DNA from: an uncultured Acetatifactor sp.
GTDB lineage: Bacteria; Bacillota; Clostridia; Lachnospirales; Lachnospiraceae
Direction of reading: 5' to 3'
Assembly: GCA_947625255.1 (NCBI GenBank)
Contig: CANQNT010000009.1
Span: forward strand, 1 to 64,000
Length of the DNA: 64,000 nucleotides
Within the stretch, counting starts at the first letter, position 1. Each line of letters starts with the position of its first letter. A program made the translations under genes and the position numbers. The notes beneath the pieces were generated by a model. That model ran no database searches and was not told the DNA's origin. It worked only from the letters and a program-made list of their open reading frames with translations. This document shows, piece by piece, positions 1 through 64,000 of this stretch.

Positions 1-66
1 AAAGCCTGGCATCTCGTTTTGGCCTTATCTCCTGCGGTAAGCCTTATGCTGCTAACGCTAACTTAA
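1..66 (+). CDS. 3' end of an upstream gene, hydrophobic C-terminus (partial)
   Basis: The first frame is open from the window edge to a TAA at 64-66 and encodes about 21 residues ending in a strongly hydrophobic stretch (SLMLLTLT). The stop overlaps the next start as TAATG, a typical translational coupling arrangement. This suggests that the upstream gene belongs to the same operon as the two ABC exporters. Too little is visible to name it. Confidence 0.5.
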   Translation, partial: KAWHLVLALSPAVSLMLLTLT

Positions 67-1841
67 TGACATTGATTTATCTTATTTTGATCAAAAGAGC
101 ATGGAAAGACGCAAGGCCATATGTGATCGTCACATTTTTCAAAAGCCTGTTTTCTGCGGCAATCCCGCTCATTAATATAGGTGGACTGGGCGTTATTATA
201 AACAGTCTTGTCAACGGAAAAGATTATTACAGTGTCTTAAGACAGATTCTTATATTTACAGCTTTTAATCTGTTTGTATCATTGTCTAAACAACTGCTCT
301 CCCTTCTGGAGAATAGAGCAATGAGAAAGGCATCGGATGTCCTCCAGCTGGGTTACATGCAGGATACTGTTGACGTTGATTATCATTACGCCCAGAACAG
401 GACATTGATAAATCTCAAACAGAAGTCTATGACCGCCAGACCGGCTTTTTTCCTTGGAATGTGGGGTCAGTTTGCCGAATGCGTTTTTCAGTTCGCGGGC
501 TGTATATGTGCCTTTCTTATGCTTAAGCCTTTGTTCTGTGCCGCTATTGTATTGTCTTCGGTGCTGATCGTCCTTTTTAACCTCAGGATAGCTGCCCGTG
601 AGTTTGAGTACAACAAGGAGAAGGTAGATGACGACAGAAAAATGGACTATCTGTATATGACTATGACTGATTACAGATATGCCAAGGAAGTCAGGATAAA
701 CAACGCGGATGAGTATCTCGGCAGGAAGTATATGACTATCCTCAGATCGAGAACTGAAAAATTGAGAAAGCTCATAAGGGCTAAAGTGTCTGCTGAGTTT
801 GTGGGGGATCTATTGACGGCTTTACAGACGCTAATAACGTATTTATACGGCACGTGGCTTGTCGTCAACGGGGAGTTGAATATTGCCGAATACACCGTTC
901 TGATCGCATCCACCACTTTGTTTGCATCCGTTTTTATCAGCCTGTTTACCCAGGCCGGCACGATCAGGAAAAATGCCTCTGCAATCACGTTCCTTGAAGA
1001 ATATGACAGGATACTTGAAGAACATACGAAGAACAGAGACGCTAAGGACAAAATGGAAGAATGTGATTTTTCGGGATCTGATATCACATTCGAAAATGTT
1101 ACGTTCAGATATCCCGAGGGAAAGACCGATGTGCTTTCTAATGTAAATTTTACCATAAAGGCTCATGAAAAGACTGCGCTGGTCGGACTGAACGGGGCGG
1201 GCAAAACCACGATCATCATGCTCATGCTGAGGCTTTATGAACCGACGGAAGGCAGGATACTGATCGGCGGACGCGACATAAAGAAAATCCCCTACAGATC
1301 ATACCTTTCACGGATGGCAGTCGTTCTGCAGGACTTTACGCTTTTTGCCTACAGCATAAAAGAGAATATCGTGTTTGACAAGGCATATGACGGAAAACGC
1401 CTGAATAAATGCATCGAGGAAAGCGGGATCGGAGAAAAGATACAATCTCTTAAAAACGGTACGGATACTTCGGTTTACCGGGATCTTGACAGGGAAGGCA
1501 TCGAACTTTCAGGCGGCGAGGGGCAGAAACTGGCTCTTGCGAGAGCAATGTACAAAGGCGGAGATGTGATGCTCCTTGATGAACCTACGGGAGCATTGGA
1601 TCCAATCGCCGAGTGTGATTTCTATCAGAAACTTGATTCTCTTTCAGAGGGAAAAACGACTGTGTTCGTGTCGCACAGGCTGTCCTCTACGGTATTCTGC
1701 GACAATATAATCGTCATAGACGGCGGAAAGGTTGCCGAACAAGGCAATCATGACTGCCTTATGAAAAACAAAGGGCTGTACAGTGATATGTTTATGACTC
1801 AGGCCGCATATTACCGTAATGGCGGATTGGAGGAAGTATGA
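66..1841 (+). CDS. ABC exporter half-transporter (fused membrane and ATPase domains)
   Basis: This 591-residue protein has an N-terminal six-helix-type membrane domain (roughly residues 1-310) fused to an ATPase domain. Visible ATPase motifs are Walker A GLNGAGKTT near residue 374, signature LSGGE near 480, Walker B with LLDEPTGALD near 502 and the H-loop SHR near 536. The architecture is that of ABCB-type exporters of peptides, lipids or drugs. It overlaps the next exporter gene by 4 bp, so the two probably form a heterodimer. The nearby broken subtilase points to export of a processed peptide; that substrate is inference. The start fits the TAATG coupling to the preceding reading frame. Confidence 0.9.
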   Translation: MTLIYLILIKRAWKDARPYVIVTFFKSLFSAAIPLINIGGLGVIINSLVNGKDYYSVLRQILIFTAFNLFVSLSKQLLSLLENRAMRKASDVLQLGYMQDTVDVDYHYAQNRTLINLKQKSMTARPAFFLGMWGQFAECVFQFAGCICAFLMLKPLFCAAIVLSSVLIVLFNLRIAAREFEYNKEKVDDDRKMDYLYMTMTDYRYAKEVRINNADEYLGRKYMTILRSRTEKLRKLIRAKVSAEFVGDLLTALQTLITYLYGTWLVVNGELNIAEYTVLIASTTLFASVFISLFTQAGTIRKNASAITFLEEYDRILEEHTKNRDAKDKMEECDFSGSDITFENVTFRYPEGKTDVLSNVNFTIKAHEKTALVGLNGAGKTTIIMLMLRLYEPTEGRILIGGRDIKKIPYRSYLSRMAVVLQDFTLFAYSIKENIVFDKAYDGKRLNKCIEESGIGEKIQSLKNGTDTSVYRDLDREGIELSGGEGQKLALARAMYKGGDVMLLDEPTGALDPIAECDFYQKLDSLSEGKTTVFVSHRLSSTVFCDNIIVIDGGKVAEQGNHDCLMKNKGLYSDMFMTQAAYYRNGGLEEV

Positions 1842-3586
1842 GAGGAACACCTTTTAAGATCGCCGGTCTTATACAAAAGACGGAACACAGGTATTTTACA
1901 TATTCGTTTCTGAAACTTGTTTCAACGTCGGCCCTGCCTCTGCTGACCGTGTACTTTCCAAAGGTTATTCTGAAACAGCTTCTTAACGGTGAAGCATTTG
2001 ACGGCATCATGACAACGGTTGCTCTATTTGTCGCAGTTATTCTTGCCCTTATGATGATCAAAACCTATGGTACGGAAAGATGTCATGAGGCGGAAGAACG
2101 TTACACAAAGAAAATGCGTCTTGCCACGGGCAGAATGGTCATGAAAATGCCGCTCAAAACTGTAGAAGACCCAAAGCTGAAAGACAGACTTGTCATGTCG
2201 AATAATGCTGCCGATCTTCTGAGAACTGTTGATATCTTCCAGAATATTCTCTCGTCAGCAGTTACAGCTGTCAGCTTTGTCGTTGTCGTGGCCGGGCTTA
2301 ACTGGGTGTTCTTTGCTGTTATCCTTGCTCTGTTGGTGATCAAAGTACTGTTCGTGAAAAGGACTGTAAAGTATAACACCGAACGTAGAAAGGTTTATGC
2401 CATGAATGACCGTAAGGGCAATTATCTTAACAAGACGGCATATTACAGCGCCGGGGCGGCAAAGGAAATACGTATTAACAGCCTAAGCGATTGGTTCATG
2501 GATAAAGTGCGGGATTACAGAAGTGAAATGTTAAATTTGCAATATGCTGATTTTAATAAATACGCTTCGTTTGACGTGATACTTGCAATCCTTACCGGAG
2601 TCCAGTCCTTTGTGATTTTGTTTCTTTTGGCCAAAATGGTCACGGACGGGGAGATTGATATTGCGGATTTTACAATGTATTTTGCAGCGGTTACGTCGCT
2701 ATCATCAACACTTGCCGGGATCATTACAAAGGTTGGCGACTACAGCAGGATCAGACTTAATTTCGGCGATTTTGAAGCGCTGAAGAAAGAGTCAGAGGCA
2801 GCGGCTGATGGGGTCTTACAGGACAATGTCAAGTTTTCGGATACTTCTGTTGAATTCAGAAATGTGTCTTTTTCCTACCCCGGAACGGATCGTAAAGTGC
2901 TGGATCATGTGAGTTTCAGGATAGAATCCGGTGAGAAACTGGCTCTTGTCGGAGTAAACGGGGCGGGCAAATCAACGATTGTTAAGCTGATATGCCGTTT
3001 CTATTTGCCCTCGGAAGGGCAGATCCTTATCGGGGGTGTTGACATTCCGACGATAGGAGAAAAGGAATACCGACAGCTTATTTCGGCGGTGTTTCAGGAT
3101 TATATGACTTTTGCGTTTACCATCAGGGAAAATGTTACGCTGACTGAAAATGAAAAAATACCCGAACGATTATATGGGTGGAATGGGTGCAGAACATGGA
3201 TTGAAAGACTGAAAGACGGACAGGACACCTTTGTGTCGACTAAGTTTGACAGCACGGGAGTTAACCTGTCGGGCGGCGAGGAGCAGAAAATGGCAATCCA
3301 GAGGGCTGCATATAAAAACGGTCCGATTATGCTGCTGGATGAACCCACAAAGGCCATGGACGCTAAATCCGAAGCGGAACTTTATTCCAGCTTCAGAGAG
3401 CTTGCCGAAGACAGGACGTCTCTGATCATCTCCCACAGACTTGCGTCTGCTGTGATCAGCGACAGGATCATTCTCCTGGAAGACGGACATATTGCCGAAA
3501 GCGGTACTCATGAGGAACTAATGAGGTTAAACGGGAAATACGCGGAAATGTTCTGCAAACAAGGTGAAGCATATGCGGCCGGTTAA
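1838..3586 (+). CDS. ABC exporter half-transporter, partner of the preceding gene
   Basis: This 582-residue fused exporter has a membrane domain in the first 300 residues, Walker A GVNGAGKST near residue 371, signature LSGGEEQK near 476, Walker B LLDEPTKAMD near 498 and H-loop SHR near 531. Both catalytic Walker B regions in the pair look intact, so neither half is obviously degenerate. The start ATG overlaps the end of the preceding gene by 4 bp, with a GGAGG-type ribosome site just upstream. The gene overlaps the ATG of the decayed subtilase gene that follows, so all three were probably one operon. Confidence 0.9.
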   Translation: MRGTPFKIAGLIQKTEHRYFTYSFLKLVSTSALPLLTVYFPKVILKQLLNGEAFDGIMTTVALFVAVILALMMIKTYGTERCHEAEERYTKKMRLATGRMVMKMPLKTVEDPKLKDRLVMSNNAADLLRTVDIFQNILSSAVTAVSFVVVVAGLNWVFFAVILALLVIKVLFVKRTVKYNTERRKVYAMNDRKGNYLNKTAYYSAGAAKEIRINSLSDWFMDKVRDYRSEMLNLQYADFNKYASFDVILAILTGVQSFVILFLLAKMVTDGEIDIADFTMYFAAVTSLSSTLAGIITKVGDYSRIRLNFGDFEALKKESEAAADGVLQDNVKFSDTSVEFRNVSFSYPGTDRKVLDHVSFRIESGEKLALVGVNGAGKSTIVKLICRFYLPSEGQILIGGVDIPTIGEKEYRQLISAVFQDYMTFAFTIRENVTLTENEKIPERLYGWNGCRTWIERLKDGQDTFVSTKFDSTGVNLSGGEEQKMAIQRAAYKNGPIMLLDEPTKAMDAKSEAELYSSFRELAEDRTSLIISHRLASAVISDRIILLEDGHIAESGTHEELMRLNGKYAEMFCKQGEAYAAG

Positions 3587-4300
3587 GATTGCAATACTTG
3601 ACGGCGGAGTGCGAACGGAGCACTTGGTTTTTCACGGAAAGAAGGCATAAAAAAAGCTGTGACGATGCGGAAATTGATAATATCAGGATTTATGACGAGA
3701 AAAATGAGATTACATATGATGAGCTTGTGAAAATTCTCGAATACATATATTCGCATGACATGGCTTCACATTACGATTTCATCAATATAAGCATGGGAAT
3801 TACGCGCGTCGGCTGTACTTCGGCACTTGAAAATATATGCTGCAGATTGAAAAGTGTCGGAACTATAATGATATCTGCTTTTGACAACGAAGGGCTGTCT
3901 CATTCCCAGCAGCACTTGATTCCGTTGTCGGAGTTGATATAGACAGAAATAAGGATGTAAAAGGCGGTTTGACGCTGATAAACAACAGCATAGTCAATAT
4001 AGCCGGACCGATAAATACATACAGGGTTCCCTGGTTTGTGCCAGAATATATACTTGTATCGGGAACCAGCTTTTTGTGTGCGGTTGTTACTGCGAAACTG
4101 GCGGCATTGAAAGAAAAAAACGGTAGAGCTGATATCACGGAAATCTGCTCTGACAAAATTGAAATTGAAAACTCAATAAAAACCGATTGTTTTGCAATCA
4201 CGAAAGCTGTTGTATTTCCATTTAACAAGGAAGTGCAGGTTATGGCTCGATTTGAGGATATGCTGCTGTTTGAAGTGGCGGATTATAATAAAAATATGAA
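3573..4300 (+). pseudogene. Broken S8 (subtilisin-like) serine protease
   Basis: Pieces in two frames add up to a subtilase. The ATG at 3573 begins VKIAILDGGV, matching the catalytic Asp region, but that frame stops after 24 codons. The sequence continues in another frame with FINISMGI and ISAFDNEG, the usual substrate-binding core motifs. A further shift near 3900 leads to VSGTSFLCAVVTAKLAAL, the catalytic Ser region. The His segment (HGT) is absent, consistent with an internal deletion near 3650. At least two frame lesions are present. The coding match fades near 4300, where transposase sequence on the other strand begins. In related loci such proteases mature exported peptides; here the gene should be inactive. 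Boundaries at the 3' end are approximate. Confidence 0.75.
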
Positions 4301-4936
4301 AGTATCTATCCTTTGTATCATCTTCATAAAGCTTTTCGGGGACTGTTATCCCGTAGACTTTATAGGAACGGATCGCAGATTCCCGTCTGGTTTCAAAACT
4401 GCCATAGTGTTCACCAGTGATGACACCAGCGCCTTGCAGCCCTTGCACATGATAATAAAGGAATACTCGTTTTTATCAATATAGCGGATATTTTCTTTGC
4501 TGAAATATCCGCGATCAAGGATAAAACCGATCTTCTTATATCCATATTCGATAGCCTTGTCTACCATAAAGGTAAACTGAGACACGTCAGTGACAGAGCC
4601 GGGGTACTCTTCATAAAAGAGAGGGACACGGTTTGTCCTGTCCATCGCGATCGACAGATTGAATACCGGAAGTCCCTTATCATCCTTGGCTTTGCCGAAT
4701 TCAACGATGTCAATATCGCCGGCGGCGCTGTTCTTATTGGTGGAATCATAAGAAATATAGATCCTGTCATTGGGATACATCAGCGCAGGATCTTCCGGAG
4801 ATACTTTTCCAACAATGGCTCTCAGAGGGACTGCATACTGTTTCTCCTGATTATATTTGCTGCCATACTGATACAGGATATAGGTTGTAGCACCTTTTCC
4901 ATAAGGTTTTAATGGCCTCAATCCTTGTTGTTTCAA
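4290..4936 (-). pseudogene. IS4/IS1634-like transposase remnant
   Basis: The minus-strand ORF at 4346-4936 encodes the core of a DDE transposase, with YDSTNKN and later ILDRGYFSKENIRYID, matching the first two acidic positions of IS1634-like enzymes. The N-terminal part is missing. Near the 3' end the frame changes: the neighbouring frame reads YKVYGITVPEKLYEDDTKDRYFHIF, a typical downstream segment, down to about 4290. The third catalytic acid region is not recognisable. It is therefore a truncated and frameshifted copy, and it abuts the end of the broken subtilase gene. Confidence 0.75.
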
Positions 4937-4939
4937 CAG

Positions 4940-4995
4940 CCTTGCCCTCTATGCCATCACTGTAATTGCATGTATTCGATACCTCCACAAATTAT
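4940..4995 (-). repeat. Partial second copy of the Rpn gene interior
   Basis: About 45 bases here closely match bases near 5230-5270 inside the Rpn-family gene. On the minus strand both translate as a segment close to EVSN-CNYSDGIE. The copy lies beyond the Rpn terminator and runs into the transposase remnant, so it looks like the scar of a second Rpn-type gene that the transposase or a recombination event destroyed. Confidence 0.6.
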
Positions 4996-5006
4996 GTGGT
5001 CAAGGA

Positions 5007-5032
5007 AAGGATCAGAAACTCTTCTGATCCTT
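5007..5032 (-). terminator. Rho-independent terminator of the Rpn gene
   Basis: An 11-bp perfect stem (AAGGATCAGAA with TTCTGATCCTT) encloses a 4-base loop. Read on the minus strand it begins 8 bp after the Rpn stop codon and is followed by a T-rich tract (TTTCCTT). Confidence 0.7.
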
Positions 5033-5039
5033 AATCCAC

Positions 5040-6038
5040 TTACTTCTGGACTAGAGAAGCGTATCTGGTTTTTTCCCTATCAGGAATTCCCAAAAGTTCC
5101 ATCGCCTGTTCCACACTTACTTTAAGGCGATCCATAATACTCTTAATTGATTCAATCCTTGATTTTTCTATGCCTAATGCTATGCCCTGTTCACGACCCT
5201 GTTCACGGCCTTTTTCTAATGCCTGTTGTTCTATGCCATCACTATAATTGCACATATTCGATACCTCCTCTTCCAATTCTCTGGTCATTTTAATATCAAA
5301 TTCGTCCTGCAGAATCCTTTTCTTTTCATCAGGCCTTCTTTCGTTAGAAAGCAAAACGCTGAGCAGCTTTAAAACTCCTTCGCCATCCGCATTTTTACTA
5401 TTCCCCAGGCAGATCATCACCGCGGCCAACAGGTCATAGTTTTCAACTTTTTCCGTCACCCTGCCTACAAGGTTCTCTTCCTTTATTGCGTACCGGGTAA
5501 TGGTATTCTGCTTGTTTTGTGGAGGATTGATACAGATCCAGACACTATATACCTTCCTGATATTCTCATAATGAGAATCTGTGAATTCCGTCCCGTACTG
5601 CGCAGATATCATTCTGCTGCAGTAATACAGGCTTTTTTTAATCAAGGGATATCCAGGGAAAAAGTCATTCTGTGCCTCAACATTGATCACCAGGCTTATC
5701 AGTCCCTCCGCATTCGGAACCAGGGCACGGAAACGGATATCATATGTGACTGTGCCCTCGTTGATCAGGCTGTCCTCCGTTCCGATTCCTGTAATGGATT
5801 CTTCCTGAGTTAAGTTTGTTTCATCAGGATTTACAGCTACCTGGGCAACCTGCGGAATGCCTTCGATATATTTTTCAGCAATCTCCTCAACGCTGCAGCT
5901 CCTGTACTCCTCCATGCAGCTCTTCATGATCCAGGCAAGGATGCTTTTATTGGCAAGAAGCCTCTTGCAGGACGCATCCAGATTAGCCTTCTCCCCGGCT
6001 ATTGTGATATTCTTTGCAAGCATACTTTCCTGCTCCAT
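5040..6038 (-). CDS. Rpn-family PD-(D/E)XK nuclease / putative transposase
   Basis: This 332-residue protein belongs to the Rpn/PD-(D/E)XK transposase-like group that is abundant in Lachnospiraceae. The middle holds the nuclease-like core: YDIRFRALVP, then LVINVEAQND (the E-x-Q type catalytic strand) and YCSRMISAQ. The C-terminal third is charged and contains a helical repeat of EKGREQGREQG followed by RLKVSVEQAMELLGIP. Known members promote RecA-independent recombination; many others are uncharacterised. A ribosome site (AAAGGG) lies about 10 bases before the start, and a terminator follows the stop. The gene looks intact, unlike its surroundings. Its role here is unknown. Confidence 0.85.
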   Translation of the reverse strand: MEQESMLAKNITIAGEKANLDASCKRLLANKSILAWIMKSCMEEYRSCSVEEIAEKYIEGIPQVAQVAVNPDETNLTQEESITGIGTEDSLINEGTVTYDIRFRALVPNAEGLISLVINVEAQNDFFPGYPLIKKSLYYCSRMISAQYGTEFTDSHYENIRKVYSVWICINPPQNKQNTITRYAIKEENLVGRVTEKVENYDLLAAVMICLGNSKNADGEGVLKLLSVLLSNERRPDEKKRILQDEFDIKMTRELEEEVSNMCNYSDGIEQQALEKGREQGREQGIALGIEKSRIESIKSIMDRLKVSVEQAMELLGIPDREKTRYASLVQK

Positions 6039-6378
6039 TCATCCATCACCCTTTCAGTCATTCTTCCCATTTCTTCTGTCCCTTCTTCATCTTATCACAA
6101 TTCTTTGCATAAATCTATACGTTCATTTAGAAAAAAATCACCAGCTCCCGGGAAAAGGAAGAAATGACTGGCCGTGCGAGGCGATGTGGAATTCATTCAC
6201 TGCAGGTTCCCTGTTTGAATATGAAACAGTGGAGAGCCTGTGAGGGAGTTGCGGAGGAACAAGCAGATGCGTACGATCTGCGGACTTGAGCCGAAAACAG
6301 TCAGGCAGAAAGAGGGGAGCATAAAGGTTTATGTTGCCCCGTCTTCAAGTCCGTATTCTAATTTCATAAAAAATCTAA

Positions 6379-6834
6379 TGGATCGCCCCGGTCATAGACA
6401 TAAGGAACTGCTGGAAGGATGGGGAAGAGACGCGCCAGTACCGGAATACCCGTCTTTTGTATGATTACAAAGGTGAAGTGTGGCATGTGGAAGATGACGG
6501 GAGAAAAACAAAACTGAGTTATAAAGGATATGACAAAAGTACAGACAGTCTGAGGTATGGTTTTAAGCCGCAGAAACATGATAAGAGAATATTCAGAATC
6601 AAATGTGAGGAAGACCGCAGGATATTTACCTCGGTGGCAAGAGACAGCCATAAATGGAGACGTCTGTATAGAAAGCGGACGGGAGTGGAACGAATCAATG
6701 GCCGGGTAGACCGGGACTATAAATTTGAGAAACATACGATCCGTGGGCTGAAAAAAATGACAATGTTTATCACGGTGACATTTCTGGTATATATGGGAAT
6801 GGCGAAAGCGAAAATACTGGCTGGAGAAACCTAA
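6379..6834 (+). pseudogene. 5'-truncated DDE transposase (IS1182/ISNCY-like)
   Basis: The frame is open from just after a TAA at 6376 to 6834. It reads PVIDIRNCWKDGEETRQY, then LLYDYKGEVWHVEDDG, then KRTGVERINGRVDRDYKFE and HTIRGLKKM. These are the middle and C-terminal parts of an IS1182-like transposase, including the final Glu region (GVERINGR). The N-terminal half and any start codon with a ribosome site are missing, so this is a remnant. No terminal repeats could be identified around it. Confidence 0.7.
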
Positions 6835-7645
6835 TACAATTCCCAAAAGCAAAATAGCAATGGAATAAAAAACTTTTATACAATGACCGCCCTTTCTTGG
6901 AAATGGATGAATTGTAAACTTGTTGAACGGGAACAGCTTGCAACGCAAGATGTTTTTCGGGCGGCAAGTCCACAAAGGGGTAGCTGGCGGCAGCCAGCGC
7001 AGGGGAAGTGTATCTTCTCCTGTGATGATTGGAGCAGATTGAAAATCTGCGGAAATTGTGAATTGAACTTTATCATGAAGCTATGGTACACAATTTTGCC
7101 AGGGAAAATGAGTTTTACTATCGGACAGGTGTAAAAGACGGATATATGCTGCGGGCTTATCTTGAAAAACATATGGACAACGCAGTATAGGTTCAAAAAG
7201 ATATCTAGGCATAGGGGATTGTGCTTGTACAAAGTCCTTTATGCCTTTTCTTTTCGGTATATAATATAGATTTAAAAGACATTATTATTTAAGGCAGTGG
7301 CTGCAATATAACTGTGAATGATTTTCTTTAAATATTGAGATTGAGGGGGTGATAAAAATAATAGTTTTTGTTCGAGGATAGAAAGGTCTATAGTGGTTGC
7401 ATGGCATAGAAGTAGATGATCAGCATTGATTTCGAGTGAGGAACAAATACGAATTGGTTTTAATTCTATGCGTTGCAGAAAAGAGCAGTATTTCACAGTA
7501 TCAATCTGCTCAAAGAAACGGTATTTTTTGGGAAATTGCTGGGCAAAAAATATAAAAATTTTCACCGAAACCAGAATCATCTTTGCATTTTCCATAAAGA
7601 AACTTAATCTTAGCAGAAAATGTTAGTTTATTCTTTTTTATGTAA
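6835..7645. other. Intergenic stretch with hairpins and a weak regulator-like relic
   Basis: No convincing gene lies here. A 6-bp stem with a 4-base loop sits at 6983-6998 and a perfect 7-bp stem (GCAGATT with AATCTGC) at 7034-7050. Short strings here (GCGGCAAGTC at 6961, GAACTTTATCATGA at 7065) recur in the same order near 25081-25157. A minus-strand frame at 7272-7595 faintly recalls the linker region of AraC-type regulators, which would fit a decayed divergent regulator of the sugar locus. That reading is weak and was not called as a gene. Confidence 0.35.
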
Positions 7646-7674
7646 TTGTTTCGTAAACTTAATTTCTGTAAAAT
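7646..7674 (+). promoter_or_regulatory. Sigma-A-type promoter of the sugar transport operon
   Basis: TTGTTT at 7646-7651 and TAAAAT at 7669-7674 are separated by 17 bases. A GGAGG ribosome site follows at 7691-7695, ahead of the ATG at 7707. An ATG at 7702 is followed almost at once by a stop, so 7707 is the better start. Confidence 0.6.
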
Positions 7675-7706
7675 GAGGATACAGATTAAAGGAGGCAGGA
7701 AATGAG

Positions 7707-10577
7707 ATGTGGGTAAAAAAACGGAAGAAACAATTTATCTCAATAGGCTTGAGCATGGCTCTGATACTGGGGCTTCTGGCGGCCGACCTGCCGACGGTTA
7801 TGGCGGGTTCGGAAGAAGAGACGTCCTACTCTTCGGTAGGGGGCGCCGGCTCCTATGAAGAATATTTACAGCAATATGAGGGAACAGCCCTGGCGGAGGA
7901 GAGTGAGACCGTGGAAGGCACTTTCCTGAAAGAAGGGGACGGGGCGGAATGGTATGGGGTCCAGGAAGATGGGAATCCGACCATTCTGTTTCAGGAGGGA
8001 ACCCCCTATGCCGAATATTCCGTCGATGTGGAGCAGGCAGGCCTTTATTACATAACCGTAAAGTACGCCCAGACCGAGAACAGCAGCCGGGCCATTGCCA
8101 TAGGGCTGATGGTAAACGGGGCGTATCCTTTTTCGGAGGCGGCGGAGATCTCCCTTCCCAGGATCTATCAGGATGCAAGCGGTATCCGGACGGACAGCAT
8201 CGGGAATGAGGTGGCTCCTCAACAGACACAGGTGCTGGAAACCCAGTCCCATGTGCTTTTGAATACCAGCGGCTATTATGAAGGAAATTACAGCTTTTAT
8301 CTGGAAAACGGCGAGAACACCATCCGCATAGTCGGCAACGGCACGGAATTCTATCTGATGGGGATTCAGATCGCCGCCGTGACCCGGGAGGCAACCTATG
8401 AGGAGTACCTGAAGGGCGCCTCGGGGGCGGATACCACCGGGATCTTTTTAAAGATTCAGGGAGAAAGCGCGGCTTATAAATCAGCCTCGGTGCTGTATCC
8501 CAATTATGACAGAGTGAACCTGGCCACGGAGGATTCCGCGGACGAGCTGAACAATCCCAAATACATCCGCATCAATACGGTGGGCGGGAACCTTTGGAAT
8601 ACTGCCGGACAGTGGATTTCCTGGAAGGTGGATGTCCCGGAGAGCGGATATTATAACCTGGGCTGCAAGTTCCGCCAGAATTTCCTGGACGGGCTGTTTA
8701 CCAGCAGGGCGGTTTTCATAGACGGAGAGATTCCTTTTACGGAACTGTCCGAGGTGCGTTTCGTATATGATGATGAATGGCAGACCGCTTCCTTTGGGGA
8801 TCAGGAGGGCAATCCCTACCGGGTCTATCTGGAAAAAGGCAGCCATGAGATCCGGCTGATGTGTACCATGGGAGTATTTGCGGATACTCTTCGGAATGTA
8901 AATAACTGTATTTATGACATCAACAATCTTTACAGGCAGATCATTATGATCACCAGCACCAATCCCGATACCTATACGGATTATTTCCTGACGGACAGGA
9001 TTCCCAACCTGATGGAAACCATGACAAGCTGCCGGGATCTGCTGGAGCAGGAGATCAGCAATATCGTGGCCCTGACCGGGGAACACGGCAGCAAGACGGC
9101 TGTGCTGGAAACCTTAAAGGTGCAGCTGGATACCTTCCTGGAGGATGCGGATGAAATCCCCAACCGTCTATCCAGCTTTAAGGACAATATCAGCGCCGTG
9201 GGTTCCTGGCTTGTGGACATTCAGTCCCAGGGGCTTTTGATCGATTATCTGTATCTGAAATCTCCTGATGTGGAAGATCCGGAGCCCAGCGCAGGGATTT
9301 TCCAGAATATGTGGTATTCTGTCAGACGATTTTTTGCCTCCTTTGATGACGCTTCCTCTTCTGTAGGGGTAACGGAAGAGGAAGGGAATCATCGCGTAAC
9401 CGTATGGCTGAACTCCTCGGGCACCACCAGCGCGGGTCGTGACCAGGCCCAGATCATTAAGGATTTGATCGATGAGAGCTTTACGCCCCAGACAGGGATC
9501 GTGGTGGATTTGCAGCTGGTACAGGGTTCCCTGATCGAGGCTACCCTGGCGGGCATGGGTCCCGATGTGGCGCTGATGATCGCGGAGGATCAGCCGGTCA
9601 ATTTCGCCATCAGGGGCGCACTTCAGGATCTGACGGCCTTTGACGATTATGAAGAGGTGCTGGATCGGTTCTATGATTCCTCGGTGACGCCTTTCTGGTA
9701 TGAAGGAGGACTGTACGCCCTTCCGGATACCCAGGTGTTCAATATGCTGTTCTATCGGACAGATGTGTTTGAAGAATTGGGAATCGAGGCCCCGGCCACC
9801 TGGGAGGAATTCTACAGCATTTTGCCCATCATCCAGAGAAATAATCTCCAGGTGACGGTACAGGATATTTTCCCGGCCCTGCTCTTACAGAACGGCGGTT
9901 CTTACTACAATGAGGAAGGGACAAGCTCCCTGCTGGATTCCCAGATCGCCATTGACGCCATGACTACCTATACGGATCTGTATGTGAAGTATGGTTTTGA
10001 AGTGAAAACGGATTTCTATTCCAGGTTCCGTTCCGGGGAACTGGTGATGTCCATCCAACCGTATAATATGTACAACCAGCTGATGGTAGCGGCCCCTGAA
10101 ATCAACGGGTTGTGGGCTATGTCTCCCATCCCGGGGGTACTGAAAGAAGATAGAAGCCTGGATAATTCCCAGAACGCCACCGTGACGGGCAGCGTCATGC
10201 TGGATTCTTGTAAGGATAAGGAAGCCGCCTGGGAATTCATGAAGTGGTGGAGCGAGGATGAGACCAAGGCCCGGTATGCGGTATCCCTGGAAGGGATGCT
10301 GGGGGCCAGCGCCAGGTTTACTCCTGCCAATATCGAAACCCTCGCCATGCTGCCCTGGTCCGACAGCGAGCTGCAGACCCTGGGAGCTGCCTGGGAAAAT
10401 GTTATCGGTATCCCGCAGTTGCCCGGAAGCTACTATACTTCCAGAGGCCTGTCCAATGCTTTCCGAAGCATTGTCTATAATGATGATTTCCCCAGATACG
10501 CCATGCGTCTGCAGACGAAGTACATCAATGAAGAAATCACCAGAAAGCGCAATGAGTTCGGTCTGAGTACACAATAA
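7707..10577 (+). CDS. Large sugar ABC solute-binding protein with N-terminal binding domains
   Basis: At 956 residues this is about twice the length of a usual CUT1 binding protein. It starts with a Sec signal peptide (hydrophobic LSMALILGLLAADLPTVMA) without a lipobox cysteine. Residues about 50-250 and 260-420 look like two beta-sandwich carbohydrate-binding domains (AEYSVDVEQAGLYYITVKYA; ISWKVDVPESGYYNLGCKF). A helical linker of about 100 residues follows. The last 400 residues are a MalE-like binding domain (GPDVALMIAEDQ, MLFYRTDVFEELGIEAPATW). Two permease genes follow with 14- and 21-bp gaps, so it should deliver oligosaccharides to them. How it stays at the cell surface without a lipid anchor is unclear; an uncleaved signal anchor is one option. 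Confidence 0.85.
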   Translation: MWVKKRKKQFISIGLSMALILGLLAADLPTVMAGSEEETSYSSVGGAGSYEEYLQQYEGTALAEESETVEGTFLKEGDGAEWYGVQEDGNPTILFQEGTPYAEYSVDVEQAGLYYITVKYAQTENSSRAIAIGLMVNGAYPFSEAAEISLPRIYQDASGIRTDSIGNEVAPQQTQVLETQSHVLLNTSGYYEGNYSFYLENGENTIRIVGNGTEFYLMGIQIAAVTREATYEEYLKGASGADTTGIFLKIQGESAAYKSASVLYPNYDRVNLATEDSADELNNPKYIRINTVGGNLWNTAGQWISWKVDVPESGYYNLGCKFRQNFLDGLFTSRAVFIDGEIPFTELSEVRFVYDDEWQTASFGDQEGNPYRVYLEKGSHEIRLMCTMGVFADTLRNVNNCIYDINNLYRQIIMITSTNPDTYTDYFLTDRIPNLMETMTSCRDLLEQEISNIVALTGEHGSKTAVLETLKVQLDTFLEDADEIPNRLSSFKDNISAVGSWLVDIQSQGLLIDYLYLKSPDVEDPEPSAGIFQNMWYSVRRFFASFDDASSSVGVTEEEGNHRVTVWLNSSGTTSAGRDQAQIIKDLIDESFTPQTGIVVDLQLVQGSLIEATLAGMGPDVALMIAEDQPVNFAIRGALQDLTAFDDYEEVLDRFYDSSVTPFWYEGGLYALPDTQVFNMLFYRTDVFEELGIEAPATWEEFYSILPIIQRNNLQVTVQDIFPALLLQNGGSYYNEEGTSSLLDSQIAIDAMTTYTDLYVKYGFEVKTDFYSRFRSGELVMSIQPYNMYNQLMVAAPEINGLWAMSPIPGVLKEDRSLDNSQNATVTGSVMLDSCKDKEAAWEFMKWWSEDETKARYAVSLEGMLGASARFTPANIETLAMLPWSDSELQTLGAAWENVIGIPQLPGSYYTSRGLSNAFRSIVYNDDFPRYAMRLQTKYINEEITRKRNEFGLSTQ

Positions 10578-10591
10578 AGGGGGAGACGGAT

Positions 10592-11551
10592 ATGAAAGAA
10601 CAGTTATACTCCATATGGCGGATATTTTTCCCGAAGCGGGTGAAGAGTACCTTGACCCTTTGGCAGCAGATCAAGAGGAGCAAAAGCAGTTATCTGCTTC
10701 TCGCACCGTACTTTATCCTGTTTACCATCTTTACCATTATCCCGGTGTTCGCTGCCATCGGTTTGAGCTTTACCTATTTTAATATGCTGAATGTGCCGGA
10801 ATTTATCGGACTCTCCAATTACAAGGCCCTGTTTTTGAATGACGAGATCTTCCTGCTGGCGATTAAGAATACCATCGTCTTTGCGGTGATCACGGGACCC
10901 ATCGGATATTTCCTGTGTTTCATCCTTGCCTGGTTCATCAATGACCTGCCAAAGCCTGTGCGCACCTTTATGACCCTGGTTTTCTATGCGCCCAGTCTTT
11001 CGGGGAATATGTACATGATCTGGCAGTATATTTTCTCAGACGATCAGTATGGATTGGTAAACTCTTTCCTGATGACCTTTGCGAATATCGGCATCATAGA
11101 CGATCCCATCAAGTGGTTTACGGATGAAAAGTATGTGATGACGGCACTGATCATCGTCCAGTTCTGGCTGAGTTTGGGTGCGGGTTTCCTGGCCTTTATG
11201 GCGGGCTTTAAGGTGGTGGATAAAACCCTGTATGAGGCCGGCGCCATCGACGGGGTGAAGAACCGTTTCCAGGAGCTGATCTATCTGACCCTGCCCCAGA
11301 TGAAGCAGCAGCTGCTGTTCGGCGCGGTCATGCAGATATCCTCCTCCTTTGCGGTAGGGCAGATATCCATTTCCCTGGCAGGCTTCCCCAGCACCAACTA
11401 CGCGGCCCATACGATCATGACCCATATCTATGATTACGGGAATGTCAGATATGACATGGGTTATGCCTGCGCCGTGGCCACCATCCTTCTTTTGGTGATG
11501 CTGCTGGTCAATAAAGTGATTCAATCGGTTCTTGTAGAGAAAAATTATTAA
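10592..11551 (+). CDS. CUT1 sugar ABC permease, MalF/UgpA type
   Basis: This 319-residue inner-membrane protein has about six hydrophobic segments and the EAA loop EAGAIDGVKNRFQELIYLTLP, which docks the ATPase. It is the first permease subunit of the importer whose binding protein lies just upstream. The start is supported by GGGGGAG about 8 bases upstream. No ATPase gene is present in the locus; CUT1 systems of Firmicutes commonly share an MsmK-like ATPase encoded elsewhere. Confidence 0.92.
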   Translation: MKEQLYSIWRIFFPKRVKSTLTLWQQIKRSKSSYLLLAPYFILFTIFTIIPVFAAIGLSFTYFNMLNVPEFIGLSNYKALFLNDEIFLLAIKNTIVFAVITGPIGYFLCFILAWFINDLPKPVRTFMTLVFYAPSLSGNMYMIWQYIFSDDQYGLVNSFLMTFANIGIIDDPIKWFTDEKYVMTALIIVQFWLSLGAGFLAFMAGFKVVDKTLYEAGAIDGVKNRFQELIYLTLPQMKQQLLFGAVMQISSSFAVGQISISLAGFPSTNYAAHTIMTHIYDYGNVRYDMGYACAVATILLLVMLLVNKVIQSVLVEKNY

Positions 11552-11572
11552 GGAAGGGAGGGCAGAAACAAC

Positions 11573-12475
11573 ATGAAGAGTACGGTGAAAAATCCTAAGC
11601 TGTCGCTTGTCGATTGGTGGAAATATAGAAAAAAGAAAGATTTAAACCGTTCCAAGGGAGGCAATTTCCTGGTATTCTTGATGCTTTTATTATTGGGTTC
11701 CTTTATGGCGCTTCCTGTCGTTTATTCCATTGTTCAGGCCTTTAAACCCATGGAAGAAATCTTTATCTTTCCTCCCAGGTTTACCGTTCAGAACCCGACA
11801 GTGAAGAATTTCAAATTAATTGGTCAACTGGCGGGAAGCCTTTGGGTGCCCTTTTCCAGATACCTGTTCAATAGTGTGTTCGTAAGCTTTGCGGGAACTC
11901 TGGGAAATGTATTGATCTCTTCCATGGCGGCTTATCCCCTGGCAAAGCATGATTTCGTGGGAAAAAAGGTTTTGTTTAAATTGGTTACGCTTTCGCTTCT
12001 TTTCACTGGAGGTGTGATTGAACTTCCGCGATATATTGTAATGACCAAGCTTCATATTATCAATACCTATTGGGCGTTGATCCTGCCCACAATCGCTTCT
12101 TCCATGGGTTTGTTCCTGATGAAGCAGTTTATGGAACAACTTAATAATTCCCTTTTGGAAGCAGCCAGAATTGACGGGATGAATGAATTTCAGATTTTTA
12201 TCAGGATCGTAATGCCCCTTGTAAAGCCAGCCTGGCTGACCCAGATTATTTTCGCCTTCCAGGGCGTGTGGAGCATGACAGGCGGGAACTATATTTACAG
12301 GGAAGATTTGAAACTTTTCCCTACGGCTCTTTCCCAGATCCAGTCCGGTGGAATTGCCCGGGCAGGGGTGGCTGCCGCGGCTTCCCTGGTAATGCTGATA
12401 CCGCCGGTTATTATGTTCCTGATCACACAGAGCAGTATTATGGAAACCATGGCACATGCCGGTATTAAGGAATAA
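11573..12475 (+). CDS. CUT1 sugar ABC permease, MalG/UgpE type
   Basis: This 300-residue membrane protein carries the EAA motif EAARIDGMNEFQIFIRIVMP and the C-terminal hydrophobic segments typical of the second permease subunit. It pairs with the permease ending at 11551. A GGGAGG ribosome site precedes the start. The next gene begins 13 bp downstream with its own AAGGAGG, so the operon continues. Confidence 0.92.
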   Translation: MKSTVKNPKLSLVDWWKYRKKKDLNRSKGGNFLVFLMLLLLGSFMALPVVYSIVQAFKPMEEIFIFPPRFTVQNPTVKNFKLIGQLAGSLWVPFSRYLFNSVFVSFAGTLGNVLISSMAAYPLAKHDFVGKKVLFKLVTLSLLFTGGVIELPRYIVMTKLHIINTYWALILPTIASSMGLFLMKQFMEQLNNSLLEAARIDGMNEFQIFIRIVMPLVKPAWLTQIIFAFQGVWSMTGGNYIYREDLKLFPTALSQIQSGGIARAGVAAAASLVMLIPPVIMFLITQSSIMETMAHAGIKE

Positions 12476-12488
12476 GGAGGATGAGAGG

Positions 12489-14582
12489 ATGAAAAAAGTA
12501 ATAACCTTATTCTTAACAGTCTGCATCGCTTTGGCCGTACCGTCCATCACGGCGAAGGCAGATTACCGGTATAATGAAAACGGCGGGAATTCCGCAGCCC
12601 AGTCGGCTTATGCCGCGGTTAAAAATTATAATGGAAGACAGCTGGAAATCGGGGATTTTACCCATCCTTCGGATCTGTATGTCTATCGGGACCGCTTGAT
12701 TTTCCTGTTGGATAATGGCAGCAACAGGGTGGTGGTCTTAAATGAGGATTTCGCGGTGGAAAAGGTGCTGGATCACTTCACTTACGAAGGGGAGGCGTTG
12801 GATATCAGCGGAGCCAAGGGAATTTATGTATCTGATGAGGGGTTCCTTTATCTGGCAGATACCCAGAATAGCCGCGTGATTGTGGCAGACCAGGATGGAA
12901 AGGTGCAGAGGGTAATAGGACGGCCGGATTCCGTGTTATTTACGGATAGTGTTACCTTTCTTCCCAGAAATGTGCTGACGGATTCGGCAGGAACGATTTA
13001 CGTCATCAGCGAGAATTCCACCCAAGGCGCCTATATGTTGGATCAGGAAGGAAATTTCCTGGGGTTCTATGGACGGAATGAAGTGGATGTTACGGCAGAT
13101 GTCCTGTTTCAGGCAATGTTGAGGAATTTTGCCACAAAAGAGCAGCGAGCCAGGATGAGCAATTTTATTCCGGTGGAGTTTTCCAATTTTGATGTGGATC
13201 CTTCGGGGTTTATTTATACGGCAACGGCTTATTCCAGCACTCCGGAAACTGCTTCCATGATCCGGAAGCTGAATCCTTTAGGAGAGAATATCCTTTCCAA
13301 CGAATACCATACCTGGGGGGATGCCCCGGAAGGAATCTATTACCGAACGAATTATGTGGATATTGCTGCAGATGGAAATGGTTTCATTTTTGCCCTGGAT
13401 TCTTATGGCGGAAGAATTTTCATGTATGATAATACAGGTTTCCAAATTGCAATTTTCGGCGGCAGCGGTACACAGCTTGGGACCTTTCAGACGGCAACTG
13501 CCATTGATATTCTGGGGAATCAGATCCTGGTGCTGGATTCCCAGAAGAATAATATCACGGTTTTCCAGCGTACTGATTTCGGCAATCTGTTGGTAAATGG
13601 TCTGAACCTGTATAACCAGGGAAGAATGGAGGAAGCCCTTCCTTATTTCCAGGAATTGGTGAAAATGGATGCCAACTTTTTCTACGCCTATTATGCCATG
13701 GCAGAAACCTATTATGACATGGGGAACTATAAAGAGGCGGAAAAATATGCGCTTTTGTCCCAGGAATCCGGGGAAACCTATTCTAAAGCAAAGAAGATGC
13801 TTCGGAATGACTGGCTGAGAGAACACTTTGCGATGGTATTTCTCCTTGTGGTATTTGCCGCTTTTGCCATCATGGCTACGGCGAAAGTAGTTACGGTAAA
13901 GAGAAGGGAGAGATACTGGACTGCGGTAAAGAACGGAGAACGCCAGATGGATGGTTTTTACGGGAAGATGGCGAAATGGAAATATCCTTTCTATATTTTG
14001 AGACATCCTGTAGACGGCTATCAAGAAATGAAAAACAATAAAAAGTACTCCCTTACTGCAGCAAATCTCATTTTGCTCGCTTGGGTTTTGTTGTCTATCC
14101 TGAACTGGGGCTACATTGATTATGATTTTAAAAGTCGTTTTACGGATGTATCCTTGTTCCAGGTGTTGTTGACTACCATTTTAATCTTTGCATTGGTGGT
14201 TGTCGTGAATTGGTGTTTCTGTACCCTGATGGATGGGAAAGGCCGTCTGCCTGAAATTTGGTGCTGCTGCGCATATGCGCTGCTCCCCTACGTTATGTGC
14301 GGTTATCTTCGGCTGTTGTTATCCTATCTGATGGTATATGATGAGGCGGTTTTTTTAACATACCTGGTAATGCTGTCAGCGGTCTGGAGCTTCCTGCTTT
14401 TCCTTCTGGGTCTGAGCATTCTGCATGAGTACAGTCTTTCCAAAACCATTGCTTCTTTTGGATTGACAGTGTTTGGGGTATTGATCGTGGTGTTTTTCAT
14501 TGTCTTGATCTCAGGTCTGGTGGTGCAGATTTATAGTTTCTTTATGACAGTTTACAGTGAGATCAGATATCGAATGCTTTAA
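12489..14582 (+). CDS. Secreted-side NHL propeller / TPR / Yip1 membrane protein
   Basis: The 697-residue product begins with a signal peptide (VITLFLTVCIALAVPSITAKA). Residues about 45-370 form repeated NHL-like propeller blades (DLYVYRDRLIFLLDNGSNRVVVL; GIYVSDEGFLYLADTQNSRVIV). A TPR pair follows (EEALPYFQELVKMDANFFYAYYAMAE). After one transmembrane helix near 455, a Yip1-type domain with several helices fills the C-terminus. The ATG at 12489 is chosen over the longer ORF because AAGGAGG lies just upstream of it. It sits between two transporter modules and is probably in the same operon. A sensory or scaffold role at the membrane is inference; no function is established. Confidence 0.75.
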   Translation: MKKVITLFLTVCIALAVPSITAKADYRYNENGGNSAAQSAYAAVKNYNGRQLEIGDFTHPSDLYVYRDRLIFLLDNGSNRVVVLNEDFAVEKVLDHFTYEGEALDISGAKGIYVSDEGFLYLADTQNSRVIVADQDGKVQRVIGRPDSVLFTDSVTFLPRNVLTDSAGTIYVISENSTQGAYMLDQEGNFLGFYGRNEVDVTADVLFQAMLRNFATKEQRARMSNFIPVEFSNFDVDPSGFIYTATAYSSTPETASMIRKLNPLGENILSNEYHTWGDAPEGIYYRTNYVDIAADGNGFIFALDSYGGRIFMYDNTGFQIAIFGGSGTQLGTFQTATAIDILGNQILVLDSQKNNITVFQRTDFGNLLVNGLNLYNQGRMEEALPYFQELVKMDANFFYAYYAMAETYYDMGNYKEAEKYALLSQESGETYSKAKKMLRNDWLREHFAMVFLLVVFAAFAIMATAKVVTVKRRERYWTAVKNGERQMDGFYGKMAKWKYPFYILRHPVDGYQEMKNNKKYSLTAANLILLAWVLLSILNWGYIDYDFKSRFTDVSLFQVLLTTILIFALVVVVNWCFCTLMDGKGRLPEIWCCCAYALLPYVMCGYLRLLLSYLMVYDEAVFLTYLVMLSAVWSFLLFLLGLSILHEYSLSKTIASFGLTVFGVLIVVFFIVLISGLVVQIYSFFMTVYSEIRYRML

Positions 14583-14624
14583 ACGTCTCTATTGGAGAGA
14601 AGGCGTAGAAGGGTAGGAACCGAT

Positions 14625-16919
14625 ATGAAGAGAAGAAGAAAAGAAATCATATGCTTGGGATTGATTCTGGGGCTGCTTTTTAGCGCGCTAAGCATGGATT
14701 GTGTGTCTGCGGAGGACGGGGAAGGCACCCCTAAGGAAGCCGTGCAACAGACGGCGAAAGGGTTTGAAAAGCCTTCAGATTCTTATTATTCCATGAAGGT
14801 AGCCGAAAATGCGGATTTTGAATTGATGGCCAATGAAAACGGGACTGTTGCGGTGTTGGATAAAAGAAACGGGCAGCTTTATGAATCCAATCCGCGTGAG
14901 GAAGATCCTATTGCAGCAGGGATCAATAAGACAAATCTTCAAAGCCAGTTTTATTTTACTTATACGGATACTGCCGGAAATGTAACTACGAAAAACAGCC
15001 AGACGGAGTGCGTAAACAAAGGGTGGCTGACCTATAGTCAAATAGAGAATGGGATTCGGTTTACCTATGATCTGCAGGGCGCCGGCCTTGAAATTCCCAT
15101 AGAATATCGGCTGGAGGAGGACGGGCTGACTGCCAGCATTGTGGTAAAGGATCTTGTAGAAGGAAAGGAAGACCTGGCATTCTATCTTACGGATATTTCC
15201 CTGCTCCCTTTTCTGGGATCCGCAGGAACCCAGGAGGATGGCTACCTGGTGGTGCCGGATGGATCCGGGGCACTGATTTATTTTAACAATGACAAGTCGG
15301 TATATGGGGCTTATTCGCAGCAGATTTATGGCAGAGACAGTGCCCTGATTACAGAAAAATTATCTGCGGACAGTGAAGTGGCGAGACTCCCTGTCTTTGG
15401 ATTGAAAAAAAAGGATTTCGGTTTTCTGGCAGTCATCACACAAGGGGATACCAATGCGACGGTCAATGCCATGACCAGCGGAACTCTCAACAGCCAGAAT
15501 AATGCTTATGTGTCTTTCCGGTACCGGCCTTTTACGAAGACCACTTTTTTACAGGGAAATCTGTATGCCACCGGCGGCAATGGGGGCAGCTCCGCAGTCA
15601 ATCTGACCCTTTCACCGGTCATTCCGAGGGTAGAGGCATTTTCTGTGAAATATCTGTTCCTGGATAAGAAAGATTTAAGCTATGTGGATATGGCAGAGGC
15701 TTATCGGAATTATCTTGCGGAGACCTGCGGCTTGACCGACAGCGTTGAAACGGGAAGTTCTCCTTTCTATTTAAATTTTCTTGGGGGACTTAGGGTGGAA
15801 AAATACGTTTTGGGGATCAAAAGCAGTGTGTTGGAGCCCCTTACCACTTACAAACAGGCGGAAACCATCCTGGAACATCTGAAGGATCTGGGGATAGATG
15901 AATTGGTCGTAAAATACACCGGATGGCAAAAAGATGGGATGGAGTCCCGGATTCCATCGAAGGTTCAGTATGAAAGCCGGTTAGGGGGGAAGAAGGGCTT
16001 TGCTGAACTGATGGATTATGCAAAGGACAATGGGATCCGCCTGTTTCTGGATTTTGACTTCGTGAATCTTTACCGAAGCGGAAATGGGATTTCCAGTTAT
16101 TCGGATGCCGCCCAGACGGTGGGCTCTACTCCGGCTTACCAATATACCTATGATTATAATCTTTTGATCAAAAAGGATCAGGGACGTTGGAAAATTCTGG
16201 CTCCTGCAAAAATGACGGAGGCGGTAACCGCCCTGTTGGATCGAAAGGATGATTTTTGTGGGGCGCAGTTAGCCCTGTCCACTTTGGGGAATAGCATTTA
16301 TTCTGATTTCACTCATAAGACCGACGGGATTGACCGATCGGATGTGAAGAAAATCTGGGAAGAATTATTCCGGCTGGGGGATGAAGGGTTTGATTGTGTC
16401 ATGGTAGATAATGGAAATGCCTATACCTTCCCTTATGTCAGTCATATCTATAACGTTCCCCTGAATGCTTCCGGGTATGACATTGAGGATGAAGAGATTC
16501 CTTTCTACCAGATCGTGCTACATGGACTGATTTCCTATTCCACAGAACCTTTGAACTTAAATGCCATGCCGGAAAAATTGGTTCTGAAAGCAGTGGAAAC
16601 CGGAAGCAGCCTTTCTGCCTGTCTGATGTATGCAGATAACGAGACTTTGGTGGATACTAAGTATAATCAGATTTTCAGTGGAAATTATGAGACGTGGCTT
16701 GATACCCTTTCCAGGGATTATGCCAGGACAAAAGATTTTCTACGCCAGGTGTCGCAAGCCCGGATCACGGGGCATGAAAAGCTGATGGAGGATGTCTATC
16801 GGTCTACTTTTTCTAATGGGACAGTGGTTATTGTGAATTATAGGAACAAGGCTGTAGAAGTGGACGGGATTCAGATTCCTGCCATGGATTTTGTATCCGA
16901 GGAAGGAGGGATGCAGTGA
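14625..16919 (+). CDS. DUF5696 family exported protein
   Basis: The 764-residue protein has a positively charged N-terminus and a signal peptide (ICLGLILGLLFSALSMDCVSAE). The body resembles DUF5696 proteins, which are repeatedly found beside CUT1 transporters in Firmicutes. Within it, YLVVPDGSGALIYFNN and later ELVVKYTGWQKDGMES and LFLDFDFVNLY suggest a sandwich domain followed by a TIM-barrel-like region, as in glycosidases; no catalytic residues can be assigned. The ATG at 14625 is preferred to the upstream TTG because GGGTAGGA lies at the right distance. Its stop overlaps the next start (TGATG), indicating coupling to the following permease. Confidence 0.75.
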   Translation: MKRRRKEIICLGLILGLLFSALSMDCVSAEDGEGTPKEAVQQTAKGFEKPSDSYYSMKVAENADFELMANENGTVAVLDKRNGQLYESNPREEDPIAAGINKTNLQSQFYFTYTDTAGNVTTKNSQTECVNKGWLTYSQIENGIRFTYDLQGAGLEIPIEYRLEEDGLTASIVVKDLVEGKEDLAFYLTDISLLPFLGSAGTQEDGYLVVPDGSGALIYFNNDKSVYGAYSQQIYGRDSALITEKLSADSEVARLPVFGLKKKDFGFLAVITQGDTNATVNAMTSGTLNSQNNAYVSFRYRPFTKTTFLQGNLYATGGNGGSSAVNLTLSPVIPRVEAFSVKYLFLDKKDLSYVDMAEAYRNYLAETCGLTDSVETGSSPFYLNFLGGLRVEKYVLGIKSSVLEPLTTYKQAETILEHLKDLGIDELVVKYTGWQKDGMESRIPSKVQYESRLGGKKGFAELMDYAKDNGIRLFLDFDFVNLYRSGNGISSYSDAAQTVGSTPAYQYTYDYNLLIKKDQGRWKILAPAKMTEAVTALLDRKDDFCGAQLALSTLGNSIYSDFTHKTDGIDRSDVKKIWEELFRLGDEGFDCVMVDNGNAYTFPYVSHIYNVPLNASGYDIEDEEIPFYQIVLHGLISYSTEPLNLNAMPEKLVLKAVETGSSLSACLMYADNETLVDTKYNQIFSGNYETWLDTLSRDYARTKDFLRQVSQARITGHEKLMEDVYRSTFSNGTVVIVNYRNKAVEVDGIQIPAMDFVSEEGGMQ

Positions 16920-17833
16920 TGGCGAAGACCTCTGAGAATAGAAAGAAAGGAAAAAACAGGCTGCGCAGGAAGGAAGCTATGTATGGATATTTGTTTACGC
17001 TTCCCTGGCTCATTGGCTTTTTGGCATTGTTTCTGCGCCCTTTGATTACTTCCCTGAAATTTGCTTTCAGCAACGTGGCCTTTACCCCTGATGGAGTAAA
17101 GACAACCTTTGTGGGCTGGGAGAATTTTATCAGCCCTTTCCGGGATAACATTCATTTTATGTCCCAGTATTTTGTACCCGGGGTATCGAGTTTTTGGTAT
17201 GAAGCATCGCTGGTCTGTATTTTCAGCTTGTTTATTGCAATTTTGCTGAATCAGAAGTTTCGGGGAAGAACCTTTGCCAGAGCCATGTTTTTCCTGCCGG
17301 TGATTATTGCCAGCGGCGTTGTGATCCAGGTTCTTCGGTACAATGGCCTGGACACGGATTTGGAAACGGAAAACAGCTTTGTGTTCAGCAGTGATGGTTT
17401 AGCGATTTTGCTCCGTTCCATTGGCTTTCCGGAAAAAATACGCACGGTTTTTGAACAGATTTCGAATCGTATTTTTGATATCGTGTGGATGTCCGGTATC
17501 CAGATCATTCTCTATTTGTCCGGTCTGCAGAGTATTCCCCAGTCCGAATATGAGGCTGCACAGATCGAAGGAGCGACAGCCTGGGAATGCTTCTGGAAGA
17601 TCACCTGGGTGAGAGTCTCCCCCATGACTCTGGTGGTAGTGATCTATTCCATCATTGATTCCTTCACCAATGTGTCCAATATCCTGATCCAGTGGACTTA
17701 TGAGAAATATGTGAACAACGACCTGGGGGTAAGCTCTGCTATGGGATGGCTTCTGTGTTCTATCGCTTTTGTGGTGTTGATCGTGGCAGGCGGTCTGATA
17801 TCGAGACATGTATTTTATGTCAATGAGGATTAG
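16919..17833 (+). CDS. CUT1 sugar ABC permease, MalF type (second system)
   Basis: This membrane protein of about 304 residues has six predicted helices and the EAA loop EAAQIEGATAWECFWKITW, with Glu in place of the common Asp of IDGA. It has a longer periplasm-side loop around residues 55-90 and 140-180 than the first system. The start ATG at 16919 shares a base with the preceding stop and has GGAGGG upstream. It works with the permease at 17845 and the binding protein at 18926. Confidence 0.9.
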   Translation: MAKTSENRKKGKNRLRRKEAMYGYLFTLPWLIGFLALFLRPLITSLKFAFSNVAFTPDGVKTTFVGWENFISPFRDNIHFMSQYFVPGVSSFWYEASLVCIFSLFIAILLNQKFRGRTFARAMFFLPVIIASGVVIQVLRYNGLDTDLETENSFVFSSDGLAILLRSIGFPEKIRTVFEQISNRIFDIVWMSGIQIILYLSGLQSIPQSEYEAAQIEGATAWECFWKITWVRVSPMTLVVVIYSIIDSFTNVSNILIQWTYEKYVNNDLGVSSAMGWLLCSIAFVVLIVAGGLISRHVFYVNED

Positions 17834-17844
17834 AGGAGAGTGAT

Positions 17845-18852
17845 ATGATGAAAATAATGCGGTTGAAAAAGAAAAAAGCGATGAAAGCGGCCAGACTGGC
17901 CTGGTCGGTAGTGAGATTCCTGTTATTTTTTATCATAGGTTTTGTCATTATTTATCCCTTGCTGCAGATCATCTCTAAAGTTTTTATGCCGGTGGAGCAG
18001 TATTCGGACCCCAGCGTGATCTGGATTCCCAAGTCCTTGACCTTAACAAACCTGAAAGCAGCCATGATAGGGTTGGATTTCTGGCCCACCTTGGGAAGAA
18101 CCACGGTTTTGTGTCTGGGCTGTGCCATCATTCAGGTCATTATGTGCGCGATTGTGGGATACGGTTTTGCCAGATTCCGTTTTAAGCTCAGGGGATTGTT
18201 TTTTGGACTGGTTGTGGTCACCATCGTGGTTCCTACTCAATTGATCTTTATTCCGCTGATGGTGCAGTACCGATACTTTGATTTCTTTGGGATCAGTCAT
18301 CTGATCGCGTTGTTTACAGGGGAAAGCTACACCCATTATGCCAAAAATCTGATCAACAGTAATGCCACTTTTTTCCTGCCCGCTCTATTTTGTGTGGGAG
18401 TGAGGTCCGGCCTGTTTATCTACATCTATCGTCAGTTTTTCCGGAATGTCCCTAAGGAGTTGGAGGAGGCGGCGAAGATCGACGGCTGCGGTCCCTGGAA
18501 AACCTTTGTGAGAGTGATGATGCCCAATGCCAAATCTTCAGCCCTGACAGTTTTCCTCTTTTCCATTGTATGGCATTGGAATGAGACTATGATGGCGAAT
18601 TCCTTCTTTTCTACGGGCAATAAACCTCTGGCAGTGGCGGTTCAGACTCTTGCGGATGCCTTTAAGAGCGAGAACCTGATCGCATCCATTGTAAACAGCG
18701 GTCTTTATGAAGGAGTTGGCAGAAACCTGCAGGCGGCCAGGGGAATCGCTTATGGGGCGGTATTATTGTTTCTGATACCGCCGATGATCCTTTATATTTT
18801 TACCCAGAGATTTTTTGTAGAAGGTGTGGAATCTACCGGGATTAAAGGATGA
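17845..18852 (+). CDS. CUT1 sugar ABC permease, MalG type (second system)
   Basis: The 335-residue membrane protein contains the EAA motif EAAKIDGCGPWKTFVRVMMP and C-terminal segments typical of MalG-type subunits. A GAGGAG ribosome site precedes the ATGATG start. The gene is 11 bp downstream of its partner permease. The loop containing LFTGESYTHYAKNLINS is an insertion relative to the shortest family members. Again no ATPase is encoded nearby. Confidence 0.9.
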   Translation: MMKIMRLKKKKAMKAARLAWSVVRFLLFFIIGFVIIYPLLQIISKVFMPVEQYSDPSVIWIPKSLTLTNLKAAMIGLDFWPTLGRTTVLCLGCAIIQVIMCAIVGYGFARFRFKLRGLFFGLVVVTIVVPTQLIFIPLMVQYRYFDFFGISHLIALFTGESYTHYAKNLINSNATFFLPALFCVGVRSGLFIYIYRQFFRNVPKELEEAAKIDGCGPWKTFVRVMMPNAKSSALTVFLFSIVWHWNETMMANSFFSTGNKPLAVAVQTLADAFKSENLIASIVNSGLYEGVGRNLQAARGIAYGAVLLFLIPPMILYIFTQRFFVEGVESTGIKG

Positions 18853-18869
18853 GGTTTTTCTTAACGGTT

Positions 18870-18888
18870 ATAACTCTAAAAGAGTTAT
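18870..18888 (+). other. Intercistronic hairpin before the binding-protein gene
   Basis: A perfect 7-bp stem (ATAACTC with GAGTTAT) with a 5-base loop lies between the permease stop and the AAGGAGG of the binding-protein gene. There is no T tract directly after it. Such stem-loops often mark RNA processing or 5' protection that raises binding-protein levels; that role is inferred. Confidence 0.4.
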
Positions 18889-18925
18889 GATAAATAAATT
18901 AACACATATCTAAGGAGGATTTATC

Positions 18926-20275
18926 ATGAGAAGTAAAAAATGGATGAGTCTGTTGTTGGCGGCCGCAATGAGCGTCAGCCTTCTGGCAGGCTGCGGAAAC
19001 AGTTCCGAACAAAGCTCTACGCCATCTACGGGAAGCAATGCCTCCCAACCTGTCCAGCAGGAAAGCAGTTCTGTTCCTGAGACGGACAATTCTTCTACAG
19101 TGCCTGAAACCCAGGAAGAGACTTCCGGATGGAGCTATGAGAAAGTGGATACCCTGGAGAATCCCAATGTCACCATTATCCTGTACTGGGAGCCCAATGC
19201 GGCGGAGCAGGCGGGAATCGATGCTTTCGAAGCGAAATACGGCGGAAAAGTTACTGTGAATGTGGTAGGCTGGAATAAGGGCGCTACGGCCATTCAGGAG
19301 GGAATGGCGACAGGTGAGATCGGCGACCTGGTATTCACGGAGGGCGCGGCCAGATTCCCCGGCGATGCGGTGGATGAATTATATCAGCCCATGGATGAGT
19401 ATATTGACAGCAGTGTGTGCGATCAGGCCAGTTTGGATGCCTTTTTATTCAAAGGGCAGCATTATGTATTTACCAATAATGCGATTACATCCCCGAAGGT
19501 CATCTTCTATAACAAAACCATCTTTGAAGAAGAAGCGCTGGAAACCCCTGCGGAGCTTTTTGATAAGGGAGAATGGACCTATGACAAGTTCCTGGAGTAT
19601 ATGGCATACTTTACACGGGACACAGATGGCGATGGAGAAATCGATCAGTGGGGGCTTGGACCCAGATTTGCAAGACAGGACTTCGGTTTTGCCAATGACG
19701 GGATGCCGGTTTATGAGGTCGGAAACGGCGAATTGGCAGTGGGAATTGATACCCCGGAATGCATGCAGTGGTTTGAATTCCTGAACACTTTCGGTCAGAT
19801 CAATACCAAGTGCCCTGGCGACGGCAGCTGGCTGGAGACCAGATTGTGCGTGATGTTCTGTGAAGCCCTCTCCTATGCCGGACTGGATGAATCAGCCACC
19901 ACAGATGAAATCGATTTCGTTAGTTTCCCGACTTATGACGGAAGACTTGCAACGACTCCCGTGTGGGATAACGGATATGCCATCGTAAACGGTGCCCCTA
20001 ATCCGGAAGGCGCCGCAGTGCTGGCAACCATGATCTGCAAGGCCAAGCTGGACAGCTATCAGGATGAACTGAAGACCCGTTTTGATGAGGATCAGGTGGC
20101 GAGATTTTACAACATCATGACCAAGATCATCCCGATGAGAAGGAAGTATACCGGCATAGATGAGAAACCCGGCGAGCCGGAGGCGTTGCAGGGAACACCT
20201 GCCCAGACCATCGTCGAAACCTATAAGTCCCAGCTGGAAGCGGAAGTGGCCGCTTATAACGAAACTGTGAAGTAA
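18926..20275 (+). CDS. Lipoprotein solute-binding protein for the second sugar importer
   Basis: The 449-residue protein has a lipoprotein signal with lipobox LLAGC and the lipidated Cys at residue 23, then a Ser/Thr/Glu-rich linker to about residue 65. The mature domain is a CUT1-type binding fold (VTIILYWEPNAAEQAGIDAFEAKYGG; PKVIFYNKTIFEEEALETP; a DTDGDGEIDQWG calcium-loop-like segment near residue 235). It should capture the oligosaccharide for the permeases upstream. A textbook AAGGAGG precedes the start. The next gene encodes a lyase-like enzyme 30 bp downstream, linking uptake and degradation. Confidence 0.92.
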   Translation: MRSKKWMSLLLAAAMSVSLLAGCGNSSEQSSTPSTGSNASQPVQQESSSVPETDNSSTVPETQEETSGWSYEKVDTLENPNVTIILYWEPNAAEQAGIDAFEAKYGGKVTVNVVGWNKGATAIQEGMATGEIGDLVFTEGAARFPGDAVDELYQPMDEYIDSSVCDQASLDAFLFKGQHYVFTNNAITSPKVIFYNKTIFEEEALETPAELFDKGEWTYDKFLEYMAYFTRDTDGDGEIDQWGLGPRFARQDFGFANDGMPVYEVGNGELAVGIDTPECMQWFEFLNTFGQINTKCPGDGSWLETRLCVMFCEALSYAGLDESATTDEIDFVSFPTYDGRLATTPVWDNGYAIVNGAPNPEGAAVLATMICKAKLDSYQDELKTRFDEDQVARFYNIMTKIIPMRRKYTGIDEKPGEPEALQGTPAQTIVETYKSQLEAEVAAYNETVK

Positions 20276-20305
20276 GGATTCCCAGAGGGGAAAACGAGCG
20301 AAGTT

Positions 20306-23300
20306 ATGAAATTGGATGTCCGGTCCGACAGATGGTTTGCTGACTGTTTGCCGGAATTGGGCATCCAGTATTTCTATCAGGATAAAAGGAAGGGTTTTAT
20401 TGTGGAAAAGAAAGTGATCGATGACAAGGAAGTTCTGTTGACGTGCAATCCGGTTTCTTATGATTTCCCCCATACAGTGGATGTCAGGGCTTATGATGGA
20501 ATAGAGCTGGAGGTCAGGCTTTGCGGTGAACTGCCTGTCTGGCTGGAAATAGCTCTTTTTCCTTTGCAGAGCGGGAGACCGGAATTCATCCAAAGTACAA
20601 AAGCAGAAGTTTTTGTCGCACCTGGGGAAAGGTTGGTAAGAGTGCCTTTTTGTGCCTTTGACAGTTCCCTTTTGGTCAGCGCATATCGGAAATATATCAG
20701 CAGTATGGAAATCAAACTGAAAAAGGAAGAAGGGGCTTTTCAGGTAAAGAGCCTTCGATTCGCAAAATTTGGTTCCTTTCATGTGGAAACTGAAACCACG
20801 TCCGGGGCGGCTGATGTCGGGATGGATATCATTTACCAGGTCATTTTAGAGAATCAGAGAGAAAACTCCTGTTATGTGGGGGTGGCTCCGGTATGGAAGG
20901 GCAGAGAAAGTATTCCCTTTACCTATCCGAAAAGTGTCGTCCTTAAGCCCCATGAAAGACGGATTGTGGAGGTGTGCGCAAAGATTCCCGCGAACATTCC
21001 CTGTGGAGGATATGAAACCCTGACTTTGGAATGGATTCCGGATGGAGATGGAGCAGAAAGCAGAAGAACCACGTTTTATGCAGCCAGAAAAATCAGGCAT
21101 CCTTACCTGCTCCATAAAGAGGAGGGGTGGCAGCGCCTGAGAAGCCAGCTGGAAAAGGACAGCGGTCTGGCGAAGAGATGGGAAAAGGAATATGTGGAGG
21201 CCGCTAAGGCATGGAAAGTGCCGAAGCCAAGCGAGGGGAAAGCCTTTGTATATGAATCCGTCAGTCAGGATGATTTCCTGCGTGCTGGTATTGCCTGGAA
21301 GGTGTCCCAGTCTCAGGAGCTCCTGGACAAGGTTATAAGCTATCTGAAGGGCTTTTTGGAGGAAGAGAAGGGTTACTTAGGAACAGAATTTTCTTATTTT
21401 CAGGCGATAGAATCTCTTCATGAATATGATAAGGGACATTTCCCGGTTCATCATGCCTGCAGCGCCGGCTGGGTGCAGGAGGGGGAATTTATGTCCAAAA
21501 TTGCGGCAGTCTATGATCTGGTCTATGACAGGCCGGAGGTCACTCCGCTTATGCATGCCCAGATGGAAAGATGCATGCGCAATTATATGGAATTTGAAGA
21601 TTGGCGCCTGACGGATGGGGACGGAAATAATTTCCAAATCTGTGAAGCTGCGGCCGCTTTAAATTTCGCCTGTCTGCTTCAGGATTATCCGATGATAGGG
21701 CGGTTCCTGGCAGGATGCAACGGACTGTATGAGCTGATGGGATCTGTTTTCTCTGATGACGGAAGTTATTTTGAAGGCGCATCGAATTATATGTGCCTTG
21801 CGGCGGAGCTGTTTTTGAAGAGCGCCATCGCCTGTGAGAACTACGGCCTGAATCTAAAGGATGTGGTTGTTCCCGCGTCCTTTGATCCCTATGTGGTGCA
21901 TGCGCCCTGGGCGGTCAGAAAGTCTGCGGATCCATCTGCAAAGCCTTTTTTGGGTATGAGCTTTGAGCGAATGGGCAATTCCCGGAAACCCTATCGGCGC
22001 CTTAAGGATTATCTCGATAATCTGCTTCATCTTGCTACCCCGGAGGGAATCCTGTTTTCCGCAAATGATGGGAATGAGCGCAGTTTGGTTCCTTTCATGG
22101 AGATGGCATATTACCTGTATAGGGATCCTGCTTATTTGAAAATCGCTTCCCTGGCGGAAGAAAATGATCTGCTCTATGGGAAACATATGTGGGAATCTCA
22201 GGAATTTGAACCTGGAAAAGAGAGTTATCTCAATACCGGAAACGGTTTTGGGGTACTTAGGGAGAAGGGGGAAAATGCTGTCCAGGCCGTGTTAAAATTC
22301 GGTCAGCATGGAGGATACCATGGTCATTATGACAGGCTGAGCCTGTTATCCTACCTGAAGAACAATCAGACATTCCATAATTTGGAATTTACCTGGTATG
22401 GTTATGCTTCTTTCCTTTTTAAAATGTGGGTGCATACCTCGCTGGCCCATAATATGGTAGTGGTGGATAAAAAAATGCAGGAACCTACGGAATGTCAGTG
22501 TATTTACTTTGAGGACAATGAGAAGTTTCAGGCAGTGTGCGCCCAGACGGTTTCCAGGTGGTCGGATCCGCCTTATGGAGGCCAGACGCCGTATCTGCAG
22601 AAATTCCCGGAAGAAAAATGCCGGAAGGAAGGGCGTTTTATCCTTCCCGGGAAGCCAAGATCCCAGGGCGATATCGGAGAATATTCGGAACCTGTGTTCC
22701 AGAGGAGATTACTGGTATTGGCGGAAGGCTGCTGCTATATTTGGGATTACGAGGAAGCAGATCAGGATCATGTGTACGATTGTCTGTATCACCCATTGGG
22801 CCGCGTATCCGCAGAAGGCCTGCATTTCCTGAAACGGACTGCAAGGTTGGAGGAAGACCCTTATGGGGCAGGGCAGTTTATCCTGAATTGCTATTGGTAT
22901 GACCAGGAGGGAACGGCACATTTTCGTTTTGAAAATGAACAGAAGCGTTTTAATCATAATGATATCTTAGACTTTGCGGCCAGAACCCAGCTTTTTGGGG
23001 TTTACCCTCAGAAGCAGACAGTGGTTGTAGGCAGATATCCGCAGAAAACAGATACTTTTCAAAATGTGGAAGAAATCTCAAGTAAAGAGCTATGGAAGGA
23101 TCCTTGTCGGAAAACAGTGGGTTTTCAGCAAAAAGGAAGATGCGCCAGATTTGTGACAGCCCTGGAGATCGGAGAAAAAGAAGGAGTACTTCAGAAAATT
23201 ACAAGTGATTCTTATGAGAGTATTACCATTCTGAGAAAGGATGGTGGAGTCCGCAGATTAAAGGTATACGGGATGGATCAAAGAGAGGAAAACAAAATTT

Positions 23301-23323
23301 CCGTACAATATGAAATCTTATAA
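20306..23323 (+). CDS. Heparinase II/III-like polysaccharide lyase (cytoplasmic)
   Basis: The 1005-residue protein has no signal peptide. An N-terminal beta-rich part (to about residue 270) precedes an alpha/alpha-barrel region (about 290-600; ACSAGWVQEGEFMSKIAAVYDLVYD) and a heparinase II/III-type beta domain. The hallmark FGQHGGYHGHYDRLSLLSY lies near residue 665, where His and Tyr residues form the active site of this fold. Family members cleave uronic-acid polysaccharides such as heparan sulfate, alginate or related glycans; the substrate cannot be fixed here. It resembles the gene at 28099, so the two are paralogues. The ribosome site before the chosen ATG is weak. Confidence 0.82.
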   Translation: MKLDVRSDRWFADCLPELGIQYFYQDKRKGFIVEKKVIDDKEVLLTCNPVSYDFPHTVDVRAYDGIELEVRLCGELPVWLEIALFPLQSGRPEFIQSTKAEVFVAPGERLVRVPFCAFDSSLLVSAYRKYISSMEIKLKKEEGAFQVKSLRFAKFGSFHVETETTSGAADVGMDIIYQVILENQRENSCYVGVAPVWKGRESIPFTYPKSVVLKPHERRIVEVCAKIPANIPCGGYETLTLEWIPDGDGAESRRTTFYAARKIRHPYLLHKEEGWQRLRSQLEKDSGLAKRWEKEYVEAAKAWKVPKPSEGKAFVYESVSQDDFLRAGIAWKVSQSQELLDKVISYLKGFLEEEKGYLGTEFSYFQAIESLHEYDKGHFPVHHACSAGWVQEGEFMSKIAAVYDLVYDRPEVTPLMHAQMERCMRNYMEFEDWRLTDGDGNNFQICEAAAALNFACLLQDYPMIGRFLAGCNGLYELMGSVFSDDGSYFEGASNYMCLAAELFLKSAIACENYGLNLKDVVVPASFDPYVVHAPWAVRKSADPSAKPFLGMSFERMGNSRKPYRRLKDYLDNLLHLATPEGILFSANDGNERSLVPFMEMAYYLYRDPAYLKIASLAEENDLLYGKHMWESQEFEPGKESYLNTGNGFGVLREKGENAVQAVLKFGQHGGYHGHYDRLSLLSYLKNNQTFHNLEFTWYGYASFLFKMWVHTSLAHNMVVVDKKMQEPTECQCIYFEDNEKFQAVCAQTVSRWSDPPYGGQTPYLQKFPEEKCRKEGRFILPGKPRSQGDIGEYSEPVFQRRLLVLAEGCCYIWDYEEADQDHVYDCLYHPLGRVSAEGLHFLKRTARLEEDPYGAGQFILNCYWYDQEGTAHFRFENEQKRFNHNDILDFAARTQLFGVYPQKQTVVVGRYPQKTDTFQNVEEISSKELWKDPCRKTVGFQQKGRCARFVTALEIGEKEGVLQKITSDSYESITILRKDGGVRRLKVYGMDQREENKISVQYEIL

Positions 23324-23377
23324 GGAAGCGGCCAACAACGGTGATTTTTTATGCTGGCAGCAAAAGGAGGAAAATTT

Positions 23378-24010
23378 ATGATTCGGATTTTATTTCAGGG
23401 AGATTCCATTACGGATGCAGGACGTGACAGAGGAAACGCGGGAGATCTGGGTAGAGGCTATCCTTTATTGGTGGAAAGCACTATGGGATTCGAAGCTCCT
23501 GGGGAATATCAATTCCTGAACAGGGGAATTGGCGGAGACCGTGTGACAGATCTTTATGCCAGGATTAAAGTAGATATCATTAATTTGAAGCCCGATGTGA
23601 TGAGTATCCTGGTAGGAGTCAACGATGTCTGGCATGAACTGAAAAATGGCAGGGACGGTGTGGACGAGGTAAAATATTTTAAAATATATTCCATGCTGAT
23701 CGAGGAAATCAAAGCTGCGCTGCCGGAAGTAAAGATCATGATCCTGGAGCCCTTTGTCCTGAAGGCTTCCGCAACAGAAGAGGAATGGGATACTTTCCGG
23801 GATGAGGTTCATAAGCGCGCAAAAAAGGCAAGGGAAATTGCGGAAAAATATGATTTGGTCTTTATTGCCCTGCAGGATAAATTCGATGAAGCTGCCCAAA
23901 AGTGCCCGGCCAATTATTGGCTGAGGGATGGTGTACATCCTACGCCGAAAGGACATGAACTGATTAAGAGGGAATGGATCAAGGCTTATGAAACTATGAA
24001 AATAGGATAA
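23378..24010 (+). CDS. SGNH/GDSL hydrolase, probable carbohydrate esterase
   Basis: This 210-residue enzyme shows all four SGNH blocks: the nucleophile motif GDSIT near residue 8, GIGGDR, GVND and the C-terminal DGVHPTPKGHE with catalytic Asp and His. There is no signal peptide, so it acts in the cytoplasm. In a polysaccharide locus it is most likely an acetylesterase that removes acetyl groups from imported oligosaccharides; this is inferred from context. The ATG at 23378 is preferred to the longer ORF because AGGAGG sits directly upstream. Confidence 0.88.
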   Translation: MIRILFQGDSITDAGRDRGNAGDLGRGYPLLVESTMGFEAPGEYQFLNRGIGGDRVTDLYARIKVDIINLKPDVMSILVGVNDVWHELKNGRDGVDEVKYFKIYSMLIEEIKAALPEVKIMILEPFVLKASATEEEWDTFRDEVHKRAKKAREIAEKYDLVFIALQDKFDEAAQKCPANYWLRDGVHPTPKGHELIKREWIKAYETMKIG

Positions 24011-24032
24011 AAAGATGTACTGCCAAGTACCC

Positions 24033-24056
24033 TGGACGCTTCTGACGAAGCGTCTA
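24033..24056. terminator. Hairpin between convergent genes, possible terminator
   Basis: GACGCTTC and GAAGCGTC form an 8-bp perfect stem with a TGAC loop, extendable by two pairs including one G-U. It lies between the esterase stop and the stop of the convergent AraC gene. No T tract follows on either strand, so termination is possible but not certain. Confidence 0.4.
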
Positions 24057-24872
24057 GGAAGTTTGAAACGTTTTCTGGCTGTCCTGCTGCCTGTGAATTT
24101 CCCGAAACTGAGTGGGGGTTAAGCCCGTGAATTTTTTAAATTGCCGCATGAAATGCAGTTCGTTTTCATAGCCGCAGAAAACAGCCAGAGAGGATATGGA
24201 CATTTCCGAGGTACACAGATAAAACTGGGCCTGCTTAATACGGGCGTTGATGATGTCCTGGATGCAGGTTACGCCGAAAAATTCTTTATAAAGATGCTGG
24301 AAGTGCGAAATGCTTAAATGAATCCGGTTCGCAAGCTCGGGTGTATCCCATTTTTTATAGGGAGAATTCAGGATCTCCATCCGCAGCTCATTCATGGGAT
24401 AATAGTATTTGTTCCGATTCGTGGAACGGCTCTCTGCCTCCAGCTGGTTGGCGATGGAGTACAGCAGGGCGTGCATCAGCGCATTGATGACCTCTTTTTT
24501 TAGGGAATGGGTGGAAAGCTTCTCCAGGACGATCAGTTTGCTGTAATCCGTCAGCGTGCCCATATAGGGCAGTACGAAAGGAGTATCTATGGGAAACCCC
24601 AGCCGGTCAAGGAAGTCCGTATCCTCATCATGCAGCTCAAAATGGATCCAGTCGTCGTTGTAATGGGGTTCCCTGCAGCCGTAATGAATGGGGGAATGAC
24701 GGCCGTAGATCATGATGGTATTTGGCGGCATGTCGATGGTCTTGTCGCCTTTTACGAAGAAGGACTCTGTTTTGATAAGGAGCAGGGTGTAATCCTCATA
24801 CCCGGCGGGATAGGAACGGTCGAGGGCCACCTTGTGCATGGAATCGTATCCGCAGACATTAACGGTAATCAT
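24054..24872 (-). CDS. AraC-family transcriptional regulator
   Basis: The 272-residue protein has an N-terminal cupin-like ligand domain (about 1-150, with GRHSPIHYG and DDWIHFEL) and a C-terminal pair of helix-turn-helix motifs (ELANRIHLSISHFQHLYKEFFG and SSLAVFCGYENELHFMRQFKKFTGLTP). Such proteins usually activate sugar-use genes on binding a sugar. It is divergent from the GH43-GH88-lyase set and convergent with the esterase, so it most likely controls this locus. A GGGAG ribosome site precedes the start on the minus strand. Confidence 0.92.
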   Translation of the reverse strand: MITVNVCGYDSMHKVALDRSYPAGYEDYTLLLIKTESFFVKGDKTIDMPPNTIMIYGRHSPIHYGCREPHYNDDWIHFELHDEDTDFLDRLGFPIDTPFVLPYMGTLTDYSKLIVLEKLSTHSLKKEVINALMHALLYSIANQLEAESRSTNRNKYYYPMNELRMEILNSPYKKWDTPELANRIHLSISHFQHLYKEFFGVTCIQDIINARIKQAQFYLCTSEMSISSLAVFCGYENELHFMRQFKKFTGLTPTQFREIHRQQDSQKTFQTS

Positions 24873-25034
24873 AAATACTCCCTTCTTCCCAATTGCTGCA
24901 GGGCAAAGGGAGGAAATTGTGTAAAGATGCAGAATTGGCTAGCAAATTGCAGAAAATATCAGTTAACTCTATTTTATGAAAATGTTTTTGTTTTGTCAAG
25001 TTGTTATTATAGAGTTACAGCGCAGCCAGCCGTG

Positions 25035-25079
25035 AGCCATGATGGAAAATCGCGCTTGCACGAATTTGCCATCATGGCT
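25035..25079. repeat. 45-bp imperfect palindrome in the AraC/GH43 intergenic region
   Basis: AGCCATGATGG and CCATCATGGCT are perfect 11-bp arms, and the inner bases also pair in part (AAATCG with CGAATTT). A second perfect 7-bp stem with a 3-base loop (GTCGAAC, TCT, GTTCGAC) follows at 25088-25104. The rest of 24873-25141 holds the divergent promoter area with AT-rich sequence, but no promoter can be assigned firmly. The elements may be a regulatory leader of the GH43 operon or a dispersed repeat. Confidence 0.6.
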
Positions 25080-25141
25080 TGCGGCAAGTCGAACTCTGTT
25101 CGACATGGGAGCGCCATTTTATGAGCAAAGGGAGTCGCAAA

Positions 25142-26836
25142 GTGAACTTTATCATGAAAACCATAAAAAATCCGATTTTAAAGGGCTTTCATCCCGATCC
25201 ATCCATTGTGAGGGTGAGGGAGGACTATTATCTTGCCACATCCACCTTTGAATGGTGGCCAGGGGTGAGGCTCCATCATTCCAGGGATCTGATCCACTGG
25301 GAACTGCTGGAATATCCTTTGAACAGAATCTCTCAGTTGGATCTGCGGGGAGTGGGTCCGTCCCAGGGGATATGGGCGCCCTGCCTGACCTATGAGAAAG
25401 GGGTGTTTTACCTTGTATATACGGTGGTAAAAGCCTTTTACTGCAATATGTACGACACGGAGAATTATCTTGTGACCACTCGGGATATCCATGGCCCCTG
25501 GTCCGAGCCCATCCCTTTGAACAACTTTGGCTTTGATCCGTCCCTGTTCCATGACGAGGACGGCAGAAAATATATGGTCAGTATGGTGACGGACCACCGG
25601 GTGCCCAAGAAATATGCAGGCAGACTGGTGCTTCAGGAGTTTGACGCCCGTCAGGGGAAAATGGTAGGTCCTGTGAAAGACATTTACCGAGCAGAGGGGA
25701 TTTTTCTGGAAGGCCCCCATATTCTGAAGCGGAACGGCTGGTATTATCTGTTCAGCGCGGACACGGGAACCGGGGAAGGGCATGGTCAGACCATTCAAAG
25801 ATCCAGGGATATCTGGGGGCCTTATGAAATGTATCGTCCCTACGATGAGCTGAGGGAGGAAGGAGAAGCCTATTCGATCCTCACTTCCAGACACCATGAG
25901 GATCTCCTGCTGCAGAAAGCGGGGCATTGTGATCTGGTGGAAACCCAGGATGGGGAGTGGTATGCGGTTCATCTCTGCGGCAGGGCTGCCAGTGACCGGA
26001 ATCCCATGGACGCCCCGCGTTTTGCCGGCGCAAGAAGATATATGATCGGACGGGAAACGGCGATTCAGAAAATGCGCTGGACAGAGGATGACTGGCTGGT
26101 TTTGGAAAAAGGGGGAAATACCCCTGCGGAAGAAGTGGAAGCGCCGCTGTTTGTGCAGAAGATGTCGGAAAGTCGGGATTCACTGGAAACGGATCATTTG
26201 TGCCGAAATGGGGAACCCCTGGTCAGGGATGATTTCGATGGGGAACAGCTGCATCTGGACTACCAGTCCTTACGGATTCCCATGGATGAGCATTATCTGT
26301 CTCTGAAGGAACGTCCCGGATGGCTTCGGATGTACGGCAGGAGCGGCCTGGCCTCAAGGTTTTCCCAGAGTCTGATCGCCCGCAGGATGACGGAGTACTC
26401 CATGAAAGCGGAGACCTGCGTGGATTTTGAGCCGGAGGTCTTCAAGCAAATGGCGGGACTGATTCTGATGTATGATACGGATAACTATTTATATCTTCAT
26501 ATTTCCCACGACGAGGATGTGGGAAAGTGCATTACTTTATTGAAAGCGGAAAATAAAAAATATGAATATCTGATGGATTATATCCCCTTGGAATCCGGCC
26601 GGGACGTGGTACTTGGCCTTTCCCTGCAGGGAACGGAGGTCCAATTCTTTTATGGATATAGGGGCGAAGCCCGACACAAAGCTGGTCCCTGTCTGAATGC
26701 CAGCTTTTTGTCAGACGAAGCCTGTAACGAGGGCTGGTTTACCGGCACCATGATCGGAATCTGCTGCCAGGATCTGACAGGCTTTGGGAAATACGCGGAT
26801 TTTGATTGGTTTACAGTAGGGGCTCAGGATCGGTAA
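25142..26836 (+). CDS. Glycoside hydrolase family 43 (beta-xylosidase/arabinofuranosidase-like)
   Basis: The protein of about 564 residues opens with NPILKGFHPDPSIVRV, the GH43 signature holding the catalytic base Asp. Other expected positions are GFDPSLFHDEDG (modulating Asp) and IFLEGPHILKRNGWYYL (acid Glu). The C-terminal part from about residue 330 is a beta-sandwich of the type seen in GH43 xylosidases. No signal peptide is present, so it trims imported oligosaccharides in the cytoplasm. The GTG at 25142 has an AAAGGGAG site 8 bases upstream; the in-frame ATG at 25154 is the alternative start. Confidence 0.88.
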   Translation: MNFIMKTIKNPILKGFHPDPSIVRVREDYYLATSTFEWWPGVRLHHSRDLIHWELLEYPLNRISQLDLRGVGPSQGIWAPCLTYEKGVFYLVYTVVKAFYCNMYDTENYLVTTRDIHGPWSEPIPLNNFGFDPSLFHDEDGRKYMVSMVTDHRVPKKYAGRLVLQEFDARQGKMVGPVKDIYRAEGIFLEGPHILKRNGWYYLFSADTGTGEGHGQTIQRSRDIWGPYEMYRPYDELREEGEAYSILTSRHHEDLLLQKAGHCDLVETQDGEWYAVHLCGRAASDRNPMDAPRFAGARRYMIGRETAIQKMRWTEDDWLVLEKGGNTPAEEVEAPLFVQKMSESRDSLETDHLCRNGEPLVRDDFDGEQLHLDYQSLRIPMDEHYLSLKERPGWLRMYGRSGLASRFSQSLIARRMTEYSMKAETCVDFEPEVFKQMAGLILMYDTDNYLYLHISHDEDVGKCITLLKAENKKYEYLMDYIPLESGRDVVLGLSLQGTEVQFFYGYRGEARHKAGPCLNASFLSDEACNEGWFTGTMIGICCQDLTGFGKYADFDWFTVGAQDR

Positions 26837-26858
26837 AAAAGCAGGAGGAATGAAGGAA

Positions 26859-28007
26859 ATGGAACAATATGAAACATGGGTGGATGAAGTATTGGTTAAG
26901 ATCCGCAATAAAATGGAGTGGGTCAGTGAGAAGAATAAGAATAAGATCCCATACAGGACCGATAAAAACGGAGATTATGACGACAGGTCGGATCCATCCA
27001 GAAAGTGGAATGTGGACGATGGGTTGAACTGGTGGACCAACGGCTTCTGGGCCGGGATTCTGTGGCTTTTATATCAGGATACGGGGGAGGAACGTTATGC
27101 CCGGATCGCCCGGATTTCTGAGGAGCGTATGGAAAAATGTTTCCAGGATTATTATGGGCTGCATCACGATGTGGGTTTTATGTTCATGCCCACGGCAGTC
27201 GCCGACTATCGCTTGACGGCGAACCCGAATTCCAGAAAGATCGCCATGCACGCCGCCAATCTTCTGGCAGGAAGGTTTAACCCGGTGGGCAAATTCATCC
27301 GTGCCTGGAATGATATGAAAACGGACACCAGGGGTTGGGCCATCATTGACTGTATGTTTAACATTTCTCTGTTATACTGGGCCAGCGAGGAAAGCGGGGA
27401 TCCCAGGTTCCGCCAGGTCGCCATGATGCATGCGGACACGGTAAAGGATAATTTCATCCGGCCTGATGGTTCCGTCTGCCATATCGTGGAATTCAATCCG
27501 GAGACCGGGGAAAAGGTCTGCAGCTTTGGCGGACAGGGATATGAGGAAGGTTCTTCCTGGACCAGGGGACAGGGTTGGGCCGTCTATGGTTTCATGATCA
27601 GTTATCTGCACACGGGGAAAAAGGAATACCTGGACACGGCAAGAAGGGTTGCGGATTATTGTGTCGCCCAAGTGCCCTCTGACGGCATTATCCCTGTGGA
27701 TTTCTGTCAGCCGCCGGAGCCGGCCTATGAAGATTCCTGCGGAGCCTGTGTCATCGCCGGCGGTCTGCTGGAGCTGGCAAAGTGTCTGCCGGAAGAGGAG
27801 AGTGGGGTTTATAAGGAGGCCGCGATCCGGATTCTTCGGGCAATCGCAGAGAGAAGGGCGGATTTTACCACAAAATGCGATGCCATCGTGCAGAACTGCA
27901 GCGGCGCCTATCATAGCCCGGAACATCATACGACCATGAACTATGCGGATTATTACTTTATAGAAGCAATTTATAAGCTGAAGGGAATCGGACGTTTCAT
28001 GTGGTAG
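26859..28007 (+). CDS. GH88-type unsaturated glucuronyl hydrolase
   Basis: The 382-residue protein is an alpha/alpha-barrel enzyme of the GH88/GH105 group. It shows DDGLNWWTNGFWAGILWL, LHHDVGFMFMP (first catalytic Asp region), RGWAIIDCMFNISLLYWA (second Asp region) and SSWTRGQGWAVYGF. GH88 enzymes remove the unsaturated uronic acid that polysaccharide lyases leave at the non-reducing end. This matches the two heparinase-like lyases of the locus. There is no signal peptide. The second ATG at 26859 lies 10 bases after AGGAGG, better than the first ATG at 26850. Confidence 0.88.
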   Translation: MEQYETWVDEVLVKIRNKMEWVSEKNKNKIPYRTDKNGDYDDRSDPSRKWNVDDGLNWWTNGFWAGILWLLYQDTGEERYARIARISEERMEKCFQDYYGLHHDVGFMFMPTAVADYRLTANPNSRKIAMHAANLLAGRFNPVGKFIRAWNDMKTDTRGWAIIDCMFNISLLYWASEESGDPRFRQVAMMHADTVKDNFIRPDGSVCHIVEFNPETGEKVCSFGGQGYEEGSSWTRGQGWAVYGFMISYLHTGKKEYLDTARRVADYCVAQVPSDGIIPVDFCQPPEPAYEDSCGACVIAGGLLELAKCLPEEESGVYKEAAIRILRAIAERRADFTTKCDAIVQNCSGAYHSPEHHTTMNYADYYFIEAIYKLKGIGRFMW

Positions 28008-28098
28008 ATAAAATCCTCTCTTTCTGGATAGATTCAGAGAATTGATCGGCGGAAATGACGCTCATGGAATTGATCAACGAAAACGGAGGATTGACAAA

Positions 28099-31000
28099 AT
28101 GTTTCTAAAAGCGGTGGATTTATGGAAAGATTGGCGGAAGGAAGAAGTAGGGGAGGAAGTACCCGGAACGGGAAAAGGGATCCGGCTCTCTTTCCCCGCC
28201 AAGGAAGGCGCGAAAGTAAGACCCTATGGTTTTGATGTAAAAAACGAGGCTGCTTTTGACGCCATGCGCTGGTATGGACTGAAGCTTGGCCTCACTACCT
28301 CGGAGCCCTGCAGGGAGGTTTCTGTAACCGCGGGCTTTTACGGCGGCGGGCAATTGACGAAGAAGCTGTATTTCGCGGAAACGGGAGAGCATGAATGCGA
28401 TCTGAGGCTGGAAGATTTTCCGGTGGAAACGACGAAATCCAATATCTGGAGGGATTTGGTCTTCCTTCAGGTTACCGGGGCGGCTTCTCTGCAAAAAGCG
28501 CTGCTGGTCCGGGGAAACGGGCTGGCAGTGGAAACCGGGGTGTTGGGGAAAGCCGGTGAAATTGGGGAAACCGTTTCCTATACCGTGGTGGTTCATAATT
28601 GCACCCCCCAACCCATGTATGTCAGCGCAGTCCAGCAGTTTGAGGGATGGGAATCCCTTCTCGCCGATATTTGTCCCGATCGGTTCCTGCTGGAGGCTTA
28701 TGGGGAACAGAAGGTGGATATCAGTGTTAAGGTACATGATTATCTGCCTGTGGGAGCCCATGAGAAGACGCAGGTGCGTTTTGTGCCGGAAGGAGATTCC
28801 CTCCGGGGGGCGTTTGTTACGGTAATAACCCTGCGCAGTCTGACCCATCCCTATATTTACCATACGGAGGAGAAATGGCGGGAGGTCAGGGCGCAGATCG
28901 ATGAACACCCGGTCTTCCGTCCCGGTTATGAGGAACTGAAAAAGGATGCGGACGAGTGGAAGGTTCCCGCCATTGTGCCTTTTGGAGAACGGGACTATTG
29001 TTATAACACCAGGGAAGAGCATTACATTATGTCCTGCGCTTATCTGTACGCCCTGACAAAGGAACTGGTCTATGCAGAAAAAATCCAGCGTTTCTTCCGG
29101 GATTTCATGGACGAAGAAACCGGTTATCCTGCCAGAAAGAAGGGCTGCAGCCAGAGCTATGTGCAGGAGGGACATTTTTTCCAGCATTTGGCGCTGGCCT
29201 ATGATATTACTTATCACGCGTCTGTCTGGACGAAAGAGGACAGGCAGGGCATTGAGAGATGCTTCCGTATTTATATGGAGATCCTGGACCGTCATATCTG
29301 TAACGGACATATCAGCAACTGGGTGCTGTCGGAGCTGACGGGAGCGGTGTACTGCGCCATGGTTCTCCAGGATTTTGAACGGATGGAACGTTTCCTGAAG
29401 GGTCCCGGGGGAAGCTTTGACCAGCTTTGCCATGGGGCTTTCAGCGATGGTTGGTGGCACGAATGTTCCATCGGATATAATATCTGGGTATCTTCCATGT
29501 TTTTGCATACGGCCCACGCATTGCTTCCCTTTGGGATCAATATCCTGCATAAGCAGTTTCCGCTGTCTTATGGGAAGGAGGTGGACAGCACCTATGCATG
29601 CAGATCCATGGAGATCCGTCATGGGATGTATAACGAAAAGTGGGGAGGCATTCAGAAGCCCTCTATCTGTATCAAGGATCTATTTGACGCAGTGATTCCT
29701 TTCCTGGATTACCGGGGCGTGATGATGGGAGTGAATGATTCCGCGGAAAAGAAGATCGAAGGGGTACACTTCGGCTCTACCTTTGACCTGGCTTATACCC
29801 ATTATCAGGATCCGGCCTATATTCCCATCATCAGAAGGTTTGACAAGGCGGATCCGATCTTTGGACATGCCAAGCTGCTGGAAGGGGCGTCTGCGTCGGA
29901 GGGAACATCTTTGCCTGGCGGAGAAGCCTCGTTGGAGAAGTCGGCCGGAAAGGAAAATCTGCCGAAGCCTATCCCTGGATCCGGCATGGAAAACGCTTAT
30001 GCGGATAATTTTGGGGTGATGGTTCTGCGGAGCCATGCAAAAGGCAGGGCTGATAGGGAACAGATTCAGGCGGCGCTGCGCTATGGTTCCCATGGCTTTG
30101 CCCACGGACATTTTGACCGGACAGAGCTTTTGTCCCTGATGCGATACGGGCGCAGCTTTTATAATCCGGAGAGCATCTGGTGGGGATACGGTCACTTTAT
30201 GTATAAGTTCTATGTACAAAATTCCAATACCAAAAATATGGTGGTAGTGGATGGAAAGCTTCAGGTGCCCGCCGACGCCAAAAGAATCCTGTTTTACACG
30301 GGAAAAAGTTTCCAGGCCGGCGCAGTGAGAACCAGGAGCCGTTGGGGATATCCTCCCTACGGCGGAATGATTTATGATGGAAGAGAGACCCTGAAGGAGC
30401 GCTGCGAGATGAATGTCTGCGATCTGCCCCTGTTGGACGAGGTTTTGGATCAGGGGCAGACAGGAGAAGCAAAGCCCAGGGCAGGATACGGGGAAATCTC
30501 TGACCTGACCGAACCGGTTCGTCAGACCAGAGTCCTTGTGGTTTTGGACGACTGCATCGTGTTGTTTGACTGCCTGGAAGGGGAAACAGAGCATTTTTAT
30601 GAGAGTCTGCTGGAAATCAAGGGTTTCCGGGAGCTGAAGCCGGTGTTCGGGGATGGGAGCGTTAAGTACGTCAGACATACCGGTAAAAAATCAGAAAATC
30701 CTTTAGCGGATACCCAGTTTATTACGGATTGCCACTGGTATAAGGCTGAGGGAGAAACCGTAGCCAGCTTTGAGATGCAGTTTGGCAGCGGCACGGATCA
30801 AAAGGGGAACCGCACGGAATACAATGAACCGGGGAACCTGGATCTGGACGTTTATACCGCATGGCCTCCTGTGACGGAACAGATGCACGGCCTGGAGGCA
30901 GAGGATCTGGGAATCAAGGTCCCTTATGACTTAAGGGTCCTGACGGGTGAGGAATGCATCCTGGAGTATTCCGCCAATGCCTGGCTTTTGGGCGCAAGGA

Positions 31001-31644
31001 AGCTGGATGTGAAGGTGAATCCGGAAGCAACCTCCCTGACCATGGAAATCTTCAATAAGCCTCTTTACAGCGAGCAAAAATATCCTTACAGAGGACCCCA
31101 GGGGCTGTTCCTGGCCGGGGCCTGTGTGGAACTGGAAAACGGAGAATGCGTAAGCCTCGGGGAGCTGCCGCTGCAGAAGCGCAATATCGACGAGGGCTGC
31201 GGCATCGGAAAGGATTATCAGGGAGGAAGGGTTCTGATCGAGGGACAGGAATATGCAGATGCGATTCCTGTCAGCCCCGTGGATCATGAGGAGAAGGCTT
31301 GCCTGACCATAGACCTTTCCGGACTTCAAGAGGCAGGGCATCGGGCGGTATGTTTCCATGGGATCCTGGGAGCGGATAATTTCCCGGGAGATGAGACGGC
31401 GCGCCGCAGACATTATGCGGTAGGGCAGCATGCCGTGGAAGGGAGGTTTGTCACGGTGATCGAGCCCCATGAGGGCACCAGGCGGGTGGAAACCGTGAAA
31501 GGCTGTTCCCAGGATAAAGTAAGAGTGAATTATTGCGATGGTTCCTGGCAGGAGATTTCGGTAAAAGAGATACAGGGAGAACCTGTCGTAACGGTAGAAG
31601 GCTGTATGGGAGGACAGATGGAAAAGGAATGTTCTTCCCGGTAA
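28099..31644 (+). CDS. Large heparinase II/III-like polysaccharide lyase (cytoplasmic)
   Basis: This 1181-residue protein shares its layout with the product of the gene at 20306. It has a beta-rich N-terminus, an alpha/alpha-barrel region starting at HPYIYHTEEKWREVRAQI, and a heparinase domain with LRYGSHGFAHGHFDRTELLSL near residue 660 and NTKNMVVVDGKLQ. It has an extra C-terminal region of about 180 residues compared with its paralogue. A Ser/Gly/Glu-rich insertion near residue 595-625 separates the barrel from the beta domain. The start at 28099 has GGAGG 9 bases upstream. Without a signal peptide it should act inside the cell on uronic-acid oligosaccharides. Confidence 0.82.
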   Translation: MFLKAVDLWKDWRKEEVGEEVPGTGKGIRLSFPAKEGAKVRPYGFDVKNEAAFDAMRWYGLKLGLTTSEPCREVSVTAGFYGGGQLTKKLYFAETGEHECDLRLEDFPVETTKSNIWRDLVFLQVTGAASLQKALLVRGNGLAVETGVLGKAGEIGETVSYTVVVHNCTPQPMYVSAVQQFEGWESLLADICPDRFLLEAYGEQKVDISVKVHDYLPVGAHEKTQVRFVPEGDSLRGAFVTVITLRSLTHPYIYHTEEKWREVRAQIDEHPVFRPGYEELKKDADEWKVPAIVPFGERDYCYNTREEHYIMSCAYLYALTKELVYAEKIQRFFRDFMDEETGYPARKKGCSQSYVQEGHFFQHLALAYDITYHASVWTKEDRQGIERCFRIYMEILDRHICNGHISNWVLSELTGAVYCAMVLQDFERMERFLKGPGGSFDQLCHGAFSDGWWHECSIGYNIWVSSMFLHTAHALLPFGINILHKQFPLSYGKEVDSTYACRSMEIRHGMYNEKWGGIQKPSICIKDLFDAVIPFLDYRGVMMGVNDSAEKKIEGVHFGSTFDLAYTHYQDPAYIPIIRRFDKADPIFGHAKLLEGASASEGTSLPGGEASLEKSAGKENLPKPIPGSGMENAYADNFGVMVLRSHAKGRADREQIQAALRYGSHGFAHGHFDRTELLSLMRYGRSFYNPESIWWGYGHFMYKFYVQNSNTKNMVVVDGKLQVPADAKRILFYTGKSFQAGAVRTRSRWGYPPYGGMIYDGRETLKERCEMNVCDLPLLDEVLDQGQTGEAKPRAGYGEISDLTEPVRQTRVLVVLDDCIVLFDCLEGETEHFYESLLEIKGFRELKPVFGDGSVKYVRHTGKKSENPLADTQFITDCHWYKAEGETVASFEMQFGSGTDQKGNRTEYNEPGNLDLDVYTAWPPVTEQMHGLEAEDLGIKVPYDLRVLTGEECILEYSANAWLLGARKLDVKVNPEATSLTMEIFNKPLYSEQKYPYRGPQGLFLAGACVELENGECVSLGELPLQKRNIDEGCGIGKDYQGGRVLIEGQEYADAIPVSPVDHEEKACLTIDLSGLQEAGHRAVCFHGILGADNFPGDETARRRHYAVGQHAVEGRFVTVIEPHEGTRRVETVKGCSQDKVRVNYCDGSWQEISVKEIQGEPVVTVEGCMGGQMEKECSSR

Positions 31645-31658
31645 GGAGCGTGGGATTC

Positions 31659-33560
31659 ATGAGAAAAAGGGCAGGAGTGGTCTTATGATTCCATCATCGC
31701 TGCCGGGGAGCGTTCTATTGCGGAAACCTTTCTGCTGCTTTATGACGCGGTGGAGGACTTCGGTCTGCTGGAACAACAGGTGGATTACAATCTGGATGGG
31801 AAGCTTTCGGAAGAGGAAGTCCGGAAAACGGCGTATTACAATATGTTCTGCAAAGGAGCCGTATACGGTGCGGAATTTACCAACAGGGAATGCGTGAATC
31901 AGGATCTTCACAATGTGTCGATGTTCTATTATTTCCAAAAGGCCGCTTCCCTTCTGGGAGAAGCGCCTTATTCCCAGGAATATGTGATGCAGCGTCTATA
32001 CGCCGGACTGGGAATTCAGAAGCATACCTATCAATTGCCGGACGGCTCGCAGTTTGCTCATGGGGGCTGGCAATTCTCCGCCAAAGGCGCCCTGGCGTTG
32101 GAAACCTTTGGAAACGCCGCCGGCGGTTATTGCGGAAATTATGGCATGATTTGCACCTCCATGCTGTGTGACTTTGCCTATCAGACCCGGGATGAACGTC
32201 TGATCGAGCAGGCGCTGAAATCCCTGGAAGGCAACGCCTACTTCTTTGACCTGGTAACGGGAAGCGCAGGGGTATCGGTGCTGCGCAAGGAAGAAGTGGT
32301 CAGCACGCGGAATACGTATATGCCCGGCAGGATCGCTTTCAGCCCGGGAGGACAGAATTTCCTGGCGGTGGTTCTGGGAAGCGAACCCGCCAAGAGGATG
32401 CTGGAGCTGTATCTTCAAAGCGGTTATTGGAAGATGGAGTTGTCCGCGGCTTCCCTGGTCAGTGCGGATACCTTAAGACATCTGGCGGATCTGGTGACGG
32501 TGGAGGGCCTGAAGGAGGATCTGCAGACTCCTGCGGGGGAAAAGGAGGAAAACGGGATCTCGTATCGGTATGATACCGGAACGGAGATGATTTTTTAAGG
32601 CTGGTATTAAACTGGCGGATGGAGTATAATGGGGACAGGGTCTATGAAAATGCCGCGGTGAATAATGTTCTCCGGGTGCATGGCTGGAATACGAACGAGG
32701 TTTATACGGCCACCGCGAATATGAAGAGTCCCTTTGGCTTCGGCGGCGTTTATGCGGCCCGTTATGGAGATTATACGGTCGTCATGAACGCCTCGGAGGA
32801 GGACAGCTATGAAATCACCCTTGTGGGGAACGGGGCGGATTGCACCACCGATTTGGTGAGCGGGGAGAAAGTATCCTTTGAAAGCCCCATCACTCTGGCT
32901 CCTTTAAGCAGTATGGTTCTGATCACGAGAACCGGGGAAACCAGGACCCCCATGGCGGCTTCTGAGATCATAAATCCGGAAGTGGAAGAAAAAGCCGAGA
33001 GCTGGGACGAGACGCCCCTTGAGGCTTTCGGCCCGGGCACCTATGAAATCCCTGCGGAGCTGGATACCTTTGTAAATAACACCTCTACGGCCGAGAATTA
33101 TAATTTGGAAGAAAATATTATCATGGGTAGAAACAGAGAGGCGATTCTGCTTTTCGACCTGAGGCAGATCCCTGAAGATGTGGACAAGGTGGTATTGCGC
33201 ACTTATTCCCATTGGGGGCCGGGCAATGAATTATCTTTTTCCATTGTGGAGGATTATCAGTCGGTTACGGGGGCGGTTACTTATTTGAGCGGCATCGAGC
33301 ACAGCGAAGAGTGGGCCCGTTATACCATAGAAAGCGCCAGCAATCCGGATGCCAAAGAGGATATCGGCAAGGCTTTGGTTACGGAGATCGATCTCACGGA
33401 ACTGATAGACCGATATCGGACCAGTTACCCCTCAGCCACCAGATTGTGCCTGTATATTACGGAGCCTGACGTATCAAATTGTACGGAAATCTGGTCTGTG
33501 GAGAATCCCTTTGGGATCAGCTATGGTCCGACCCTTGTGGTCACTGTGGAGGAAAAATAA
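31659..33560 (+). pseudogene. Frameshifted lyase-like gene with CBM96/DNRLRE-like C-terminus
   Basis: Two ORFs (to 32598 and from 32619) and a short upstream frame make one gene. An ATG at 31659 with AAGGAG upstream enters the main frame only if one A of a 5-A run is removed. The two large ORFs join if the 6-T run at 32591-32596 is one base different. The first part (GSQFAHGGWQFSAKGALALETFGN; GYCGNYGMICTSMLCDFAY) looks like the barrel of a lyase-type enzyme, but the usual N-terminus is missing. The last 170 residues (DTFVNNTSTAENYNLEENIIMGRNREAILLFDL) resemble CBM96/DNRLRE carbohydrate-binding modules. As written it cannot give a full product. Confidence 0.65.
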
Positions 33561-33583
33561 GTTCGGGGAAAGGAAGAAAGTCA

Positions 33584-34393
33584 ATGTCACAGATCAGTAT
33601 TAAAATCATCAACCAGTCCGGGAAGACCCTGGCGGTACAGCATGGGGAGGAAGAAGTAAATCTGGTATATGCGGCGGAATACCGGGAAGGGGACCGCATC
33701 GTCGTGGAGATCGGGGAGACAAGGCAGTTTTATTGGCTGCAGCTGGACGATGGGAGAGGAAAATCCCTGGTCTATCTCACCGGAAATGTGGATTATCTCA
33801 TCCCTTTTGGGGAGAAGCGGATCAATCTGTCCCCCAAGACTTTCTATGGCGTCAGGCATCTGCTGACCGTGAAAAAGGCCCGGAGCTTTGAGGTGGAGGG
33901 TTACAGGAATCTGGCTCTCAATGTATGGGATCAGCATGGGGAGGTTTCCTGCTATCCCCATGCCAGCGCCAACGTGGAGACCAGGGGAGAGTCCGTTTTT
34001 GCCGCGATGAATGGGATAGACGGCGTTACCGTGTCGGACTGCCATGGGGAATGGCCCTATGAGTCCTGGGGGATCAACCGCAGGGAGGACGCCTGTCTGA
34101 AGCTGGATTTCGGAAGGACGGTGGAGGTGGACCGGATCATCCTTTATACCAGGGCGGATTATCCCCACGACAATTGGTGGAAGCAGGCGACGGTGCGCTT
34201 TTCAGACGGAAGCGCCCTGGAGCTGGAGCTTCAGAAAACCGGGGCGGCCCAGGAATTTGTTTTCGACAAGAAGCGGATTGAATTCCTGGAGCTTACGCAG
34301 CTGATCAAAGGGGAGGATGCTTCGCCTTTCCCGGCTTTGGTACAGATTGAGGTTTATGGAAGAGAGTGCGGCTGCCCGGGGAAGAAAATTTGA
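33584..34393 (+). CDS. Predicted carbohydrate-binding protein of the locus
   Basis: The 269-residue protein is not from a family recognised with certainty. Its second half (ACLKLDFGRTVEVDRIILYTRADYPHDNWWKQATVRFSDG) looks like an F5/8C discoidin-type or related beta-sandwich that binds sugars. The first half is beta-rich with no catalytic motif visible. The start at 33584 follows an AGGAAG site; the longer frame in the track overlaps the previous gene and is unlikely. There is no signal peptide. It sits at the end of the polysaccharide operon and probably supports substrate handling. Confidence 0.6.
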   Translation: MSQISIKIINQSGKTLAVQHGEEEVNLVYAAEYREGDRIVVEIGETRQFYWLQLDDGRGKSLVYLTGNVDYLIPFGEKRINLSPKTFYGVRHLLTVKKARSFEVEGYRNLALNVWDQHGEVSCYPHASANVETRGESVFAAMNGIDGVTVSDCHGEWPYESWGINRREDACLKLDFGRTVEVDRIILYTRADYPHDNWWKQATVRFSDGSALELELQKTGAAQEFVFDKKRIEFLELTQLIKGEDASPFPALVQIEVYGRECGCPGKKI

Positions 34394-34519
34394 GTCAAAA
34401 AAGAATATGGCATAATGGGCCCACATAAAAATAACAAATAGGAAGAAACAGAGGGAATGGTTTCAGGCGGTTTCTGTTGGGAAAAGGACGGCTGTGTTAT
34501 CATCCCGGGGAGGATTTGT

Positions 34520-35143
34520 TTGTTAAATTATCTGTGGGCGTTTATGATCCTGATTGGTGTGCTTTACGCGGCCTTTACCGGCAATATGAGCGCGGTGACC
34601 AATGCGGCGCTGGACAGCGCCGGGGAGGCAGTTTCTTTATGTCTGACCATGGCGGGGGTGATGGCGCTGTGGATGGGGTTGATGGAGATCGGGCAGCAGG
34701 CCGGCCTGGTGGAACGCCTGACCCGGGGGATCAGACCGTTTTTGGATTTCCTTTTTCCACACATTCCAAAGAATCATCCTGCCAGATCATATATTGCGAC
34801 GAACGTGATCGCGAACGTGCTGGGTCTCGGCTGGGCCTGCACGCCGGCTGGCCTAAAGGCAATGGAGGAGCTGGCCAATCTGGAGGCGGAGAGAGGGAAT
34901 GGGGCGTATCTGCCGGAAAGGGCGGGAGCCCGGGTGCGGATTGCCAGCAATGAGATGTGCAATTTCCTGATTTTAAATATTTCTTCTTTGCAGCTGATCC
35001 CTGTGAATATGATCGCCTACCGCGCTCAATACGGCAGTGTGGACCCTGCCAGGATCATTGCGCCTTCCATCCTGGCTACTGCGGTGAGCACCCTGGCGGC
35101 GGTGGTGTTTTGTAAGGTGATGGATCGGAATCAGAGAAGATAA
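34520..35143 (+). CDS. spmA: Spore maturation protein A
   Basis: The 207-residue membrane protein matches SpmA in length and in the nucleoside-recognition (gate) domain, with MALWMGLMEIGQQAGLVERL and the conserved NVIANVLGLGWACTPAGLKAMEEL. SpmA acts with SpmB in core dehydration of the spore. The start is a TTG at 34520 with GGGGAGG 6 bases upstream. Unusually, spmB does not follow; the next sequence is a promoter and a broken regulator gene. Sporulation by this organism is therefore likely in its ancestry, but function of this copy alone is uncertain. Confidence 0.85.
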   Translation: MLNYLWAFMILIGVLYAAFTGNMSAVTNAALDSAGEAVSLCLTMAGVMALWMGLMEIGQQAGLVERLTRGIRPFLDFLFPHIPKNHPARSYIATNVIANVLGLGWACTPAGLKAMEELANLEAERGNGAYLPERAGARVRIASNEMCNFLILNISSLQLIPVNMIAYRAQYGSVDPARIIAPSILATAVSTLAAVVFCKVMDRNQRR

Positions 35144-35229
35144 ATCGCAATTTCGCATCACTTTACTAAATCTGAATTATAAAAATGAAAATATTTAATC
35201 CCCTTACTTTAGAGTGGTTTGATTAAAAT

Positions 35230-35290
35230 CTCATCATAAAAAATCGCATTTCATCACCACATATGATACAATATAAAAAAATATGATGAG
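35230..35290 (+). promoter_or_regulatory. Promoter flanked by a 9-bp operator-like inverted repeat
   Basis: CTCATCATA at 35230-35238 and TATGATGAG at 35282-35290 are perfect inverted repeats. Between them lies TGATACAAT, an extended -10 element. The right arm overlaps the ribosome site of the following gene. The layout fits autoregulation by the winged-helix protein encoded downstream. Confidence 0.55.
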
Positions 35291-35299
35291 GTGGTTGGC

Positions 35300-36262
35300 T
35301 TGAAGGACATATTGAGCGGTTTATTGCATGTTCCTGTTGTTGAAGAAGAATTTAAAGATAAGGATCGGCTTCCCTTATATCTTGCCGTTGGTTATGAGAT
35401 AAGGATGTTTTCAATTCTGGACATGGACGTATTATTTGTAACGCCCAGGCAGCAGCTTACCTTCGCCGCGCTGAAAAAGCAATGGGAAAAGTTTGTGTCT
35501 ATTACAGGGCTGCAGTGCGTAATCTGTGGAGACGAATATACCCGCTATGGACGGGAGAGGATGATTGAGCTTGGCATACCCCTCTTTTGGTAAGGACAAT
35601 ATGTATCTCCCATTTCTGGGAATTGTTTTTGGGAAAAAGAAATTGATAAACCTTCCGCAAGCAGAGGCGTTTTCGCCATTGATACAAAAAATGATCCTTT
35701 TAGCGATTTATGAAAAATGGAACAGATTATCCACAAAAGAGATTTTTGAAAAAATGGAGATATCGCGCATTACTGCCGCAAGAATTTGACACAGCTGCAG
35801 GCCTTGGGACTTCCGCTTGTGGTACTGGAAGGCAAGACAAAATATTTCCGTCATTTGGGAAACAGGAAAGAATTGTATCAAATGTGCAGGGGATATTTTA
35901 TAAATCCGGTTGTAAAGAAATTGCTCCTGGCAGAACGCCCGGCGGATGTATGTCGGTCAAGCGGATATTCCGCCACTGCAGAATACTCGATGCTGGCTGA
36001 CAATGCCTACCCTACTTATGGGGTGACAAGGTTAGAATTCCAGAAGCTTAGGATAGAAGAGTATCCCATTCAGCCTCCTACGGATGTGCCCGTTTGTGAA
36101 GTGCAGGTACTTAATTATGTTATTGAACATGATGGGCATATTGATCAGATCAGTGCGTATCTATCTTTGTCGGAAAATGAGAAGAAAGAACCGAGAGTGG
36201 AAAGCGCACTGGAAAGGATATTAGAGCAGGAGCACGGGGAAGCCGCAATTTTACCGCTTTGA
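35300..36262 (+). pseudogene. Frameshifted winged-helix DNA-binding protein
   Basis: Three consecutive frames give one continuous protein of about 320 residues. The first frame (TTG start at 35300 after GAGGTGG) ends at 35593 and the match moves to another frame near 35575 (YLPFLGIVFGKKK). It moves again near 35785, inside LSTKEIFEKMEISRITAARI / TQLQALGLPLVV, which is the winged-helix motif. The rest (CEVQVLNYVIEHDGHIDQISAYLSLSE) is intact to 36262. The overall form recalls MarR- or AbiEi-like regulators, but no toxin partner follows. Two separate frame lesions argue for decay. Confidence 0.6.
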
Positions 36263-36321
36263 CAAGCCGGAAGTGAGCGGGATAAGGGGTGGATACCGCT
36301 AAGGCCGGGTTTATGGCATTT

Positions 36322-38292
36322 TTACCATTCGCTCCAGGCATCGGAAAACGCAAACACAAGGTCGTAAGGATTGCTCTTTTCCGTGACAGTGCGCAGCTTT
36401 CCCTCCCGAAGCAGGACGGAATCGCCCGCCCCAGGGATGGAGTCAAAAGTCAGCAGCAGGGTGTTTGCGGATTCCGCAGTCGCTTTCTTGATCCGCAGAT
36501 CCCGACTGGCCAGAAAACAGTCGCTGAGATTATCTCCTTTTCTGACCTCCCGACCGGTTTCGTTATGTATAAACGCGCTTTTTGCCCGGAGGCGCAGGGC
36601 GTTGTCCGAAGCCGGTAAAATGTCAAGCGTAAGCTCTCCGATAAATTTCCGCCGCAGGGCCACGATCTGTTCCCGATATTCCGGGTCGTCTGCTATGAGG
36701 AACTTGCTGCGGATCATTTTGTTCTCCGCAAGAATCCGGTCCAGGGCTTCGATATCCCTTTCCAGATCAATCTCAAGCTCCTTAGGGACGTACACGGCCT
36801 TATGAAATATGTTGTTTTCATCGGACGGCAGCTTCTGGTAGGGGATATGGAACTGTCTGAAGTAGGATTCATCGCCATAGACTGCCTGACCGCCGACAAT
36901 GACCAGACGTGTCTGGGCATCCGTCCCGCGAAACAGCGGAGTCAGGCAGGATTCGGAAGCATTGCGCTGCAGATAGCCGCCCGCATAGTTCAGTTTTGGT
37001 CTGCCAAGAATAAAAAAGTCGGCAAAAGCGCCGGGGCGGATGCATCCGATTTTATCGCTGCCCAGAATCCTGGCAGGGTTTGTCGTCATCATTTTGAATA
37101 CGTCCGACATGATGTGCATGGACGGGTTACGGGATTCCAGGTATTTATAGGCGAATTTTGCCTCATCCCATACATATTTTGAGCCGCTGGGCGACCAGTC
37201 GGAGCCAATGGAAAGAGTGATTTCCCCATCTGTGATATTCTCATAAAAAGCAGGAGTATCATCATATAAAAGCAGGTTGGATACCGGAGACCATATCAGG
37301 CCGATCCCGCTGCTTTTCAAAAAGTCATAATGTTCCTTTCTGGTCAAATCGATGCCGCAGCCGTGTATGATCCCCAAATGCAAATTCTCAGGAAGCTTGT
37401 TTCCTGACTCTGCAAGAAGTTTCTCCATATCGGATTTCAATTGCTCGAATTCTTTGGAGGTGTAAGCATCCATGTCCAGACCATCAGGGCGCAGATTCCC
37501 GCATCTGCCTTCCGCCACATGAACCAGGTAGGCAGTATCATTTTCAGGGGCTTTCCGGAGTCTGGACAAGAAATCCAGATACTTTGCGTCATCCTGCGTC
37601 TGCCAGTCTTTCGTAGATATGTGAGGGGTAACGTTGACCGTTTTTTCTATGGGACCGGGTGTAAAAAAATCTATAATGGAGAGGATCTCGTCGTCCGCTC
37701 CGGCTGAGATTCCCAGATCACTGGCGTTTCCGGTACTGCGGATTAAAAGATGGGACCTGGCATCCTTTGCAAAGCTGTAACAATAGGGCATGGACGGCTG
37801 CTCCCTGGACATGGCGGAGGGTGCCTGCAGTACGGTGGTTCCGCCGGCAACCGCCTGTAGCTCGCTTAAGAACAAAAGGAAATCGCCCATAATATTTTTG
37901 CCGGAAGGAAGCATACGATCCCAGTTCTCGCGGACCTTCTTCTCCAGGGCGGGGATGGCCTCATGATATGCGTGGTGGCGTCTCCATTCAAAGCGATTAT
38001 CCCACGCCGTTTTCTGCGGACGTTTCCAGATGGGAAACATATTGTACTGGTAGTGAGAATGTAAGTCGATGAGGCCCGGATAAATGATATCGTCATCGGG
38101 CAGCCTGACAGAAAGGCTGCACTGGTCACGGACAGGAGCCATCTCCTCTGTGAGCGGCGTGTCATTTGTTTCGATGGCATATATCAAGCCGTCCTTAATA
38201 TATAAGGTACCATAGTCATGCCATATCTGCCCTGCTTTTACGGTAACAAAGTTTCCCGTGATGGAATAAAGCTCTTTATTGGTTTTTTGCAT
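36322..38292 (-). CDS. Metal-dependent amidohydrolase family protein
   Basis: The 656-residue protein has the metal-binding HSHYQ (HxH) near residue 79, VHVAEG, the strand GIIHGCGI, SPVSNLLLY and GSDWSPSG with the catalytic Asp. These fit the cytosine deaminase/atrazine chlorohydrolase (SsnA-like) branch. A C-terminal extension of about 150 residues beyond the usual 450-500 is present and not recognised. Substrate is unknown; typical ones are purines, pyrimidines or other deaminated or dechlorinated rings. GGGGAAGGG precedes the start on the minus strand. It faces the broken winged-helix gene and has no clear operon partner. Confidence 0.8.
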   Translation of the reverse strand: MQKTNKELYSITGNFVTVKAGQIWHDYGTLYIKDGLIYAIETNDTPLTEEMAPVRDQCSLSVRLPDDDIIYPGLIDLHSHYQYNMFPIWKRPQKTAWDNRFEWRRHHAYHEAIPALEKKVRENWDRMLPSGKNIMGDFLLFLSELQAVAGGTTVLQAPSAMSREQPSMPYCYSFAKDARSHLLIRSTGNASDLGISAGADDEILSIIDFFTPGPIEKTVNVTPHISTKDWQTQDDAKYLDFLSRLRKAPENDTAYLVHVAEGRCGNLRPDGLDMDAYTSKEFEQLKSDMEKLLAESGNKLPENLHLGIIHGCGIDLTRKEHYDFLKSSGIGLIWSPVSNLLLYDDTPAFYENITDGEITLSIGSDWSPSGSKYVWDEAKFAYKYLESRNPSMHIMSDVFKMMTTNPARILGSDKIGCIRPGAFADFFILGRPKLNYAGGYLQRNASESCLTPLFRGTDAQTRLVIVGGQAVYGDESYFRQFHIPYQKLPSDENNIFHKAVYVPKELEIDLERDIEALDRILAENKMIRSKFLIADDPEYREQIVALRRKFIGELTLDILPASDNALRLRAKSAFIHNETGREVRKGDNLSDCFLASRDLRIKKATAESANTLLLTFDSIPGAGDSVLLREGKLRTVTEKSNPYDLVFAFSDAWSEW

Positions 38293-38487
38293 ATTTTTCC
38301 CTTCCCCTTTTGGTATCCTATTTTTCTTGTATCATTGTTCGTACATTCTTCTTATCCTATATTTTAACATCAACAGCTTTTTATTGCCATACTTTTTTCT
38401 CAAAAAACTGCATTTGGGGCAATGATAATGGACATTAAAATTTGCAGGGAAAATTCGCAGAGACGTGGATATTCCGGAAACCTGTGA

Positions 38488-38706
38488 GGACAACAGGGAG
38501 CGGGTTTAAGTTTAAATAATCTAATCTATTCCCACATTGAGTATGTCCTGTCCGCCTTGCATGGAAACAAATCCAAGGTGGGTAATATCAAAGCGTATCT
38601 TTTGACGACGCTGTATAATGCGCCGCTGACGATCAATAACTACTATAATGCAGAAGTAAGCCATGATCTCTATGGGCGGGTAGAAAACCCTAAAATTTTT
38701 ATATAG
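38488..38706 (+). pseudogene. C-terminal relic of a DUF6017-type replication initiator
   Basis: The open stretch reads LIYSHIEYVLSALHGNKSKVG followed by NIKAYLLTTLYNAPLTINNYY and ends at TAG 38706. This matches my recollection of the C-terminal DUF6017 segment found on replication initiators of Clostridia conjugative elements and plasmids. There is no start codon with a ribosome site, and a stop lies just upstream, so only the tail remains. It marks an old integrated element beside the Wadjet operon. Confidence 0.6.
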
Positions 38707-39167
38707 GTTACAGGGAAGCAGATAAAAAACCGCATAATTTCCTTTTGCGTGGTATATAATCCCGTTTTCGACACTTAATTATGGCGAAAGAGTCGGAACC
38801 TTGCACCCGGCAGCATCTTCAGGACTTCCTTCTCCAGGGGGATGGCGGTCAGCTGTTCGCCGGTGACCTCGTCCACCATGTCCTCGTCCGGCTGCTCGGA
38901 TTCCAAGTAGAAATTTTCCGCATTGTGATGGGAAACATTAATACGGAACATTTTTACCAGGTACGGTACAGCTGCGCATCCGTACGATAGAGGGGATCGT
39001 ATCGTTATCAGGAAAAAAGGGGGAAGGAAAGGCGCTGCAGACTCTGAACGTGTATTCATAGGACTGTGGGATATGCCTGGGACAGAAGTTTATCAACGAG
39101 AAGACAAATGGAGATACCGACAGCCCAGGAACTGCTGCGCCTCATGGATCTGAGGGATGCAAAAGTG
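38707..39167. other. Relic-like intergenic sequence upstream of the Wadjet leader
   Basis: No confident gene lies here. A minus-strand frame at 38775-39059 reads EDMVDEVTGEQLTAIPLEKEVLKMLPGARFR, which looks protein-like but matches no family I recognise. A small plus-strand ORF at 39108-39245 (MEIPTAQELLRLMDLRDAK, 45 codons) lacks a good ribosome site and runs over the promoter below. Both may be scraps of the same decayed mobile element as the DUF6017 relic. Confidence 0.35.
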
Positions 39168-39197
39168 TTGACAATGCCCGGTCATTTTGTTTATACT
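39168..39197 (+). promoter_or_regulatory. Sigma-A-type promoter upstream of jetA (distal)
   Basis: TTGACA at 39168-39173 and TATACT at 39192-39197 are 18 bases apart, close to consensus. Transcripts from here would carry a leader of about 320 bases before jetA, including the inverted repeat at 39275-39429. Confidence 0.6.
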
Positions 39198-39274
39198 TAT
39201 AAAAAGTTTTATTTATTCCTTATTTTGTCTGGTTTAATAATATGATTAGGGCGTCAAAAGGGCAATCGCCTCTT

Positions 39275-39429
39275 CAAGCTCCTTGAAAACTGAATATATT
39301 GTTGTAACATACAGGACATTTGCCCGCTTTTCTGGTATAATTAAGGTGTTGATATCAGATACGGGGGTAACTGCCATACCGTATCTCTAAACAAATCTGC
39401 AGCAATATATTCGGTTCTCAAGGTTCTTG
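39275..39429. repeat. 32-bp inverted repeat flanking 91 bp in the jetA leader
   Basis: The arms at 39275-39306 and 39398-39429 match at 26 of 32 positions when one is reverse-complemented, and three of the six differences become G-U pairs in RNA. The core GAATATATTG is identical. A smaller stem (GATACGG with CCGTATC) lies between the arms. It could be a regulatory RNA structure or a small non-autonomous element; no target-site duplication was found. Confidence 0.65.
39313..39341 (+). promoter_or_regulatory. Extended -10 promoter inside the inverted repeat (proximal to jetA)
   Basis: TATAAT at 39336-39341 is preceded by TGG, giving an extended -10. AGGACA at 39313-39318, 17 bases upstream, is a partial -35. 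The promoter lies in the loop between the two repeat arms. Confidence 0.5.
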
Positions 39430-39522
39430 CCAATAAGGGAACTTATTAAATCCACCTTTTGATAACAGGAAGCGATTTGCTGAAATAGTTTGAAGGACAA
39501 CAAGTTGCCAGTGAGGGAAACA

Positions 39523-40935
39523 ATGGTTCATTTATTTGATATGGTTCCATCCGGTTTTTTTAACTGTTTGGCCAGCGGGAGCAATAATCAGATCTATGCG
39601 GACTGTCTTCAGGTGATCTATGAACAGTATGACCGGGAGATCAGCTATCGGATTTCACGGAGCAGGATTCGCGACGCGATCGCGGCGTACCTGCTGGAAA
39701 ACCATATTGATTTTATAGAGCAGGATCCGGAGCAGAAGGAGAGCAAAAATTACAATGACATGGCGAATGGAATCATCCGCAGATTCTGTTCCAAGGAAAT
39801 CGGCTGGCTGGAAGAGGACAATGACGACGCCACCTATGAAAAAAACATCATTATGACGGAACAGGGGATCTTGCTGACGGAGTTCCTGCAAAGGCTGATC
39901 AAACCGGAACGGGAGGAATTCTCCAGTTATGTTTACAATATTTATAATATTCTGCAAAATCCGGATCAGTGGAAACAGGATCCCTATGTGGACGGTCTGA
40001 AAAATATCTATCGGAACGCCAGATTATTGTCAAAAGCGTTAAAGCGGCTGGCGACCTTTATCAAAAAAATCATTGAAAGAATGGTAAAGGAAGAAAGTAT
40101 GGAAAGCCTGACGGAAAATTTGCTGGAGTATTGTGACGGCAGCTTTATACGGGAATATGCGAGACTGACAAAGCAGCAGAACATTCATATTTACCGATCT
40201 TTCATCCGGATGAAGCTGGATGAAATCGGGAATGACTCGGAACAAAGCGAGTTATTGGCAATCGGCTGTGCGCTGGAAGAGGATCTGGAGGAAGCTGCGG
40301 CCAGGGAATTTGTGATGGATATGATACAGACGACGAAGCGCTTCCTGGTGGAGGACTACGACCGGATCATGAGAGACATAAAACATAAGATAAACATTTA
40401 TCTGCAAATGGCCGTTGGACGGGCGAGATTCTTAAAAAATCGCGAGGCGGATATGAGGGGAAGTGTAGAACAGACCCTGCGTTATCTTGTGGAGGAGCTG
40501 GAGACGATCGGCTGGAAAGAAGATCTGCCGGCCGGGATGCAGGGGTTGTTTGCCCTGGAGCGAAATGAATTTATCGATGAAGGCTCCGTCCGGTATCCGA
40601 GGAATCCCCAGCCAATCGACAGGGAAACTTCCGTTGAACTGGAAGAAATGACGCAGGAAGATATCGACCGGGCAAGAGAGGAGCAGGAGCGGGAAGCGTA
40701 TAATCCTTATGCAAAGGATAAGATGAAGGAATATCTGGAAACGGTGATGGCCGGACACGGGATGATCGCCTGTGAAGACCTGCCCCTGCAGAGTAAACGG
40801 GATTTGCTTTGCGCCCTGTCGGCCGTCGCTTACAGCGATGAGAATGGTTATGCGGTGCGGCTTTTGGATGGGTACCTGGAGACCAATCAAATGCTTCTGC
40901 GAAGATTTGACATCAGAAAGGAGGACAAGCCTTGA
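39523..40935 (+). CDS. jetA: Wadjet defence protein JetA
   Basis: The 470-residue protein matches JetA of the Wadjet system in size, position and general alpha-helical character (MVHLFDMVPSGFFNCLASG at the start; winged-helix-like N-terminal half). JetA is the kleisin-like partner that, with JetB and JetC, forms an SMC-type motor extruding plasmid DNA. The ATG at 39523 is chosen because TGAGGG lies about 8 bases upstream; the TTG at 39490 has no ribosome site. Its TGA overlaps the jetB start by 4 bp. All four jet genes follow in order and are intact. Confidence 0.88.
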   Translation: MVHLFDMVPSGFFNCLASGSNNQIYADCLQVIYEQYDREISYRISRSRIRDAIAAYLLENHIDFIEQDPEQKESKNYNDMANGIIRRFCSKEIGWLEEDNDDATYEKNIIMTEQGILLTEFLQRLIKPEREEFSSYVYNIYNILQNPDQWKQDPYVDGLKNIYRNARLLSKALKRLATFIKKIIERMVKEESMESLTENLLEYCDGSFIREYARLTKQQNIHIYRSFIRMKLDEIGNDSEQSELLAIGCALEEDLEEAAAREFVMDMIQTTKRFLVEDYDRIMRDIKHKINIYLQMAVGRARFLKNREADMRGSVEQTLRYLVEELETIGWKEDLPAGMQGLFALERNEFIDEGSVRYPRNPQPIDRETSVELEEMTQEDIDRAREEQEREAYNPYAKDKMKEYLETVMAGHGMIACEDLPLQSKRDLLCALSAVAYSDENGYAVRLLDGYLETNQMLLRRFDIRKEDKP

Positions 40936-41597
40936 ACCTGGAAGACTATTGGAACGAGTTTACCTCCGCTGAAAAGGATTTGTTCCAAAGATCCTGCAGG
41001 CGTCTGCTGAAAATGACGTTCATTGTGCGGGATAAGGATGAAGAAAACAAGAAAGCCTATTATTTTATTTCCAAAAGACCGGAACCCTTTTCGGTTTATT
41101 TTGGATATATTGGATTTGATATTATGGTGGATCGGGATAATGGGGTCATTATGCTGCGCAACTGCGCCGACATGGGAGAAAAGGGCAAAATACAGTCCAA
41201 CCGCAGAACCTTGAAGAAGTTAGAGAGTATCGTGCTGTGCTGTCTTTGGACGCTGTATGCCGACCGGGTACGTGCCGGGAATTTGTCCCCTTCCTTTTTG
41301 GTCTCCATCGTGGATTTAAACTTTGAACTGGAAAAATACGGCGTCAAGGAGCTGATCGATAATAAGAAGCTGATAACGGATATTCTGACCCTTTTTTCCG
41401 GGTTTAATCTTTTAGAAGTAAAGGGGAAGGTGGGTGAGGCGGACTGTCTGATTCGTTTGTATCCATCCCTTCAATTTGCGCTGGAAAGTGAAGAATTCAT
41501 AAGATTTGCAGAAATTACACAAAAGAGAATGCTTGAGCAGGATGGAGAGGTGGAATCGGAGGAGGAAAAGGATGACGAAAAGGATGACGACGAATAG
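40932..41597 (+). CDS. jetB: Wadjet defence protein JetB (DUF4194)
   Basis: The 221-residue protein fits the KITE-like JetB subunit (DUF4194), with two winged-helix-like halves and a very acidic C-terminus (EEEKDDEKDDDE). It begins with TTG at 40932, 8 bases after AAAGGAGG, overlapping the jetA stop. JetB dimers join JetA and the JetC heads in the motor complex. The last 26 bp overlap the start of jetC, so the operon is tightly coupled. Confidence 0.88.
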   Translation: MNLEDYWNEFTSAEKDLFQRSCRRLLKMTFIVRDKDEENKKAYYFISKRPEPFSVYFGYIGFDIMVDRDNGVIMLRNCADMGEKGKIQSNRRTLKKLESIVLCCLWTLYADRVRAGNLSPSFLVSIVDLNFELEKYGVKELIDNKKLITDILTLFSGFNLLEVKGKVGEADCLIRLYPSLQFALESEEFIRFAEITQKRMLEQDGEVESEEEKDDEKDDDE

Positions 41598-44500
41598 AAA
41601 AACCGCTACCAAATTATTGCTGGTGCAGTGGGCGAGATTTCAAAGGATTTGCGTCAATCTGGAAGGTTCCACCCTGATCACCGGGGTAAACGGAAGCGGG
41701 AAGTCCACGATCCTTGACGCGATGACCTATCTGCTTACGGGAAATACCCAATTTAATAAAGCGGCGAAGGACCGTGACCGGACGGTGCTGGCCTATGTGA
41801 GAGGGGATACCAGAAGCAACGGCCCCGCCAGATATTTGAGATCCGGAGAAGTGGTCAGTTACGTGGCGATGGAATTTTGGTCCCCGGTGGACAATGCGTT
41901 TCTTGTGGCGGGGGTCTGTGTGGAGTCGGCAAATGAAACCACCCATAAAAGCAGCTGGTTCATTTGCAGGGACGCCAGAATGGATCAAATCAATTTTACC
42001 CGCACAGAAGGGAAAATGCTCCGGATTACTCCCCGCAATGAACTGGCGGTGAAGGGGCAGGTGATGAGATCCGCCGAATTTCTGGGAAAGGACAGAGGGG
42101 TCGAACAGGTGCTGCGCGCGCTGGGGTTACGGTGCGACGTGGCGAAATATCGGTCGAAGCTTGTGAAAATGATGGCCTTTAATCCGGAGAACAATATCGA
42201 CCAGTTTATTCAGGCGTGTGTTTTGGAACAGGGAGAAGTGGAATCCCTGAAGGAGCTGCGGGAGCAGAGACAACGGTTTGAACAATTGAAGGGCGTTTAT
42301 GAGAATCTCAAAGCCAGTAAGGGAAAGCTTAAGGAAGTAGAGCAAAGAATTGAAGAATATGAGAACAAGCAGAGGAATTATCATGTCCGGAATTTAATGC
42401 TCTCTTATCAGGATGTGCGGGAGCAGGAGGCGCAGGAAGAGGAATGTCGGCTCTCTATGAAAGCTTTTGAACAGAAACTGCTGGAATTAAAGGGGCGGAA
42501 GGAGGAACTGGACAAGCGGTGCAAGGATGCGGAGGAACGTTATCGGATCGCGATGAATAATGACGTGTTCCAGGGAATGCAGGAAACCTTGAATGAACTT
42601 AAGCGCCAAAAGGAGAAGCTGGAAGAAAAACGAAAGGAAACTGAAAAGGAACTGGCGAAGCTGAAGCGGCTGCAGATGGGGATCGCGGACGTGCTGAAAT
42701 GGCTGGAGGATTATCTGGCAGTTTCAGAGCAGGACAGGAAATATTTATGCAGTCTTGCGGAAATGGAATTTCCGACAGAGCAAAAAATACATGCCTTTGT
42801 GCGGTTCGCGGATACGGTTCTAAGACAAAAGGATGCTTTTCATGAGGAAAAAGTACATTTGGGGGATCAAATCCAGGAATTGAACCGACAAATCCTGGAT
42901 TTGGAACAGAAAATCAAGCGGCTGCAGGCCAACATAATGGTCTTTCCCAAGGAAATTGAGGATGCCAAAAGAATCATTCAGACGGAACTGGAGACAGAGG
43001 GAATCCGCACGGAGGTAAAGATATTTGCGGAGCTCGTTCAGGAAATCCGCAATCCCGAATGGCGTGCCGCAATTGAAACTTTTCTGGGAAGAAAACGGTT
43101 CTACCTCATTGTAGATGGAAAGTATTGCCATAAGGCCTTGGAAATTTTACAGAGGAAAAAGCTGCATGGGGCAAACGTGGTGATCTCCGATAAGCTGCCG
43201 GATACAAGCGAAGAACCTGGTTCAGCGGCGGAAATTTTAACGATTCCCAATATTTACGCCAGAAGGTACGCGAATTACCTGTTAAACGGAATTTATTTAT
43301 GTGATTCTCTGGAGGAGCTGCATGATCATCCGAAGGGCGGCTTGATGCGAAACGGAATGCTGGCAAAAAGCTATGCGGTTTCTTATATGGATGTCCAAAA
43401 GACGGAATTCTGTCTTGGACAGGATGCGGTCAAATATCAGCTTCAAAGGGCGGTCGAAGAAAAGCGGGAAAAAACAGAAAGGCTGAAAACTCTGCAAAAA
43501 CAGCAGGTTCAGGCAGATGGGCAATTAAAGGCGTTGGATGCCATTGATTGGAAAGCGGAGCATTATGATTTTGGAGCGGCCGCGGCGTTTCAGGATATCG
43601 AAGAACAGGAAAAGAGCATTGCCGGGGATATGGACAAGATCAGCAGAAATCCGGATTTTATGGCGGTATTGCAGGAGCAGGAAAAAGCGGGTACGGAACT
43701 TGAAAGGTTAAAAGCTGCGAGGGATATGACGGTAGGAGATATCCGGGCCTGCGAAAAGGATCAGGAGACAGGACGGACCAGATTGAAGGAACTGGCAGGC
43801 AAAATATACCGGTTGAAACAGGAGTATTCCGAAAAGCGTCTGAAGCATCTGGAACTGGAAAAGCAAATGTTGGAGGAATATGAGAAGTTGAGAGCCCGGA
43901 AGGACGGCTGGCAGGTCATTACCTTGAAAACAGTCACTAACATAAAAGCGGAGGTGGAAGTCTGCGTCCGTCAGATGGAGAACGTGCAGCTGGAATATTG
44001 TAAACTGGCGGAAATCGATATTCAGAAAAGGGGCGTGTCCTACATCCCGTTTTACAGGAGCGAGTACCGCAATATTGCCAATATAAAAATTGAAGAGGCC
44101 AGGCAGCGTCTGGACGAACAATCCGTAAAGCTGGAAAGCGCCTTCATGAACGATTTCGTAGCGGAGATCAATGAAGCGATCCGTAATGCCCGGGAAGAGA
44201 TCGCCGCGATTAACAAAGAACTCAAACAGCTTCCCTTTGGCAGGGATACTTATAAATTTGTCATGAAAGAGAAGCCGGAACGGGATATCTTTTTCCGGAT
44301 CTGCAGGCGGCTGGAAAATTATATGGGTATGCCGGAAGTCTACATGAATTCGGCGAGGGAAGATGAGGAGATGGAAAGGGATATCCAGGAATTTATGGGC
44401 GTCATCCTGGACGAGGAGGACGAATCGGAATATACGGATTACCGTAAATATTTTGTATATGATATGGAAATCGTAAGTAGGCAGGGGGAGACGGAGATCG

Positions 44501-44832
44501 TTTCCGACCTGTCCAAGAAGCAGGGATCGGCGAGCAACGGGGAAAAACAGACGCCCTACTTCATCATTCTGGCCGCCAGTCTGCTCCAATGTTATCCTCG
44601 CCAGACCTGCTGCGCCCGACTGGCCTTTATTGATGAAGCCTTTTCCGCGCTGTCCAGAGAGCGGATCGAACAAATGGTAAAATATCTGAGCGATAATCAT
44701 TTTCAGGTTTTCTACGCCGCGCCGCCGGAGAAGATCGGCAGTATCGGATCCCATATTGAATCCACTGTGAGCCTGGTCATGACGGGAAGATATACAAACG
44801 CCATAGAAGGGTTGGTAAGGGATGGTATATGA
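41572..44832 (+). CDS. jetC: Wadjet defence ATPase JetC (SMC-like)
   Basis: The 1086-residue protein is the SMC-like ATPase of Wadjet. Walker A GVNGSGKST is near residue 37, followed by a long coiled coil (about 230-400 and 600-900) broken by a hinge-like region around 470-600. The signature-type SNGEKQ is near 986 and Walker B FIDEAFSAL near 1018. The ATG at 41572 has GGAGGAGG upstream and lies inside the end of jetB; the longer ORF in the track is not needed. ATP hydrolysis powers loop extrusion that lets the complex sense small circular DNA. It overlaps jetD by 11 bp. Confidence 0.93.
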   Translation: MTKRMTTNRKTATKLLLVQWARFQRICVNLEGSTLITGVNGSGKSTILDAMTYLLTGNTQFNKAAKDRDRTVLAYVRGDTRSNGPARYLRSGEVVSYVAMEFWSPVDNAFLVAGVCVESANETTHKSSWFICRDARMDQINFTRTEGKMLRITPRNELAVKGQVMRSAEFLGKDRGVEQVLRALGLRCDVAKYRSKLVKMMAFNPENNIDQFIQACVLEQGEVESLKELREQRQRFEQLKGVYENLKASKGKLKEVEQRIEEYENKQRNYHVRNLMLSYQDVREQEAQEEECRLSMKAFEQKLLELKGRKEELDKRCKDAEERYRIAMNNDVFQGMQETLNELKRQKEKLEEKRKETEKELAKLKRLQMGIADVLKWLEDYLAVSEQDRKYLCSLAEMEFPTEQKIHAFVRFADTVLRQKDAFHEEKVHLGDQIQELNRQILDLEQKIKRLQANIMVFPKEIEDAKRIIQTELETEGIRTEVKIFAELVQEIRNPEWRAAIETFLGRKRFYLIVDGKYCHKALEILQRKKLHGANVVISDKLPDTSEEPGSAAEILTIPNIYARRYANYLLNGIYLCDSLEELHDHPKGGLMRNGMLAKSYAVSYMDVQKTEFCLGQDAVKYQLQRAVEEKREKTERLKTLQKQQVQADGQLKALDAIDWKAEHYDFGAAAAFQDIEEQEKSIAGDMDKISRNPDFMAVLQEQEKAGTELERLKAARDMTVGDIRACEKDQETGRTRLKELAGKIYRLKQEYSEKRLKHLELEKQMLEEYEKLRARKDGWQVITLKTVTNIKAEVEVCVRQMENVQLEYCKLAEIDIQKRGVSYIPFYRSEYRNIANIKIEEARQRLDEQSVKLESAFMNDFVAEINEAIRNAREEIAAINKELKQLPFGRDTYKFVMKEKPERDIFFRICRRLENYMGMPEVYMNSAREDEEMERDIQEFMGVILDEEDESEYTDYRKYFVYDMEIVSRQGETEIVSDLSKKQGSASNGEKQTPYFIILAASLLQCYPRQTCCARLAFIDEAFSALSRERIEQMVKYLSDNHFQVFYAAPPEKIGSIGSHIESTVSLVMTGRYTNAIEGLVRDGI

Positions 44833-46048
44833 AATGTTGGGCGAATGGCAGAAGAATGCGTTAGGACAGCTGCTGGATCAGTATGAGAACAGTAAAACCT
44901 ATCAGAGGACAAATAAGGTCGTGCAGACTTTTTCTGTCGTGCCATCCAGGGTATTCCCGGAGTATGACTCTGATTTCACCAGCATAGATGTTATTCATGA
45001 TTTTGAACAGCAAATGGGAGAACTGGAACAGGAGGGACTTTTGACGATAAAACGTCAAAACCAGGTGATGGAAAAGCTCGTCGCCAATCCGGGAAAGTGG
45101 GCGTGTTATTATGAGGTTTTAGGCAGAAAAGGAAAGAATCAGCTTGCACGGGAGCAAATAGAACTGTATCAGGAATATCTGGGGATCCATGCCATGTTGG
45201 ACTGTTTTTGCAAAAAGCAGATTGGAAGGCTGGAAGAAGGCAAAAAAGCGGAATTCCCCATCGAAGAAGCCCGAGGGATATTAAAGCTGTGGAAATTCCT
45301 TTTGGAGAATCAGGAAGAAATACTGGAACGGGAATTATCCATAGCGGTTTTGGGAGACAGTAAAACCTGGGAAAAGCATTATCGTGCCAAAGTATGCCGC
45401 TTATTAAAGAACTATGGGGATTTTGAGGAATTGCTCCAGGGGGTGGATGATGAAAAGGAGGTATCACGGATCCTTTTAGAAGAATGCCAGGTGGTTCCCA
45501 ACCCCTCCTATGTTTATTTGAAGGGCGATGCGGAGCTTATGCTTGCGGATGGCCAAAAGCTTCGAATTGGTTTGGATCTTCCGGTGGCCTTTACGGAAAA
45601 GACATTAAAGGGCATAAAAAAGATAACCATTTTGGCTTCCAGGGTTATGACCGTGGAGAATTTAACATCCTTTAACAGATTGGAGGAAAGTGATTTCTTT
45701 TACATTTTTTTGAGCGGATATCACAACCGATTGAAACAAATGCTGCTGTCCAAGATCTATGAAGAGAACAAAAGGATGGAATGGTTTCATTTTGGGGATA
45801 TCGATCCGGATGGATTTTATATTATCGAGCATTTAAGGAAAGGAACAGGGATCCCTTTTCAGCCCCTGTACATGGGAATCTCCATTTTAAGAAAATATGA
45901 CTCTTACACGAAACCCCTGAGTGAAAACGATGTCCGAAAGGCAAAGGCGCTGTTACAGCAGGGAAAGTATACCGAAGTCATGGAATATATGCTGCGGGAA
46001 AAGAAAAAGTTAGAGCAGGAAATTGTCAGCTGGCTGGAAAAGGGTTAG
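44822..46048 (+). CDS. jetD: Wadjet defence nuclease JetD (DUF3322/DUF2220, Toprim)
   Basis: The 408-residue protein has an N-terminal DUF3322-like half and a C-terminal DUF2220/Toprim half. The Toprim DxD motif is seen in WFHFGDIDPDGFYIIEHL near residue 324. JetD is the topoisomerase-VI-like nuclease that cuts the circular plasmid after loop extrusion. It overlaps jetC by 11 bp and ends the four-gene operon. All motifs needed for activity that can be judged by eye are present, so the system is likely functional. Confidence 0.9.
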   Translation: MVYEMLGEWQKNALGQLLDQYENSKTYQRTNKVVQTFSVVPSRVFPEYDSDFTSIDVIHDFEQQMGELEQEGLLTIKRQNQVMEKLVANPGKWACYYEVLGRKGKNQLAREQIELYQEYLGIHAMLDCFCKKQIGRLEEGKKAEFPIEEARGILKLWKFLLENQEEILERELSIAVLGDSKTWEKHYRAKVCRLLKNYGDFEELLQGVDDEKEVSRILLEECQVVPNPSYVYLKGDAELMLADGQKLRIGLDLPVAFTEKTLKGIKKITILASRVMTVENLTSFNRLEESDFFYIFLSGYHNRLKQMLLSKIYEENKRMEWFHFGDIDPDGFYIIEHLRKGTGIPFQPLYMGISILRKYDSYTKPLSENDVRKAKALLQQGKYTEVMEYMLREKKKLEQEIVSWLEKG

Positions 46049-46135
46049 AAAACAACAAGGTCCGGTTTTATTATGAGGATTCTCCAAAGTCCAAGCATCC
46101 TGATCAGACTTTTACTTTTGAACTGGTGAAGACAA

Positions 46136-46555
46136 GTGACCGGCGCGGGAATGACCTGGCTGGAGCTGGTTCCGGATAATACAAACAGGGTTATCACGGT
46201 TAAATACTTTCCGGATGGCACTCATGACCCAGAGAGAATTCATTACCCTGCTCCCGTGAATGCCAAGTATCAGCCATCCATATGGTATGTGGATGTAACG
46301 GACGGAATCGAATATGACGAGTATGGGATTGCGGTTTATATCGATAAGTACCTGGACGTAATCTTCACCCCTGAAGGGGATGTAAAAGTGGATGACCGTG
46401 ATGAATTAGATGCGGCGTACTTATCGGGCGATATTTCAAAGGAGCAATATGAGGCAGATTGTCGAAGACAGGATCGCTTCCGGGGAGCCGGTCAAAATTT
46501 GGAAGAAATCCCCTTAATTTTTTCCGATTTTACACTCTGTTGTATTGCAAAGTAA
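46136..46555 (+). pseudogene. DUF402-like fragment with a damaged 3' end
   Basis: The core (VWYVDVTDGIEYDEYG-type sequence; YIDKYLDVIFTPEGDVKVDDRDELDAAY) is a DUF402 domain. The likely start is the ATG at 46151, without a clear ribosome site, and the usual N-terminal strands may be missing. Near 46445 a frame change is suspected: the neighbouring frame reads RQIVEDRIASGEPVKIWKKSP and stops at 46517, which fits the end of such proteins better than the annotated tail. DUF402 proteins include phosphohydrolases; no role can be given for this one. The 46049-46135 stretch before it shows only scraps. Confidence 0.5.
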
Positions 46556-46646
46556 TTTAATATCCTATAAAATGTAAATTGCCGGAAGAAAACCAGATGT
46601 AAATGTTTGATTGCGTGAGCGGTTGAGAAAGGAATCAAGAACTAAA

Positions 46647-47285
46647 ATGTTATTTGGCAGAAGAAAAAAGGTGGCCGATGAGCTTTTTCAGCATATGGAT
46701 GAAGCTTTTTTCAATAATGGCAAAAGTATGGCCGATTTGGAAAAGAAGCTTACGGAGCAGCTTCAGGCCGCAAGGGAAGAGAGCAGTAAAATGCTTCGCA
46801 GACAATCCGGGTCGCTGGAGGATATTCTGGAAGAATTGCAGCGGCAGGGGGAAGAGAAGGAGAATACCGAGGGGCAGCTTCTGGAGCTTAAAAAACGGGA
46901 AAAGGAATTGGCGGAGTTGTGTTGTTTTCTGTTGGGGCAGAAGGAAATGATACTCAAACAGCTTCTGGAGGAAGGTGTATTGCCGGAGAATGTAAGATCG
47001 GGGTGGCAGAAGCAGGCGGACATAATGGAACAGGAGTCGGAGAGGCTGGAGAGACGATGTAGTTTTCAGAGAATTGGAATATGTGGGGAAAAGGTGGATT
47101 ATGACCGTCATGAGATTCTGTCGGTTTGCCCGGCCAGACGCTTAGAAGAGGACGGAACCATAGCAAGGGTATTTTCCAGAGGCTATTATTATCAGGGACA
47201 TATTCTGAAAAAAGCACAGGTTGCCGCATATAAATATTCTGATGATACTGCCGGGGCAAGGGGTATGCCTTTTGGGCTTGAATAA
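46647..47285 (+). CDS. GrpE-like nucleotide exchange factor
   Basis: The 212-residue protein has a long N-terminal coiled coil (about residues 18-140, LEDILEELQRQGEEKENTEGQLLELKKREKEL). A small beta domain follows (EDGTIARVFSRGYYYQGHILKKAQVAAYK), which resembles the C-terminal domain of GrpE. GrpE releases ADP from DnaK. The adjacent gene encodes a DnaK-like protein 59 bp downstream, so a dedicated pair is likely. The ATG at 46647 follows GAAAGGA. Overall similarity to housekeeping GrpE is low, and the name rests on the C-terminal pattern and context. Confidence 0.65.
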   Translation: MLFGRRKKVADELFQHMDEAFFNNGKSMADLEKKLTEQLQAAREESSKMLRRQSGSLEDILEELQRQGEEKENTEGQLLELKKREKELAELCCFLLGQKEMILKQLLEEGVLPENVRSGWQKQADIMEQESERLERRCSFQRIGICGEKVDYDRHEILSVCPARRLEEDGTIARVFSRGYYYQGHILKKAQVAAYKYSDDTAGARGMPFGLE

Positions 47286-47344
47286 ACATCATATTTCAGG
47301 ACGGAAAAGATAAAGCGGCGCCTTATGGCGCGGACAGGAGTAAT

Positions 47345-49051
47345 GTGGATAAAACAATTATTGGAATCGATCTGGGAACCACCACCACGGAAGTGGCTGT
47401 TTTCAGGAATCAAAAGGCGGAAATGATATTGAATTTTAATGGAAGCGTCGTAACCCCGTCCGTTGTCGGACTGGACGAGTCCGGGAATATGATCGTGGGG
47501 GAGAAGGCGCGGGCCAGATATATTTTGGAGCCGGAACGGACGGCTATAGAGGTGAAGCGGAAAATTGGTTCCGGGCAGCCAGTCAGGCTGGGAGGGGAAA
47601 CTTTTTCGACGATGGAGCTGTCCTCTTTTCTGCTTGCCTATACGAGGCGGTATGCCTCGCAGTATTTGGAGGAAGAGATTACGAGGGCTGTGATTTCGGT
47701 ACCCGCTTATTTTGACGATATCCAGAGGCAAGAGATCGTGGAAGCGGGAAAAAAGGCGGGATTTACGGTGGAGCGTCTTATCAATGAGCCTACCGCGGCC
47801 GCTATGAGCTACGGAATTCAGCATATGGAGGAAGAAAGCCATATTTTGGTATATGATCTGGGCGGCGGCACTTTCGATGTCACGCTGTTGGAAATGTTCG
47901 ACGGCGTTCTGGAGGTTAAGGCGAGCAGCGGGGATAACTGTCTGGGGGGCAAGGATTTTGATGAAAGGCTGATCGGATGGCTGTGCGAAAGATTTGAGGA
48001 AAAGCATGGAGTAAAGCTTTCCAAGGATGTATATGCCATGGCCAGATTGAAAGAAGAGGCGGAAAAGTGTAAGATCGCACTGAGCACCCAGGAAGAGGTG
48101 ATGATCCAGATTCCCATGCTGGCGGAGAAAGATCATGTGCCCCTGGCATTGGAGGAAAGGATTTCCAGGGGACAATTCGAGGAATTGATCGCGGATTTGA
48201 TTGAGAGAACACATCGGCCGATGAATGTCGTATTGGCTGACAGCGGAGTGGGCAGGGATGAACTTGCCATGGTATTGTTGGTGGGCGGTTCCACGAGAGT
48301 CCCGTTGGTGTCCAGGGATCTGGAAGCGTTTCTGGGAATCAAACCGGTCACGGAGGTTCATCCGGATTATTGCGTGGCACAGGGAGCAGCCATATGCGCT
48401 GCCATGATAGCCGGAGAACTGGGCGAGGACGGCGGACTGGTGATGACGGACGTAAATCCCTATACTCTCGGGATCAGGACGGCGGATTATGATGATAATG
48501 ACATTATGAGCGTGATTATTCCCAGGAATGTGACGATACCCGTTACAAGGAGCGATACTTTTTGCACAATGTATCCCGGGCAGAGGACGGTTGAGGTGCA
48601 GGTGTATCAGGGAGAATCAGAAACCGCCAGCGAAAACCATTTCCTGGGAAATTTCCTGATGGAGGGCATTCCCGAGAACTGGCGAGAAAGGGAAAAGCTT
48701 GATATTGCCTTTACTTACAATATCAATGGAATGCTTCAGGTGGAAGCAACCGTGGTCAGCACAGGGAAAAAGGCGAATCTGACCATAGATCTGATGAACG
48801 CGGAGAATGGAGTGGAAGTCCGCAAGGATGTCTCTGGCTGGAGGGAGGCTGAGTGTTCCTCCGCATACCGATCGGTCATTCGTAGGGCCGAGAAAAGGCT
48901 GCAGTCCGGTACGGCGGAAGAAAAAGAAAGCATAATCATATTGGAGGATTTGCTGTACCGCCTGAAAGAAGCGATTTTGGAAGAAAATGAGTTGTTGGCG
49001 GATGAGATTGCTGATGATCTGGAAGAGCTTCTGGAGAATCCGGAGAAGTAG
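47345..49051 (+). CDS. DnaK-like Hsp70 protein with short lid
   Basis: The 568-residue protein has the complete Hsp70 ATPase: IGIDLGTTTTEVAVF, VYDLGGGTFDVTLLE and LLVGGSTRVPLV. The peptide-binding beta domain is present (PGQRTVEVQVYQGES), but the helical lid is only about 80 residues, so the protein is some 40-70 residues shorter than housekeeping DnaK. The interdomain linker reads GLVMTDVNPYTLGI rather than the usual DVLLLDVTPLSLG. It starts with GTG at 47345, preceded by AGGAG. With the GrpE-like gene upstream and the J-protein downstream it forms a separate chaperone set. No hrcA or CIRCE element is present, so it is unlikely to be the main dnaK. Confidence 0.85.
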   Translation: MDKTIIGIDLGTTTTEVAVFRNQKAEMILNFNGSVVTPSVVGLDESGNMIVGEKARARYILEPERTAIEVKRKIGSGQPVRLGGETFSTMELSSFLLAYTRRYASQYLEEEITRAVISVPAYFDDIQRQEIVEAGKKAGFTVERLINEPTAAAMSYGIQHMEEESHILVYDLGGGTFDVTLLEMFDGVLEVKASSGDNCLGGKDFDERLIGWLCERFEEKHGVKLSKDVYAMARLKEEAEKCKIALSTQEEVMIQIPMLAEKDHVPLALEERISRGQFEELIADLIERTHRPMNVVLADSGVGRDELAMVLLVGGSTRVPLVSRDLEAFLGIKPVTEVHPDYCVAQGAAICAAMIAGELGEDGGLVMTDVNPYTLGIRTADYDDNDIMSVIIPRNVTIPVTRSDTFCTMYPGQRTVEVQVYQGESETASENHFLGNFLMEGIPENWREREKLDIAFTYNINGMLQVEATVVSTGKKANLTIDLMNAENGVEVRKDVSGWREAECSSAYRSVIRRAEKRLQSGTAEEKESIIILEDLLYRLKEAILEENELLADEIADDLEELLENPEK

Positions 49052-49065
49052 TATTTGCGGCGAAG

Positions 49066-49124
49066 CTGCGGCTGTGGTAATGGCGGCCGCGGCGACATTG
49101 CGGCCGCCATTACCACAGCCGCAG
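49066..49124. repeat. Perfect 25-bp GC-rich palindrome with a 9-base loop
   Basis: Arms at 49066-49090 and 49100-49124 are exact reverse complements, containing GGCGGCCGC with a NotI-like core. The element lies between the Hsp70 stop and the J-protein gene. No T tract follows, so it is not a standard terminator, although it could still slow RNA polymerase or protect the mRNA. Short strings GACATTGCGG and GACATTACGG repeat around it. Confidence 0.75.
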
Positions 49125-49208
49125 TGACATTACGGCAACAGTGTGAAAGTGACATTTAAAAATATTGCGTGGAATTGATTGCCCCCCAAAACGGGCAGAG
49201 GTGTATGG

Positions 49209-50615
49209 ATGAATGATTATGAAGTACTGGGGATAAAGGAAAGTGCGGATGAAAAGGAAGTCAAGCGGGCGTATTTTAGGCTTGTCCGTCAGTATTCCCC
49301 GGAGAAAGACCCGGAAAAGTTTCAGCAGATCAGGCAGGCCTATGAGAATTTAAAAGAAGGCGGAGGAAAGAAAGGGCCGGCTTTGAAAATCCCGGAGGAC
49401 CCCTTCGCGGGGAAGATGTTTCAGCAGATAGTAGACTTGTACAGACGACATGACTACGAGTCTGCTATAGAGACTGCGGAAGAGGCGATCGGATATTACG
49501 GTGCATGGGAAGGATTCCTCTACTATCTGGCTTTGTCGCAGCTCGAAAACGGGAATACCGGAAATGCCGTCAAAAATTTTGAGAAGCTGACGGAACTAAG
49601 TCCTGATAGCCTGTTTTTTGCTCAGAAGCTTGCATTATCCTACATGGAGCGAGGATATGGCAAAAAGGCGCATAAGGCATTTGAAAAGGCTTATGGTATG
49701 GGCTGCAGGGAGATAGATTTTCTGAATGATTATGCCATGAACTGCTGGGACAGAAAAGATTATGCGCGTGGGATGGCTTTGCTGATGGAGCTGATAAAGA
49801 TTGGCAGCGTCGATCGGAAAAAGAATATGTTGCCTTTGATGAATGCCTATGCAGGATTATTTCGGTTCTGCACTTCTTTTGCATGTGAGCAGTTGGAAGA
49901 AATCCGGCAAAGATTTTATTCCTTTCTGGAAGATGCCGTCCCCTATATGGCGGAATATGAGGATAATCTTGAGGATGCGCTTTGCACCATCGTATATGAC
50001 TTGAAAAAAGGGAGAAAGTTCTGTATGGAAGACAGAAAGTGCATCTGCGAGAGGCTGAGGAGAGGACTCGGCAGCGGGAAGGCGGATGCCATGTGGAAGA
50101 ATGTGGAGAATAGCATGGACCGCATGCTGATTTCAAATGACGACAGGCTCTCTGACCCCTGGAAAGCCTGGAATGAATTGCTTATTGCGCAGGAAGGGGA
50201 AGAGAAAATAGATCCATCGGTCGTACGTTTTGCCCTTTTGGATTTTAAGCTTTGTATATTGGAAGAATGGCCCGCTATCAGGGCGGAGATAGAAGTCATC
50301 AGGGACAACTATCCTGATTTTTATGATGTTATCCGCGAGTATGTGGAAACACTTGGGAGTACCGCAAATATAGATTATCTGCGCAGTAAGATGAAGAAAG
50401 ACTATGAGAGGCTGGGACGTTATATGTCGATGGGTATGTACGAAGAGAAATACGGGAAGACGCAGAAACAGCCTGACCCCGGGGAACTATGGGAGTCTGA
50501 CCATAATGATTACGTGGAACCTTGTGTGCGCAGTCAGCCGAAGATAGGCCGCAATGATCCTTGTCCTTGTGGGAGCGGTAAAAAGTATAAGAAATGCTGT
50601 GGAAAAGGCATTTGA
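49209..50615 (+). CDS. J-domain-like / TPR-like / SEC-C protein
   Basis: The 468-residue protein starts with a J-domain-like segment ([29 protein letters not shown]). The HPD tripeptide that stimulates Hsp70 is replaced by SPE at residues 30-32. A helical region with TPR-like repeats follows (about 70-430; [26 protein letters not shown]). The C-terminus is a zinc-binding SEC-C motif, [17 protein letters not shown], known from SecA. It is the likely co-chaperone of the preceding Hsp70. The ATG at 49209 lies 8 bases after GCAGAGG. Whether SPE supports Hsp70 stimulation is open. Confidence 0.8.
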
Positions 50616-51227
50616 TCCTGCCGCTCCGTACCCATGAAGAAAGTCGTATGGGCGGCAGGGAAAGAGTATTGTTGAGGTTTGTCCCGATGAGATATTATTG
50701 GATGGCCTTGCGGTAAGAGGCGCCGATGCGGCCTCTGTAATCAGGAACAAATCTCTTTGTAATATTTATAAAATAATCTGTATATATAATCGATGCATCC
50801 TTTTATTTCCTGAAGGTAACGTGTTGGCGTGCTGCTGTCGGCTAATCCGTTGGGGAGGTTATCCCCTATGATTTGAAATGATATATGGAAGTCAAACTTA
50901 TTATATTTGCATATGAAATTGAAGTCTATAAAATGTAAAGTTTTTGCGCGGCGGCAGGTAAAACGGTTCAGACACACGGTTTTTCCCCCTCTTTATGCTT
51001 TTCTTGAAAACTAAATTTTTTTTAAATTTTTTTGATTCCTCTATGAAAAGAAAAGGTTTTATGGTAATATGGACGATGGGTAGGTAACCGGAATACCGGA
51101 ATCATGGTACTTGTCATGGGAACCTGTCGCGGATGATTACAGCGAATGGAATGAAATTTTGTGTTTAAAATGAAATGTTTCGGCAACTATTATAGAGAGA
51201 TCGCCAGCAGAAAGGGGTAATTGATTC
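50616..51227. other. Intergenic region between the J-protein gene and mreB
   Basis: Directly after the J-protein stop a stem-loop at 50617-50659 combines two stems (CCTGCCG with CGGCAGG, CCCAT with ATGGG) around a bulge; no T tract follows. A minus-strand frame at 50741-50977 ends in LQEIKGCIDYIYRLFYKYYKEI and looks protein-like, but it is short and unrecognised, so it is not called. The last 230 bases are AT-rich and hold a weak promoter-like TAATAT near 51065 ahead of the mreB-type gene. Confidence 0.35.
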
Positions 51228-52220
51228 ATGCAGTGCACAGATATCGGAATCGATTTGGGGACGGCCAGTATATTGGTCTACATCAGGGGGAAGGGCGTGG
51301 TGTTAAAGGAACCCTCTGTTGTGGCTTTTGATAGAGATACGAATAAGATCAAGGCAATCGGAGAGGATGCGCGCCTGATGTTGGGACGTACTCCCGGCAA
51401 TATTGTAGCGGTGCGGCCGTTGCGTCAGGGTGTGATTTCGGACTATATCGTGACGGAGAAGATGATGAAGTATTTCATCCAGAAAGCGTTGGGGAAGAGG
51501 ACCTTTCGCAAGCCCCGTATTGCTGTCTGCGTACCCAGCGGAGTCACGGAGGTGGAGAAAAAGGCCGTGGAAGACGCTACTTACCAGGCGGGGGCAAGAG
51601 AGGTGTCAATTATCGAAGAGCCTATCGCGGCGGCAATTGGCGCGGGCATCGATATTTCCAAGCCCTGCGGCAACATGATCGTGGATATCGGAGGCGGTAC
51701 TTCGGATATTGCGGTCATTTCTCTGGGGGGCACCGTGGTCAGCGCTTCTATCAAGATCGCGGGAGATGACTTTGACGAAGCCATCGTGCGCTATATGCGC
51801 AAGAAGCACAATCTGCTGATCGGTGAGCGGACGGCGGAGGATTTAAAGATTAAGATTGGTTCCTGCTTTAAGCGCGTGGAGCCTGACTATATGGATGTCA
51901 GAGGGCGGAATCTGGTGACCGGCCTGCCTAAGACGGTAAAGGTATCCTCGGAGGAAACGGAGGAGGCGCTGAAGGAAACCACGGCACAGATCGTGGACAC
52001 CATTCACAGTGTTTTGGAGAAGACGCCGCCCGAGTTGGCCGCGGATATTGCGGACAGGGGCATCGTGCTTACCGGCGGAGGCAGTCTCTTGCGCGGACTG
52101 GAGGAATTGATTTCCGCCAGAACCGGTATTAACACCATGACGGCGGAGGATCCCATGACCGCGGTGGCGGTGGGTACCGGTAAATATGTGGAGTTTCTGG
52201 CAGGTTATCGTGAGGATTAA
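51228..52220 (+). CDS. mreB: MreB-family actin-like cell-shape protein
   Basis: The 330-residue protein has the actin-fold nucleotide motifs DIGIDLGTASILVYI, IVDIGGGTSDIAVISLGG and IVLTGGGSLLRGL. MreB family proteins form membrane-bound filaments that guide side-wall synthesis. The gene is alone, without mreC and mreD after it, so it is more likely an Mbl- or MreBH-type paralogue. AAAGGGG precedes the ATG. A strong terminator follows. Confidence 0.9.
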   Translation: MQCTDIGIDLGTASILVYIRGKGVVLKEPSVVAFDRDTNKIKAIGEDARLMLGRTPGNIVAVRPLRQGVISDYIVTEKMMKYFIQKALGKRTFRKPRIAVCVPSGVTEVEKKAVEDATYQAGAREVSIIEEPIAAAIGAGIDISKPCGNMIVDIGGGTSDIAVISLGGTVVSASIKIAGDDFDEAIVRYMRKKHNLLIGERTAEDLKIKIGSCFKRVEPDYMDVRGRNLVTGLPKTVKVSSEETEEALKETTAQIVDTIHSVLEKTPPELAADIADRGIVLTGGGSLLRGLEELISARTGINTMTAEDPMTAVAVGTGKYVEFLAGYRED

Positions 52221-52264
52221 CCATCTGCGGACAAGGAAGCATGGCAGTAATTTGAAGAATAACC

Positions 52265-52292
52265 CGGCTGCCGGAGACGGCAGCCGTTTTTT
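52265..52292 (+). terminator. Rho-independent terminator after mreB
   Basis: GGCTGCCG and CGGCAGCC form an 8-bp perfect stem (9 bp with the flanking C-G pair) around a GAGA tetraloop, followed by six T residues at 52287-52292. recD2 begins 42 bp later and therefore probably has its own promoter or read-through. Confidence 0.85.
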
Positions 52293-52333
52293 ACCTTTTG
52301 GGAACATTTTGCCGGAGACGGCGCGGAGATCCT

Positions 52334-54595
52334 ATGGAAACAGTCAGCGGCTATGTAGAGCATATTATTTTTCAAAACAATACGAATGGCTATACGGTCC
52401 TGAATCTGGTGACTGAGGAGGAAGAGATCACTTGCGTGGGCACCTGCAGGGGGCTTACGCTGGGAGAAAGCATTTGCGCCCGGGGAGATGTGATCGAACA
52501 TCCCGTTTACGGCAAGCAGTTTAAAATCGTTTCCTATCGGACTGTGGCGCCCAGGGATCGGGTAAGCATGGAGCGTTATCTGGCATCCGGCGCCGTCAAG
52601 GGCGTGGGCGCCGCTTTGGCGGCCCGTATCGTCAAAAAATTCGGGGACGACACCTTCCGCGTTATCGAGGAGGAACCGGAACGCCTGGCGGAGGTCCGGG
52701 GCATCAGCGAGCGCAAGGCTCAGGAGATTGCCGTACAGATGGAGGAAAAAAAGGATCTGCGGGAAGCATTGGTGTTTCTGCAGCAGTTCGGTATTTCCAA
52801 CACTCTGGCGGTAAAGATTTATGATACCTATGGGATGGAGCTCTATGGCGTAATGCGCGAAAATCCCTATAGACTGGCGGAGGATATTTCGGGCGTGGGA
52901 TTTCGAATCGCCGATGAGATTGCGGCCAAGATCGGCATTCACACGGATTCGGATTACCGGATTCGCAGCGGCCTGATTTACACGCTGCTTCAGGCCGTTG
53001 GGGACGGCCATTGTTATCTTCCCATGGAGATTTTGCTGGAACGCGCCCGGACGCTTTTGGGCGTGGCAAAGGAGTATATTCGTCCGCAGCTTGAAAATCT
53101 GATGATGGATCGCAAGGTGATGATCAAGCGGGACGCGGTATTTGCGGCTTCTTATTATTATGCGGAGCTTAACTGTGCCAGAATGCTGATGGAACTGAAT
53201 CTAAGGCTGTTGGATGAGGACGAGGCTTATTGCCGCGCCCGGATTGAGAAGCTGGCCCTGGATTTACATATGGAGCTGGATGCCTTGCAGCAGGAAGCAG
53301 TGCTGGAAGCTGTAAAAAATGGCGTGTTTCTCTTGTCGGGTGGTCCCGGCACGGGCAAAACCACAACCATCAATATGATGATTCATTATTTTGAGGAAAA
53401 GGGCATGGACATTTTCCTGGCGGCGCCTACGGGCAGGGCTGCCAAGAGGATGACGGAGGCCACAGGTTACGAGGCGCGGACGATTCACCGCCTGTTGGAG
53501 CTAAATGGGGATCTGTCCGAAACGCATGACGGGAAAGCACGGTTTGAACGCAATGAGGAAAACCCGTTGGAGGCGGACGTGGTCATTATAGACGAGATGT
53601 CCATGGTGGATCTGCCCTTGCTGCAGTCCCTGCTTAAGGCCCTGCTGCCGGGGACGCATCTGATCATGGTAGGGGACGTGAACCAGCTTCCCAGTGTGGG
53701 GCCGGGACAAGTGCTGCGGGATATGATGGACAGCGGCGTTTTTCCCATGGTTGTCCTGCAGAAAATTTTTCGGCAGGCGCAGGAAAGTGATATCGTGGTG
53801 AACGCCCATCGTATCAACCGGGGGGAACAGATTGCCCTGGATAATAAAAGCAAGGACTTTTTTCTATTGGAGCGTTCGGATGTAAATGTGATTTACAAGC
53901 ATATGCTTCAACTGATCCGGGATATGCTTCCCGGGTATGTGAATGCGACTCCCTTTGAAATTCAGGTACTCACGCCCATGCGCAAGGGCAGCTTGGGCGT
54001 GGAAACGCTCAATCACATTTTGCAGAGATATTTGAATCCGCCGGATGCTTCCAAAAAGGAGTATGTTTCCGGGGACGTGGTCTATCGCGAGGGCGACAAG
54101 GTCATGCAGGTCAGGAATGATTATCAGCTGGAGTGGGAGGTTGTCAGCCGGTACGGGATTCCGGTGGACAAGGGAATTGGAATCTTCAATGGAGATATGG
54201 GCAAAATATTGGAGATCGATGAAACGTCAGCCCAGCTGGTGGTGGAGTTCGATGAGCATCGGCGGGTCACTTATCCGTTTTCTTCCCTTGACGAGTTGGA
54301 ATTATCTTATGCCATCACGATCCACAAGTCTCAGGGAAGCGAATATCCGGCGGTGATCATGCCCTTGCTGGGAGGTCCCAGGATGCTGTTCAACCGTAAT
54401 CTCTTATACACGGGCGTTACTCGTGCCAAGAGCTGCGTAACCATTCTGGGGAGCAGCGCCACGGTGCGCGCCATGATCGATAATGTGAGTGAAAACAAAA
54501 GATATACCGCCTTAAAAGAGCGGATTCGCGAGCTGGCGGAAGAAAACAGAGGAATTGGTCGGTCGGAGAAGGTCTGCGGAAAGGCAGACGAATGA
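52334..54595 (+). CDS. recD2: RecD2-type ATP-dependent DNA helicase
   Basis: The 753-residue protein has the RecD2-specific N-terminal part (METVSGYVEHIIFQNNTNGYTV) and tandem helix-hairpin-helix motifs (GVGAALAARIVKKFG; VRGISERKAQEI). The SF1B motor has Walker A GGPGTGKTT near residue 335, DEMSMVD near 420 and the late motif YAITIHKSQGSEYPAV. RecD2 is a 5'-3' helicase involved in DNA repair and replication-fork maintenance in bacteria without RecBC. The ATG at 52334 has GCGGAG upstream and gives the standard N-terminus. Its stop overlaps the comF start (ATGA). Confidence 0.95.
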   Translation: METVSGYVEHIIFQNNTNGYTVLNLVTEEEEITCVGTCRGLTLGESICARGDVIEHPVYGKQFKIVSYRTVAPRDRVSMERYLASGAVKGVGAALAARIVKKFGDDTFRVIEEEPERLAEVRGISERKAQEIAVQMEEKKDLREALVFLQQFGISNTLAVKIYDTYGMELYGVMRENPYRLAEDISGVGFRIADEIAAKIGIHTDSDYRIRSGLIYTLLQAVGDGHCYLPMEILLERARTLLGVAKEYIRPQLENLMMDRKVMIKRDAVFAASYYYAELNCARMLMELNLRLLDEDEAYCRARIEKLALDLHMELDALQQEAVLEAVKNGVFLLSGGPGTGKTTTINMMIHYFEEKGMDIFLAAPTGRAAKRMTEATGYEARTIHRLLELNGDLSETHDGKARFERNEENPLEADVVIIDEMSMVDLPLLQSLLKALLPGTHLIMVGDVNQLPSVGPGQVLRDMMDSGVFPMVVLQKIFRQAQESDIVVNAHRINRGEQIALDNKSKDFFLLERSDVNVIYKHMLQLIRDMLPGYVNATPFEIQVLTPMRKGSLGVETLNHILQRYLNPPDASKKEYVSGDVVYREGDKVMQVRNDYQLEWEVVSRYGIPVDKGIGIFNGDMGKILEIDETSAQLVVEFDEHRRVTYPFSSLDELELSYAITIHKSQGSEYPAVIMPLLGGPRMLFNRNLLYTGVTRAKSCVTILGSSATVRAMIDNVSENKRYTALKERIRELAEENRGIGRSEKVCGKADE

Positions 54596-55335
54596 ATTTA
54601 TGGAAGAAAATAGCCCCTGTCGGCGGGCTGGCGGTGCAGCTGCTGTTCCCGCTGCGGTGTCCCGTGTGTGATGAGATCGTGACGCCTTTTGGGGAGAAAA
54701 TTTGTCTGGAATGTATGAAGAAGCTTCGCTATGTCACACAGCCCAGATGTTATCGCTGCGGCAAGAAGCTGGAGGACGAGGAAAAGGAATATTGCCGCGA
54801 CTGCAGTACGAGGAGACATTTGTTCGTACAGGGCAGGGCCTTGTATGAGTATGACTGTATCGCCCCCGCCATTTATCGGTTCAAGTATGGAAACCGAAGA
54901 GAGTATGCGGATTTTTTTGGTGAAGAGATGGCTTTGTATCTGGGAGATTTTCTTCGGTCAGTGCATCCGGATGGATTGATCCCGGTGCCGCTTCATCGAA
55001 AGCGGCTGCGCAGGAGGGGATATAATCAGGCGTCGCTTTTGGCAAGGGTGTTGGGAAAGCGTCTGCAAATCCCCGTCTATGACAAATTGGCGGCAAGAGT
55101 AAAGAACACTACGCCTTTGAAGCTTTTGGATCCCCGGGAAAGGCAAAATAATTTGAAAAAGGCTTTTCATATTGTGGGAAATGATGTAAAATTAGGTAAG
55201 AAGATAAAATCGGTGGTAATCGTGGATGATATTTACACGACCGGCAGCACGATTGATGAGATGTCGCGTGTCCTATTGGAAACCGGCGTGGAGCGGGTGT
55301 ATTTCGTCACGCTGGCCTGCGGAAAGGGTATATAA
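54592..55335 (+). CDS. comF: ComF family protein (phosphoribosyltransferase-like)
   Basis: The 247-residue protein has an N-terminal double zinc finger (CPVCDEIV, CLEC, CYRCGKKL, CRDC) and a C-terminal phosphoribosyltransferase fold with the PRPP loop VVIVDDIYTTGSTIDEM near residue 211. ComFC-type proteins help pull DNA into the cell during natural transformation and have been linked to fork repair. It overlaps recD2 by 4 bp, a pairing often seen in Clostridia. Confidence 0.92.
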   Translation: MNLWKKIAPVGGLAVQLLFPLRCPVCDEIVTPFGEKICLECMKKLRYVTQPRCYRCGKKLEDEEKEYCRDCSTRRHLFVQGRALYEYDCIAPAIYRFKYGNRREYADFFGEEMALYLGDFLRSVHPDGLIPVPLHRKRLRRRGYNQASLLARVLGKRLQIPVYDKLAARVKNTTPLKLLDPRERQNNLKKAFHIVGNDVKLGKKIKSVVIVDDIYTTGSTIDEMSRVLLETGVERVYFVTLACGKGI

Positions 55336-55355
55336 GGGCCGCGGCCGGGAGGAGT

Positions 55356-55754
55356 ATGATGATTAATGAGGAGAGGGTCGTTCTGATGACCAAAATGCAG
55401 TTCTATGAGGAGAATGAGGGTAAGAAAAATGTAAAGATCGGAAGTTATTTTCGCAGTGATTATATCAGCTTTCAGATTTTGAAGTCCGTGATCAGTGCCA
55501 CGATCGCTTTTTTGATAGTGTTTGCCCTTTATCTTTTGTATGATTTTGAAGAGTTTATGCAGAATGTTTATAAAATGGATTTGTTGGATTTTGCCAAGAA
55601 TGTGCTGATTGCTTATGGAATTACGGTGGTTTCCTATGGGGTGATTTCCTACTTGGTGTATTCCTATCGTTATTCCCGGGCGAAGAAGAGCCTGAAGAAT
55701 TATTATAACCATCTGAAAAAGCTGAATTCGCTTTATGATGACGGGCAATCGTGA
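55356..55754 (+). CDS. Small two-helix membrane protein, unknown
   Basis: The 132-residue protein has two hydrophobic segments (ISATIAFLIVFALYLLYDF and VLIAYGITVVSYGVISYLVYSY) with charged ends, and a basic C-terminal helix (RYSRAKKSLKNYYNHLKKLN). No family is recognised. GGGAGGAG precedes the start, and a terminator follows the stop directly. It lies 20 bp after comF and is probably the last gene of the recD2 operon. Confidence 0.75.
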   Translation: MMINEERVVLMTKMQFYEENEGKKNVKIGSYFRSDYISFQILKSVISATIAFLIVFALYLLYDFEEFMQNVYKMDLLDFAKNVLIAYGITVVSYGVISYLVYSYRYSRAKKSLKNYYNHLKKLNSLYDDGQS

Positions 55755-55756
55755 TA

Positions 55757-55782
55757 AAAATAAGCCCGATCGCTTATTTTTT
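55757..55782. terminator. Terminator after the small membrane protein gene
   Basis: AAAATAAGC and GCTTATTTT pair over 9 bp with a 6-base loop, followed by two more T residues; the A tract on the other side could also allow termination on the minus strand. Confidence 0.7.
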
Positions 55783-55904
55783 ACAGGGCAACTTGTGCAG
55801 GAGCGTCACAAGCTGCTTTGATGGCGGACTGCGAATAAAACATCTGACGATGTATCGATATTCGCGTCGCCCCGTTGCCCAGGCGCTCCGGAATGGGGAT
55901 TAAT

Positions 55905-57197
55905 ATGAGCACTTTACTGGAATTAAGAGAAAAACTGAAAGTAATTTACAGTCGGAATGATGTGTATATCATTCCTGTTATGAAATTTTTACTCGCGTTT
56001 TTTGTATTGAATTTTATCAACGGCAATCTGGGATACATGAGTAAGCTGGATGATCTGCCGGTGGTTTTGATCGTGGCATTGTTGTGCTCTTTTCTGCCGA
56101 ATGGCTGTATTGTTTTCTTTGGGGCATTGTTTAGCATATTGCATATGTATGCGTTGTCGATGGAGGTGGCTTTGGTAGGGCTTTGCCTTTACCTGGTCAT
56201 CAGTTTGTTGTTCTTTCGGTTCAGTCCCAGGGACTCTCTGGTGGTGTTGCTGACGCCCATGGCCTTCAGTCTGGGGATTCCTTATGTGGTTCCGATGGTC
56301 ATGGGGCTTTTGGGCACGCCGGCTTCGGCCGTTTCGGTAGGGTGCGGCATTGTGATCTATTACTTCCTTTCCAATGTGACCGCCAATGCTCAGATCATCA
56401 GCGCTATGGAAGCGGAAGAGGCGGTGGCAAAGCTGCAGCTGGTGCTCAACGCCCTGATCAATAACCGCGCAATGCTTGTGATCATTGTGGCTTTTGCCGT
56501 CACGATCGTTATTGTGTACCTGGTTCGCCGCCTGCCGGTGGATCATTCCTGGACGATTGCCATTTTGTCCGGAAGTATTGTGGATGTGATTCTGCTTTTG
56601 GTAGGGGACCTGATGTATGATACGAATGTTTCGATGGTGAGCGCCATCATTGGCACGTTGATTGCAATTTTGGTGGCCAAGGTGGTGGAATTCTTTAAGT
56701 TCTGTGTGGATTATAATCGTACGGAAAACGTGCAGTTCGAGGATGATGAGTATTATTACTATGTAAGGGCCATCCCTAAGATGACCGTGGCGACCCAGTC
56801 CAAAAAAGTGAAACGGATTAACGCGCAGCGCAGACCGTCCGGCAGCCGTTCCAGGAGGGCCGCAGAAACATCCCGTCAGGCGGATTACCGCAGAGAACGT
56901 GAAAAAAATACCCGGTATGATATGGGAGATGAGGTTCGGGCGGAGGAGTTGTACGATGATGTAGGAGTGGACGACGTGGAGGAAGCGCCATTGTTGGATG
57001 AATCCGCAGACTCTGAAGAATATATGGAGTATGATGAATTCGCTGAATCGAATGGAGCCGCAGAAGACGAAGTTTCCAGGGAAGAGGATGATTTTGTGGA
57101 CTATGAGGAACCCGCAGAAGAGGACCCGTCGGGATATGGTGAGGAGTCGGAGGAGGGTTCTGACAGTTATCGTGAAAAAGGGTATGAAGATTTGTAA
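55905..57197 (+). CDS. Polytopic membrane protein with acidic cytoplasmic tail, cdaA-linked
   Basis: The 430-residue protein has about eight to ten hydrophobic segments in residues 20-260. The tail of about 170 residues starts with a basic stretch (KKVKRINAQRRPSGSRSRRAAE) and ends in an Asp/Glu/Tyr-rich region. No known family was recognised. It lies 53 bp upstream of cdaA and may be co-transcribed, which suggests a role linked to c-di-AMP signalling or envelope homeostasis, but that is inference. The ATG at 55905 has GGGGAT 6 bases upstream; the ATG at 55893 is a possible alternative. Confidence 0.7.
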   Translation: MSTLLELREKLKVIYSRNDVYIIPVMKFLLAFFVLNFINGNLGYMSKLDDLPVVLIVALLCSFLPNGCIVFFGALFSILHMYALSMEVALVGLCLYLVISLLFFRFSPRDSLVVLLTPMAFSLGIPYVVPMVMGLLGTPASAVSVGCGIVIYYFLSNVTANAQIISAMEAEEAVAKLQLVLNALINNRAMLVIIVAFAVTIVIVYLVRRLPVDHSWTIAILSGSIVDVILLLVGDLMYDTNVSMVSAIIGTLIAILVAKVVEFFKFCVDYNRTENVQFEDDEYYYYVRAIPKMTVATQSKKVKRINAQRRPSGSRSRRAAETSRQADYRREREKNTRYDMGDEVRAEELYDDVGVDDVEEAPLLDESADSEEYMEYDEFAESNGAAEDEVSREEDDFVDYEEPAEEDPSGYGEESEEGSDSYREKGYEDL

Positions 57198-57250
57198 GTT
57201 GTAGGGCAAATGGAATTGTAACAGACAGATTTGAGTAGAGGTTAAGTTGT

Positions 57251-58123
57251 ATGAACGATTGGCTGAGCAGATTAGAAACTTTTACGGATATGCTGTCGTA
57301 TATAAGTATTAAAGATTTGATAGAAATCGTGATCATCGCTTTCTTGTTATATCACATTTTTGCCTGGATGAAATCCAGCCGGGCGTGGTATTTGTTAAAG
57401 GGTGTGATCGTGATTGCGGTTTTCCTGCTTTTAGCGGCATTCTTCCAGATGAAGACCATCTTGTGGATTGCCACTAACGTGATGGGCTTTGCCGTTACCG
57501 CAATCATCGTGGTGCTGCAGCCGGAGCTTAGGAGGGCTCTCGAGGATTTGGGAAAGAAAAATGTTTTATATTCTTTCCTGCCGACAACGGATAATCGAAG
57601 AGAAGAGGAGGCATTTACAGAGAAGACGATCACGGAAATCGCCAAGGCTTGCCAGGAGATGAGCAAGGTCAGGACGGGCGCGTTGATCGTTATTAAAGTG
57701 GGTACATCGCTGGAGGAATGTGAGAGGACGGGCATTGCTGTAGATGGAATTGTGACCAATCAGCTGCTGATCAATATTTTTGAACATAATACCCCTCTTC
57801 ATGACGGGGCAGTTATCATTGATGGGAACAGGGTTACTGCCGCCACTTGTTATCTGCCGCTGTCCGATAATATGGATTTGGGCAAGGAGTTGGGGACGAG
57901 ACATCGTGCGGGCGTGGGAATTTCGGAGGTTACGGATTCTCTTACAGTGATTGTGTCAGAGGAAACAGGCGCTATCAGTGTGGCCCAGGGGGGCGTGCTG
58001 GAGCATGACGTGGATGTGGAGCGCTTAAAGGAACGTATGCGGGAGATTATCAGGGACGATGATCCGCAGGAGAAAGGGAAACGTATCTGGCGCAGAAAGG
58101 GAAGGAGCAAGGAGGCGAAATGA
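57251..58123 (+). CDS. cdaA: Diadenylate cyclase CdaA
   Basis: The 290-residue protein has three N-terminal membrane helices and a DAC domain with DGAVIIDGNRV near residue 185 and GTRHRAGVGISE near 217, the motifs that bind and join two ATP molecules into c-di-AMP. It is the main c-di-AMP synthase of most Firmicutes and controls potassium and osmotic balance. Its stop overlaps the start of cdaR by 4 bp, the classical arrangement. glmM, the usual third gene, does not follow. Confidence 0.95.
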   Translation: MNDWLSRLETFTDMLSYISIKDLIEIVIIAFLLYHIFAWMKSSRAWYLLKGVIVIAVFLLLAAFFQMKTILWIATNVMGFAVTAIIVVLQPELRRALEDLGKKNVLYSFLPTTDNRREEEAFTEKTITEIAKACQEMSKVRTGALIVIKVGTSLEECERTGIAVDGIVTNQLLINIFEHNTPLHDGAVIIDGNRVTAATCYLPLSDNMDLGKELGTRHRAGVGISEVTDSLTVIVSEETGAISVAQGGVLEHDVDVERLKERMREIIRDDDPQEKGKRIWRRKGRSKEAK

Positions 58124-59529
58124 AGAAGAAATTATTTGCTAACTGGGGCTTAAAGCTGCTGGCTCTTTTTCTGGCTTTCGGATTGTGGTACATCGTCGTC
58201 TATGCGACGGATCCTATTATAGAGACAGATTTTTACAACATCAAAGTGGAATTCCTTAATGAAGATATTCTGCAGGAGCAGAATAAAGTGAGCGAGGTAT
58301 TGGATAATACGGATCAGGTCAGGGTTGTGACCTTGAAGGGGCCTTTACAGACGTTGGATGAAATGAAGCGTTTGGGGGTCACGGTGACGGCTACGGCGGA
58401 TTTTGCCAGGATGAGGGATGATTATACCGTTCCTATCGTGTTCAGCGTTCCCAGCCAATATGCCGGCTCGGTGGATGATATTATCCTTACGGAAGGCAGT
58501 TCGGTGGTGAAGCTGTTAGTGGAGGACCTTAAGAGTAAGAACGTAAGAGTCCAGTGCACGACTGTAGGCGAGACCAAGGAGGGTTTTGAAGTATCCAGCG
58601 CCACCGCGGAGATCAATACGATTACTGTCTCCGGTGCGACCAGTAAGGTGGATCAGGTTCACCATGCCGCGGTGATACAAGATGTGACGGGTATGGATTC
58701 GGATATTTCCGCATCCGGTCCCATTTTGCTGTTTGATGAAGAGAATAATCAATTGGACAGCAGCACCTTGCAGAGAAGCCAGTATACCACGAATATTGAG
58801 GTGCGTATTTCCGCTACCAAGGAAGTGCCCATCGTCTATGACGTATATGGGACGCCGGCGGCTGGTTATCAGGCAACCGGAGTGGTGGAAGCGAGCCCGG
58901 ATACGGTCAAGGTAGCGGGAAATCCGTCGGTGGTCAATGATTTGGAGAGTATCGTGGTTGGCGGTGCGGGAAGTATTTTGGATATAACCGGAGCCACCGG
59001 AAACAAGGTAATTGATTTTAGCCTGAGAACATATCTTTCTGCCGCAAATGTGCAGTTGGCACAAGGAGCGGACGGCAGCGCCAGTGTTACCATTTATATT
59101 GAGGAAGAGGTGGAATCCACCTACAAGGTAAGTGCCGGAAATATCAGTTTTATCAACGTTCCTGATGGAGTGACGATTGAGGTGCCGGAAGATTATGAGG
59201 TCTATGATTTGACACTGAAAGGGCTCCGGCAGAACTTACAAGGGAAAATCGTGCAGAGCGAGCTGCATGGCACGGTGGACGTGGAACGCTGGATGGAAGA
59301 CAATGAAATAGATCATTTGGAGAGCGGGACATTCTATCTTCCGGCGGTATTTGAATTGCCGAGTGATATCAAGGAGGTCACTCCGGTGGAGGCGGAGGTG
59401 ACATTCATAACGGAGGAGGAAGAAAATCCTGATACCGAGAATACCGGCAGTAATAGCGGGAGCGGCAGCAACAGCAATAACGGAAACAACAGCAATAACG
59501 GAAACAACGGCAATAACGGCAGCAGATAA
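58120..59529 (+). CDS. cdaR: CdaR (YbbR-domain) regulator of CdaA
   Basis: The 469-residue protein has one N-terminal transmembrane helix (LLALFLAFGLWYIVVYATDP) and about four YbbR repeats outside the membrane. The C-terminus is low-complexity, rich in Asn, Gly and Ser (residues 438-469). CdaR binds CdaA and modulates its activity. It overlaps cdaA by 4 bp. This CdaR is unrelated to the sugar-diacid regulator of the same name encoded at 62622. Confidence 0.92.
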   Translation: MKKKLFANWGLKLLALFLAFGLWYIVVYATDPIIETDFYNIKVEFLNEDILQEQNKVSEVLDNTDQVRVVTLKGPLQTLDEMKRLGVTVTATADFARMRDDYTVPIVFSVPSQYAGSVDDIILTEGSSVVKLLVEDLKSKNVRVQCTTVGETKEGFEVSSATAEINTITVSGATSKVDQVHHAAVIQDVTGMDSDISASGPILLFDEENNQLDSSTLQRSQYTTNIEVRISATKEVPIVYDVYGTPAAGYQATGVVEASPDTVKVAGNPSVVNDLESIVVGGAGSILDITGATGNKVIDFSLRTYLSAANVQLAQGADGSASVTIYIEEEVESTYKVSAGNISFINVPDGVTIEVPEDYEVYDLTLKGLRQNLQGKIVQSELHGTVDVERWMEDNEIDHLESGTFYLPAVFELPSDIKEVTPVEAEVTFITEEEENPDTENTGSNSGSGSNSNNGNNSNNGNNGNNGSR

Positions 59530-59587
59530 GAAGGCTTGATCCATTTGACATGGGGTTAAAAAATATAACGAAATCGGAGGAAAGGTT

Positions 59588-59851
59588 ATGGTTAGTCAAA
59601 AGGTAGTTATTAAAAATCCGACTGGTCTGCACTTAAGACCGGCAGGCATTCTCTGTAAAGAGGCAATGCAGTTCCGCGCATTGATCACCTTTAAATTTAA
59701 GGATAGTACGGCCAATGCCAAAAGCGTGCTGAGTGTTTTGGGAGCTTGCGTGAAATGCGGAGATGAGATTGAATTCGTATGTGAAGGCGAAGATGAAAAA
59801 GAGGCCTTGGAAGCGCTGGTTGCCGCGGTGAACAATGGCCTGGGAGAATAA
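59588..59851 (+). CDS. HPr family phosphocarrier
   Basis: The 87-residue protein has the active His15 in GLHLRPAG and Ser46 in AKSVLSVLG, the sites used by enzyme I and HPr kinase. Both key residues are present, so it could serve sugar phosphotransfer and carbon catabolite control. GGAGGAAAGG precedes the start. It is a single-gene unit followed by a strong terminator. Whether it is the main HPr or a Crh-like copy cannot be told; His15 argues against Crh. Confidence 0.92.
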   Translation: MVSQKVVIKNPTGLHLRPAGILCKEAMQFRALITFKFKDSTANAKSVLSVLGACVKCGDEIEFVCEGEDEKEALEALVAAVNNGLGE

Positions 59852-59871
59852 GGAAACCGCAATATAGACAG

Positions 59872-59910
59872 AGCCTGACTTGTTACATTACAGACAAGTC
59901 GGGCTTTTTT
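59872..59910 (+). terminator. Rho-independent terminator after the HPr gene
   Basis: AGCCTGACTTGT pairs with ACAAGTCGGGCT over 12 positions with one G-U, enclosing a loop of 10 bases and running into TTTTTT at 59905-59910. Confidence 0.85.
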
Positions 59911-60028
59911 GTGTGAATGCCCAATGGGACGGCGGGAGCGTGTATTGCTTTTTCTTTTCAATCTGGTATACTGAATGTGTTCGAAAAAAATTGTATGCGG
60001 CTTCAGAGTAAGCATTGTGGAGGTACTT

Positions 60029-60766
60029 GTGGGCAGGGCATATTGGCTGGAAAAAAATAAGCTGGTGGAAGGCTCATTGGAGCAGTTTTTTCCCTTTTTT
60101 CGACAAGGGAAGCATGTCATTGCCATAGTGGGAGCGGGTGGAAAGAGCACTCTCCTTTATACGTTGGCGGGGATTTTTCAACGCCAGGGAGAGCGCGCGG
60201 CTGTAACCACCACCACACATATCCGAATCCCGGAACATTGTCCTTTTTACGATTCCTTTGTTTGTTGCGAGGAAATTTGGACAAAAGGAGAATACGTGGT
60301 CCTGGGACAGGAGGTGGGTCAGGGAAAATTGGGGGCCTTGGAAACTCGCGCGTTTTCCGGGTTGTGTGCGGAGGCGGATCAGGTTCTGGTGGAAGCGGAT
60401 GGCGCGAAGCGCAGGTCATGCAAGGTACCGGCAGCTCATGAACCCGTGATTCCGGCGCAAGCGGATATTGTGATCGGGGTAGTGGGCTTAGGCGTGTTGG
60501 GACGGACCGTGGAGGACGCTTGTTTTCGGGTGGAAGAAACAAGAGAGCTGTTGGAGTGTGATGGCACTCATGTTCTGACTACAGATGATTTATGCCGGAT
60601 TTTGGAATCGGAACAAGGGACGCGCAAAGGGGTTGGTCCCAGACAGTATTTTGTGGTGCTGAACCAGTGTGATGATGATCGGCAAAAGGCCTTGGGGGAA
60701 AAAATTTTGCGTGAGCTGGACTGTCCGGCGGTTATGACTTTTTTCCCGGAAGAGGAGAGAATTTGA
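60029..60766 (+). CDS. yqeC: YqeC, selenium cofactor biosynthesis protein
   Basis: The 245-residue protein has a P-loop-like IVGAGGKSTLLYTLA near residue 33 and VLVEADGAKRRSCKVPA, typical of YqeC. This family is found with selenium-dependent molybdenum hydroxylases and is thought to help make or insert the labile selenium-containing cofactor. The GTG at 60029 lies 5 bases after GGAGG and is preferred to the longer frame. The next two genes complete the accessory set. Confidence 0.88.
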   Translation: MGRAYWLEKNKLVEGSLEQFFPFFRQGKHVIAIVGAGGKSTLLYTLAGIFQRQGERAAVTTTTHIRIPEHCPFYDSFVCCEEIWTKGEYVVLGQEVGQGKLGALETRAFSGLCAEADQVLVEADGAKRRSCKVPAAHEPVIPAQADIVIGVVGLGVLGRTVEDACFRVEETRELLECDGTHVLTTDDLCRILESEQGTRKGVGPRQYFVVLNQCDDDRQKALGEKILRELDCPAVMTFFPEEERI

Positions 60767-60787
60767 GAGACTGGAGATAAGAATGGC

Positions 60788-61609
60788 ATGAAAAGGAAAT
60801 TGATCATAGTTCGGGGCGGGGGAGACCTGGCGACAGGGGTAATTCACAGGTTATGGAGCGCGGGATTTCCGGTGACTATTCTGGAGGCCTCTCATCCTAC
60901 GGCCATCCGTCGTCAGGTGGCTTACAGTGAGGCGGTTTATGAAGGAAGTGCCACGGTGGAGGAGGTCCGCGCGGTGCGCTGTGAAAATCCGGAAAGTATC
61001 AGAACAGTTCTTGAGGCCGGAGAGATTCCCCTGTTGGTGGATCCGAAAGGCGCATATATCCCGTTTTTGAATCCGGGAGTCGTGGTGGATGCCATTATTG
61101 CCAAGCGGAATCTGGGAACCAACCGTTCCATGGCGCCGCTTACCATCGGTCTGGGGCCGGGTTTTGTGGCAGGGGAAGATGTGGATTTCGTGATAGAAAC
61201 CATGCGAGGTCATAATCTGGGCCGGATTATCCGACGAGGAAGCGCGGCTCCCAATACGGGTGTTCCGGGGGTGATCGGTGGCTATGGGGCGGAACGGGTT
61301 CTCCACGCGCCGGGAGAAGGCGTGCTTATCTCATGCCATGGGATTGGGGATTATGTGCTGCGGGGAGAAAGAATCGCGGAGATTCGCGGCAAAGAGAAAA
61401 GTTTTCCGGTGGAGGCCGGCATTTCAGGGCTGATCCGGGGCCTGATTCGGGATGGCTTTTGGGTTTCGAAAGGTATGAAAATCGCCGACATTGACCCACG
61501 CAGGGAAGAATATGAGAATTGCTTTACGATTTCCGATAAGGCGCGTTGTATCGCCGGGAGCGTGTTGGAACTGGTATGCCGGTATGATGGAGGAAATAGG
61601 GAACGATGA
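60788..61609 (+). CDS. yqeB: YqeB, selenium-dependent molybdenum hydroxylase accessory protein
   Basis: The 273-residue protein matches YqeB/EF2563 proteins, with a Rossmann-like N-terminus (IIVRGGGDLATGVIHRLWSAGF) and the conserved APLTIGLGPGFVAGEDVDFVIETMRGH. It is part of the selenium-dependent molybdenum hydroxylase system and probably acts in cofactor maturation. It overlaps xdhC by 4 bp (ATGA) and follows yqeC by 21 bp, so the three genes form one operon. Confidence 0.9.
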   Translation: MKRKLIIVRGGGDLATGVIHRLWSAGFPVTILEASHPTAIRRQVAYSEAVYEGSATVEEVRAVRCENPESIRTVLEAGEIPLLVDPKGAYIPFLNPGVVVDAIIAKRNLGTNRSMAPLTIGLGPGFVAGEDVDFVIETMRGHNLGRIIRRGSAAPNTGVPGVIGGYGAERVLHAPGEGVLISCHGIGDYVLRGERIAEIRGKEKSFPVEAGISGLIRGLIRDGFWVSKGMKIADIDPRREEYENCFTISDKARCIAGSVLELVCRYDGGNRER

Positions 61610-62616
61610 GAAAGCTTTTTCAAAAATTGTTGCAGATGAATCGTCAGGGAAAGGATACGGTTTTCGTCACGGTGGTTGCCAAGTCCGGTTCCGCTCCCCG
61701 CGGGGTGGGCGCGCATATGCTGATCGGTCAAAGCGGGTTGCTTTCCGGAACAGTGGGAGGAGGAGCGTACGAAGGACGGGCCATTGAGATCGCGCGGACC
61801 ATGCTTTTGGAAAGGCATAACCATGTAGAAGATTTTCGTCTTTATCCTAACGTGGACAAGGATCTGGGCATGATTTGCGGCGGCGAGGTGACAATGCATT
61901 TTCAATTTTTGCCTGGGAAGAACGATTTGATCTGCCGGATGACGGAACAAGCAGAGACTTGCTTTCAGACGGGCGCGCCTTGTTGGTTGATTTTACATCT
62001 GTATGCAAAGGAGGCCGGCATCCTTTTTTCTCTCAGTCTGGAAGAGGGAGTGCTGGGACCGTGGGTTCCCAATCCCATTTTGGAAACCCGGCCCATACGG
62101 TATCGCTGTGTCCGGGCGGAGCGTGGTCCTTACTATGTGGAAAGATTGCAGCAGCCGGGCAGGGTCTATATCTTCGGGGGAGGGCATGTGACTCAGGCCT
62201 TGGTGCCTGTTTTGGCATTCGTGGACTTCCGTTGTGTGGTGGTGGAAGACCGGGAGGAGTTTTGCCGGAAAGAATTATTTCCGGAAGCAGATGAAACATT
62301 GCTGATTCCTGTCGGAAAATGGGGGGAATGTCTCAAGATCGGTTCCGCGGACTATGTCTGTATTATGACCAGGGGGCATCAGAGCGATCTGGAATGTGAA
62401 GCGTTCGCCCTGGGCACTTCTGCCCGTTATATTGGTGTGCTTGGGAGCCGCCGTAAGTTCGCGTCGGTTAACGAACGCCTCAAAGAGCGCGGCTTTACGG
62501 AGGCGGATCTCGCCCGTGTAAAAGCGCCTATCGGGCTGGCCATCGGATCCGAGACTTCTGCGGAAATTGCTGTCAGCATCGCGGCGCAGTTGATTCAGGT
62601 AAGGGCCCAGGGCTAA
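61606..62616 (+). CDS. xdhC: XdhC/CoxI family molybdenum cofactor insertion protein
   Basis: The 336-residue protein has the XdhC/CoxI N-terminal domain (FVTVVAKSGSAPRGVGAHMLIG; GTVGGGAYEGRAIE) and the C-terminal Rossmann domain (VYIFGGGHVTQALVPVL near residue 190; YIGVLGSRRKF). XdhC binds and hands molybdenum cofactor to xanthine dehydrogenase-type enzymes. With yqeC and yqeB upstream it points to a selenium-dependent hydroxylase, whose catalytic genes are not in this window. Confidence 0.92.
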   Translation: MRKLFQKLLQMNRQGKDTVFVTVVAKSGSAPRGVGAHMLIGQSGLLSGTVGGGAYEGRAIEIARTMLLERHNHVEDFRLYPNVDKDLGMICGGEVTMHFQFLPGKNDLICRMTEQAETCFQTGAPCWLILHLYAKEAGILFSLSLEEGVLGPWVPNPILETRPIRYRCVRAERGPYYVERLQQPGRVYIFGGGHVTQALVPVLAFVDFRCVVVEDREEFCRKELFPEADETLLIPVGKWGECLKIGSADYVCIMTRGHQSDLECEAFALGTSARYIGVLGSRRKFASVNERLKERGFTEADLARVKAPIGLAIGSETSAEIAVSIAAQLIQVRAQG

Positions 62617-62621
62617 TGAGT

Positions 62622-63707
62622 TTAGGATTCTAGTTTCAAAGCCAGAAAAAAAAGTACGGCATCCTGGAATTTTCTCGGATTCCAGCCCGTCTTTTCGAGA
62701 ATGCGGTTCAGTTTGTACTGAACCGTGTTTTTATGGAGAAAAAGCCGTTTGCTGGCAGCGGAAAGAGACATTTCCTCTTCCAGATAAACGGACAGCACTT
62801 CTATTTCCTCTTGTGCCAAGGGTTCCAAGGTTTTCTTGACAAATTCTGTCTTATTTTCCTCCGTTACTGTGGACAAAATGATTTCCAGTACCAGATCGTC
62901 AAAAACGGCAAAGCTTTTGGACCCGTCCGGAATGCTTTTCCAGGCGATCAGGGCGGAATGGTGGGATTCCTGCATTTGATGCAGAAACACCTCCTTTCCC
63001 ACGGCCACTTTGAGAATGTTTTCGTAATCCGCGGCAAACTTGCGCAGGATAAAATTGTTTCGGTTATATTTTTCCGCGTCCAGAATTGCCAGGTATTCAT
63101 TCGGATAGTTAAAGGTGAAAAGTTCCTGGGAAAGCATCCGAAAGAGGTTTTCCACCTTTTGATCCAGCATCGGCATATTGACCGGGTTGTATTTACTGTT
63201 GGTACGGATCAGAATCAGGCGCTTTTTGGTAGAGGGATCAATTTTAAAATCCTTCAGACAATCGTTTAGATAAAGGGGATTCTCATCCAAACCGGATATC
63301 AGCGCGTGGATGACGAATTGCTTTTTTTCTTCCTGACTGCGGCTAAAGGCGTTCAGCTCCCGCTCCCGGATGAGCAGGTGGGTGATACGTTCGGCAAGAT
63401 GGGCGTATTTTCGCACTTCCTCCGGTTCACCGGAGATACCGATGACGGCGATCAGGTTGTGATTATGGTAAATGGGCAGATTAATGCCTTTTTGGGTGCC
63501 GGCGAATCCATAGTCGCTGTCCACTTCAATGACATTGCCGGTGGCTGCCGCTTTTTGGCCGATTTCATGATAGGTGCCAATGCGCTTTTCATCTGTACTT
63601 GCGGAAATGATGCCCTTAGGAGTGATGAAGTTGATATTCTGGCCACAGACATCTTTTACAGTGTTCACGATTTGCTGGGCCAGGGATTGGTCTATGGAAG
63701 GAATCAT
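62622..63707 (-). CDS. CdaR-type sugar diacid / PucR-like transcriptional regulator
   Basis: The 361-residue protein begins with a sugar-diacid recognition domain (DQSLAQQIVNTVKDVCGQNINFI; GFAGTQKGINLPIYHNHNLIAVIGISG) and ends with the helix-turn-helix LSAASKRLFLHKNTVQYKLNRILEKTG. Members activate genes for glycerate, galactarate or glucarate use. The start at 63707 has AAAGGAC upstream; the longer frame has none. It is divergent from the gene beginning just past the window edge, which is probably its target. It converges with xdhC. Confidence 0.9.
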   Translation of the reverse strand: MIPSIDQSLAQQIVNTVKDVCGQNINFITPKGIISASTDEKRIGTYHEIGQKAAATGNVIEVDSDYGFAGTQKGINLPIYHNHNLIAVIGISGEPEEVRKYAHLAERITHLLIRERELNAFSRSQEEKKQFVIHALISGLDENPLYLNDCLKDFKIDPSTKKRLILIRTNSKYNPVNMPMLDQKVENLFRMLSQELFTFNYPNEYLAILDAEKYNRNNFILRKFAADYENILKVAVGKEVFLHQMQESHHSALIAWKSIPDGSKSFAVFDDLVLEIILSTVTEENKTEFVKKTLEPLAQEEIEVLSVYLEEEMSLSAASKRLFLHKNTVQYKLNRILEKTGWNPRKFQDAVLFFLALKLES

Positions 63708-63842
63708 GGCGGTAGGTCCTTTCTTTGGGGGAGGGAAACGGGGACTGCCGTTGGCTGTAATTGCCGTTGTGCCACGGCATGATGGATGCATGATAGAAGT
63801 ATACCATATTTTGTCCTAAATGACAATATATAGCCTTGTAAT

Positions 63843-63876
63843 AGGATAATTTATGTTTTATGTAACATATTATCCT
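63843..63876. promoter_or_regulatory. Operator-like inverted repeat in the divergent promoter region
   Basis: AGGATAAT and ATTATCCT are perfect 8-bp inverted repeats 18 bases apart, in AT-rich sequence between the regulator and the next gene. The spacing would place both half-sites on one DNA face within about 2.5 turns. The window ends after an AGGAGGG ribosome site at 63989-63995, so the next plus-strand gene starts outside it. Confidence 0.5.
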
Positions 63877-64000
63877 GTAGTTAAAAATGATATAGTTATT
63901 TTAGCAAGAGGAAATGGCAGGGAAGGCGCAGAAGAGGGAACGAAAATACTGCGTTCGGTTTGCCGCCTTACGTGGATCAAAGATCATCAGGAGGGAAAAA

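What the first reader, a model, noticed from the sequence alone, without database searches (positions are those of the whole stretch)
39523..46048. Complete Wadjet plasmid-defence operon (jetABCD)
Four intact, overlapping genes in the order jetA, jetB, jetC, jetD, with the SMC-like Walker A, signature and Walker B motifs in JetC and the Toprim DxD motif in JetD. Known Wadjet systems cut small circular DNA after loop extrusion. The gene order fits the type I arrangement; type assignment is from memory. The system predicts resistance to plasmid transformation in this strain.
Basis: partly seen in the sequence, partly recalled or inferred. Interest (0 to 1): 0.7.

Follow-up and report, generated by a model that had tools for sequence, protein, structure and literature searches.

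The report
Ordinary type I Wadjet plasmid-defence operon
This gut-type bacterium carries an intact four-gene Wadjet system, a known machine that recognises small circular DNA such as plasmids and cuts it; it is a normal member of a known, already studied kind.

Summary
The observation and the interpretation both hold. Four open, overlapping genes lie at 39523-46048: jetA 39523-40935, jetB 40932-41597, jetC about 41584-44832, jetD 44822-46048. All four match PADLOC type I Wadjet models best, nearly full length (7.8e-70, 5.9e-71, 6e-170, 1.1e-134), and Pfam JetA, DUF4194 and JetD_C. JetC ATPase motifs and the acidic JetD residues E279, D326, D328, E398 and E400 are conserved across relatives, matching the metal-binding and proposed catalytic residues of the solved nuclease MksG. 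All 65 relatives (of 80) in which all four genes were detected keep the order A-B-C-D. None has the downstream GrpE-like/Hsp70/J-protein genes nearby, so those are chance neighbours. JetA occurs in 7 of 37 genomes searched from the genus, in diverged lineages at other places where this can be seen. A scrap of a DUF6017 gene lies upstream. The mechanism (loop extrusion, then cutting of small circles) is taken from work on other Wadjets; activity here is untested. Ordinary; low interest.

The parts
39523..40935 (+). jetA, kleisin-type subunit, 470 aa
   Evidence: PADLOC JetA1 7.8e-70; Pfam PF18982 JetA 340 bits against a cut-off of 26; predicted fold (pLDDT 75.6, pTM 0.40) matches MukF and E. 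coli Wadjet 8as8_E and 8q72_E
40932..41597 (+). jetB, KITE-type subunit, 221 aa, TTG start
   Evidence: PADLOC JetB1 5.9e-71; Pfam DUF4194 2.2e-28; N-terminus alignable in relatives
41584..44832 (+). jetC, SMC-like ATPase with hinge, about 1082 aa
   Evidence: PADLOC JetC1 6e-170; SbcC_Walker_B, AAA_29 and SMC_hinge in Pfam; profile hits solved JetC 8as8 at 1.2e-27; key motif residues invariant or nearly so in 23 sequences
44822..46048 (+). jetD, Toprim nuclease subunit, 408 aa
   Evidence: PADLOC JetD1 1.1e-134; Pfam JetD_C and TOP6A-Spo11_Toprim; E279, D326, D328, E398, E400 invariant in 32 sequences; fold matches MksG 8b7f, Topo VI A, Spo11, JetD 7til
39168..39341 (+). possible promoters upstream of jetA: TTGACA-18-TATACT at 39168-39197, and an extended -10 site TGGTATAAT ending at 39341
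   Evidence: consensus scan only; not evidence of function

Best explanation
The locus is a complete, intact type I Wadjet operon. JetC (SMC ATPase), JetA (kleisin) and JetB (KITE) would form the dimer-of-dimers motor that extrudes DNA loops. On a small circle the two motors meet, which activates the Toprim nuclease JetD, and JetD cuts the DNA. The cell should therefore lose or refuse small circular plasmids (below roughly 50-100 kb). Shown here: family membership, intact frames, conserved catalytic residues, conserved operon order, purifying selection. Inferred from other Wadjets: loop extrusion, size sensing, cutting. Not shown: expression or activity in this strain.
For: Type I PADLOC models best for all four proteins; Pfam JetA, DUF4194, JetD_C. 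JetC profile against the PDB: Wadjet JetC 1.2e-27 over about 1066 positions, MukB 1.7e-7 over about 200. ATPase motif residues conserved. JetD acidic residues invariant and matching MksG E236, D279, E349, E351 by motif and order (PMC10123090). JetD model (pLDDT 91.5) matches MksG, Topo VI A, Spo11 and P. aeruginosa JetD. Of 80 relatives, all 65 in which the four genes were all detected have the order A-B-C-D on one strand, and JetC was found in 78. dN 0.08-0.18 with saturated dS. Mechanism: PMC10586767; native clostridial example: PMC12287153.
Against: Nothing found argues against membership. NCBIfam has no Wadjet model that rings. JetA and JetD are too divergent to hit solved Wadjet proteins convincingly by sequence, and the JetA structure match is weak in TM-score. 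The literal IFDR motif reported at the JetB N-terminus of a studied system is absent here.
Confidence: 0.96

Rival explanations
1. A MukBEF/MksBEF-like chromosome-organising condensin rather than a defence system, with JetD an unrelated neighbour.
For: JetA fold resembles MukF most closely; JetB weakly hits MksE below the Pfam cut-off.
Against: JetC matches Wadjet JetC far better than MukB. jetD overlaps jetC by 11 nt and follows it in nearly all relatives. JetD catalytic residues are invariant. Patchy presence in the genus, 7 of 37 genomes, is unlike a core condensin.
Confidence: 0.02
2. An intact-looking but silent or inactive Wadjet: the genes are kept but not expressed, or a subunit carries a harmful substitution.
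For: No expression data; upstream DNA is not shared with relatives and contains a mobile-element scrap.
Against: All frames open, catalytic residues intact, purifying selection, promoter-like sites upstream.
Confidence: 0.05
3. A larger system in which the downstream GrpE-like, Hsp70 and J-domain genes (46611-50615) work with JetABCD.
For: They lie on the same strand, beginning within 0.6 kb of jetD, and close relatives of this second Hsp70 are rare in the genus.
Against: None of 80 jetD loci has any of these genes nearby; 54 of the 80 have at least 4.6 kb of sequence beyond jetD. The cassette occurs in a genome of the same genus in which no JetA or JetD match was found (G001).
Confidence: 0.02

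Closest known systems
Type I Wadjet (JetABCD), E. coli GF4-3 (PDB 8as8, 8q72) and P. aeruginosa PA14 (7til, 8dk1-3)
   Same: Four subunits: kleisin, KITE, SMC ATPase, Toprim nuclease; JetC alignable over nearly its full length with 8as8; fold matches for JetA and JetD
   Different: Sequence strongly diverged (only JetC clearly detectable by sequence); literal IFDR motif not seen at the JetB N-terminus
jetABCD of Clostridium cellulovorans (PMC12287153) and Bacillus cereus Q1
   Same: Chromosomal Bacillota system; conserved essential JetD residues are described there
   Different: No direct sequence comparison made here
Wadjet operons of Lachnospiraceae MAGs (L055, L056, L126)
   Same: Nearest relatives found: JetA 82-83%, JetB 81-85%, JetC 73-75%, JetD 71-73% identity, same order
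   Different: Different flanking genes (none of the window's neighbours found)
MksBEFG of Corynebacterium glutamicum (MksG 8b7f)
   Same: JetD model's best match by fold (6.0e-09); same metal-binding and E-x-E residues (PMC10123090)
   Different: Actinobacterial; the candidate Tyr258 of MksG is reported there as not conserved in JetD

Membership tests
Wadjet type I (JetABCD) | JetA matching the DUF5716/JetA family | tested here: met
   PF18982 340 bits against a cut-off of 26.2; PADLOC JetA1 7.8e-70
Wadjet type I (JetABCD) | JetB matching DUF4194 | tested here: met
   PF13835 99.5 bits against 32.7; PADLOC JetB1 5.9e-71
Wadjet type I (JetABCD) | JetC an SMC-like ATPase matching JetC better than MukB or SbcC | tested here: met
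   PADLOC JetC1 566 bits; SMC_prok_B 53 bits and Rad50 24 bits; PDB JetC 1.2e-27 against MukB 1.7e-7
Wadjet type I (JetABCD) | JetD with Toprim domain and catalytic acidic residues | tested here: met
   JetD_C; E279, D326, D328, E398, E400 invariant in 32 sequences; fold match to MksG, Topo VI A and JetD
Wadjet type I (JetABCD) | Gene order A-B-C-D in one operon | tested here: met
   Overlapping genes, same order in 65 of 65 relatives with all four genes detected
Wadjet type I (JetABCD) | Type I rather than II or III | tested here: met
   Best models are all type 1 (JetC1 6e-170 against JetC2 7.1e-11; JetD1 1.1e-134 against JetD3 5.4e-05 and JetD2 7.1e-04)
Wadjet type I (JetABCD) | Restriction of small circular DNA | not testable with these tools
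   Needs a plasmid uptake assay
MukBEF/MksBEF condensin | SMC matching MukB; no nuclease subunit | tested here: not met
   JetC prefers Wadjet JetC; nuclease JetD present

The most novel reading that the evidence does not exclude
This clade of Bacillota and spirochaete Wadjets couples its nuclease to the motor by a different contact than the studied proteobacterial systems: JetB lacks the literal IFDR motif, while JetA begins with a conserved N-L-F-D-x-I-P-x-x-F-F stretch.
Probability: 0.08. Interest if true: 0.35.

Novelty: new member of a known kind. Interest (0 to 1): 0.12.

Why it matters
It predicts that this strain resists small plasmids, which matters for anyone trying to do genetics in it: removing a native clostridial Wadjet raised plasmid uptake about 100,000-fold (PMC12287153). 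It adds no new principle.

Tried and rejected
Chaperone cassette as a fifth component: rejected, 0 of 80 linked, and present in a genome without detected JetA or JetD. Conserved regulatory RNA in the leader: the strong hairpin at 39275-39429 (z -6.1) matches no Rfam family, is not shared with relatives and has no second full copy in the genome, so it looks like a chance or mobile-element leftover. Defence island: PADLOC scans of selected neighbours found no other complete defence system; only part of the window was scanned. Plasmid absence: one family of rolling-circle Rep proteins was not found in the genome, but the tool's controls were silent too, so this says nothing. Single-sequence PDB searches missed JetA and JetD.

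Full report
What is there. Searches show four open frames on the + strand at 39523-46048 with overlaps of 4, 14 and 11 nt (the middle one depends on the jetC start). The frame of jetC opens at 41506 with TTG, but relatives begin to align from about 41584, so the true start is probably the ATG there.

Identity. All four proteins hit PADLOC type I Wadjet models best and over nearly their full lengths. Pfam gives JetA, DUF4194, SbcC-type Walker B with an SMC hinge, and JetD_C. NCBIfam has no Wadjet model that rings; generic SMC models score low. A profile of 23 JetC sequences finds solved E. coli Wadjet JetC at 1.2e-27 over nearly the whole length, against 1.7e-7 for MukB over about 200 positions.

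Catalytic parts. In JetC, Walker A glycines and lysine, the signature serine and glutamate, and the Walker B D-E pair are invariant in 23 sequences, other motif positions nearly so. In JetD, E279, D326, D328, E398 and E400 are invariant in 32 sequences. In MksG the metal ligands are E236 and D279, and the proposed alternative nucleophiles are E349 and E351 (PMC10123090). The spacing and the E-x-E pair agree; the correspondence is by motif and order, not by a residue-level superposition. The JetD model (pLDDT 91.5) finds MksG, Topo VI A, Spo11 and P. aeruginosa JetD as its top solved relatives, with modest TM-scores, which is plausible for a two-domain protein solved in open and closed forms. 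The JetA model is poorer (pLDDT 75.6, pTM 0.40) but finds MukF and E. coli JetA.

Relatives and surroundings. A scan of species genomes gave 424 confirmed relatives of JetD, of which 80 were fetched, mostly Lachnospiraceae and other Clostridia, with some Treponema and other spirochaetes and a few others by record title. All 65 loci in which the four genes were detected keep the order A-B-C-D on one strand; JetC was missing from two, both short contigs. The nearest relatives are Lachnospiraceae MAGs with 71-85% identity per protein. In the genus, 7 of the 37 genomes searched have a JetA match, some only on short contigs; the complete ones fetched belong to diverged lineages at other sites. This patchy pattern is usual for defence systems.

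Neighbours. Downstream lie a damaged-looking DUF402 frame, a GrpE-like protein, an Hsp70 and a J-domain/TPR/SEC-C protein. None occurs beside jetD in the 80 relatives, 54 of which have at least 4.6 kb beyond jetD, and the cassette occurs in G001, where no JetA or JetD match was found. They are not part of the system. Upstream, near 38.5 kb, lies the tail of a DUF6017 gene, a family I know from integrated mobile elements; it may mark arrival by, or a later insertion of, such an element.

Mechanism. Following the reviewed model (PMC10586767), JetABC would extrude DNA loops as a dimer of dimers. On a small circle the two motors meet, and JetD cuts. Large or linear DNA escapes. Everything in this paragraph up to here is taken from other Wadjets. 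In Clostridium cellulovorans, deletion of native jetABCD raised conjugative plasmid uptake about five orders of magnitude (PMC12287153), so a strong phenotype is likely here if the operon is expressed.

Differences worth a line. The review reports a JetB N-terminal IFDR motif contacting JetD. JetB here begins MNLEDYWNEF without it, whereas JetA begins MVHLFDMVPSGFF, a stretch conserved as NLFDxIPxxFF through the clade. I could not check the studied sequences directly, so this is a lead only.

Verdict. Correctly identified, complete, ordinary. Selection analysis (dN 0.08-0.18, dS saturated or near it) supports a maintained function.

Noticed in passing
46611-50615: Cassette of a GrpE-like protein, a second Hsp70 (about 40% identical to the main DnaK-type matches in the genus) and a J-domain/TPR/SEC-C protein; a 60% identical Hsp70 with GrpE-like and J-protein neighbours is in one other genome of the genus (G001, L018). 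A rare accessory chaperone set of unknown client.
   Followed up: partly
39275-39429: Strong imperfect inverted repeat (30-nt arms, 83% complementary, RNA fold z -6.1) with an extended -10 promoter-like site inside it, about 100 nt before jetA; not shared with relatives, no Rfam match. One arm-like 19-mer recurs on contig C50 and, with 2 mismatches, on C3.
   Followed up: partly
38516-38704: Tail of a DUF6017 protein (2.3e-14) with no start, likely a remnant of an integrated mobile element.
   Followed up: partly
46048-46555: DUF402 frame whose N-terminal part seems to lie in another frame just upstream (about 46050-46170); probably a decayed gene.
   Followed up: no
L070:10001-11185, L074:2442-3671, L054: JetD matches with an internal stop in two relatives, and a TGA inside the JetD match of G006 (L054): some Wadjet operons may be decaying, or the assemblies contain errors.
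   Followed up: no
7707-34393: Polysaccharide-use cluster: two sugar ABC transporter sets, two long heparinase-like proteins, a GH43-like and a GH88/105-like enzyme, by reading of the translations only.
   Followed up: no
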